The notes below the pieces were generated by a model, which worked only from the letters and a program-made list of their open reading frames with translations, was not told where the DNA came from and ran no database searches. A stretch of DNA of 42,228 nt, taken from an uncultured Gammaproteobacteria bacterium (GTDB lineage: Bacteria; Pseudomonadota; Gammaproteobacteria; DRJJ01). Location: NCBI GenBank assembly GCA_947258795.1, contig CAMYJU010000021.1, positions 1-42,228 of the forward strand, given 5' to 3'. Positions 1 to 42,228 of the stretch are shown piece after piece (position 1 is the first letter of the stretch; each line of letters begins with the position of its first letter). The translations under genes were made by a program, and so were the position numbers.

Positions 1-133
1 AGTTCAGCGACGACTGATTCGTTAGGACTCTTTCTGAGAAATTCGAATCCGCACTTGATTCGCTGCAAATACTGCTTAGGTCAGTAATACCTGCCGTTGC
101 CAGCCAGTGCCAGACATTGCCTGCCAGTGCCGG

Positions 134-1738
134 TCACTCCCACTCGATGGTGCCGGGCGGCTTACCGGTGACATCGTAGACCACGCGCGACAGGCCATGC
201 ACCTCATTCACGATACGACTGGATACGGTTTCCAGGAACTCGTAAGGCAGATGTGCCCAGCGTGCGGTCATGAAGTCTATAGTCTCGACCGCGCGCAAAC
301 TAACCACATACTGGTAACGTCGCCCGTCACCGGTCACCCCTACTGACTTGATCGGTAAAAACACCACAAAGGCCTGACTGACCTTGTGATACAGATCGTG
401 CTTGTGCAGTTCCTCGATAAAGATATGATCGGCCAGACGCAGGATGTCGGCGTATTCCTTTTTGACTTCACTGAGGATGCGCACACCCAGGCCAGGACCC
501 GGGAACGGATGGCGATAGACCATGTCATATGGCAGACCTAGCTCAACACCGAGCTTGCGCACTTCGTCCTTGAATAGTTCACGTAGCGGTTCGCACAGTT
601 TCAGTTTCATGAACTCAGGCAGGCCGCCGACATTGTGATGCGACTTGATCAGATGCGCCTTGCCGGATTTGGCCGCGGCCGATTCGATGACATCCGGATA
701 GATCGTACCTTGCGCCAGCCAGCGCGCATCACTGAGTTTTTCTGCCTCTTCCTCGAAGATCTCGATGAACAGGTTACCGATGATCTTGCGTTTCTTTTCC
801 GGGTCAGCCTCACCTCTCAATGCATCGAGAAAACGCTGTTCGGCATCGACACGAATCACGTGTACACCCATATGCTCGGCGAAGGTGGCCATGACCTGAT
901 CACCTTCCTGGTAGCGCAACAGGCCGTTATCGACAAACACACAGGTCAGCTGATCACCAATTGCCTTGTGCAGCAATGCCGCGACAACCGATGAATCAAC
1001 GCCACCAGACAGGCCCAGTACGATCTCTTCATCACCGAGCTGTTCGCGTATGCTTTTGATACTGTCTTCAATGATATTATCCGCTGTCCATAGCGAATCA
1101 CAGCCAGCGATGTCATGCACGAAGCGCTCGATAATACGCTGCCCCTGGTTGGTATGGGTCACCTCAGGATGAAACTGCAAGGCATAGAAATGACGAGACT
1201 CATCCGCCATCGCCGCAATTGGCGCACCGTCGGTATTGGCCATCAGGATGAAACCCGGTGGCAGTTCCACCACGCGGTCTCCGTGTGACATCCACACATC
1301 CAGCAGGCCGTAGCCTTCCGCACTGGTGTGATCCTCGATATCCTTAAGCAATGCCGTATGACCTCGCGCACGCACCTGTGCATAGCCATACTCATGATGT
1401 GTCGCATTTTCGACCTTGCCGCCCAGTTGTGCAGCCATGGTCTGCATGCCATAACAGATACCCAGAACCGGTACACCCATCTCGAACACAAGCGGATCGG
1501 CAATGGGTGATTCTTCACTGGTCACTGTTTCCGGCCCGCCGGACAGGATAATCGCACGTGGTGCGAAGGCCTGTATCTCATCGGCAGGCATGTCCCAGCC
1601 ATGCAATTCACAGTAGACACCCGCTTCACGCACGCGTCGGGCAATTAACTGGGTGTATTGCGAACCAAAGTCCAGGATCAGTACCCGGTGTTCATGAATA
1701 TTCGGCAATGCCGCAGCAGCTGATTGTTGATCAGTCAA
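134..1738 (-). CDS. guaA: GMP synthase (glutamine-hydrolysing)
   Basis: Converts XMP to GMP using ATP and ammonia from glutamine; cytoplasmic last step of GMP synthesis. The 534-residue protein has an N-terminal class I glutamine amidotransferase domain (about 17-210) with the nucleophile Cys95 in GICYGMQ and the His190/Glu192 pair in FHPEVTHT. The ATP-pyrophosphatase P-loop SGGVDSS lies at 244-250, and the C-terminal dimerisation domain ends in the family-typical GTIEWE. Length is close to the usual ~525. The start is TTG: an in-frame TAA lies 15 nt upstream, the next ATG is codon 50 inside the amidotransferase domain, and an AAGGG sits 8 nt before the TTG. It follows guaB by 43 nt, so the two are probably cotranscribed, with the TTG likely lowering guaA translation relative to guaB. 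Identification is secure. Confidence 0.98.
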
Positions 1739-1781
1739 GGATAGGACCCTTTATATTAATGTGCGTTAGCTTGAAACGGTT

Positions 1782-3257
<1,476 letters not shown>

Positions 3258-3285
3258 CTAGTCAGGTATCATTAAGTGAAACGTG

Positions 3286-3314
3286 ATTATAGGATTTGAC
3301 GCGGCCGGGGTAAA
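3286..3314 (-). promoter_or_regulatory. Probable guaBA promoter
   Basis: On the minus strand a consensus -10 TATAAT (3286-3291) is preceded after 17 nt by TTTACC (3309-3314), a 4/6 match to the -35. It lies 44 nt upstream of the guaB ATG in the space shared with the oppositely oriented gene at 3466. I see no complete PurR operator around it. The call rests on motif and position only. Confidence 0.55.
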
Positions 3315-3465
3315 CTAGGTAGCCTATATAAATGGATTCAGTTACCGACTAAGCAAAACTGCAGGTCTGGTCCACTCACGCATCAGATGATGTCGCTGAA
3401 CTACTATAACTAACTGAATTTATACTAATAATTACATTAATATCATCTTCTGGAGGATGCATTAA

Positions 3466-3765
3466 ATGAATAAGCTTATCGTCTCAGCCGCCCTGGCCGC
3501 CGTTCTGGTCTCACCTGTCAGCCATGCTGCCAGCCAGTCAGACGCCGCTGCAGCCATTACTGCCGCCGTGGTCAAGAACAACGAAGCCCAAAAGGCCGGC
3601 TTTGAATGGCGCGATACCTATAAAAAACTGCTCGGCCCGGCCAAAAAGGCCTATCAGAAAGGCGACTATGCCAAGGCCGTCAAGCTGGCCAACACCGCCA
3701 AGGCCCATGCCGAACTCGGCCTGACCCAGGCCAAGGTCGCATCCAATGCCGACCTGCATAACTAA
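3466..3765 (+). CDS. Small secreted helical protein, SoxXA-binding-protein-like
   Basis: A 99-residue protein with a clear signal peptide (MNKLIV..., hydrophobic core, cleavage probably after SHA at 22). The mature part is alanine/lysine-rich and predicted helical, with the segment AGFEWRDTYKKLLGPAKKAYQKGDYAKAVKLANTAKA split by a Gly-Asp turn into two helices. That EWRDT...GD...A..LA layout resembles the small periplasmic SoxXA-binding proteins (SoxK/SAXB type) of sulfur oxidisers and related uncharacterised proteins. This is recalled family similarity, not a search result. No sox genes lie in the window, so a sulfur-oxidation role is unproven. A GGAGG stands 11 nt before the ATG, and a strong intrinsic terminator directly follows, so it is probably monocistronic. 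Confidence 0.8.
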   Translation: MNKLIVSAALAAVLVSPVSHAASQSDAAAAITAAVVKNNEAQKAGFEWRDTYKKLLGPAKKAYQKGDYAKAVKLANTAKAHAELGLTQAKVASNADLHN

Positions 3766-3781
3766 GTACTTGTTGTAACTG

Positions 3782-3812
3782 AAAAAAAGGCCGGGTCCAT
3801 CCCGGCCTTTTT
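3782..3812 (+). terminator. Intrinsic terminator after the small secreted protein gene
   Basis: A perfect stem GGCCGGG (3789-3795) / CCCGGCC (3801-3807) with a 5-nt loop is followed by TTTTT and preceded by an A-tract, so it could stop transcription from both directions. It lies only 8 nt before the xseA ATG, so xseA must rely on read-through or on a start site within or very close to this element. Confidence 0.9.
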
Positions 3813-3820
3813 CTATACCC

Positions 3821-5200
3821 ATGCCGACCACACCGCAAATCACAGATACCAGCCCGCAACGGGATATCTACAGCGTCAGTCGACTCAACCAGGAGGTACG
3901 CGACCTGCTCGAAGGCGGTTTCCCGCTGTTGTGGGTCGAAGGGGAAATCTCCAACCTGGCCAGGCCGGCATCGGGCCATATGTATTTCACCCTGAAGGAC
4001 GCTCGCGCACAGGTGCGCTGCGCGCTGTTCCGTAACCGCGCGCGCCTACTGAGTTGCAGGCCCGAGAATGGTCTGCAGGTGCTGCTGCGTGCTCGTGTGA
4101 GCCTGTACGAAGGCCGTGGCGATTTTCAGCTGATTGCCGAGCACATTGAGCCGGCCGGTGATGGCGCATTACGGCTGGCCTATGAAGAGCTGAAAAACAG
4201 GCTGCAACAGGAGGGGCTGTTCGACGCTGAACGCAAACAGGAACTGCCGTTGTTACCCAGGCAGATCGGTGTGATCACCTCACCGTCCGGCGCCGCGATC
4301 CATGACGTGCTGACTGTGCTGCAACGTCGTTTCGCCGGTATACCAGTGATCATCTACCCTGTGCCGGTACAGGGTGACAATGCCGCAGCCAGCATTGCAG
4401 ACATGATCAGACGCGCCAATCAGCGAGATGAATGCGATGTACTGCTGTTAACCCGCGGCGGTGGCAGCCTGGAAGATATGATGGCCTTTAACGACGAACG
4501 CGTCGCACGCGCGATTGCGGCCTGCAAGCGACCGCTGGTGTCGGCCGTTGGCCACGAGGTTGACTTCAGCATCGCCGATTTTGTCGCCGATGTACGCGCC
4601 CCGACCCCGTCTGCGGCCGCGGAACTGCTCAGCCCGGACAGCCGCGAATGGTTGCAACAAAGCCGTGACCTGCAACGCCGTCTGATCCAGGCCATGCAAC
4701 AACAAACCGATGAGCAGGCACAAACACTGGACTGGCTGGGCCTGCGTCTGCAACAGCAGCACCCGCAAACCCGTTTGCAGCAACAGATGCAACACGCCGA
4801 CCAGCTCGAAAGCCGCCTGAATCTGGCTTTCCGCCACTGCCTGGAGCGCAGCCAGTCGCGGCTGGCACGCGGTCAGGCACAGCTGCAGGCACTGAATCCG
4901 ACTGCACGCCTGAACAGCAACCGCCAACAACTGGGCTATCTGCAAAACCGGCTCAGGCAGGCCATCCACAAACAACTCGATGCACCCAGACAGCTGCTGA
5001 CAGGCCTGAGTCGCACACTGCATTCGATCAGTCCACTGGCGACACTGGAGCGGGGCTATTCGATCACGCGCAGCGTACCCAGCGGTGATATCCTGACCTC
5101 GGTCGCCACGCTGAAGCCCGGCGACCGGCTCAACAGCCGTCTCAGCGACGGCGAGATCAGCAGTGTGGTTGAAAACGTTTCGAAAACGGACAAACCATGA
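3821..5200 (+). CDS. xseA: Exodeoxyribonuclease VII large subunit
   Basis: Large subunit of ExoVII, which degrades single-stranded DNA to short oligonucleotides together with multiple XseB subunits; cytoplasmic. The 459 residues show the N-terminal OB-fold (about 17-115; YSVSRLNQEVRDLLE, then PASGHMYFTLKD and AQVRCALFR). The catalytic region starts with LPLLPRQIGVITSPSGAAIHD and contains LLLTRGGGSLEDMMAFNDE and SAVGHEVDFSIADFVAD. A long Gln-rich coiled-coil stretch (about 270-400) precedes the C-terminal LERGYSI motif. Length is normal. The ATG start follows a terminator almost directly and lacks a strong Shine-Dalgarno. The stop overlaps the next gene's ATG (ATGA), so the two are translationally coupled. 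No xseB is visible in the window. Confidence 0.97.
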   Translation: MPTTPQITDTSPQRDIYSVSRLNQEVRDLLEGGFPLLWVEGEISNLARPASGHMYFTLKDARAQVRCALFRNRARLLSCRPENGLQVLLRARVSLYEGRGDFQLIAEHIEPAGDGALRLAYEELKNRLQQEGLFDAERKQELPLLPRQIGVITSPSGAAIHDVLTVLQRRFAGIPVIIYPVPVQGDNAAASIADMIRRANQRDECDVLLLTRGGGSLEDMMAFNDERVARAIAACKRPLVSAVGHEVDFSIADFVADVRAPTPSAAAELLSPDSREWLQQSRDLQRRLIQAMQQQTDEQAQTLDWLGLRLQQQHPQTRLQQQMQHADQLESRLNLAFRHCLERSQSRLARGQAQLQALNPTARLNSNRQQLGYLQNRLRQAIHKQLDAPRQLLTGLSRTLHSISPLATLERGYSITRSVPSGDILTSVATLKPGDRLNSRLSDGEISSVVENVSKTDKP

Positions 5201-6024
5201 TCAGACTCACAGCCGTTATCCTGTTAAGCCTGTTGGGTTTTAACCAGGCCCTGGCAGCCGAGAACCTGCCCCGTATCGAAATCGTGCCGGGCGGTATTGC
5301 CCGCATTACCCTGCCTGACGCCCGGGATACTGAGGCCTGGTATGGCAAACGTCGGGTCATGGTGGTCAGGCGTGGCGACCAACGCATTGCCATCGTCGGC
5401 ATCCCGCTGACCACCAAACCCGGCGTGAAGAAACTCCGCATCAAACACGCCGACGGCAATAATCACACAATGAGCTTTACTGTGCGCAACAAGGATTATG
5501 CCACCCAGTACCTGACCATCAAAAACAAGCGCATGGTCAGCCCGAACAAAAAAGACCTGGAACGCATTGCGTCCGATCGCGTCCGCATCCGCAAGGCCCT
5601 GGCCAGCTGGAGCACTGGCGAGCCGGATCTGCTGCAGTTTGGCCAGCCGGTCAAAGGCATTGCCAGCAGCAGTTTTGGACTACGACGTTATTTCAACAAG
5701 CAACCGCGCAAACCGCATAGCGGCATGGACATCGCCGCCAATGAAGGTACGCCGGTGCATACCCCGGCCTCCGGCACCGTGGTCGAGACCGGCAACTACT
5801 TTTTCAATGGCAATACCGTGTTCGTCGACCATGGACAGGGCCTGGTGACCATGTACTGTCATTTAAGCAAGATCAGCGTCAAACCCGGGCAAACGGTTCG
5901 TGCCGGCGAGCCGCTTGGTGAGGTCGGTCAGACCGGGCGGGTGACCGGCGCCCACCTGCACTGGTCGGTCAGCCTGAACCGTACCATGGTCAACCCGGCA
6001 CTTTTCTTACAGGAACAAAAGTAG
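5197..6024 (+). CDS. M23-family (LytM-type) peptidoglycan endopeptidase
   Basis: Secreted zinc endopeptidase expected to cut peptidoglycan peptide cross-links in the periplasm. Residues 1-20 are a signal peptide (cleavage near ALA-AE). Residues 25-110 form a beta-rich N-terminal domain. The C-terminal LytM domain (about 150-270) keeps the zinc ligands His174 and Asp178 in HSGMD and His255 in AHLHW (with His253), plus His222 in MYCHLS, so it should be catalytically competent, unlike degenerate EnvC/NlpD-type factors. The ATG overlaps the xseA stop by 4 nt, a pairing seen in several gammaproteobacteria. The exact substrate bond cannot be read from sequence. Confidence 0.92.
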   Translation: MIRLTAVILLSLLGFNQALAAENLPRIEIVPGGIARITLPDARDTEAWYGKRRVMVVRRGDQRIAIVGIPLTTKPGVKKLRIKHADGNNHTMSFTVRNKDYATQYLTIKNKRMVSPNKKDLERIASDRVRIRKALASWSTGEPDLLQFGQPVKGIASSSFGLRRYFNKQPRKPHSGMDIAANEGTPVHTPASGTVVETGNYFFNGNTVFVDHGQGLVTMYCHLSKISVKPGQTVRAGEPLGEVGQTGRVTGAHLHWSVSLNRTMVNPALFLQEQK

Positions 6025-6053
6025 CTTTCACTCTCTTTAAGCACCGTCTCATT

Positions 6054-6070
6054 GAACGCTTGCAGCGTTC
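6054..6070. repeat. Short perfect inverted repeat
   Basis: GAACGCT (6054-6060) and AGCGTTC (6064-6070) form a 7-bp stem around TGC, 30 nt after the M23 peptidase stop. There is no T-tract, so it is not a classical terminator; it may protect the mRNA 3' end or be part of the repeat-rich spacer. Confidence 0.5.
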
Positions 6071-6163
6071 GTTATACGTACCATACCCACCGTCCCGGTG
6101 GATCAAGGAAATTCCCGCGTAGGCTACCGTCACGATAACAATCATGCGTTTCACGCAAAATAC

Positions 6164-6190
6164 CGTCATTCCCGCGCAGGCGGGAATCCA
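6164..6190. repeat. dRS3-like palindromic intergenic repeat
   Basis: ATTCCCGC (6168-6175) and GCGGGAAT (6180-6187) are a perfect 8-bp inverted repeat within CGTCATTCCCGCGCAGGCGG and its continuation AATCCA. This core matches the widespread dRS3-type short palindrome known from Neisseria and found in other proteobacteria. A partial, decayed piece (AATTCCCGCGTAGGCT) sits about 60 nt upstream. Confidence 0.7.
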
Positions 6191-6261
6191 AAACTATGAG
6201 GGATTAGCGTAAACCGGTAGCATCGCAGCGCACTCCACTCCGATCGTGCTGTTGTCTATTT

Positions 6262-6672
6262 TTAAAACCAGTTATCAACAGCATAAACGCCGAAAACAAA
6301 TAATACCCATGACACACCAACAATTGCGGTCAGCAAATGAGTATACAAGTATATCTTACTTGCCACTCTTATATTCTCATCAATGGGCAAATCTTTGTTC
6401 AGGTTAGTGAATCGTTTTCTTCGTGAACGCGCAGGGTACACAATCAAAAACATATATGTACCGGCTTTGACAAGACTCAACGGCCATGAAGAATAAAACG
6501 CCAATTCAGCAGATGAAAACCACGGTTCTCTGAACAATATCGAATCCAGGCGACGATAAAGAATATTGTGCATGACAGTTGCAAATATTATCGATATAAA
6601 TACAAGCACTAACTCAACAACTGTCAATGACCATGCGATAGTCCAGATTATATGTGGCTCTACCTGCTGCAC
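6262..6672 (-). CDS. Small three-helix membrane protein, probable immunity partner
   Basis: A 136-residue protein I do not recognise as a named family. It has three hydrophobic segments (about 8-33, 56-79 and 104-131) separated by a basic loop (ARSRRKRF, 81-88), so it should be an inner-membrane protein. It starts with GTG; the first 13 nt overlap the 3' end of the upstream LysM gene, so it is translated with it. The region is visibly AT-richer than the neighbouring housekeeping genes. A small polytopic membrane protein tightly coupled behind a protein with a hydrophobic, glycine-rich tail is what is expected of an immunity protein against a pore-forming toxin. That role is inference from context and topology. 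Confidence 0.7.
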   Translation of the reverse strand: MQQVEPHIIWTIAWSLTVVELVLVFISIIFATVMHNILYRRLDSILFREPWFSSAELAFYSSWPLSLVKAGTYMFLIVYPARSRRKRFTNLNKDLPIDENIRVASKIYLYTHLLTAIVGVSWVLFVFGVYAVDNWF

Positions 6673-7643
6673 AGGCTTGCTACTCCTGTTGCCGAGGCAA
6701 TATCGATTTTCCGCCCATATGTGTCATATAGGTTACTGAAGCCTTTCCCAGCAACATAGCCGGCTACAGCGCTTCCTACACCAATAACCAATGATGCAAC
6801 CCAACCAACAGGTGTGGCCATTGCAACAATAGCCATACCTGATACAAAACCAAAGGCAGTACCTCCAACAATACTACCTACACTTTCAACCAGAATTGCA
6901 TTCTTTTTATTTATATCACCGGTATTCGCAATATCGTTACAGGCAACCCCCAAGCCAACCGTCGATAACACTACACCACCACGCGAGGCATATTTGGCCG
7001 CACGGCCCATGCGGCCGATTTGTCGGGTAATATTCTGGGTCGGCGCCCTGCCCTTGGTTCTGGAAATGCGCAACACCTCGTTTTGCAGCCGTGTTGTATT
7101 AAGTATTCGCGCCAGCGGCCCCAGCTTGGTTTTTAGTTTTCCGAGAATTTTATAACGGCGGTAATCATATTGACCCTTGCTGAGTTCGCCTGCCTTATAC
7201 GCCTCGTAGTTATGCACCATCTCGTTTAACAAGGGTGTATTGGCCAGAAACGTGCGGTTGACCATGGTCATACTCGCCGAGCCGGTACCAAGCATGATCG
7301 GTGTCAGGGTAGATAACCATGCCCTTTCCTGTGGTGCTGCTTGTTGCCATTGCCGGCGAAGTGGCTGGTAAGCCAGTTGGTCCGTACTCAATACCGGGGC
7401 TGTATCAGGATGGGTCGTCGCAGAACAATAACGCTGCGGGACGCTCATCTTTATCAACTGGTTCGGGAAAATCCGGTCCGGATTTTTGATATCCGGATTA
7501 TCGGCCAGGATCCGGCTGAGGATAGTGTCCTGCTGTTGCTTCGTGATCGGTCCATGGTAATTTTGAATAATCCGGCCGAGGCTGTCGGCTGTTCGTACAC
7601 GGTACAAAATGGTATCGTAAGCGGTCGGTTTGCTTGTTGTCAT
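6660..7643 (-). CDS. LysM-domain protein with hydrophobic glycine-rich C-terminus, probable pore-forming toxin
   Basis: A 327-residue protein. Residues 11-67 look like a LysM peptidoglycan-binding module (TILYRVRTADSLGRIIQNY, then LADNPDIKNPDRIFPNQLI). A basic, helical middle (about 90-220) follows. The last 100 residues contain a glycine/alanine-rich hydrophobic hairpin (about 221-236, 250-278 and 279-300) with repeated small residues (GSIVGGTAFGFVSGM, IGVGSAVAGYVAGKG), as in glycine-zipper or colicin-like membrane-inserting domains. There is no signal peptide. The ATG has AAGGAG 9 nt upstream. Downstream and overlapping is a small membrane protein. Together this suggests an effector/bacteriocin-like pore former with its immunity protein, perhaps delivered by a type VI system; no secretion genes are present to confirm that. 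A structural cell-wall protein is the alternative. Confidence 0.75.
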   Translation of the reverse strand: MTTSKPTAYDTILYRVRTADSLGRIIQNYHGPITKQQQDTILSRILADNPDIKNPDRIFPNQLIKMSVPQRYCSATTHPDTAPVLSTDQLAYQPLRRQWQQAAPQERAWLSTLTPIMLGTGSASMTMVNRTFLANTPLLNEMVHNYEAYKAGELSKGQYDYRRYKILGKLKTKLGPLARILNTTRLQNEVLRISRTKGRAPTQNITRQIGRMGRAAKYASRGGVVLSTVGLGVACNDIANTGDINKKNAILVESVGSIVGGTAFGFVSGMAIVAMATPVGWVASLVIGVGSAVAGYVAGKGFSNLYDTYGRKIDIASATGVASLCSR

Positions 7644-7850
7644 TATTATAACTCCTTGTTTTAAAAAGCCATATCCGTCGATGGTTGTGGCTTGATTCCT
7701 GAATAATCCCTCAGATCATCATACATTCAGGAATGGCAGGGTCAAGCTCTACAGGTCAATAAACATACTAAATACAGGCTAAATACCGATTCATCGATGC
7801 CGATAAACTGGGTAATTAGCGACCACCGGCGCAACGGCGAGGAGAGAATA

Positions 7851-9053
7851 ATGGAGGCCACCCAACTATTTGGTTTGAACCGCTTTTTCAGTGGTTTGCA
7901 AAGCCATTTATCAAATCCGGTGATCAAGGCCCCGGATGACACCGGAACCAGCGTCCATACCAACCAGCCACAGTCTGTGGATGGCACTAACACCGATGAT
8001 AATGCTGAGATCCTGAACAGCACCCTGTTCAATAACCTGCGCTCGCGGCTGGCCGGCTACGGTATCGACCTGGATTCAGTCGAACAGCTTAAAGACTTCT
8101 CTCCGGAAAAAATTGCCACCCGGGTCCTGGGCGTGATCGCGAAAGAACTGAATCATGCCGAGGACGACGAACAACGCAGCGAACTGCTGCAGCAGGCACG
8201 CGAAGGGGTCGAGGCCGGCCTGTCCGAGGCGCGTGACATACTCGACTCACTCGGTGTGCTGTCAGGCAATGTTGCAGACAATATCAATCGCACCGAAGAG
8301 CTGCTGAATACCGGTCTGGCGCAACTGGTTGATGGACAGCCTGTCGATCTCGGTATCGTGGGAAACAGGGATGAACATGAAGTAGTCGCGAACTCGGACT
8401 CGGCCGCGTTTCTGGTTGCGAATGAAAGCCGCCGCCAATCGTCACTGGAAATCGAAACCAGCGAAGGCGACCTGATTAATATCAGCATAAGCAGCAGCAC
8501 CAGTATCAGCGCGATCCAGTTCCAGAGCGCGAATGCCGATGGACAACTGCAGGGCAGTGCGTATAACAGCAGCGCCAGTTTCTCGGCTAGCTATACCGTC
8601 AGCGGCGATCTGAACGATCAGGAAAAGGACGCGATCAGCGACCTGCTCGAGCGCATCGACAAGGTCACTGACCGGTTTTTCGATGGCAATGTACAGGCCG
8701 CTTTTGCCCAGGCCAGCAAGCTTGAAATCGGCTCGGAGCAACTAGCCGGGTTTGCTTTGAATCTGGAACACAGCAGCACCACCGCCGTTGCGGCCGCCTA
8801 CCAGCAAACCGCCGGTAGCGACGCAAGCGCACCGGCCAGCCTGCTGGATCTCGGTAAATTTGCCCGAGGTGTACTCGATATCCTGAAAAACGTCAGCAAG
8901 GACATGCCATTTGCAGACTTTGAAACCGAGGCGAAGCAACTGTTGAAAGAATCTGCCGCGGTCAAGACCGATGATCAGCAAGCCACTGATGCGCTCAATA
9001 ACCTGGTTGACGCGCTCGCTGAGGCAGAACACAAAGAAACAGAGGTAGCGTAA
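7851..9053 (+). CDS. DUF5610-domain protein
   Basis: A 400-residue protein without a signal peptide. The N-terminal half (about 30-165) has the pattern of the DUF5610 family: LRSRLAGYGIDLDSVEQL, DFSPEKIATRVLGVIAKEL, QQAREGVEAGLSEARDILDS. The middle (about 195-255) is Ser/Gly/Ala-rich beta-like sequence (ISISSSTSISAIQF, YNSSASFSASYTVSG), and the C-terminal third is helical and acidic. The function of the family is unknown. I chose the ATG at 7851 because AGGAGA lies 7 nt upstream; an in-frame ATG at 7797 has no ribosome site. It is transcribed divergently from the LysM protein, about 200 nt away. Confidence 0.85.
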   Translation: MEATQLFGLNRFFSGLQSHLSNPVIKAPDDTGTSVHTNQPQSVDGTNTDDNAEILNSTLFNNLRSRLAGYGIDLDSVEQLKDFSPEKIATRVLGVIAKELNHAEDDEQRSELLQQAREGVEAGLSEARDILDSLGVLSGNVADNINRTEELLNTGLAQLVDGQPVDLGIVGNRDEHEVVANSDSAAFLVANESRRQSSLEIETSEGDLINISISSSTSISAIQFQSANADGQLQGSAYNSSASFSASYTVSGDLNDQEKDAISDLLERIDKVTDRFFDGNVQAAFAQASKLEIGSEQLAGFALNLEHSSTTAVAAAYQQTAGSDASAPASLLDLGKFARGVLDILKNVSKDMPFADFETEAKQLLKESAAVKTDDQQATDALNNLVDALAEAEHKETEVA

Positions 9054-9130
9054 CTTCAGACATGGTATGCTATCCCTGTGATTTACAGGAAATTGTATGC
9101 GACAGGATAGTTTCCTCAAACTGATAAAGA

Positions 9131-9155
9131 TTGCTTCGCTACGCTCGCTATGACA
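9131..9155. repeat. Dispersed TTGCTTCGCTACGCTCGC-type repeat
   Basis: The segment starting TTGCTTCGCTACGCTCGC and ending ATGACA contains the imperfect palindrome GCTTCGCTACGCTCGC. This is the core of a short intergenic element common in many proteobacterial and other genomes. Its terminal ATGACA supplies the apparent start codon of the following DUF4124 gene. Confidence 0.5.
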
Positions 9156-9629
9156 GCAAGCACCTCAACCATTGGTCACTGCCTTGGCTATGCCTTGCTT
9201 GGCATAATCTTGCTGCTACCGGCAACGGCTGTTCCGGAAATATACAAATGGGTAGACGAACACGGCCGTACCCACTACGGTGAAAAACCACCAGCCAAAA
9301 GTCCATCAAAGCAGGTCCCGATCAAAAACACTTCTGCTCCACCTGCCGGCAATACCAGTCCGGAATCACAAAAAGACCGTCAACAAAGACTGTTACGCGC
9401 ATTCGAAGAAGAACGCCTGCAACGGGAAAGCAATCGCCAAAAAGCCAAACAGGAACGGGAACAAAGCAAAAAGAAATGCGCCTACGCCCGCAACCGACTC
9501 AGGATCGCGCAAGGCGGTTACCGGTTGTATGATTTCGACAAACAGGGAAACCGGGTTTACCTCGACAGCCAGCAAATAGATCAGGCCAGGGCCAGGGCCA
9601 GGCAGGAAGTTAAGCGTTTATGTAATTAG
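9150..9629 (+). CDS. DUF4124-domain secreted protein
   Basis: A 159-residue exported protein. A signal peptide (about 1-28, hydrophobic LGYALLGIILLLPATA) is followed directly by the DUF4124 signature EIYKWVDEHGRTHYGEKPP (about 30-48). A Pro/Ser-rich linker and a highly charged Glu/Lys/Arg helix (about 75-115) come next, and the C-terminus holds two cysteines (KKCAYARNRL, KRLCN) that could form a disulfide. Family members are periplasmic proteins of unknown function. The ATG lies inside a repeat element and lacks a good ribosome site, so the true start could be a downstream TTG near codon 16. Confidence 0.85.
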   Translation: MTASTSTIGHCLGYALLGIILLLPATAVPEIYKWVDEHGRTHYGEKPPAKSPSKQVPIKNTSAPPAGNTSPESQKDRQQRLLRAFEEERLQRESNRQKAKQEREQSKKKCAYARNRLRIAQGGYRLYDFDKQGNRVYLDSQQIDQARARARQEVKRLCN

Positions 9630-10063
9630 GGCTACTGTTCATTGCCTGAATAGCATCCTGTCATCCACTCATAATATCGGAAATAGCTATAATGCTACTG
9701 TCCTTTTCATCATATAAATCTTATCAATCCTTGCTTTGCACCTGATCACCCTAGCAATCACACTACAGCTCTTCCAACAAGCGAAAGAATTAACAAACAA
9801 GCCAGCAATATTGCCTAAAACAATACCATCTATAGGCTTATAGTTTATGGTATTCCAATGTCAATCAGGCGTAGTGAAATGGTCAAAATACCTGCTACGC
9901 TAGTGATAAAGACAATATAAAGAAATTCGCGCTGCGAATTGATGAACATGGCGATCCGCAGGGATGTACACACTTCACTGTTGTACATAGAAACTTCTTA
10001 TCAGGCGTACATCGCCAATATCAGTATTAAGCTTAACCATCAGAATATAAAGGAGATTCGATT
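9630..10063. other. AT-rich gene-free spacer with nested inverted repeats
   Basis: No ORF with gene-like features is seen. It holds a perfect hairpin AATTCGC-GCT-GCGAATT (9924-9940) and, closer to the next gene, repeated TGTACA-type palindromes flanked by GGCGAT / ATCGCC arms (about 9951-10016). These could form a structured leader for the S41 peptidase gene. No classical promoter stands out. Confidence 0.4.
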
Positions 10064-12091
10064 ATGGACCTAATCAGAACAAAAGAGATTTCAAAGAGTG
10101 TCACAACACGAAAACGAAATTCAAAACGCAAGGGAAAACGCAAAACCCCGACTTCCCTGAAGTTCCTGAAAAGCACTCATACCGTAATCAGAATGCATCT
10201 GGCAGCCGCTAGTGACCTGCCCACCTTCCTGGAAACCGCCGGCGCACTAAACCTTAAAGGACGCAGGAAATTGGTCGAGCAGGCACTGGTGCTGATCGAT
10301 GAAAATTTCGTTCATCTGCCATTAAAAGAGTCTATGCACGGTGTAGATCCAGTACAAAAACTACGCTTGCTGCAGCACCAGCTCGACCAGACTACAACAT
10401 CCAAAATGGGAAGCGAGTTTGAATTTCATCGTGAGATGATCAATATTTTTAACTCAGTGCGTGATTTGCATACCAACTACCTGCTTCCAGCGCCGTTTGC
10501 GGACAAGGTGGCATTTCTGCCGTTCGATATTGAGGAGTGTTTCGATAACGGCAAGCCACACTATATTGCGTCCCATCTGGTGCAGGGGTTTACCCACCCG
10601 CATTTCAAAAAAGGGGTCGAAATCACCATGTGGAATGGTATCCCGATCGACCGGGCGATAGCCATCTCTGCCGACAAGCATGCCGGCAGCAATCTCGCAG
10701 CACGTCATGTACGGGGAATCGACGGGCTGACCATCCGGGCACTCAGGAGAGCGCTGCCACCCGATGAGATGTGGGTAGTCATAGGCTATACCGATCTTCA
10801 TGGTGTAGAACGCGAGATGCGACAGGACTGGATCGTAACACCTACACTGCCGGATACCGGTGGCGTTGATACAGATTCCAGAACGACAGCAGCCGCATCA
10901 CAGGGTATCGATATTGAAGCAGATATTGTCCAGCGCACGCGGAAAATGCTGTTTGCACCGAAGGTAATCGCCGAGGAAAGAAAACATCACAAGATCTCGA
11001 AACATAAAGCCGGTTCGGGCCAATCGCTAACTTCGACTATGCCGGGCGTGTTCAGCGCGAAGAATGTTTCCACACCATCCGGTGAATTCGGTTACATTCG
11101 CATTTTCACTTTCAGTGTTAATAATCCGGAAGCATTTATTAATGAATTCATTCGTCTGGTCGAACTATTGCCACAGCAAGGCCTGATTGTGGATGTCCGT
11201 GGCAATGGCGGTGGGCACATCTATGCCAGTGAAGGCCTGCTACAGGTATTGACCAATGTGGACATCACACCGGAGCCAACCCAGTTCATCAACACACCTT
11301 TAAACCTGCGCATGTGCAAACGGCACGAGACCAATCCGACCGGCCAGATCGACCTGGGTCCGTGGACAGAATCGATTAACCAGTCGGTTGAAACCGGTGC
11401 GATTTATTCTCGTGGATTCCCGATTACACCGACCGAATTTGCGAACATGAAAGGACAGAAATACCACGGACCGGTAGTGCTGATTACCGATGCACGCTGT
11501 TATAGCGCAACCGATATCTTTGCGGCCGGATTCAAGGATCATGAGATTGGTCACATCCTCGGCGTGGACGACAATACCGGGGCCGGCGGTGCCAACGTCT
11601 GGACACACGGCCTGTTACAGGCGCTGTTACAGTTCCCTCCCCCGGCTGATCCTGAGTCCCCATACAAGAACCTGCCGAACGGGGCGGATATGCGCGTTGC
11701 AATACGCCGGACCTTACGGGTTGGTGATCAGTCCGGCACCCCGCTGGAAGACCTGGGCGTCACCCCTGACTCGCGTCATGCGATGACAGAAGATGACCTG
11801 CTGAATGGTAACGTAGACCTGATTAACAGGGCCGGGAAGATCCTAAAAAACATGCCGGTCAGACAACTGGGTATCACCACCAGCCAGTCCGGCTCTACCC
11901 TGAATATTCAGGCAACGACCATTGGTCTGTCGCGCCTCGATACCTATATCGATGGCAGACCGATGAAAAGTATTGATATCAGTAATGGTACGCATAACTT
12001 TCAGGTCACCAGGCCTGCTGGCGCCACGTTGCTGGAGTTCGCCGGTTACAAGAATGGTGACTTTGTCGCCGCAAGGAAAATAGAGCTCTGA
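10064..12091 (+). CDS. S41-family (C-terminal processing-like) peptidase
   Basis: A 675-residue protein. The catalytic core has the S41 hallmarks: FGYIRIFTF (about 342-350), DVRGNGGG (377-384) and ARCYSATDIFAAGFKDHEIG, where Ser481 in CYSATD is the expected nucleophile. A PDZ-like stretch (KGVEITMWNGIPIDRAIA, about 183-200) precedes the core, and an N-terminal helical region includes RDLHTNYLLP (133-142), seen in atypical S41 members. The C-terminal ~100 residues look like a beta-sandwich. Oddities: the N-terminus is strongly basic (about 15 Lys/Arg in the first 37) with no signal peptide or membrane anchor, although most S41 proteases are exported. The ATG is preceded by AAGGAG. Substrate is unknown. 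Confidence 0.88.
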   Translation: MDLIRTKEISKSVTTRKRNSKRKGKRKTPTSLKFLKSTHTVIRMHLAAASDLPTFLETAGALNLKGRRKLVEQALVLIDENFVHLPLKESMHGVDPVQKLRLLQHQLDQTTTSKMGSEFEFHREMINIFNSVRDLHTNYLLPAPFADKVAFLPFDIEECFDNGKPHYIASHLVQGFTHPHFKKGVEITMWNGIPIDRAIAISADKHAGSNLAARHVRGIDGLTIRALRRALPPDEMWVVIGYTDLHGVEREMRQDWIVTPTLPDTGGVDTDSRTTAAASQGIDIEADIVQRTRKMLFAPKVIAEERKHHKISKHKAGSGQSLTSTMPGVFSAKNVSTPSGEFGYIRIFTFSVNNPEAFINEFIRLVELLPQQGLIVDVRGNGGGHIYASEGLLQVLTNVDITPEPTQFINTPLNLRMCKRHETNPTGQIDLGPWTESINQSVETGAIYSRGFPITPTEFANMKGQKYHGPVVLITDARCYSATDIFAAGFKDHEIGHILGVDDNTGAGGANVWTHGLLQALLQFPPPADPESPYKNLPNGADMRVAIRRTLRVGDQSGTPLEDLGVTPDSRHAMTEDDLLNGNVDLINRAGKILKNMPVRQLGITTSQSGSTLNIQATTIGLSRLDTYIDGRPMKSIDISNGTHNFQVTRPAGATLLEFAGYKNGDFVAARKIEL

Positions 12092-12144
12092 AGACTATCG
12101 GTCATACGTAATTCAAAGGGCTTGGACACCACTGTCCCTTTAAC

Positions 12145-12180
12145 GCCCTCTCCCTAAGGGAGAGGGTTGGGGTGAAGGGA
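12145..12180. repeat. CCCTCTCCCT/AGGGAGAGGG dispersed palindrome
   Basis: CCCTCTCCCT (12146-12155) and AGGGAGAGGG (12157-12166) are a perfect 10-bp inverted repeat followed by TTGGGGTGAAGGG. The same core is a common intergenic repeat in proteobacteria. It lies 54 nt after the S41 gene and lacks a T-run, so it is annotated as a repeat rather than a terminator. Confidence 0.65.
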
Positions 12181-12355
12181 TTTCTCCTGTTATCAAATTT
12201 CCAATTATCATGTCACCAGTAATTAGAGAACGGTTAGATCGCTATAAACCAAGAACTTACCCTGTATAACGGTTATCTTTCAGTTTCCACAGCACAATAT
12301 GTTTTATCATGATTTTCCGATCTGGTACGAATATCTTGAAAATTTCAACGTGACA

Positions 12356-12601
12356 TCAACCCTGATTATATAAATAAAGCCCCAAAACTATCAGGATTGC
12401 CACTACCAGCATAAGCCTGCCAAGCCCCATTCTGAAGCCTTTCCTCTGGCGTAACAGCATCCGCAGTTCAGCATCAGATACGCCGCTACAATGCGGGCAT
12501 TCAGTCAAAGGTTTTTCGTATAGCAGACCACACCTTTTACAAAGCGTCTGCCCCTCTCTCTTTTGTACACTCTTTCTTACCCGATATGCATGCCACCACA
12601 T
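12356..12601 (-). CDS. Small zinc-ribbon protein with C-terminal membrane anchor
   Basis: An 81-residue protein with two CxxC knuckles (CKRC at about 21-24 and CPHC at about 35-38), which should bind one zinc. A short basic helix follows (LLRQRKGFRMGLGR), then a single hydrophobic segment at the extreme C-terminus (LMLVVAILIVLGLYLY), i.e. a tail-anchored cytoplasm-facing zinc ribbon. I do not recognise a named family. It lies 58 nt downstream of der on the same strand and may be the last gene of that transcript. Confidence 0.75.
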   Translation of the reverse strand: MWWHAYRVRKSVQKREGQTLCKRCGLLYEKPLTECPHCSGVSDAELRMLLRQRKGFRMGLGRLMLVVAILIVLGLYLYNQG

Positions 12602-12659
12602 AGCTTATCCGCTTATTGAGATCTGATTGACCTGCAAGACCATCTGTCACGATTGCGCT

Positions 12660-14057
12660 TTATTTCTTCATCCGTGCCGATTTGGCCAGGTTACGTTTGC
12701 GCGCCGCTTGCCTTGAGTCCGGTTTTGCTGATGACTTCTGATACGGATTCTTGCCGGTTTTGAATTCCAGCCTTATCGGTGTGCCCTTGAGTTTGAGCAG
12801 TTTACGGAAGGTATTGACCAGGTAACGCCGGTAGGCCTCGGGCAGTTTGTCGCACTGGTTGCCATGGATCACTATCACTGGCGGATTACGCCCGCCCTGG
12901 TGGGCATAACGCAGCTTGATGCGGCGATTGTGCACCATCGGTGGCTGATGCATTTCCACCGCCTGTTCCAGTACCCGGGTCAGCTCCGGTGTGGCCAGCT
13001 TGCAAGTCGCCGAACGATAAGCCTGCCTGACCGATTTGAACAAGTTTCCAACCCCGGTACCATGCAGGGCGGATATAAAGTGAATATCGGCGTAATCCAG
13101 ATACGGCAAACGAAAATCGATTTCGCTCTTGATGCGACTGCGTTGTTCCTGTTGCAGGCCATCCCATTTATTCACTGCGAGTACCAGTGCGCGCCCGGCA
13201 TCAGTGACATGACCCAGCAGGGTCGCGTCCTGGTCGGCGATCTCCTGCCGTGCGTCCAGCACCATGATCACCACATTGGCCGACTCGATCGCCTGCATGG
13301 CCTTGATCACGCTGTATTTCTCGACGAAATCATGTACCCGGCTGCGGCGTCGTACACCGGCGGTATCGATCAGAGTATAGGATTGTCCGTCACGCTCGAA
13401 CGGAATAAAGATACTGTCACGGGTGGTGCCGGGCATATCCATCGCGACCATGCGGTCTTCACCGAGCAGGCGGTTGACCAGCGTGGACTTGCCGACATTC
13501 GGTCGCCCGATGATCGCAACCTTGATCCCTTCTTCTACGCCCTGCTGTTCAATTTCCTGCTGGGCTTCGACGTAGGGCTCCAGCAGTTTTTCCATCATCT
13601 GCCTGATACCGCGATTCTGGGCTGCCGCAATCGCTACGGGTTCACCACATCCGAGAGAATAAAACTCGGTGGTCGCGTTTTCAACGTTGATGCCGTCGAT
13701 CTTGTTCATGACCAGTTGTATCGGTTTGTTATAACGGCGCAGCCCGGACAGGATGTTTTCATCTGCGCTGTTCAATCCATCCCGCGCATCGACCAGGAAC
13801 AGGATCAGGTTCGATTCGTCTATCGCGGCGCGCGTCTGTTGCGCCATTAACTCATCGATGGTCTCACTCTCATCGGTCAGACCACCGGTATCAACGACGA
13901 TATAGGCAGCCGGGCCGAGACAGCCCCGACCGTATTGCCGATCACGTGTCAGGCCAGGACGATCGGCGACCAGCGCGTCACGACTGCGCGTGAGCTGGTT
14001 GAATAAGGTGGATTTGCCGACATTGGGACGGCCGACGATTGCGATGACAGGTATCAT
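12660..14057 (-). CDS. der: Ribosome biogenesis GTPase Der (EngA)
   Basis: Double-GTPase needed for late 50S subunit maturation. The 465 residues carry two tandem G domains, each with GRPNVGKST (9-17 and 184-192), DTGG/DTAG switch-II motifs and NKID (118-121) / NKWD guanine-specificity motifs. A C-terminal KH-like domain with GTPIRLEFK and a lysine/arginine-rich tail follow. The length fits gammaproteobacterial Der (~490). It lies 18 nt after bamB, the usual bamB-der order, so it is part of the rlmN...der block. Confidence 0.98.
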
Positions 14058-14075
14058 TTAAAAAGATCCGCAGGC

Positions 14076-15257
14076 TCATCTGGTCTCTTTCAGGATCTCA
14101 AGCATGGTCACTTCACCACTACGGCCCAGCGCCACAAAACGCGTGTCGGAAAGAACCCGCATACTGGCGATACCGCTATCATCGATACGCTTGCGATCTG
14201 ATAAATGCCCGTCACTGACATCGAAGGCATGAATATAACCTTCCAGGTCGGCAACCAGTACATGATCACCAACCACGACAGGCGCACCCAGACGACGTGC
14301 ATGCAACATATCCTGTTTCCAGTAGGAAGCACCGGTGCGTCTGTCTATGGCCCAGATGTGATCCTGATCGTCAACGACGAATAGTCGCGAGCCGGCGATG
14401 GTGACACCCGCAAAAATGGACAGGTCCCGGCTCCACATCGGCTGGCCGCTGGACTGCGTGATCGCAGACAGCTTGCCATTATACGAGGCCACGTAAACCA
14501 CTCCCTGATCGACAACCGGATCTGCATCAATATCGACCATGCGCTGTAACTCGGTGGAACCGCGCGGTATCGTAACCGCCTTGTCCCATGTTATCTGACC
14601 ATCTTCTTCAGCCAGTGAAACCAGGTGGCCATCATCCAGGCCGACCAGCACCTGCCCTGCCTTCGCTACCGGTCTGCTGACGCCACGCAGGGACAACAAG
14701 GGTTGCCGGCGCTTGTAGGTCCAGACAGGACGTCCGTCCGCCTTGTTCACGGCCGTTACGCGCCCGTCACTCATACGCACTATCACCTTGTCAAAGGTGA
14801 CCGTCGGCAAAGCCAGTACCTCACTGCTCAGCGAGGTACGCCACAGCTCATCGCCCTTTTCGGCAGACACGGCGACCAGTTCGGCTTCCGGTGTACCCAG
14901 GTATAGTACGCCTTCACTGTGTACCGGGCCTGACTTGACCCGGATCCCGGTCTTACGACTCCATTTGGCAGTACCGGTATCCGGGTCTATTGCGGTCAGG
15001 AAACCCTTGTAATCGACCACAAAGGCTGTCTTATCCGTTAACGCAACCTGAAGATTCTGGTTTTTACTCCCCTCATCAACATCCAGATACCAGCGCTCGG
15101 TTATATTGATATCGGGTTTGAATTCAACCAGTTCTGCCGGCGGGTCGACGTTATCCGTACCCGCAAAATAGTCTGTCAGCCACGCACAGGACGTCAGGGA
15201 CAGCGCCCCCAGTCCTGCAATTACAATTTTGAATAGTTTCTTCACAACGGTTTCCAT
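14076..15257 (-). CDS. bamB: Outer membrane assembly lipoprotein BamB
   Basis: Lipoprotein subunit of the BAM complex that inserts beta-barrel proteins into the outer membrane. A lipoprotein signal peptide ends in the lipobox LTSC (Cys at about residue 24). The rest is an eight-bladed beta-propeller of PQQ-like repeats (GTAKWSRKTG, GDELWRTSL, GRPVWTYKR, GQITWDKAV, GQPMWSRDL, GASYWKQDM). Length of 393 matches the E. coli protein. The ATG at 15257 is directly preceded by an in-frame TTG, and a GTG five codons on is also possible; all keep the signal peptide. It follows the YfgM homologue by about 25 nt and precedes der, as in E. coli. Confidence 0.97.
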   Translation of the reverse strand: METVVKKLFKIVIAGLGALSLTSCAWLTDYFAGTDNVDPPAELVEFKPDINITERWYLDVDEGSKNQNLQVALTDKTAFVVDYKGFLTAIDPDTGTAKWSRKTGIRVKSGPVHSEGVLYLGTPEAELVAVSAEKGDELWRTSLSSEVLALPTVTFDKVIVRMSDGRVTAVNKADGRPVWTYKRRQPLLSLRGVSRPVAKAGQVLVGLDDGHLVSLAEEDGQITWDKAVTIPRGSTELQRMVDIDADPVVDQGVVYVASYNGKLSAITQSSGQPMWSRDLSIFAGVTIAGSRLFVVDDQDHIWAIDRRTGASYWKQDMLHARRLGAPVVVGDHVLVADLEGYIHAFDVSDGHLSDRKRIDDSGIASMRVLSDTRFVALGRSGEVTMLEILKETR

Positions 15258-15283
15258 CAATTTACGGCGGATGGCCTGATTGC

Positions 15284-15940
15284 CTATGATTGCCCACTGC
15301 CCTGGGCAGCGTCAGACAGTTCGTTCGCTTTCATCTCCAGTAACACGCGTGTACGCGAACCCGGGGGCAGCATCAACAGACTGGTCTGGTATGCCAGGTA
15401 GGCCTTGTTACGATCACCCTTTTTCACATAAGCATCGCCGCGCAGCTCTTCATAGCGGGCCTGGTAGGCGGCCATATCCGTCACTTCAAGCAGCTTCAGC
15501 ACTTCATCTGCCTTGTCCTGCTCCAGCAGTACCTGTGCCAGACGCAGTCGACTGATATGGGATATCCCGTCTATGGCGCTGCTATCCATTGCCCAGCGCA
15601 GCAACTCGGCAGCCTGATCCAGTTGCTTTTCATCAACTGCGTATTTTGCCAGTGCCAGCGATGCGATCACCGCATAACTGGATTCCGGATACTCCGTTCT
15701 TATCGCCTGGTTCTGTGCGACCGCCGACTCCATGTTCTTTTGCTCGATCATGCCCATGATGCGCACATAGGCATTGGATGCCGCGGCCATCTGGTTTTCG
15801 TTATATTCCGTCCAGGCGCGCCATCCAAACAGGGCGGACAGGCCCAGCACCACACCCACGATCAACGAGGTACCGTTTTCCTTCCACCATTTTTTTATCG
15901 CTTCTAGCTGTTCGTCTTCGGTGCTGAATTCATCAACCAC
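15284..15940 (-). CDS. yfgM: YfgM-family TPR protein, SecYEG-associated
   Basis: Membrane-anchored TPR protein; in E. coli YfgM works with PpiD at the SecYEG translocon. A short cytoplasmic N-terminus (EQLEAIKKWWKENG) precedes one transmembrane helix (TSLIVGVVLGLSALFGW), and the periplasmic part is made of TPR-like helices (SSYAVIASLALAKYAV, ISRLRLAQVLLEQDKADEVLKLLE). I chose the GTG at 15940 (218 residues): it has AGGAG six nt upstream and aligns with the E. coli N-terminus. A GTG at 15967 would add nine residues but has no ribosome site and would overlap hisS. Context hisS-yfgM-bamB is conserved. Confidence 0.93.
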   Translation of the reverse strand: MVDEFSTEDEQLEAIKKWWKENGTSLIVGVVLGLSALFGWRAWTEYNENQMAAASNAYVRIMGMIEQKNMESAVAQNQAIRTEYPESSYAVIASLALAKYAVDEKQLDQAAELLRWAMDSSAIDGISHISRLRLAQVLLEQDKADEVLKLLEVTDMAAYQARYEELRGDAYVKKGDRNKAYLAYQTSLLMLPPGSRTRVLLEMKANELSDAAQGSGQS

Positions 15941-15953
15941 GGCATGCTCCTGT

Positions 15954-17255
15954 TTATACTGTTCCACTTATATTCTGACCGGTCAGGCCAAACTGTTGAT
16001 CGAGAAACTCAGCCAGCTTTTCCTGTTTGACCTCGGCCTGTTCTGTGTCTGCGCGTAAATACTTGACGCCGACCGTCCCGGATGCCAGTTCATCGTCACC
16101 GATCAGTAACGCCAGCTGTGCACCTGATCGATCGGCACGCTTGAACTGCGCCTTGAAACTGCCGCCACCACAGTTGCTGATCAGTCTCAGGCCTGGCAGG
16201 TGATGACGACACTGCTCAGCCAGCACCATACCCTGCAGACTGGCCGCGTCACCAACCATGACCAGATAGGCGTGCGCGGCGTTATCCGGCATTTCCGCCT
16301 GCTCCTCAACCAGCATTTCGGCCAGGCGTTCCATGCCCAACGCAAAACCGGCCGCATAGGTGGCCTTGCCACCCATCATCTCGACCAGGCTGTCATAGCG
16401 CCCACCGGCACATATTGTACCCTGTGCGCCCAGGCTTTCGGTAATCCATTCGAATACGGTGTGACTGTAATAATCCAGCCCGCGCACCAGGCGGGTATTC
16501 ACATGATAGGCAATACCGGCCTGGTCCAGTAACGCGCACAGGCGCAAAAAATGCTCACGGGAATCATCCCCGATTTGATCCATCAGCCTGGGCGCGGCCT
16601 CGATCAGCGCCTGCATGCCCGGATTCTTGCTGTCCAGGATGCGCAGTGGATTGCTGTGCAATCGTCGCGCGCTGTCCTCATCCAGCAGGTCGGTATGCTG
16701 CGAAAAATAATCTACCAGCAACTGACGATAGGCCTTGCGTTCCTCGGTATGACCCAGGGTATTCAGTTCCAGGCGCACTTCCTTCAGGCCCAGGGCCTGC
16801 CACAAGCGTGCGCACATACTGATCAGCTCGAACTCGATTTCCGCTCCGGTCATGCCAAAGGTCTCCACCCCGATCTGGTGGAACTGGCGATAGCGACCGC
16901 GCTGTGGCCGCTCATGACGGAACATCGGCCCATTATACCAGAGTCGCTGTATCTGGTTGTGTAACAGCCCATGCTCGATACCGGCACGAACACAACTGGC
17001 CGTTCCCTCGGGACGCAGACTGAGGCTGTCACCATTGCGGTCTTCGAAGATGTACATCTCCTTCTCGACGATATCGGTTACCTCGCCGATCGAGCGTTTG
17101 AACAAATCGGTTTTCTCGACCAACGGCATGCGTATTTCTTCATAGCCGTAGGCACGGAACAGGTCGCGCGCCGCCTGCTCGATGTGCTGCCAGATCACGG
17201 TCTGTTCCGGCAAGATGTCATGCATGCCGCGTATTGCTTTGATTTGCTTACTCAA
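15954..17255 (-). CDS. hisS: Histidyl-tRNA synthetase
   Basis: Class II aminoacyl-tRNA synthetase charging tRNA-His. Motif 2 is in [21 protein letters not shown], the histidine-specific signatures [15 protein letters not shown] and [14 protein letters not shown] are present, and the C-terminal anticodon-binding domain covers about the last 95 residues. I placed the start at the TTG at 17255 (433 residues) because [15 protein letters not shown] then aligns position for position with the N-terminus of E. coli HisRS, with GGA 7 nt before. A longer GTG form from 17327, directly after an in-frame TGA and overlapping the ispG end, would add 24 residues unlike the family. Confidence is high for function and moderate for the start. 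Confidence 0.96.
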
Positions 17256-17316
17256 TGATTTATCCAGGGGTCGGTTTTTGGCTACAGCGGGTATTGTTCC
17301 TGTTTTATGGGCCAGG

Positions 17317-18438
17317 TCAAGAGACACTCACCTGTATCGCGGGTTTGCCTGAAGACGACTGCTGCTTCTGGATCTCGATTTGTTCACGTATCACTTTTTC
17401 AAGTTCGTTAACCAGCTCATCATTTTCGACCTTGTGCGACGGCTTGCCATCCACATACAGCAGATTCGGTGAGCCACCGGTCAGACCGACCTTGACCTCG
17501 CGCGCCTCTCCGGGTCCGTTGACCACACAGCCAATGACCGCAACATCAATCGGCTCGATGATGTCTTCAAGGCGTGATTCCAGCGCATTGACGGTCGCGA
17601 TCACATCAAAGTTCTGGCGCGAGCAGGACGGGCACGCAATCAGGTTCACGCCCTTGCTGCGTATATGCAGGCTTTTCAGGATATCGAATCCCACCTTGAT
17701 CTCTTCGACCGGGTTCGCGGCCAGGGACACGCGAATGGTATCGCCAATGCCATCAGCCAGCAGCATACCGAGCCCGATAGCCGATTTGACCGCGCCGGCA
17801 CGGGCACCACCCGCCTCGGTAATACCCAGATGCAGGGGCTGCTCGATCTGGCCGGCCAGATCACGGTAGGCAGCCACGGTCATGAATACATCCGATGCCT
17901 TCAGGCTGACCTTGTAATCCTGGAAATCCAGACGATCGAGGATATCGATGTGACGCAGGGCCGACTCGACCAGGGCATGCGGAGTCGGCTCACCGTATTT
18001 CTTTTGCAGATCTTTTTCGAGCGAACCGGCATTGACGCCGATACGAATCGGAATACCCTTGTCACGGGCACTGTCGACGACGGCGCGCACACGGTCTTCA
18101 CGGCCAATGTTACCCGGGTTGATACGCAGGCAATCCACGCCCAGTTTTGCCACACGCAATGCGATGCGGTAATCAAAATGGATATCGGCGATCAGGGGCA
18201 GGCTGACCTGCTGGCGAATCCGGCCAAACGCCTCGGCCGCCTCCTGGCTCGGGACCGATACACGCACCATATCCGCACCAGCGGATTGCAGGGCCTGAAT
18301 CTGCCCGACGGTTGCTGCGACATCGCAGGTCTCGGTATTGGTCATACTCTGTACCGAGATCGGCGCATCGCCACCGACCGCTACATCACCAACCATGATC
18401 TGCCGTGATTTTCTTCTGTTAATCGTATGCTGTTTCAT
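17317..18438 (-). CDS. ispG: 4-hydroxy-3-methylbut-2-enyl-diphosphate synthase
   Basis: Fe-S enzyme of the MEP isoprenoid pathway (MEcPP to HMBPP). The N-terminal TIM barrel contains [36 protein letters not shown] and [14 protein letters not shown]. The C-terminal [4Fe-4S] domain has CPSC and the third cysteine in [11 protein letters not shown]. The ATG at 18438 gives 373 residues, matching E. coli (372), with AGG about 9 nt upstream; a TTG five codons earlier is less likely. The enzyme depends on Fe-S clusters made by the neighbouring isc system. Standard position between rodZ and hisS. Confidence 0.98.
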
Positions 18439-18456
18439 AATTGCTACCTGCAAAGG

Positions 18457-19455
18457 TCATTCAGCTGCAGCCGGTATATCAAATCGTGCCACCTTGCCAC
18501 GAATAAAGGCCTGATGCGAAAAATCCTGGTCATTAACCTTCAGTCTGACCACCGGCGCATTACCCAGCAACACATGCAGGGGTGGCAACCCGGTCAGATT
18601 ATAACGACTGCCCGCTTTAGCCAGACGCATCATCAGGCGCTTCTGGTTGGCGTCATACACTTCCACCCAGGAGGTACCGTCAAATGCGAGCGACAATCGC
18701 ATGCTGTGCTGTGTTGCCACTGCCGTTGTGGTTTCTACCGCGGCCGGTACGACCGGAACCGATACTGCCGGTGCCGGGGCCGGCTCAGTTAACATCGCCG
18801 GTTCAGGGGCCGGCTCTGTGACTTCACCCGTGACATCGCTGTCCCGGCTTTCGGTTTCTGTACCAACCGCCACCGGGGCACCGCTATCGGGTAGTTTCGC
18901 CGCCGGCTCGGTCACGACTTCCGCCCGCTCATTCAGGGCGATGGTGTCGACAGCCTGTTCCTGAGCCGCCACCTGTTGTTCCTGCGCTTGCGCCTGTTGC
19001 TGTACCGGCTGCGCCTCGGTAACATCCATTTGCGGATCCTCACCACTACTCAGCCAGATGATCAATACCAGTAACGAGGTCACGACCAGGCCCGACAGGA
19101 TCACGATATTCGCACCGGGTTTCCGGTCTGGCCTGGCGACCTGCGGTATAGCATCCAGTACCAGTTCCGGTGGCTGCTCGCCGACTATCTGGTTGTACTC
19201 CTCAACCAGTTTGTCACCGTCCACACCGACAATAGCGGCATAGGAGCGTAAATATCCCCTGATATAGGTCGGTGCAGGTAATTTGCCATACTCGGAATTC
19301 TCCAGCGCGCGGACCACATCCACGCCCAGGTGCATGCGTTCAGCAACCACCTCCACGCTGAGCTTGTGTTCATCCCTGGCCTGGCGCAGCAACTGCCCCG
19401 GGCTGAGGTTCTTGTTGCTGCCCTTGTTACCCGGTTTTTTACCCTGCTTACTCAT
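18457..19455 (-). CDS. rodZ: Cytoskeleton protein RodZ
   Basis: Bitopic membrane protein that links MreB filaments to the wall-elongation machinery. A cytoplasmic helix-turn-helix of the HTH_25 type (about 18-90; LSPGQLLRQARDEHKLSVEVVAERMHL, YIRGYLRSYA) is followed by one transmembrane helix (about 115-136). A long Pro/Ala/Glu/Gln-rich periplasmic linker (about 140-245) leads to a C-terminal DUF4115 domain (LSLAFDGTSWVEVYDANQKRL...). The ATG at 19455 is preferred: GGAGG lies just before it and it overlaps the pilF stop by 8 nt. An ATG 13 codons upstream lacks a ribosome site. The linker is compositionally biased but intact. Confidence 0.95.
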   Translation of the reverse strand: MSKQGKKPGNKGSNKNLSPGQLLRQARDEHKLSVEVVAERMHLGVDVVRALENSEYGKLPAPTYIRGYLRSYAAIVGVDGDKLVEEYNQIVGEQPPELVLDAIPQVARPDRKPGANIVILSGLVVTSLLVLIIWLSSGEDPQMDVTEAQPVQQQAQAQEQQVAAQEQAVDTIALNERAEVVTEPAAKLPDSGAPVAVGTETESRDSDVTGEVTEPAPEPAMLTEPAPAPAVSVPVVPAAVETTTAVATQHSMRLSLAFDGTSWVEVYDANQKRLMMRLAKAGSRYNLTGLPPLHVLLGNAPVVRLKVNDQDFSHQAFIRGKVARFDIPAAAE

Positions 19456-20200
19456 GCGCCTCCATTTCCAGCAGCTTTTGGGTCTCTTCAGCATCCGGGA
19501 ACCTGGCCTTTAACAGCAGGGACTGACTGGCCACTGCATCCCTGTCACCCAGGGCCTTTTCAACCTGGATACTCAGCCACAGACTTTCCGGGCCCGGTTG
19601 CGCCACCTCGGCATATCTTTGCAAATAGCCACGAGCACTAAGTGCCTTGCCGTTCTGATAACTCAGTGTTGCCATCTGGAACAGCGCAATCGGGAATTTT
19701 GGATTCTTGCGCAGGGCCGCGCGGAACTCGCCCTCCGCCTTTTTGGCATCCTTGGAACGCAGTGCGCACATACCGGCATTGGTGTAGGCGTATTCCGGTG
19801 TCCTGTATAGCGGGTTTTTCACGGCGGCCTGGTATTGTTCATAGGCCTCGCTGTAACGCTCCTGTGCACACAGGAATGCACCAAAATTGTTTCGTATCAG
19901 CGAATTACTTTCATCCAGCCTGACTGCCTCCCGGTAGGCTGATTCCGCCTGGTCATGCTCACCGAGCCGATCATACAACAGGGCAAGGGCACCATGCACA
20001 CGCGGGTCATCCGGATTATATTGCCGCGCCTTATCCAGGTTCTTCATAGCCTCCGAATACTTCTCATCCTGCATATAGGCAACACCCAGTTCCAGGTTGA
20101 TGTTGCTGATCTTGTCATCCGGTGATTCACGAACATTTTTTTCCGTGCATGCTGTCAATGATGTCGAGAGCATGAGCAGAATCAACACTGCCTGCTTCAT
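19448..20200 (-). CDS. pilF: Type IV pilus biogenesis lipoprotein PilF/PilW (TPR)
   Basis: Outer-membrane lipoprotein pilotin needed for multimerisation of the PilQ secretin. A lipoprotein signal ends in LTAC (Cys18). The mature protein is a run of TPR units ([71 protein letters not shown], and others). At 250 residues it matches the family. The ATG overlaps the rlmN stop (ATGA). The gene order rlmN-pilF-rodZ-ispG is as in Pseudomonas. No other pilus genes are in the window. Confidence 0.93.
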
Positions 20201-21339
20201 AGTCGTCCTTCCTCTATCTCAATCGCCACCTGACCCAGGCGCTGGCTACGGCGGGTACGGTCTTTGATATTACCCACCAGTTGTCCGCAGGCAGCATCCA
20301 CATCATTGCCACGGGTTTTTCTTATAATGGTTACGATACCCGCTTCGGTTATGCGGTTACGGAAATACTCCATGGTCTGCTCAGTGGAACAGGTATAGGG
20401 TGTTCCCGGATACGGATTAAAAGGTATCAGGTTCAGCTTCGCAGGAACAGTGCGCAACAGACGAATCAATTGCTCGGCATGTTCCGGTTTGTCATTAACA
20501 CCGGCCAGCATGACGTATTCAAAAGTTACCCGGCGACGGGGCTTGCCCTCGACATAACGCCGGCAGGCGGCCATCAATTGCTTGATCGGGTATTTTTTGT
20601 TTATCGGTACCAGCTCATTGCGCAGCTCATCATTGGGTGCATGCAGGGAAACAGCCAGGCTGACATCAGTCAGCTCGCGCATCCGTTCCAGTGCCGGTAC
20701 GACACCTGAGGTGCTTAGGGTTATCTTGCGTTTGGATATACCGAACGCGTAGTCCTCGGTCATGACATCGATCGCACGTATCACATTATCAAGATTCATC
20801 AGCGGCTCACCCATGCCCATCAGCACGATATTGGTGATGACATGTTCGCCGCGATTTTCACTGCGGCCGATGCGATCGGTTGCAAACAGGATCTGACCGA
20901 CGATCTCGGCAGTGGACAGGTTGCGATTGAAGCCCTGGGTAGCGGTTGAACAGAAGGTGCAATTCAGGGTACAGCCAACCTGGCTGGATACACACAGCGT
21001 CGCCCGGTCGGTCTCCGGGATATAAACGGTTTCGATCGCATTGCCGCTGTCGACACGTAGCAGCCATTTGACCGTGCCATCGGCAGACGGATGTTCCTCG
21101 ATACATTCAGGCAAAGTAACCCCGGCCTCCTGTGCCAGTTTGGCGCGCAAGGCCTTGCTGAAGTTGGTCATCTGCTCAAAATCATAGACACCTTCGTGAT
21201 AAATCCATTTCAGCAACTGTGTGGCACGGAATGACTTTTCGCCCTTTTCGGCAAAATAGGTCTCCAGCTCCGGCCTGTTGAAATCAAGCAGGTTGGTCTG
21301 TGTATGTGTCTCAGCCACGTTTAACTCTCGCCGTTGCAT
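20197..21339 (-). CDS. rlmN: Dual-specificity 23S rRNA/tRNA adenine C2-methyltransferase RlmN
   Basis: Radical SAM enzyme making m2A2503 in 23S rRNA and m2A37 in some tRNAs. The cluster-binding motif CTLNCTFC has Cys123, Cys127 and Cys130. The two mechanistic cysteines are present: Cys116 (TLCVSSQVG) and Cys351 (DAACGQL). The GMGEPLMN glycine-rich SAM site and the N-terminal RNA-binding helices ([16 protein letters not shown]) are clear. Length 380 is normal. A GTG at codon 8 preceded by GAGAG is an alternative start. First gene of the block running to der; a terminator separates it from the isc operon upstream. Confidence 0.97.
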
Positions 21340-21445
21340 GCATCTGCCACTGTTGTGCCGGATACATTCAATCCGGCTCCCACACCATACTCGGTACCGC
21401 CGTTTCGCAGCTACAATCGTATGGCTCGCTACAATCAGCCTATTC

Positions 21446-21480
21446 TAACAAAATAAACCCGCGTAGATCGCGGGTTTATT
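21446..21480 (-). terminator. Intrinsic terminator of the isc operon
   Basis: A 12-bp perfect stem AATAAACCCGCG (21452-21463) / CGCGGGTTTATT (21469-21480) has a 5-nt loop; on the minus strand it is followed by a T-rich TTTATTTTG. It lies 125 nt after iscX and about 110 nt before rlmN, on the transcript reading out of isc. Confidence 0.88.
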
Positions 21481-21604
21481 AAAATTATCATAAAGTTAGA
21501 ACTCATCCAGCGCGGCACTGTGAAGCCCTTCCCAAACCCGACCGGCCGCCCGGTCTGTTTTTGCCTGAAAATTCAACTCACTGTTTTTATTGTATTTATC
21601 CAGG

Positions 21605-21805
21605 TCAGTCTTGCTCTTCCAGCCAGGCCATCTGGATCGCCTCAAGGATTTTCTCGCCTGAGTGCTCCGGATCGTCATCAAAATCCTCCAGTTCCATGAC
21701 CCATTCGCGTAGTTCGGTAAAACGGACCTGCATCGGATCCACATCCGGGTATTTTTCTTCGAGCTCGATCGCAATATCCTGTGTATCTATCCATTTCAGA
21801 CCCAT
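21605..21805 (-). CDS. iscX: Fe-S cluster assembly protein IscX
   Basis: Small acidic protein (66 residues) that binds IscS and iron and modulates cluster assembly. The sequence is characteristic: LKWIDTQDIAIELEEKYPDVDP, VRFTELREWVMELEDFDDDP and EKILEAIQMAWLEE. The length equals that of E. coli IscX. Last gene of the isc operon, 9 nt after fdx. A longer overlapping frame on the same strand (21496-21774) is not a gene. Confidence 0.96.
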   Translation of the reverse strand: MGLKWIDTQDIAIELEEKYPDVDPMQVRFTELREWVMELEDFDDDPEHSGEKILEAIQMAWLEEQD

Positions 21806-21814
21806 GCTGTCACC

Positions 21815-22153
21815 TCAATGATGTTCAGACACCATGTTAATGGTGTATTTCGGTATCTCTATGACCAGATCAGTATCGCCGACCTTTGCCTGGCAGCTCA
21901 GACGCGAATCCGGCTCCAGCCCCCAGGCCTTGTCGAGCAGGTCGTCTTCGGTCTCGGTCGATTCTTCCAGCGTATCAAAGCCCTCACGCACATAGACATG
22001 ACAGGTGGTGCAGGCGCAGGATTTCTCACAGGCGTGTTCGATCTCGATACCGCCATGCAAGGCCGCGTCACAAATAGTGGTACCCGGCTCTACCTCCAGT
22101 ACCGCCCCTTCAGGACACAGTTCCTCATGTGGCAAGATAATAATTTGTGTCAT
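21815..22153 (-). CDS. fdx: ISC-type [2Fe-2S] ferredoxin
   Basis: Electron donor for Fe-S cluster assembly. With the ATG at 22153 (112 residues) the four ligands are Cys42, Cys48, Cys51 and Cys87 (ACEKSCACTTC, RLSCQA), identical in position to E. coli Fdx. The N-terminus MTQIIILPHEELCPEG aligns exactly with the family. An ATG three codons upstream overlaps the hscA stop but puts AGGA directly against the start codon, so it is less likely. Lies between hscA and iscX. Confidence 0.97.
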   Translation of the reverse strand: MTQIIILPHEELCPEGAVLEVEPGTTICDAALHGGIEIEHACEKSCACTTCHVYVREGFDTLEESTETEDDLLDKAWGLEPDSRLSCQAKVGDTDLVIEIPKYTINMVSEHH

Positions 22154-22158
22154 CAATT

Positions 22159-24042
22159 TCATTCCTGGTCAAATTCACTCACAGCATGCCCTGACATGGC
22201 ACGCTGTATACTGGCGTTCATACGCCTTTCTACATAGGCTGCGCAGACCTTTTCGAGGCCGGCAATATCTTTCTTGATCGTTTCAGGGCGGTCTGATCCG
22301 GCACGGGTCCTGATCAGATTCTGCAAAGCCTGTTCGATCTGCTGACGCTCGCTTGCATCCAGATAATCATCGGCATCTTCGGCCATCGCGGCCTGTAATG
22401 CCTCGATTACCCTGTCCGCCTCGACCTGTTGTTCGCGCAAGCGTCGCGTTTCCATATCATCCTGCGCATGATCCATGGAATCACGCAGCATGGATTCGAT
22501 CTCGGTATCGGTCAAACCATAAGAGGGCTTGACCTCGATACCACTTTGCGCGCCGCTGGTCTGTTCCTGCGCGGTAACGCTGAGCAGGCCGTCGGCATCC
22601 ACCTGGAAGGTGACGCGAATGCGGGCGGCGCCGGCCACCATCGGCGGGATGTCATGCAGCGCGAAGCGTGCCAGTGAACGACTGTCCTCTACGGTCTCGC
22701 GCTCACCCTGTAGCACATGGATCGACATCGCGGTCTGGCCATCCTTGTAGGTGGTGAACTCCTGTGCCTTGGCAACCGGAATGGTGGTATTACGATGGAT
22801 AAGCTTTTCCACCAGACCACCCATGGTCTCCAGACCCAACGATAACGGAATCACATCCAGCAGCAGCATTTCGTCGTCCGGCTTGTTACCAGCCAGCACA
22901 TCGGCCTGGCGTGCCGCACCGATTGCGACCACCTTGTCCGGGTCGATATTGACCAGCGGATCCCGATCAAAAAACGTTCTGACCCGTTCCCGTACCTGTA
23001 ACACGCGGGTGGAGCCACCGACCATGACCACCTCATTGATCTGGTCCACAGTCACACCGGCATCACGGAGGGCACGACGGCATGGACTCAGGGTCTTGCT
23101 GATCAACGGATCGATCAGGGCATTCAGCTGTTCACGCGTCAGCACGCTGCTCCAGTCCTGGCCATTTTCCAGCGCTACACTGAGCTCGATCTGTTCCTGC
23201 CCGGTCAGGGCCTCCTTGGCAGACCGCGCCAGCTTCATCAATTGCCGGAACAGGGCCGGCCCCGGGTTCTGATCCAGCCCGGCCTGTTCAATCAGCCAGC
23301 GCGCGATAGCCATATCCATGTCGTCCCCACCGAGCGCCGAGTCACCGGCCGTGGCCAGTACCTCGAACACACCCTTGTTCAGACGCAGGATCGAAATATC
23401 GAAGGTTCCACCACCGAGGTCGTAGATCGCAAACACCCCTTCGGCGTCATGATCCAGTCCGTAGGCGATCGCCGCCGCGGTCGGTTCGTTCAGCAGACGC
23501 AGCACATTCAGGCCGGCCAGGGTTGCGGCATCCTTGGTTGCCTGGCGCTGGGCCTCGTCAAAATAGGCCGGTACGGTGATCACGGCACCGCTCAGCTCGC
23601 CCCCCAGAGACTGCTGCGCACGGTCTTTCAGGGTTTTCAGGATCTCGGCCGAGATCTCCACCGCGCTAACGTCACCGGCAACCGTGCGGATGCGCGGCAC
23701 CGCTGTATCGGTGTCGACAAATTCGTATGGCAACTGGCTGCCCAGGTGCCTGATATCGGCAACCCCGCGTCCCATCAGTCTTTTCACCGATACGATGGTA
23801 TTATGCGGGTCTTCGGTAGCCTGGTCATGGGCTGCCGTACCAACTATCACGCCGCTATCTTCCAGGTAACGCACCACCGAAGGCAATAAATGCCGATGCT
23901 CGCTATCGGCCAGGGTTTCCGCCTGACCACTGCGTACCGTCGCCACCAGTGAATTGGTCGTACCCAGGTCGATGCCGACCGCGAGACGATGCTCGTGCGG
24001 CGCAGTGGATTCGCCCGGTTCTGATATCTGCAGTAATGCCAT
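22159..24042 (-). CDS. hscA: Fe-S assembly Hsp70 chaperone HscA
   Basis: Specialised Hsp70 that, with HscB, binds the LPPVK motif of IscU and promotes cluster transfer. The 627 residues have the N-terminal ATPase domain with GIDLGTTNS (about 23-31) and [12 protein letters not shown], plus [10 protein letters not shown]. The substrate-binding domain starts near residue 395 ([14 protein letters not shown]) and the helical lid includes [19 protein letters not shown]. The length is close to E. coli (616). Adjacent to hscB and fdx in canonical order. Confidence 0.98.
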
Positions 24043-24088
24043 GCCTGTATCCTGTTGTATGTCCTATGTCTGCCCGACTGTCACCATT

Positions 24089-24628
24089 TTACAGGGCATC
24101 TTCCAGTTCCGCCTCAATAGATTCCGCCTCCTGGCGCAGTTTATAGATAAACTGCAATTGCAGCACCACATCACGTGCCGCATCCAGATCATGTTTAGCA
24201 AAGCATTCCATCAGTTTGCCGGTCAGTTGCCTGATCCAGTCCTGGACCTGATCAAGAATATCACCGGTCACTGACAACGGATCGGTTTGATCACGTACTT
24301 CACTTAATGCCTCACGTAGCTCCATCTGGTGCATCAAAAATTCGGCATCCATGACCGAACTGGTTTGCTCATCCAGCTGGATCTGATTCAGCGAAAGCAA
24401 GTAACGCGCCCGCTGCATGGTATCACGCAGTGTTTCGTAGGCCTCATTGATCCTGGCGGCGTGCTGAACCGACAAACGCCTTTCCTGGTCCGTTGCATTG
24501 ACAAAGCGGTCGGGGTGAACCGCCTGTTGCATCTGACGGTAGCGCGCGGTCAACTGCTGCTGGTCGATGTTGAAATCAACCGGCAATTCAAACAGTTCGA
24601 AATAATTACTGGATAAGATCAGATCCAT
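24089..24628 (-). CDS. hscB: Fe-S assembly J-protein co-chaperone HscB
   Basis: J-domain protein that delivers IscU to HscA and stimulates its ATPase. The J domain occupies about 1-75 with the HPD motif at 38-40 (QAVHPDRFVN). The C-terminal domain is a three-helix bundle (EFLMHQMELREALSEV ... YKLRQEAESIEAELEDAL) that binds IscU. At 179 residues it matches the family (171 in E. coli). Separated from iscA by a 92-nt gap holding a strong hairpin, and from hscA by 46 nt. Confidence 0.97.
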   Translation of the reverse strand: MDLILSSNYFELFELPVDFNIDQQQLTARYRQMQQAVHPDRFVNATDQERRLSVQHAARINEAYETLRDTMQRARYLLSLNQIQLDEQTSSVMDAEFLMHQMELREALSEVRDQTDPLSVTGDILDQVQDWIRQLTGKLMECFAKHDLDAARDVVLQLQFIYKLRQEAESIEAELEDAL

Positions 24629-24645
24629 CAGATGTAGTATTCTGT

Positions 24646-24670
24646 AGACAGGCGCCGGTGGCGCCTGTCT
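24646..24670 (-). repeat. Perfect 11-bp hairpin between iscA and hscB
   Basis: AGACAGGCGCC (24646-24656) and GGCGCCTGTCT (24660-24670) form a perfect stem with a 3-nt loop in the iscA-hscB gap. On the transcribed strand it is not followed by a U-run, so it is more likely an mRNA processing or stabilising element, or an attenuator, than a full terminator. Confidence 0.75.
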
Positions 24671-24720
24671 ATGTCGTCAGTGTCTGATTCAAGCGTCTGC
24701 AATCGACAGGATGTCGGAAA

Positions 24721-25044
24721 TCATACGTTAAAGCTTTCTCCGCAACCACACATGTCCTTGACGTTGGGGTTATTGAATTTGAAGCCTTCGTTGAGTCCTT
24801 CTTTTGTAAAATCCAGCTCGGTGCCATCCAGATATACCAGGCTCTTCGGACTCACGATGATCTTGACTCCCTGGTGCTCAAACACCTGATCGCCTTCCTC
24901 GACCTCGTCTACAAACTCCAGCACATAGGCCATACCGGAGCATCCCGTGGTCTTGACACCCAGGCGCAGACCCTGGCCCTTGCCACGATTTTCGAGAAAC
25001 TTCTTGACCCGGTCGGCCGCAGCCTCTGTTAGTGTAATCGCCAT
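24721..25044 (-). CDS. iscA: Fe-S cluster A-type carrier IscA
   Basis: A-type carrier delivering [4Fe-4S] clusters to apo-proteins. The 107 residues contain the three invariant cysteines Cys35 (TTGCSGMAY), Cys99 and Cys101 (MCGCGESF). Length and N-terminus ([17 protein letters not shown]) match E. coli IscA. Lies 45 nt after iscU in canonical order. Confidence 0.98.
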
Positions 25045-25089
25045 AATACAGTACCCACTATCTACTACCTGTGATACAACATCCGGATA

Positions 25090-25500
25090 TCAGGCGCTTT
25101 GCTGAGTATCGTCCGACGCGTCACCATTTTTGCTCTGATAATCCTCGATGGCAGCCTTAATCGCATCTTCTGCCAGTACCGAACAGTGCACTTTTACCGG
25201 CGGCAGTTCGAGTTCTTCAGCAATCTCGGTGTTCTTGATTTCACGCGCCTGGTCCAGGGTCTTGCCCTTGACCCACTCGGTCAACAGTGAGCTAGACGCA
25301 ATCGCGGAACCACAACCATAGGTTTTGAACCGCGCATCCTCGATAACACCTTCCTGGTTGACCTTGATCTGCAACTTCATCACGTCGCCACATGCAGGCG
25401 CACCCACCATGCCCGTGCCGACTTTGGTGTCTGTTTTTTCAAACGAACCGACATTCCGCGGGTTTTCGTAATGGTCGAGTACTTTATTACTGTAAGACAT
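25090..25500 (-). CDS. iscU: Fe-S cluster scaffold IscU
   Basis: Scaffold on which [2Fe-2S] clusters are built from IscS sulfur. The 136 residues keep all ligands: Cys37, Asp39 (GAPACGD), Cys63 (YGCGSAIASS), His105 and Cys106 (KVHCSVLA). The HscA recognition motif LPPVK is at 99-103. The C-terminus has a short acidic extension (about 8 residues) relative to E. coli. GGAGGG precedes the ATG by 5 nt, predicting strong translation. Follows iscS by 40 nt. Confidence 0.98.
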   Translation of the reverse strand: MSYSNKVLDHYENPRNVGSFEKTDTKVGTGMVGAPACGDVMKLQIKVNQEGVIEDARFKTYGCGSAIASSSLLTEWVKGKTLDQAREIKNTEIAEELELPPVKVHCSVLAEDAIKAAIEDYQSKNGDASDDTQQSA

Positions 25501-25540
25501 GTCTACCCTCCTGAATTAAATCCTGTTTCTCAATAATCTG

Positions 25541-26770
25541 TTAATGAGCCGCCCACTGTACGGTGGAAAGATCGATACCTTCCTTGTACATATCCCAAAG
25601 CGGCGACAACTCACGCAATTTTTCAACCTGGGTTTTCAGCAGTCTGATGGTTTCATCGATATCCTGCTCGGTTGTGTAACGGCCAATGCTGAAACGGATG
25701 GAGCTGTGCGCCAGCTCGTCGTTTCTGCCCAGTGCGCGCAGTACATATGACGGTTCAAGACTGGCTGAGGTACAGGCCGAGCCGGAAGAAACCGCCAGGT
25801 CCTTGATTGCCATAATCAATGATTCGCCTTCAACATAGTTGAAGCTGACGTTCAAATTACCGGCGACACGCTGTTCGAGGTCACCATTAAGATACACCTC
25901 TTCCATCTCCTTGAAACCATTCCACAAGCGGTTCCGCAGACTCAGGATGCGGTCGTTTTCGGTCGCCATCTCTTCTTTCGCAATGCGGAAGGCCTCACCC
26001 ATACCCACAATCTGATGGGTGGCCAGCGTACCGGAGCGCATGCCGCGCTCATGACCCCCACCGTGCATCTGTGCCTCGATACGGGCACGCGGTTTACGCC
26101 GTACGTACAGGGCTCCTATGCCTTTCGGGCCGTACACCTTGTGCGCTGAAAATGACATCAGGTCCACCTTCAGCTGCTGCAGGTCTATCGGGATCTTGCC
26201 GGCACTCTGTGCCGCATCGACATGGAACAGGATGCCGCGTGCACGGGTCAGTTCGCCGATCGCGGCGATATCCTGAATCACGCCAATCTCGTTATTCACG
26301 TGCATGATCGACACCAGCACGGTGTCATCACGCAGGGCCTGTTCCAGTTTGGCAAGGTCGATCAGGCCGTTGTCCTCCGGATCGAGGTATGTGATCTCGT
26401 AGCCTTCACGTTCGAGTTGGCGGCAGCTGTCCAGCACCGCCTTGTGCTCGGTCTTGCAGGTTACGATATGTTTACCTTTTTTCTTGTAGAAATGCGCCAC
26501 ACCCTTGATCGCCAGGTTGTCGGACTCGGTCGCGCCCGAGGTCCAGACGATTTCACGCGGGTCGGCATTGACCAGGCCGGCCACATTCTTGCGCGCCTGC
26601 TTGATCGCCTCGTCCGCCTCCCAGCCATACGCGTGTGAACGCGATGCTGCATTGCCAAAATTGCCATCCATAACCAGATGACTGCACATCACATCTGCGA
26701 CACGCTGATCAACCGGGGTGGTTGCCGAATAGTCCAGATAGATTGGCCGTTTGACTTCGCTCACTGTCAC
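25541..26770 (-). CDS. iscS: Cysteine desulfurase IscS
   Basis: PLP enzyme that takes sulfur from cysteine as a persulfide and passes it to IscU and other acceptors. The 409 residues include the catalytic His109 ([11 protein letters not shown]), the PLP lysine Lys211 ([12 protein letters not shown]) and the mobile-loop Cys333 ([19 protein letters not shown]). The C-terminal IscU-docking tail [13 protein letters not shown] is conserved. It starts with GTG; a second GTG two codons later has better spacing (8 nt) from AGAGG. Very close to E. coli IscS, so it is the true housekeeping IscS, as opposed to the paralogue upstream. Confidence 0.98.
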
Positions 26771-26803
26771 TACCTCTTTAACAAATTGTTAGCTAAACAC
26801 TCA

Positions 26804-26824
26804 CGGGTAAAACCTGTTTACCCG
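26804..26824 (-). repeat. Perfect 8-bp hairpin between the two cysteine desulfurase genes
   Basis: CGGGTAAA (26804-26811) and TTTACCCG (26817-26824) flank a 5-nt loop, 12 nt downstream of the first desulfurase gene's stop on the transcribed strand. No U-run follows. It may separate expression of the paralogue from that of iscS. Confidence 0.65.
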
Positions 26825-26836
26825 GCCATCCTGTTT

Positions 26837-27985
26837 TTACCTTGCCGACATTGCGCTGAAGCGTTTCAGCATATCCAGCTGACCCTGCAAGGCATCACAA
26901 AATCCGTCAATCTCTTCCACACTGGTATCCTTGCCAGTACTCACGCGTATCGCGTTACGTGACAACTCCCTGTCTACCCCCATGGCCATCAACACATGAC
27001 TGGGTTCGTTGCTGCTGCTCGAACAGGCCGAGCCGCTGGAAACGGCATAGCCTTGCTGATCCAGGGTCAGCAACAGGGTCTCGCCATCAATACCCGCAAC
27101 ACCCAGTTGTACCGTGTTCACCACACGCTCTGCATCACGCGCAAACACCGTGACAGCCGGCATTGTATCCAGACGCTCCAGCAATCGGTCCTGTAGCGCC
27201 TGCATATGCTGCCGGCGTATGTCCAACTCAGAGACCGCCAGTTCAGCCGCCTTGCCGAAGCCGACGATCGCGGCGACATTCTCTGTACCGGCACGCAGGC
27301 CTTTCTCATGGCCGCCGCCGAACATCATCGGCACCAGTTCGACGCCCTCGCGCCTGATCAGTGCACCGACCCCCTTGGGACCATACAGCTTGTGCGCTGA
27401 CAGACTGACCAGGTCTACATCTGACAGCAGCGCCGGCAATGGTATTTTACCGGCTGCCTGTACCGCGTCGACATGCAGCATCGCCCCGGCCGCTGCCACC
27501 TGCTGCTTGATCGCCGCTATCGGCTGGATCACACCGGTCTCGTTATTGGCCAGCATCACTGATACCAGCCCGGCACCGCTGTCCAATACTGCCTGTGTGG
27601 CCGCGGTCGATACACAGCCGTTGGCCTGTACCGCTATCTCAACACACTCCGTGCCCTGAGCTGCCAGGTACTGGACCATTTCCAGTACTGACGAATGTTC
27701 AATAGCACTATAAGCCAGTGCAGTGTCCGGTCGTGATCGGATCACACCGGACAGGGCCAGGTTGTTGGCCTCGGTGCCACCGCTGGTGAAAATCACCTGT
27801 GATGGCTGTGCCCCTGTCAGTACCGCCACCTGTTCGCGTGCAACGTCGATCGCGGTGCGGGCGTAGCGTCCCGCCCTGTGTACACTGGACGGATTACCGT
27901 ACACATCCTGAAGATAAGGGCGCATTGCCTCAAACACCCGATCATCAACCCGCGTGGTTGCATTGTGATCGAGATAGGCTGTCAT
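26837..27985 (-). CDS. Second cysteine desulfurase (NifS/IscS-like paralogue) inside the isc operon
   Basis: A 382-residue class V aminotransferase-fold PLP enzyme. It has the catalytic His97 (AIEHSSVLEM), PLP lysine Lys199 (SLSAHKLYGPKG) and active-site loop Cys321 (SSGSACSSSSNEPSHVL), so it should release sulfur from cysteine. It is clearly diverged from the adjacent iscS and lacks the conserved SPLW...EGIDL tail through which IscS docks IscU, ending instead in a short helix. The ATG has AGGAG 5 nt upstream. It sits between iscR and iscS, so it shares IscR control. Similar extra desulfurases at this position occur in some gammaproteobacteria. Its sulfur acceptor is unknown; thiolation or another cluster system is possible. 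Confidence 0.93.
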   Translation of the reverse strand: MTAYLDHNATTRVDDRVFEAMRPYLQDVYGNPSSVHRAGRYARTAIDVAREQVAVLTGAQPSQVIFTSGGTEANNLALSGVIRSRPDTALAYSAIEHSSVLEMVQYLAAQGTECVEIAVQANGCVSTAATQAVLDSGAGLVSVMLANNETGVIQPIAAIKQQVAAAGAMLHVDAVQAAGKIPLPALLSDVDLVSLSAHKLYGPKGVGALIRREGVELVPMMFGGGHEKGLRAGTENVAAIVGFGKAAELAVSELDIRRQHMQALQDRLLERLDTMPAVTVFARDAERVVNTVQLGVAGIDGETLLLTLDQQGYAVSSGSACSSSSNEPSHVLMAMGVDRELSRNAIRVSTGKDTSVEEIDGFCDALQGQLDMLKRFSAMSAR

Positions 27986-28005
27986 ACTGCTCCTGTCATC
28001 ATCAG

Positions 28006-28035
28006 GCGACCGGGGCGTTTACATCCCCCGGTCGC
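28006..28035 (-). repeat. Perfect 10-bp hairpin directly after iscR
   Basis: GCGACCGGGG (28006-28015) and CCCCGGTCGC (28026-28035) form a GC-rich perfect stem with a 10-nt loop; it begins at the iscR stop codon and ends before the ribosome site of the next gene. E. coli has a structured iscR-iscS junction that preserves the iscR message when the rest is degraded; a similar role is inferred here. Confidence 0.75.
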
Positions 28036-28532
28036 TATACCCGTACCCGGCCCGAGTCCGGTTTGTCGTTGAGCGTGACATGGCGCTGACCCGATTTGTG
28101 GTCATCCTGCCGACGGGCAACATCCTGCACGCCATCACGGGCCACGACCTGGGCCAGACTGATACCATTCAGAAACGAATAAATCTGTTCGCTTAAATCA
28201 ACCCAGAGATCATGGGTCAGGCAGCGCTCGTCATCCTGACAGTTACCAAGACCACCACAGCGGGTTGTATCGACCTTCTCATCGACAGCAACAATCACAT
28301 CTGCAACCGGAATCTCGTCTGCATTGCGGCTCAGGGAATAACCCCCACCGGGACCTCGGGTACTGCGTACCAGCCCGGCACGACGCAAGCGGGTAAACAA
28401 TTGTTCCAGGTAAGACAGGGAGATACCCTGCCTTTCAGATATATCAGCCAGGGAGATCGGACCCTTCTCATAATGCAGTGTCAGATCCAGCATGGCTGTG
28501 ACCGCATAGCGACCTTTAGTTGTCAGTCTCAT
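28035..28532 (-). CDS. iscR: Rrf2-family Fe-S-sensing regulator IscR
   Basis: [2Fe-2S]-containing repressor of the isc operon, and activator or repressor elsewhere as apo-protein. The 165 residues have a winged helix (about 1-70; [42 protein letters not shown]) and the cluster ligands Cys92, Cys98, Cys104 and His107 ([20 protein letters not shown]), all conserved. The C-terminus is a charged tail. First gene of the isc operon; an IscR-type operator overlaps its promoter, so autoregulation is expected. The ATG start is the family N-terminus. Confidence 0.98.
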
Positions 28533-28607
28533 TGTGTTTACCTGTGTTTCTGAATATACTTATCGGATTCGCAGGATTGCGAAAATTCCCGAGTAATTCT
28601 GTCAGAT

Positions 28608-28635
28608 ATTATACAATTCCGACTATTTTAGTCAA
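28608..28635 (-). promoter_or_regulatory. iscR (isc operon) promoter
   Basis: On the minus strand TTGACT (28630-28635) and TATAAT (28608-28613) are separated by 16 nt, a near-consensus sigma-70 promoter. It would start transcription about 70 nt before the iscR ATG. Confidence 0.8.
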
Positions 28636-28639
28636 CTAT
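28615..28639 (-). promoter_or_regulatory. Type 1 IscR-binding site over the isc promoter
   Basis: The minus strand reads ATAGTTGACTAAAATAGTC followed by GGAATT, which fits the E. coli type 1 IscR consensus ATASYYGACTRWWWYAGTC-RRSTAT except in the last few bases. The half-sites GACT and AGTC are perfectly symmetric. It covers the -35 box, so holo-IscR should repress. Its left arm touches the cysE stop codon. Confidence 0.85.
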
Positions 28640-29484
28640 TATTTACCCTTGTTTTGATCCGCCTCAGTCTTTTTCGGGTCTTTGTCGGCCGGCGTCTCGG
28701 AGTCTGGCTTATCTTGTTGATTTACATGGGTATCAGCAAAACTACTTAAATCGCAGGAATCTATATCCGGCAGGTTTAGATCGGCAATTTCAGCACCCAG
28801 ACCCTTGATCGCGGCGCACATCTGCTCGAGACGCCCATCGATGGTATGAATATGGTCAAGCATCGAATTGACGGCATTCGCCACCGGGTCGGGCATGTCG
28901 TCATGCATACCATAGGCGTCAAAGCCCAGTTTTTTTGCGATCTCCTCGCGGGTTTTCTGGGACTCACCCTTGCTGGCCTGGACCACATGCCCGGGTACAC
29001 CGACCACTGTGGCCGCTTCGGCGACATCCTTGAGCACTACCGAGTTTGAACCGATACGCGCCATATCGCCGACATTGACCGGGCCCAATATCTTCGCGCC
29101 GGCACCGACCACGACATTGTTGCCCAGGGTCGGGTGGCGCTTGCCCTTGTTCCAGTGTGTCCCACCCAGGGTAACGCCGTGATACAGCGTGCAATCGTCA
29201 CCGATTTCAGAGGTTTCACCAATCACGATACCCATACCATGATCGATGAAAAAACGCCGCCCGATACGTGCACCCGGGTGGATCTCGATGCCGGTCAACC
29301 AGCGCACCAGACCGGATAGCCACCGGGCCAGCCATTTCAGACCCCAGCTATGCAGACGATGAATGCCGCGGTGTGCCCAGATCGCATGCATACCCGGATA
29401 CGAGGTGATAATCTCGAATGCATTCCGGGCAGCCGGATCCCGTTCATATACGATTTTGATATCTTCCCGTATACGATCAAACAT
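28639..29484 (-). CDS. cysE: Serine O-acetyltransferase
   Basis: Acetylates L-serine with acetyl-CoA, the first step of cysteine synthesis. The 281-residue protein is of the short (EpsC-like) type with a small N-terminal helical domain. A left-handed beta-helix of hexapeptide repeats follows ([27 protein letters not shown] with Asp81/His82, [35 protein letters not shown]). The C-terminal ~90 residues are an unusual charged, low-complexity extension ending in Lys/Asp/Glu-rich sequence. Its position directly before iscR is common and links cysteine supply to the desulfurases. GGAGAG precedes the ATG. Confidence 0.96.
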
Positions 29485-29592
29485 GGATGCTCTCCGCTTT
29501 AATGACTGTAACCAGCCAGATCTTGCGTATCATGTACAAAAATCATTCCTTAATAATATTACATTAGCTGTTGTGCAGATAAATATCCCGCC

Positions 29593-30342
29593 TTAGTCCT
29601 GGTTTTTCTGTTTATATAGCCGCTCTATCGCCGTCATGATGCCACGCTGCATTTTTACTTCGCGATTATCCATAGCGGCGCGATTGTACAGATTGCGGAT
29701 GCGACGCATCAGCAACATCGGATTGTCCGGATAGATCATACCCAGTTTGGTCAGCACTGATTCCATATGCGCATACATGCGCTCCATGTTTTCCATCGAC
29801 GCCGGACGTTCCGCCTCATCGATCTTTACCTTTTTGCCCGGCTCCGGTGGTTGCAGATTGCGCAAGGCCATATGCAACTCATAACAAATGACCTGCACCG
29901 AAGCGGCCACGTTCAGCGATGAATACTCCCGGTTACTGGGTATAAAGATATGGTAATGACAGCGCTCCAGTTCCTCATTGGTCAGACCGCTTTTTTCACG
30001 GCCGAACAGGATCGCTACCTTTTCATCCATGCCATGCGCGACAACCCGTTCAGCGGCCTGCCGGGGATCAATCAGGCTGCTGCCCAGACGGCGTTCGCGC
30101 GCACTGGCCCCGAATACCAGACTGCAGTCTTCCAGTGCCTGGTCCAGGTCTGTCACCACCCGCGCCGAGTCCAGCACATCCAACGCGCTGGCTGCACGTG
30201 CCCTGGCCTTGCCTGACGGAAAATCCTGCGGATTGACCAGTACCATATCTCCCAGGCACATGTTCTTCATAGCCCGTGCGGCCGCACCGATATTGCCCGG
30301 GTGCGATGTTTCTACCATTACGATGCGGATATTCTTGTACAT
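29593..30342 (-). CDS. trmJ: tRNA (cytidine/uridine-2'-O-)-methyltransferase TrmJ
   Basis: SPOUT-class enzyme that 2'-O-methylates position 32 of several tRNAs using SAM. The three SpoU motifs are visible: ETSHPGNIGAAARAMKN (11-27), ILFGREKSGLTNEEL (111-125) and IPSNREYSSLNVAASVQV (134-151), which together form the trefoil knot. The C-terminal ~80 residues are the TrmJ dimer extension (MYAHMESVLTKLGMI, MLLMRRIRNLYNRA). Length 249 is normal. trmJ next to the isc region is conserved in gammaproteobacteria. Confidence 0.97.
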   Translation of the reverse strand: MYKNIRIVMVETSHPGNIGAAARAMKNMCLGDMVLVNPQDFPSGKARARAASALDVLDSARVVTDLDQALEDCSLVFGASARERRLGSSLIDPRQAAERVVAHGMDEKVAILFGREKSGLTNEELERCHYHIFIPSNREYSSLNVAASVQVICYELHMALRNLQPPEPGKKVKIDEAERPASMENMERMYAHMESVLTKLGMIYPDNPMLLMRRIRNLYNRAAMDNREVKMQRGIMTAIERLYKQKNQD

Positions 30343-30423
30343 GGGCTGCTACCTTAACGACTGTCAGTGCATGGGGCAAGACGGGATGACCGGAAAACCA
30401 TCCGATTAAAAACAGAGATACAG

Positions 30424-30452
30424 AAAAACAGAACCGGGAACGGCCCCGGCTC
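30424..30452 (-). terminator. Intrinsic terminator after the sulfotransferase gene
   Basis: On the minus strand GAGCCGGG pairs with CCCGGTTC (one G-U) around a 6-nt loop, followed by TGTTTTTC. It lies about 30 nt after the sulfotransferase stop and separates it from trmJ. Confidence 0.8.
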
Positions 30453-30485
30453 TCAACCCAACATAACAATTCGTCGTCGGCTGGA

Positions 30486-31388
30486 TTAATCCAGCCAGAC
30501 TGACAGGTCCTTGTCGATAAGTTCCTGTAACTTGAGTATGTCATCCCGGTATAGTTCTTTTAACGCACTCCTGGTCTCGGGCGATATAGGTGGCGGCTTG
30601 GATGCAAATCTCTTTTTGGCCCTGCGTTTGATGGATTGCGCCATACGCCGGGAAAAAGGTCTTGCCAGTTTAGCCAAATCAAACATCAGACGACGAGCCA
30701 CTCTTTTCGGGAACGAGGAGGTACCCATATCACTCTTGAATTCATCGACCTGGTAGTTGATCGGATAGTCTGTATCCACCCCCAGAAACTCCAGGACATC
30801 CTGAACACATTGCTCCTTTTCCCTGATCCACTCCTCAAACACAATAATTTTCAACTGATTGTCGTCGAACAATGACAGGTATTTTGAAAGATGCTGATAG
30901 TACAGATACGGGTTGAAATGAATATCCTTGAATTCATCAATTACTTTCAGTTGCTCACTGACTGGTAGACTGGTAAAAGGTGCGGGAATAAGGTGGTTCA
31001 TATAGGCCCAGTTATACAGTGAACAGATAGCATCCACCGGGTTTCTTAGCGATACCAGGATTTTCGCATCAGGGATGTGTTTATGGATTCTGTCAGCCGT
31101 ACCGGGGAAGGAAATATAATTCGCGGACGAATCGCCTATCACCTGTTCGTTCTGAACCTCGTTATAGAGATCTCGATAGTCGTCCATGGACCTGATCAAC
31201 TTGTAACCATAGGCCGCATCAAGTTGGGTGTATAAGCCATCAAATGCCGGGTTATCCGGATCAAACGAGAAAAAGCTCGGTTCCTTGACCTTCGGGAAAT
31301 AAATATCCGGATGCTGGGTCAGGCAATGATAGAGATAAGTCGTTCCACACCGGGGCGCCCCGATAAAAAGGAAATTTGGGAGCGTCAT
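30486..31388 (-). CDS. PAPS-dependent sulfotransferase-family protein
   Basis: A 300-residue cytosolic-type sulfotransferase. The 5'-phosphosulfate loop is FLFIGAPRCGTTYLYHCL (about 6-23) and the 3'-phosphate-binding segment is KILVSLRNPVDAICSLYNW. A conserved fold segment (IIVFEEWIREKEQCVQDVLEFLGVD) follows, as in NodH/heparan-type bacterial members. The C-terminus is basic and helical. The acceptor (a glycan, lipid or small molecule) cannot be told. I chose the ATG at 31388, with AGGTGG 8 nt before it, over an ATG nine codons upstream with no ribosome site. It is flanked by an unusual spacer and ends in its own terminator, so it looks like an insertion upstream of trmJ. Confidence 0.9.
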   Translation of the reverse strand: MTLPNFLFIGAPRCGTTYLYHCLTQHPDIYFPKVKEPSFFSFDPDNPAFDGLYTQLDAAYGYKLIRSMDDYRDLYNEVQNEQVIGDSSANYISFPGTADRIHKHIPDAKILVSLRNPVDAICSLYNWAYMNHLIPAPFTSLPVSEQLKVIDEFKDIHFNPYLYYQHLSKYLSLFDDNQLKIIVFEEWIREKEQCVQDVLEFLGVDTDYPINYQVDEFKSDMGTSSFPKRVARRLMFDLAKLARPFSRRMAQSIKRRAKKRFASKPPPISPETRSALKELYRDDILKLQELIDKDLSVWLD

Positions 31389-31415
31389 GAAATCCACCTG
31401 CCAGCACTGAAACAT

Positions 31416-31684
31416 GCTTGTTCATTATTAATAGAATACAGGCATCATATCATATGCCGGATTTTATTGATAAAAGCGCTCTCAAATATAGGCATGGCAG
31501 GCGTGTATCCGGGGTGGAGAACCTGAACCCATGGCAGAGCCGAGGATGCACGAATAATTGACTGGTGTAACGTTACCCGTGAAGGGCATGACCATGGTTG
31601 TTGCCTGATCACCTAGTGTCCAATGACAGGCCGAGCCGGTGCGTCATGGGAGCCGACACCGGGTCGATGAACCCGCTAACCGGT
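31416..31684. other. Gene-free spacer with a GC-rich, potentially structured island
   Basis: No convincing gene. From about 31500 to 31690 the base composition becomes GC-richer than its flanks, with nested complementary arms: CCGGTG (31636-31641) with CACCGG (about 31657-31662), GGGT/ACCC inside ACCGGGTCGATGAACCC, and CCTG/CAGG around GTGTCCAATGA. This could be a structured RNA or the non-coding end of a lost mobile element. No transposase or perfect terminal repeats are seen. Confidence 0.35.
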
Positions 31685-31861
31685 CTAGGGAAAATCCTCA
31701 AATACCAGCAGCACCTGCGTCAGGTTGCTGTCTAGTATGGCATCCGGCGGTATATTCAGGGTTGCAATCACGACAGCGGTAAACGCGATATATCCAAAAA
31801 CGCCATTCATCAGAATTCTGAATAGCTCATTATTCAACAAGTTAGACACATTTTGCTTCAT
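31685..31861 (-). CDS. Hypothetical small membrane protein
   Basis: A 58-residue ORF starting at ATG 31861 with GGGGA about 9 nt upstream. Residues about 15-37 (FRILMNGVFGYIAFTAVVIATL) form one hydrophobic helix; the rest is short and acidic (NIPPDAILDSNLTQVLLVFEDFP). I do not recognise a family. It abuts the GC-rich structured island and has an AT-rich upstream stretch with TATACT/TATGAT-like boxes. It could be real or a chance ORF. Confidence 0.4.
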   Translation of the reverse strand: MKQNVSNLLNNELFRILMNGVFGYIAFTAVVIATLNIPPDAILDSNLTQVLLVFEDFP

Positions 31862-32088
31862 TGTCACGATTCCCCAAAGGGTTTATATATTAGTATATCA
31901 TAATATGTGGAATTTATTACGCTGTTGCAATTGTTAACCAGTATCCCTGGTGTACCCAAAGAATCGGTTTGCTTGCGGGAATCTTTAATGAATCCGGTAA
32001 AATTGTGTTACGGACAGACAGAAGGGCAGCATGTCCAGGAAAATCGCTCGACAGGGAGGTCAGAGCCGTCCAGATGGGGTGCAGCAAT

Positions 32089-32129
32089 AAAAAAACCGGA
32101 AGCAACCAGGTTTCCCTGGCAACTTCCGG
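32089..32129 (-). terminator. Intrinsic terminator of the PKD-protein gene
   Basis: On the minus strand CCGGAAG...CCAGG, a GAAA loop, and CCTGG...CTTCCGG form a long stem with a small internal loop, followed by TTTTTTT. It begins 19 nt after the gene's stop codon. Confidence 0.93.
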
Positions 32130-32147
32130 CGTTTGCTACAGTAAGGA

Positions 32148-33734
32148 TTACTGAATCGTAACAGTCGTACTGACCCAGGCCGAGTCAACCGTACCGTCAT
32201 TCACTTTCAACGACACCGTATAAGTACCCGGTGTGTTAAATATCCAGCTGGGTGACACACCGGTTGCATAAACAACCGGTGGCACACCCCAGGCATAGGT
32301 CAGCGGATCACCATCCGGATCAGAGGACGCCGAACCGTCGAACACAATCGGTACGCCGGTGCTACCGGTGTACGGACCACCCGGATTCGCGACCGGCGCG
32401 TTATTGATTGTCCCGGTGATGGTGATCGTCGCAGTCGCCCCAGTGGAGCTTAATTGTCCGTCCGATACCACCAGTGTCACCGTATAGGTACCGGCCGTTG
32501 AGAAGGTGATGCTGGGTTGTGCGCCAGTCATGGTACGCCCATCGGACAGTGTCCAGCTGTAGGTCAGCGCATCGCCATCCGGATCGGAAGAACCGGTGCC
32601 GTCAAACTGGATCAATCCGCCGGTCAGTCCCGAATAGGGACCACCCGCATTGGCAACCGGCGGATTGTTGACCGGCGCCGGTGAGATGGTGATATTGGCA
32701 GTTGACCCGGTAGAATTGGTAGAACTGGATTTACCATCCGAAACGACCAGCGTGACGGTGTAACTGCCAGCAGTTGCAAAACTGATATTCGGCTGGGCAC
32801 CGACCATGGTACGCCCGTCAGACAGCGTCCAGTCATAGGTCAGTGCATCGCCGTCCGGATCGGATGAGCCGGTACCATCAAATGCAATCAATTCACCTTC
32901 TATTCCACTGTATGGACCACCGGCAATCGCTGTCGGAGGATTATTCGGTGGCGGTGAACCATTGACCGGACATGAAGACAAGTCATTGACATAGGTAAAC
33001 AGATTAAACAGCTGTGCAACCACACCGGTTGCCGGATCGACCCTGAACATGGTAGAGGTCCGGGTAGAGATTTCGGCATGCGACGCATAAAGCAGTCCGT
33101 TACAGTACGCTGAGCCGGTCCACACCGTATTCCCGGTACCCGGTATCATATTCGTATATAGCAGGGTTGCACTCAAGGTGCCGAGATCAACGGTATATAG
33201 ACTCGAATAGGTAAAGATATACAGGGTGCCATCCGGAGCAAAGGTCATATCGCCCGTGCGGCCATACGGACCTGTTTCCAGACCGGTAATCGTACCGACC
33301 AGGGTCAGATCACCCGTACCAGTATCAATGATATACAGGTCGTCATCCTGGCTAACCAGGTACAACACACCATAGGGATCGAAGGCCATTTGTTTCGCCC
33401 AGACGCCCGGGTCTGTCGCATAAGTACGCACAACCGTATTGGTATCGGTCGCCGGATCGTAATAGGCAAACTCGTCAGCCGTACCCTGGACTTCCCGCTC
33501 ATAATAATAGACGTAGCCAGTCGCTGGATCCTGGTCCATTGCCTGGGTTTCAAAAGCGGCAAAGCCATCACGCCGAGACGTCTGCTGCGTCAGATTAATC
33601 TCGACCATGTCAGTTTTACCATAAGCGTTGGCACCATAGATAATGGTGTCGGCGGCATGCGCTTGCGTTGCCAACGTCAGGCATACAAGTATTAAGGCCG
33701 CTAATGATTTAGCAGATCTCTCCAAAGCTGACAT
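32148..33734 (-). CDS. Secreted PKD-repeat protein with propeller-like N-terminal half
   Basis: A 528-residue exported protein. A signal peptide (about 1-27, ending QAHA-AD) precedes a ~230-residue beta-rich domain with propeller-like strands (VYYYEREVQG, MAFDPYGVLYLVSQDDDLYIID, MTFAPDGTLYIFTYSSLYTVD, LLYASHAEISTRTSTMFRVD). Three PKD domains follow (about 264-354, 356-442, 444-528), each with GGPY and D(G/A)(T/S)SSDPDGD(A/P)LTY. The first two are nearly identical. Such proteins are usually extracellular and mediate adhesion or protein/carbohydrate contacts. No catalytic motif or membrane anchor is seen. The ATG at 33734 is preferred (GGGGG 5 nt before) to a GTG six codons upstream. Monocistronic, with a strong terminator. 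Confidence 0.88.
   Translation of the reverse strand: MSALERSAKSLAALILVCLTLATQAHAADTIIYGANAYGKTDMVEINLTQQTSRRDGFAAFETQAMDQDPATGYVYYYEREVQGTADEFAYYDPATDTNTVVRTYATDPGVWAKQMAFDPYGVLYLVSQDDDLYIIDTGTGDLTLVGTITGLETGPYGRTGDMTFAPDGTLYIFTYSSLYTVDLGTLSATLLYTNMIPGTGNTVWTGSAYCNGLLYASHAEISTRTSTMFRVDPATGVVAQLFNLFTYVNDLSSCPVNGSPPPNNPPTAIAGGPYSGIEGELIAFDGTGSSDPDGDALTYDWTLSDGRTMVGAQPNISFATAGSYTVTLVVSDGKSSSTNSTGSTANITISPAPVNNPPVANAGGPYSGLTGGLIQFDGTGSSDPDGDALTYSWTLSDGRTMTGAQPSITFSTAGTYTVTLVVSDGQLSSTGATATITITGTINNAPVANPGGPYTGSTGVPIVFDGSASSDPDGDPLTYAWGVPPVVYATGVSPSWIFNTPGTYTVSLKVNDGTVDSAWVSTTVTIQ
32151..32945 (-). repeat. Three tandem PKD-coding repeats
   Basis: Units start near 32945, 32669 and 32405 (about 276 and 264 nt long). 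Units 1 and 2 share long near-identical stretches around SSDPDGDALTY-WTLSDGRTM, pointing to a recent internal duplication; unit 3 is more diverged. Confidence 0.85.
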
Positions 33735-33997
33735 ATTCGCCCCCAGTATCACTAATTGTTTTTGGTTATTGTTATTCGATATTTATTAAAAAAATATCTA
33801 CCCACTATTAATCAAGCAGATACTATGCCAATATTTACAAGTCATTGGATTAACTTACAAATTAAATATCAATATAATTATGGTTTATAAGGTGTGTAAA
33901 GAACTTCGACAGTCGGCAATATATGCAAATAGGCATTTCCACTTATCGCCGGACCATCGGGATAACGCCCTGATTCGGACCAGATAGCGACCAGAAA

Positions 33998-35128
33998 TCA
34001 GCGATTGCGTATCCCCCACCAGGCCACCGCCCAGGCCAGCAGACTAACCGCGGCCGCACTGATAAACATGGACTTGGGTCCACTGGTGGTCCACAACCAG
34101 CCACCCAACACACTGCCGACCGCACCGCCGGCACCGAAGCTGAGACTGCTGTACAGGGCCTGACCCTTACCCTGATGCCGGCCCTTGAAATAGATATGAA
34201 TCAAATGGATCGCGACCGCATGGACGATACCGAAACTGGCCGCATGCAATACCTGGGCGATCAGCAGTATCAACAGATTATCCAGGAAGCCGGCTATCAG
34301 CAGCCAGCGCAACCCGGTCAGCAACAGCGCCGCCAGGAACAGCTTGCGCGCACCAAAACGTGGCAGCAGCCGGTGCATATAGATGAATACGAAAATTTCA
34401 GCAATCACCCCCAGTGCCCATAACTCCCCGATCAGCAGTCGACTGTATCCCCAGGTTTCGAGATACAGGCTGTAAAAGGAGTAATAGGGTCCATGACTGG
34501 CCTGCAGAAAAAATGCGGCCACCAGTAAGGACAGGATTTCCCGGCGCCTTAACAGCACCCACAGAGGCTGATGATCAATATATTCATGTCTGCCATCCTG
34601 CTCCGGTACGACCAGACTGGACAGCCAGATCGAGACAAACAGCAGCAACAGGATCAGTGGCAGGTAGCTGATACGCACATAATCGAACAGCACACCCAGC
34701 CCGGCAACCGTGACGATAAAGCCGATCGAACCCCACAGACGGATACTGCTGTAACGTTGTGTCTCCGGCCCGAGGTGGTTGAGTGTGGTGGCCTCGAACT
34801 GCGGTAGCGAGGCATTCCAGAAAAAACTGAAAGCAGACATCACCAGGATCAGCCACCAGTAGCCGCTGGACACAAACACACCGCTGAAACAGATGGCTGC
34901 CAACAACGATGCCACCCGGATCACGAGCATACGCTGACCGGTATGGTCTGCTATCCACCCCCAGACATTGGGCGCAATAATCTTGGTCGCCATGACCACA
35001 GCCAGTAATTCACCGATTTGGAGTTCACTGAATCCTAGGTCTTTCAGGTACAAACCCCAGTACGGGATCAGCGCGCCCAGGGTCGCGAAGTAGAAAAAAT
35101 AAAATGAAGATAATCGCCAGTATGGCAT
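33998..35128 (-). CDS. MFS transporter, MFS_1-like (HcaT/LacY-type)
   Basis: A 376-residue integral membrane protein with about 12 hydrophobic helices. The start MPYWRLSSFYFFYFATLGALIPYWGLYLKDLGF, the WGWIADHTGQR loop after TM2 and the N-terminal half resemble the 3-phenylpropionate/nucleoside-type MFS_1-like family. The substrate is unknown; it may export or import small organic molecules. It lies 28 nt after aroC on the same strand and is probably cotranscribed, an association seen in other gammaproteobacteria. No truncation. Confidence 0.9.
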   Translation of the reverse strand: MPYWRLSSFYFFYFATLGALIPYWGLYLKDLGFSELQIGELLAVVMATKIIAPNVWGWIADHTGQRMLVIRVASLLAAICFSGVFVSSGYWWLILVMSAFSFFWNASLPQFEATTLNHLGPETQRYSSIRLWGSIGFIVTVAGLGVLFDYVRISYLPLILLLLFVSIWLSSLVVPEQDGRHEYIDHQPLWVLLRRREILSLLVAAFFLQASHGPYYSFYSLYLETWGYSRLLIGELWALGVIAEIFVFIYMHRLLPRFGARKLFLAALLLTGLRWLLIAGFLDNLLILLIAQVLHAASFGIVHAVAIHLIHIYFKGRHQGKGQALYSSLSFGAGGAVGSVLGGWLWTTSGPKSMFISAAAVSLLAWAVAWWGIRNR

Positions 35129-35156
35129 CTGACGGAAACGCCCGCTGGTATGCTTA

Positions 35157-36257
35157 TCAGTCGGTCTTAGCCGGTATCACAGGCACACCGGAGTCCACAT
35201 CCATGTTCTGGGCACGATGCCTCAGCACATGATCCATTAAAACGATTGCAAGCATCGCCTCTGCGATCGGCGTAGCCCGTATACCGACACAGGGATCATG
35301 ACGCCCGGTGGTCACCACTTCGACCGGTTGGCCATGAATATCCACGGTCTTGCCCGGTAGACGCAGACTTGAGGTTGGTTTCAGCGCGATCGAGACGACG
35401 ATATCCTGACCACTGGAAATACCACCCAGTACACCGCCGGCGTGATTACTCAGGAAACCTTCAGGGGTGATTTCATCGCGATGTTCGGTACCCTTCTGTT
35501 CGACACAGGCGAAACCGGCACCAATCTCGACACCCTTGACCGCATTAATACTCATCATCGCGTGGGCGATCTCGGCGTCCAGCCGGTCAAAAATCGGCTC
35601 TCCCAGACCCGGCATCATACCAGTAGCAACCACATTGATACGCGCACCAATTGAATCCCCGGATTTACGCAATGCATCCATGTAGTCCTCCAGTTCCGTA
35701 ACACAGCCCGGGTCCGCACAGAAAAACGGATTGTTATGCACCTCGCTCCAGTCATGCGCCTTTGGAAGGATGGGTCCCAACTGGGCCAGGTAGCCCCGTA
35801 TCTCGATACCATATCGCTGTTTCAGGTATTTCTTGGCAATACCGCCGGCTGCAACCCGCATTGCTGTTTCGCGCGCAGAGGAACGCCCCCCGCCACGATA
35901 GTCACGCACCCCGTATTTCTGCTGATAGGTGTAATCGGCATGACCAGGACGGAAACGATCCATGATCTGGCTATAGTCCTTGGAACGCTGATCGGTGTTC
36001 TCGATCATCAAACCGATCGGCGTGCCGGTGGTCTTGCCCTCGAATACCCCGGACAGGATACGCACCTGGTCCGACTCGCGACGCTGGGTGGTATGGCGTG
36101 AGGTTCCCGGTTTGCGTAGGTCCAGGTCATGCTGCAGGTCGGCCTCAGACAGCTCCATACCCGGCGGGCAACCATCAACGATACAGCCCAGTGCCTGGCC
36201 ATGGCTCTCGCCAAAACCGGTGACGGTGAAGAGTTTTCCAATACTGTTCCCTGACAT
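35157..36257 (-). CDS. aroC: Chorismate synthase
   Basis: FMN-dependent enzyme converting EPSP to chorismate, the branch point for aromatic amino acids, folate and quinones. The 366 residues show all signatures: [18 protein letters not shown] (about 16-33), [52 protein letters not shown] and [17 protein letters not shown]. Length is typical (~361). The ATG is the family start. Followed by the MFS gene. Confidence 0.98.
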
Positions 36258-36375
36258 CCGGCCATTGTACAGGTATTCAGGCCGGGCTTGAAGAACCGTC
36301 CTGCGTACCGGTTAAACTGAATACAGAATTTCGCCCATCTGCCGTTATAATTGCCAAATAGTATGCGAAATATCT

Positions 36376-38775
36376 ATGTCAACCAGCAACACTAAACATA
36401 TCTCCAATATCAGCCTGATCGCCGGTTTCGGCATCATGATTATTCTGCTACTGGGCCTGATGATCAGTTCGATCGTGGTCCTGAACAAGAATCTCGCTAA
36501 TATTGAATCCCTGGTTCAAACCACCAGCGTCAAGAGCCGGCTTAGTTCGGAGCTACGTACTGCAGCGCGTGAACGGATTATCCGCTTGCAGGAAATGGCC
36601 CTGCAGGATGACATATTTAGCCAGGACGAGACCTGGATGGAGTTCCTCGATTATGGAACCCGGTTTATTACTACCCGGGATACGATCAAGGCGATGCCAC
36701 TGTCAGATGATGAACTGAACCTGATCGCGAAGCTGGACAAGGTGATTACGCGTATCGGTCCACTTCAGGCTGACATTGCCGAGAAACTGCTGCATGTCAA
36801 TCGCGAACAAGGCATCAAGTTGATCCTGAACAATGCCAGCCAGTTACAGGGTGAGGCATTCGACATCCTGACCGAATTTATTGCCTTGCAGGAAAAGACA
36901 GCAGAAGACAGTCTCGCTGTCGCTCGCGCCGACTACAATCGCTCATTGGGTTTTCTGGTCGTAACGGGAGGCTGCCTGATCATAATCAGTATCGTTATTT
37001 CGATATATGTGACCAGGCGCACCGCCCATGCCAAACATGCGATCAATGAACAGATGCGACGTGCACAGATTACCCTGAACTCGATCGCTGAAGGCGTGAT
37101 CAGTACCGATGCACACGGCAGAATCGAACAGTTGAATCCGAATGCGGAACTGTTACTGGTGCGTGACAAGGCACAGGTACTATATAAACCGATCGACAAG
37201 GTCTTTTGTGTACACAGTGAACAGCATCGTAACCAGCCTGTCCATCCGGTACGCGTCGCACTCGACAAGGGAGCCGTAATCAGTTCCGGGGATAACAAAC
37301 TGTTGTGCCGGCCCGATGGCCAGACCTTCCCGATTGAATACACCGTCGCACCAATACTCGACGACAGCAACCATGTCGCAGGCACCATACTTGTCTTCCG
37401 TGACGTCACGGAAACACGCGCACTGTCCAACCAGCTGGCCTATCAGGCCAGTCATGACCCGATTACCGGCTTGCACAACCGCTTCGAATTCGAGCTGATT
37501 CTGGGCGCCTTGATTGAGGATACAGCCAATACCCTAGGTAACCGAAACTGGCTATGCTATATCGATCTCGACCAATTCAAGGTGATTAACGATACCTGCG
37601 GGCACTCTGCCGGCGATGAACTGCTGATGCAGATCGCCAATCTGCTACGCGAGGTTGTCGACGACACCAATATGACCGCCCGCATCGGCGGTGATGAATT
37701 CAGCGTAATCCTGAAGAACTTTAGCCGGGAACAGGCGGATAACATACGCGTCGCTTTCGAACAACTGCTTTTCGTCTGGGACAACAAGCGCTTCAACACC
37801 ACTGCAAGCATTGGCCTGGCGCCGGTCAACAGCAGCCTGGCCTCGGTCATGAGCATGGCAGATATGGCCTGCTATGCTGCCAAGGAAGCCGGCAGGAATC
37901 GTGTACACGAGTATTACCCGGATGATGACCATACCGCTATGCATGAATCTGAAATGCAGTGGGTACACCGCATCAATGACGCCCTGAGCCATGATCGCTT
38001 TGTTTTGTACTACCAGCCGATAGAGCCACTCGGCAAGGAAAAAAGCGACCATGCCGGGCATTGCGAGATTCTGGTCCGCATGCTGGGTGACTCGGGTGAG
38101 ATTATCCCGCCAATGGCATTCATACCCGCCGCTGAACGTTACAACCTGATGACTAAGATAGACAAGTGGGTGATCGAAAATGTGATCAGGATGCTGCAGA
38201 CCATACCGTATATGGGCGACGTTGCTCCTGAATGCAGTATCTCGATCAATCTGTCGGCACAAACCCTGAATGATGAAAGCATCCACGATTTCATTCTTGA
38301 TCAGCTGTCACGCTGTCCGATACCGGCTAGCCGGTTCTGCTTCGAGGTGACAGAAACCTATGCGATTGCGCATCTGTCCAAAACCCGCAGCCTGATCAAG
38401 CGTCTAAAGAGCAGCGGTTGTCGCTTTGCGCTGGACGACTTTGGTAGTGGCCTTAGCTCATTCGCTTACCTGAAAAACCTCCCGGTTGATTACCTGAAGA
38501 TAGACGGCTGTTTTACACGCAACATACATGACGACGCAATGGATTACGCGCTGGTCGAATCCATTAACCAGATCGGTCATATCCTGGGCATGCAAACGGT
38601 CGCCGAGTATGTAGACAGCGAGATCAAACTGAACCAGTTGTTGAAAATCGGGGTGGATTACGCGCAAGGTTTCTACCTGGACCAGCCAAAACCGTTCGAG
38701 CTGTTTACCCGTCTGCTGGAACAGACCGGCAATCAGGCAGTCAGTACTGCACCCAGGGAATCAAATCATGCGTGA
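36376..38775 (+). CDS. Membrane-bound PAS-GGDEF-EAL cyclic-di-GMP protein
   Basis: A 799-residue inner-membrane signalling protein. TM1 (about 13-36) and TM2 (about 190-211) flank a ~150-residue helical periplasmic sensor of four-helix-bundle type. A PAS domain (about 228-350; ITLNSIAEGVISTDAHGRIEQLN) precedes the GGDEF domain (about 355-515) with intact GGDEF at 438-442. The EAL domain (about 530-790) has EIL at 564-566 in place of EAL but keeps the metal and catalytic residues (SINLSAQ, FEVTET, ALDDFGSG at 685-692, YLKIDG, TVAEYVD, QGF). The RxxD inhibitory site before GGDEF is absent (DDTN). It may be a bifunctional enzyme or mainly a phosphodiesterase. The 3' end overlaps convergent hemN by 15 nt. 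Confidence 0.95.
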   Translation: MSTSNTKHISNISLIAGFGIMIILLLGLMISSIVVLNKNLANIESLVQTTSVKSRLSSELRTAARERIIRLQEMALQDDIFSQDETWMEFLDYGTRFITTRDTIKAMPLSDDELNLIAKLDKVITRIGPLQADIAEKLLHVNREQGIKLILNNASQLQGEAFDILTEFIALQEKTAEDSLAVARADYNRSLGFLVVTGGCLIIISIVISIYVTRRTAHAKHAINEQMRRAQITLNSIAEGVISTDAHGRIEQLNPNAELLLVRDKAQVLYKPIDKVFCVHSEQHRNQPVHPVRVALDKGAVISSGDNKLLCRPDGQTFPIEYTVAPILDDSNHVAGTILVFRDVTETRALSNQLAYQASHDPITGLHNRFEFELILGALIEDTANTLGNRNWLCYIDLDQFKVINDTCGHSAGDELLMQIANLLREVVDDTNMTARIGGDEFSVILKNFSREQADNIRVAFEQLLFVWDNKRFNTTASIGLAPVNSSLASVMSMADMACYAAKEAGRNRVHEYYPDDDHTAMHESEMQWVHRINDALSHDRFVLYYQPIEPLGKEKSDHAGHCEILVRMLGDSGEIIPPMAFIPAAERYNLMTKIDKWVIENVIRMLQTIPYMGDVAPECSISINLSAQTLNDESIHDFILDQLSRCPIPASRFCFEVTETYAIAHLSKTRSLIKRLKSSGCRFALDDFGSGLSSFAYLKNLPVDYLKIDGCFTRNIHDDAMDYALVESINQIGHILGMQTVAEYVDSEIKLNQLLKIGVDYAQGFYLDQPKPFELFTRLLEQTGNQAVSTAPRESNHA

Positions 38776-40155
38776 ATGACGCTGTTCTGTGACCGGTAAC
38801 TGGTACTGATCAAACACCATCGCGATATTACGCATCAGCATGCGCCCGGGTGGCAGTACAGTCAACTGATAACCATCCCAGCTGATCAGGCCGTCGTTGG
38901 CCATCTCCCATAACCTGGACAGGGTGTCGGAAAAATGATGCAGAAAATCGATGCCATGACATATCTCGACATCCACCACATCAAAACCGCCCTGGCACAA
39001 TACGCGCTGGATAATATCGCGCCGGATCATGTCTTCCTGGTTCAGGCGGATACCCTTGACCACGGGTAAGGTACCCTGGTCCAGCGCCGCGTAGTAACCA
39101 TCCAGTTCGCGATGATTCTGGCTGTAGCAATCGTCCAGCTTGGAAATGGATGACACACCGAATGCGGCCAGGTCACAATCGGCATGGGTGCTGTAGCCCT
39201 GGAAGTTGCGTTGCAGTGTGCCGTTGCGCAACGCCACGGCCAGTTCATCATCCGGCCGGGCAAAATGATCCATGCCGATATACACATAACCGGCCTCGGT
39301 CAGGCGTTGCACTGTATATTGCAAAATATCGAGCTTCTGTTCCGGTGATGGCAGGTCTTTGGCGTCGATGCGTCGCTGTGGCTTGAACAAATGCGGCATA
39401 TGCGCATAGTTATAGATCGCCAGGCGGTCCGGGGAGATTTCTACGACCCGGTCCAGGGTGTTGGCAAAGCGTTTCAGGCTCTGGAACGGCAAGCCGTAAA
39501 TCAGGTCCACGTTCAACGAACGGAATCCGGCGTCTCGTGCGGTAGTGATCACCTCCAGGGTTTCCGCCTCGGTCTGGACACGGTGTACCGCCTGTTGCAC
39601 CTGCTCGTCAAAATCCTGCACCCCGACACTGATACGGTTGAACCCGAGACTGGCCAGGTGACGGATGGTTTCGGCATTGGCGACACGCGGGTCGATTTCA
39701 ATCGAGTAATCGCGGCTGTCATCGCTGAGCAGGTTAAAGTGATCTGCAATAGACGCCATCAATTCAGACATCTGTGCCTGATCCAGGAAAGTCGGTGTTC
39801 CGCCACCCCAGTGCAGCTGCCGGATCGGGCGGGTCGGGTCCAGCATTGGTGCAACCCGGTCCATTTCGGTCTTCAGGTGATCTAGATACGGTGCGACCCG
39901 GGCATGGTCACGGGTCACGATCTTGTTGCAGGCGCAGTAGTAACAGACGTGATCGCAGAACGGGATATGGTAATACAGCGACAACGGGCCACCGTTGGCA
40001 CGACTGCGCTCGGCCGCCTCGGCAAAGTCATAGACACTGAAGTCGTCCCGAAACTGCACCGCAGTCGGGTACGAAGTATAACGCGGCCCCATCACGTCAT
40101 AGCGACGGATCAGGTCCGCATCGAATTCAACGCTTTTGTTTGCGATATCAACCAA
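38761..40155 (-). CDS. hemN: Oxygen-independent coproporphyrinogen III dehydrogenase
   Basis: Radical SAM enzyme that converts coproporphyrinogen III to protoporphyrinogen IX without oxygen. The 464 residues carry the cluster motif with Cys67, Cys71, Cys74 and the additional Cys76 (FCDHVCYYCACNK), as in E. coli HemN. It also has GGGTPTFLD, SIEIDPR, GFNRISVGVQDFD and the C-terminal HemN domain. True HemN rather than HemW, judged by length, the CxxxCxxCxC motif and the N-terminal DLIRRYDVMGPRYTSYPTA. It starts with TTG, with AGGA 7 nt upstream. An FNR/Anr-like box and a -10 lie upstream, suggesting induction under low oxygen. Confidence 0.97.
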   Translation of the reverse strand: MVDIANKSVEFDADLIRRYDVMGPRYTSYPTAVQFRDDFSVYDFAEAAERSRANGGPLSLYYHIPFCDHVCYYCACNKIVTRDHARVAPYLDHLKTEMDRVAPMLDPTRPIRQLHWGGGTPTFLDQAQMSELMASIADHFNLLSDDSRDYSIEIDPRVANAETIRHLASLGFNRISVGVQDFDEQVQQAVHRVQTEAETLEVITTARDAGFRSLNVDLIYGLPFQSLKRFANTLDRVVEISPDRLAIYNYAHMPHLFKPQRRIDAKDLPSPEQKLDILQYTVQRLTEAGYVYIGMDHFARPDDELAVALRNGTLQRNFQGYSTHADCDLAAFGVSSISKLDDCYSQNHRELDGYYAALDQGTLPVVKGIRLNQEDMIRRDIIQRVLCQGGFDVVDVEICHGIDFLHHFSDTLSRLWEMANDGLISWDGYQLTVLPPGRMLMRNIAMVFDQYQLPVTEQRHSRMI

Positions 40156-40201
40156 AATTGTTCCTGTTAGCCCAATGGGCGCTTTTTAAGTAGGGACTTG
40201 T

Positions 40202-40243
40202 ATCTTATCGACTACCACGGCAGTTAACCATGACCTGGATCAA
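40202..40243 (-). promoter_or_regulatory. FNR/Anr-type box and -10 upstream of hemN
   Basis: On the minus strand TTGATCCAGGTCAT (40230-40243) is one mismatch from the Anr/FNR pattern TTGAT-N4-GTCAA. A -10-like TAAGAT lies at 40202-40207. A start about 7 nt after that -10 (near 40195) would put the box centre at -41.5, the usual activating position. The box lies in a GACCTGG...CCAGGTC inverted repeat (40232-40254). Confidence 0.5.
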
Positions 40244-40259
40244 CATGCCAGGTCTGTTG

Positions 40260-40571
40260 TCAGGCGTCAGCATCCAGCCCCTGCCGATGCGTTTCATTGA
40301 TCACATTCAGCAAGTGTTTGAAAGGCAAGACTTTATCGCTCAGCTTATTGACCAGGGCCATATACGGCAGGTCCTTGTTCTCAAACTGGTAGCTACCCTC
40401 TTTCATCGAGTTATATATCATACGCAAGGCGCGTTCCAGCTCATCGACAAACCCGGCCACCCCGCCCATGGATTCCATGTCATATTCAGCCGCTATCCGG
40501 AGCTCCTCGGTCTCGTAAATAGCCTCTTCAATCAAGCGGATATACTCATCTATTGTACGTGCGCGAATCAT
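40260..40571 (-). CDS. Conserved hypothetical protein
   Basis: A 103-residue acidic, all-helical soluble protein with no signal peptide or cysteine motif (MIRARTIDEYIRLIEEAIYE, FVDELERALRMIYNSMKEG, LPYMALVNKLSDKVLPFKHLL). The regular heptad-like spacing suggests a helical bundle. I do not recognise a named family. It lies about 100 nt upstream of hemN on the same strand, but the FNR-like box between them suggests hemN has its own promoter. Confidence 0.75.
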   Translation of the reverse strand: MIRARTIDEYIRLIEEAIYETEELRIAAEYDMESMGGVAGFVDELERALRMIYNSMKEGSYQFENKDLPYMALVNKLSDKVLPFKHLLNVINETHRQGLDADA

Positions 40572-40967
40572 GCAATACCTACTCTGAATTCAAACGAAAG
40601 CGCTATTGTATGCGCACGGGAGGGAAATATATAGGAGTAACTTAAACCTGAGTCCAGCCCCTTTGAATCAGGCCCTGATTACGGAAGAGGAAGCCGTATT
40701 CCATTGTTCAGTCCGGATCAAGTATAGTAATTTTAAATATTTAGACACGCTCACCTGGCTGCAGATATTTCAACAATTCCTGTTCGCCGATCGGGCCGGT
40801 GATGTTTTCTTTTAGAATGAACTCCGGTGTCAGTCAGCTACCGAGGCATGCCTTCAAATATCAAATTGGCGATTACCGTCAAGATTATATTTTAGACACT
40901 ACTAAATTATCGTATGCGCTATTGCTACGATGTCGTACTACACAAATGCCAAACTGACCGTAGTGCA
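40572..40967. other. Spacer holding a decayed immunity-gene fragment
   Basis: Apart from the fragment at 40741-40833 no gene is seen. The remainder is of mixed composition, with short ORFs that have no ribosome sites. It includes the AT-rich TAGTAATTTTAAATATTTAG just after the fragment's stop and an AT-rich patch near 40880-40910. Confidence 0.5.
40741..40833 (-). pseudogene. Remnant of a second copy of the neighbouring immunity gene (3' end only)
   Basis: The minus strand encodes ITGPIGEQELLKYLQPGE, ending after two more residues, which aligns with ITGPVDEQELLRYLKPGE, the C-terminus of the gene at 40968-41510 (14 of 18 identical). Homology reaches about 8 codons further upstream (EFILKEN versus EEILDEE) and then meets an in-frame TGA. 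The rest of the copy is gone. Confidence 0.8.
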
Positions 40968-41510
40968 TCACTCATCAGGGGATTCACCCGGCTTCAGATA
41001 GCGCAGCAGCTCCTGTTCGTCGACGGGACCGGTGATTTCTTCATCCAGTATTTCTTCATCATTATCCCAGTACTCACCAACTGTCCACCAGATATTAGAG
41101 GCCCTTTTCCTGGCTTTATACATGTTCTCACCATATTGCTGAATTACTTCTGATGGCACGTATGCCAGCCATTCGTCTCCCAGTACGTCCATGTCTTTGG
41201 ATAGACCCTGCATGGAACCAGTTGCATCTTCGATATATGTCAAATCGCCTATTTTAGCTTTTTCAATACCTTCAATAAAAGCATGTTGATTCATCTCAAA
41301 ATTTGGCAATGCTTTTTTTTCCCAACCATCCGGCCGGTCCGAGATATGCCAGCTTTGCCAGTCGACATCCTGCGGCGGATGTTCATAGAACCATTTCAGA
41401 CAATCTTTCAGGCCATCTACGGCCTTTTGGTGAAAATCAGCCAGTTCCTCCATGTATTCGATACTGGAAAATTTGCGGGTTAGTAATGTGCGTTTCGTTT
41501 CTCGGTTCAT
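40968..41510 (-). CDS. Probable immunity protein for the upstream toxin
   Basis: About 180 residues, soluble, acidic and Trp/Tyr-rich (DCLKWFYEHPPQDVDWQSWH, ASNIWWTVGEYWDNDEE), ending in a Gly/Pro-containing acidic tail (ITGPVDEQELLRYLKPGESPDE). There is no signal peptide, so it acts in the cytoplasm. I do not recognise a named family. It directly follows and overlaps the 3' end of a polymorphic-toxin-like gene, and a decayed paralogous 3' end lies downstream, which is typical of immunity-gene arrays. Start uncertain: ATG at 41510 (used), TTG at 41543 or ATG at 41453 (17-nt overlap with the toxin); none has a clear ribosome site. Confidence 0.7.
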   Translation of the reverse strand: MNRETKRTLLTRKFSSIEYMEELADFHQKAVDGLKDCLKWFYEHPPQDVDWQSWHISDRPDGWEKKALPNFEMNQHAFIEGIEKAKIGDLTYIEDATGSMQGLSKDMDVLGDEWLAYVPSEVIQQYGENMYKARKRASNIWWTVGEYWDNDEEILDEEITGPVDEQELLRYLKPGESPDE

Positions 41511-42228
41511 AATTACTGGTATTTGGATCAGGCCTCTGGCCAACTGGTTTGTTGAGGTTGACTTGTTTGGATACTATTCGTTTGTCTCCAACTTTCTTAT
41601 ATTTCTGACCTGCCGTTTCCCCTTCCCAGACCTTCAGGCCCTCGGGACCTACCGTATGCTCTACATAGTAACCGTTGTCATTCCAACTGTCCTTGACCGC
41701 GTAGTCTTTTCGCCATGCGGTCTTGTTGCCGGGCAGTTCAGAGGTCCAGTATCCGCCCGCATTCCCCGAATTTTCGTCGACGATCCGGTAAATTTTGGTG
41801 CCCGGTATAAGGTCCCTGGGCTGTATGTTAGTGAAGTTGGCGTATTCTTCTCTGGGTTGTCCATTTCGGCCAGGTGCATTCAGATCCGGCCAGCCCATAT
41901 TCACCAGATTATCGTGGTTTGTTGGCTTCTTTTTCATGCCTTTCTGGTTTGCAGGCATCTTACCGGCACTGGCCCCCATCGGTTTGCCGTCGGGTAGGAG
42001 GGTATACGGATCATTAGTAGTGCCGTCTTGATGCAGCCTTTTAAACACCTGGTTACCGGCCTTGGGTGGACCGGCGTTCGGGTTCGGCTGGTAGCTGGTC
42101 ACCTGGTTGGCCGCGTTGGTCATGGTACTGGCCAGATTCAGCATCTCCGGCGTGACCATCTCGCCCTCGGGTAGCTTTTGGATGGCCTGCTGCATCTGCT
42201 GCCCGGCCTGGTCGATGGTTTGCTGTTG
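41437..42228 (-). CDS. C-terminal part of a polymorphic-toxin-like protein (runs off the window)
   Basis: The frame is open to the window edge, so the 5' end is missing; 263 codons are visible. The upstream part is a helical Gln-rich segment (QQMQQAIQKLPEGEMVTPEM) and a Pro/Asn linker. The last ~130 residues form a compact domain with PGTKIYRIVD, GGYWTSELP, KTAWRKDYAV and NGYYVEHTVGPEGLKVWEG followed by TAGQ. This Arg...YWT/S...Glu order resembles toxin tips of Rhs/T6SS-type effectors and could be an ADP-ribosyltransferase-like fold (R-S-E), but I cannot confirm it. A small soluble gene overlaps the 3' end and is the likely immunity partner. Delivery modules would lie outside the window. Confidence 0.7.
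   Translation of the reverse strand, partial: QQQTIDQAGQQMQQAIQKLPEGEMVTPEMLNLASTMTNAANQVTSYQPNPNAGPPKAGNQVFKRLHQDGTTNDPYTLLPDGKPMGASAGKMPANQKGMKKKPTNHDNLVNMGWPDLNAPGRNGQPREEYANFTNIQPRDLIPGTKIYRIVDENSGNAGGYWTSELPGNKTAWRKDYAVKDSWNDNGYYVEHTVGPEGLKVWEGETAGQKYKKVGDKRIVSKQVNLNKPVGQRPDPNTSNYEPRNETHITNPQIFQYRIHGGTG

Follow-up and report, generated by a model that had tools for sequence, protein, structure and literature searches.

Cysteine desulfurases are already well known, and a second, predicted catalytically complete enzyme of the group I type is encoded within the isc operon of an uncultured gammaproteobacterium, between iscR and iscS. On sequence grounds, this gene, for which we use the working name nifS2, belongs to a distinct, ancient, IscR-linked clade of proteobacterial enzymes that has apparently gone undescribed as such. 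Our preferred reading, to which we assign a probability of roughly 0.55, is that nifS2 would act as an IscU-independent persulfide donor that shares an IscR-type promoter with the isc genes and serves thio-modification. That the gene outlives IscU is a matter of observation, since it is kept in two genomes with a reduced cluster (G022 and G023) as well as in loci of the SUF type.

The nifS2 gene and its product

The window, i.e. the whole stretch of 42,228 nucleotides that was analysed, carries a complete isc cluster on its minus strand; the genes of this locus run trmJ, cysE, iscR, nifS2, iscS, iscU, iscA, hscB, hscA, fdx and iscX. The intact nifS2 reading frame (26837..27985, minus strand; 382 aa, ATG start) has iscR directly upstream (28035..28532, minus strand; over the TIGR02010 cut-off) and is followed on the same strand by a canonical iscS of 409 aa (25541..26770; over the cut-offs of NF010611 and TIGR02006), iscU (25090..25500; over that of TIGR01999) and, by NCBIfam match, iscA (24721..25044), hscB (24089..24628), hscA (22159..24042) and fdx (21815..22162). 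An iscX-like reading frame of 66 aa (21605..21805, minus strand) closes the series, while cysE (28639..29484, minus strand) is an upstream neighbour conserved in many relatives. In a genome of the same genus (G001, contig C270), nifS2, iscS and the entire isc order are conserved, including rlmN and iscX, the latter in the same place and 55% to E. coli IscX. An Rfam scan of positions 21000-31000 found no family, and the hairpin between nifS2 and iscS folds no better than shuffled sequences (z 1.00).

A sigma-70-like promoter for iscR, nifS2, iscS and the genes behind them (TTGACT-16-TATAAT, 28608..28635, minus strand; 11/12 in the scan) is predicted upstream of iscR. It is overlapped by a palindromic IscR type-1-like site (28615..28639, minus strand, with the match printed on the plus strand), which is the sole site of its kind in the window and shows three mismatches, with 0 expected in shuffles, to what we take to be the type-1 consensus. 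Scanning the coding strand from iscR to iscU revealed no terminator-like site. Promoter, overlapping site and uninterrupted coding strand together make IscR control of nifS2 likely, as the first-pass annotation had proposed in placing the gene under an IscR promoter, and we infer that nifS2 would be co-transcribed with iscR and the isc genes. Between the window's genome and its congener, the dN/dS of nifS2 is 0.084 (iscS, 0.057; cysE, 0.075), indicating a gene maintained by purifying selection. Across six wider genome pairs, nifS2 shares 47-55% identity with the window copy as against 70-80% for IscS, a lower figure that is consistent with fewer docking partners.

Both nifS2 and the neighbouring IscS, which are 39% identical, match the Pfam family Aminotran_5 (aminotransferase class V; PF00266), nifS2 with 259.7 bits at a cut-off of 21.5. 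The AF2 model of nifS2 (pLDDT 89.3) finds Nfs1 and IscS as its top PDB matches. Catalytic His97 (codon 27695..27697), PLP-binding Lys199 (27389..27391) and, in the flexible-loop segment, persulfide-forming Cys321 (27023..27025; all on the minus strand) align with H104, K206 and C328 of E. coli IscS and are invariant in 50/50 clade members, so that the catalytic set noted as intact in the first reading of the sequence holds for the clade as a whole. Yet nifS2 scores below every curated NCBIfam cut-off printed for its matches: those for IscS (TIGR02006, 325.1 against 643.2 bits; NF010611, 337.2 against 548), DndA (TIGR03235, 359.4 against 480), group II SufS (TIGR01979, 157 against 475.1) and NifS (TIGR03402), for which it reaches its best score of 413.4 bits at a cut-off of 530.75.

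An IscR-linked clade of proteobacterial enzymes

Among the 56 genomes of the same class, the window's own included, 40 yield a match at E 1e-40, and 14, again counting the window's genome, have a nifS2-like match of at least 46% identity; a fifteenth (G026, 42-43% identity) joins the nifS2 clade in the tree. Further rows were drawn from 80 named loci and from loci in 199 genomes sampled from the phylum. Together with the E. coli references, this made 185 extracted rows, and the reported tree (an IQ-TREE quick tree with SH-aLRT support) uses 105 of them; one locus, L062, had been dropped from the row set as lying on the same contig as L041. All 50 nifS2 rows fall into one clade (SH-aLRT 100) and the 22 IscS rows into a separate one (98), while NifS and the clostridial and archaeal desulfurases lie outside both, and nifS2 is also set apart from the SufS/CsdA outgroup. 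A tree of 85 rows, pruned of 13 near-duplicates and of seven rows that were odd or had long branches, agrees (nifS2 100, IscS 98). Placed among the IscS, NifS and SufS groups, as the first-pass annotation had advised, nifS2 thus forms a clade of its own rather than a recent offshoot of iscS.

The clade contains gamma-, beta- and alphaproteobacteria and broadly follows these groups, its beta members being Accumulibacter, Azoarcus, Aromatoleum, Thauera and Nitrosospira. With a sufB-linked copy from another proteobacterial class (L187), the window's nifS2 shares 46% identity, i.e. more than the 39% it shares with its own IscS. A single clade-diagnostic residue, Val64, was found, and a plasmid search returned relatives below 60% identity only, mostly nifS (57 records). 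A literature search, in which subscription journals were little covered, found the clade as such described nowhere beyond papers on the isc-suf operon of Rhodobacter; nor does it appear in the available text of PMC8300815 or PMC9628965.

The position of nifS2 is conserved along with its sequence, as had been suspected from the window itself. Its direct upstream neighbour is iscR in 38/50 clade members, the window gene included, and its downstream neighbour is iscS in 31, iscA in 11, sufB in three and another gene or none in five. The full order iscR-nifS2-iscS occurs in 26/50, and iscS directly follows nifS2 in 12 of the 14 same-class genomes with a nifS2-like match. In Nitrosomonas-type loci, where nifS2 lies away from iscR, no informative neighbour was found.

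Several loci keep nifS2 in the absence of its usual company. Both G022 and G023 have cysE-iscR-nifS2-iscA only, lack IscS genome-wide at E 1e-40 and possess SufB, and Methylobacter-type loci likewise have nifS2 without IscS. Two beta loci (L065 and L081) show nifS2-iscA followed by suf genes, with sufS and a SufU-like reading frame, and two further loci (L187 and L208) show nifS2-sufBCDS. Among the SUF operons that can be read throughout—in L064 and L118, the sequence ends after sufB—each has its own SufS, meaning that nifS2 has been retained where SUF took the place of ISC, even with SufS at hand. A role for nifS2 as SUF's own desulfurase was rejected on tree, cut-offs and context.

The closest known arrangement is the isc-suf operon of Rhodobacter and Rhizobiales, for which the accessible portions of two papers describe two cysteine desulfurases (PMC6956336, PMC4618611). 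Like nifS2, the 'IscS' of this operon stands directly behind iscR or heads the suf genes, beside SufS, and loci of this alphaproteobacterial type (iscR-nifS2-sufB or nifS2-sufBCDS; L118, L187 and L208) fall within the nifS2 clade. Going by synteny, the R. sphaeroides protein would be a nifS2 orthologue. In the window, by contrast, the neighbours of nifS2 are iscS-iscU-iscA rather than suf genes.

Two readings can be set aside at this point. As an adjacent paralogue, nifS2 might be a recent duplicate of iscS or a decaying copy, but 39% identity, a separate clade, intact catalytic residues and the low dN/dS refute this, and we attach practically no weight to it. Only slightly more credible is an identity as the NifS of nitrogenase maturation: this is the family that gives nifS2 its highest score, but the score misses the cut-off, the clade is separate and the context is isc rather than nif. 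Moreover, the window's genome encodes two more group I desulfurases, namely the IscS beside nifS2 and, on contig C7, a genuine nifS (649.7 bits, over the NifS cut-off), and because the latter sits beside nifU, nitrogenase maturation has an enzyme of its own; this reading, too, is regarded as refuted.

The docking tail and contacts with partners

In E. coli IscS, residues 376-404 form the 29-residue segment that docks IscU. The corresponding tail of the window's IscS (25544..25630, minus strand, by alignment) is absent from nifS2, and its loss, first remarked on for this one protein, extends to 50/50 members of the clade: past E. coli position 375, these have 3-20 residues with no tail motif, as compared to 29-30 in canonical IscS. 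As a control, the tail was followed in 43 clustered IscS genes other than the window's own, mostly with an upstream reading frame that was script-called nifS2 or nifS and with four added by hand; several come from one genus and are not independent. Taking as canonical any iscU with 69% or more identity to that of the window, the tail is kept in 35/35 IscS proteins encoded near a canonical iscU and lost in 7/8 without one. The tail therefore follows IscU and is a good marker, and its constant absence from the nifS2 clade makes it unlikely that nifS2 uses IscU in the manner of IscS.

The IscS proteins of this control set deserve mention in their own right. Those without a tail, from clusters lacking canonical IscU (L041, L042, L046, L035, L047, L050 and L207), would be natural separation-of-function variants of IscS, and some of them are encoded next to a U-type protein that is only distantly related to IscU (27-34%). 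The single exception, L045 in genome G052, has an intact tail and hscA in the cluster, but a search of its 18 kb locus found no iscU; the gene may be located elsewhere or have been missed by the assembly.

Beyond the tail, the partner contacts of IscS are mapped in PMC2854127, the accessible part of which (Table 3 included) reports that W45R abolishes TusA binding and that Delta374-404 weakens binding of IscU. In the nifS2 clade, the position of W45 is occupied by arginine in 43/50, F89 and R340 are not kept, and R223 and R225 are mostly lost. Thus, nifS2 resembles E. coli IscS in fold, catalytic residues and operon, but differs from it in overall sequence (39-40% identity), in the missing tail and in most of the mapped contacts. 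Arginine at W45 is also found in 12/22 of the other non-IscS group I enzymes, among which short tails are common as well; both traits may hence be ancestral and need not point to a special partner. Seen this way, IscS looks like a specialised branch and nifS2 like a plainer, older type.

Sulfur acceptors and the role of nifS2

As its invariant residues suggest, nifS2 would strip sulfur from cysteine via PLP and carry it as a persulfide on Cys321. Because the protein lacks the surface with which IscS docks IscU, this persulfide most likely passes to acceptors other than IscU, and because the promoter predicted in silico is shared with the isc genes, the level of nifS2 should follow Fe-S status. 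The sulfur would then be used in thio-modification, conceivably with the tRNA 2-thiouridylase MnmA as direct acceptor. Such a route would parallel that of YrvO in B. subtilis, which the available text of PMC5372739 describes as a direct sulfur donor to MnmA; the two desulfurases are likened by description, as enzymes outside the IscU pathway, and differ in that no stable linkage to mnmA was seen for nifS2.

The first-pass annotation had pointed to co-occurrence with acceptors, which for most candidates turned out negative. ThiI is present in 5/63 genomes searched, three of them with nifS2 (G088, G104 and G152), but is absent from the window's genome and from all 17 gamma genomes with nifS2 (0/17), and FdhD (17/63) is likewise absent from the window's genome; both were discarded. 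The DsrC/TusE fold, found in 21/53 gamma genomes, shows no association with nifS2 among them (6/17 with against 15/36 without) and was rejected, too. For mnmA, co-occurrence is there, in 88/90 genomes (30/30 and 58/60, the two misses being incomplete genomes), but a nearly universal gene is not diagnostic, and linkage is rare: only four genomes (G027, G062, G070 and G185) have mnmA on the same strand at 4-7 kb downstream, with iscS in the same clusters. Direct transfer to MnmA is thus the leading, if weakly supported, candidate and is put forward tentatively. Since the window's genome keeps a canonical IscS together with DsrC/TusE-fold proteins, the customary TusA relay may operate there.

Two observations from this search concern other genes. 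In G028 (C48:21677-23937), thiI directly adjoins a group I desulfurase with 37% identity to the window's nifS2, the same arrangement as in the nifZ-thiI pair of B. subtilis. The window's genome itself (G000) has eight DsrC-family matches over several contigs in addition to the nifU-nifS cluster on C7, and judging from these genes, its owner is probably a nitrogen-fixing sulfur oxidiser.

Of the alternatives to a donor for thio-modification, the most serious is that nifS2 supplies sulfur for Fe-S assembly after all. The constancy of its position within operons of the isc or isc-suf type, the adjoining iscA (11/50) or sufB (3/50) and the two desulfurases of the Rhodobacter operon all speak for it, and so does IscS2 of A. 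fulgidus, which also has 382 aa and, going by lengths and entry titles, was crystallised with IscU (4eb5/4eb7), so that contact with IscU in the absence of a tail is possible in principle. Against this stand the retention of nifS2 where IscU is gone, the SufS (in two cases accompanied by a SufU-like reading frame) of the fully readable SUF operons beside it, and a tail that tracks IscU in IscS but never occurs in the nifS2 clade; we consider such a function rather improbable. Far less probable still is that nifS2 has no acceptor of its own and tunes the adjacent IscS as a heteromeric or regulatory partner in mixed dimers. The two are adjacent paralogues in 31/50, and nifS2 is kept even beside tail-less IscS (G015, G026, G030, G039, G041 and G070), but it also occurs without IscS in G022, G023 and the Methylobacter-type loci, and it keeps a full active site.

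In current teaching, IscS is the one hub from which Fe-S assembly, tRNA thiolation and cofactors all draw their sulfur. That a presumably co-regulated nifS2 persists both where IscU is lost and where SUF replaces ISC implies a division of the hub's job in many proteobacteria, and nifS2 and iscS offer a concrete two-gene system for studying how sulfur is shared between acceptors. The same gene is a warning that not every desulfurase linked to isc genes should be annotated as IscS. More speculatively, and with the odds clearly against it, nifS2 might descend from an ancestral proteobacterial, IscR-controlled desulfurase dedicated to tRNA 2-thiolation via MnmA directly, and perhaps to other thio-cofactors, apart from Fe-S assembly, with the E. 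coli-type IscS being a late hub that took over, together with the TusA-E relay, where nifS2 was lost.

Finally, three genomes outside the window's class encode proteins of 1135-1181 aa in which a molybdopterin oxidoreductase is fused to a cysteine desulfurase (PF00266) that is complete and forms the C-terminal part; a literature search found no description of such fusions. The oxidoreductase part is recognised by PF04879, PF00384 and PF01568 in L175 (2416-5823, plus strand), with a weaker PF04879 in L177 (449-3994, minus strand); the third fusion is in L176 (7493-10900, minus strand), the Pfam scan covering L175 and L177. In the tree, the three group in a clade of their own (SH-aLRT 100); they have a cysteine near the C-terminus in common and possibly serve the in-cis sulfuration of the Mo cofactor.
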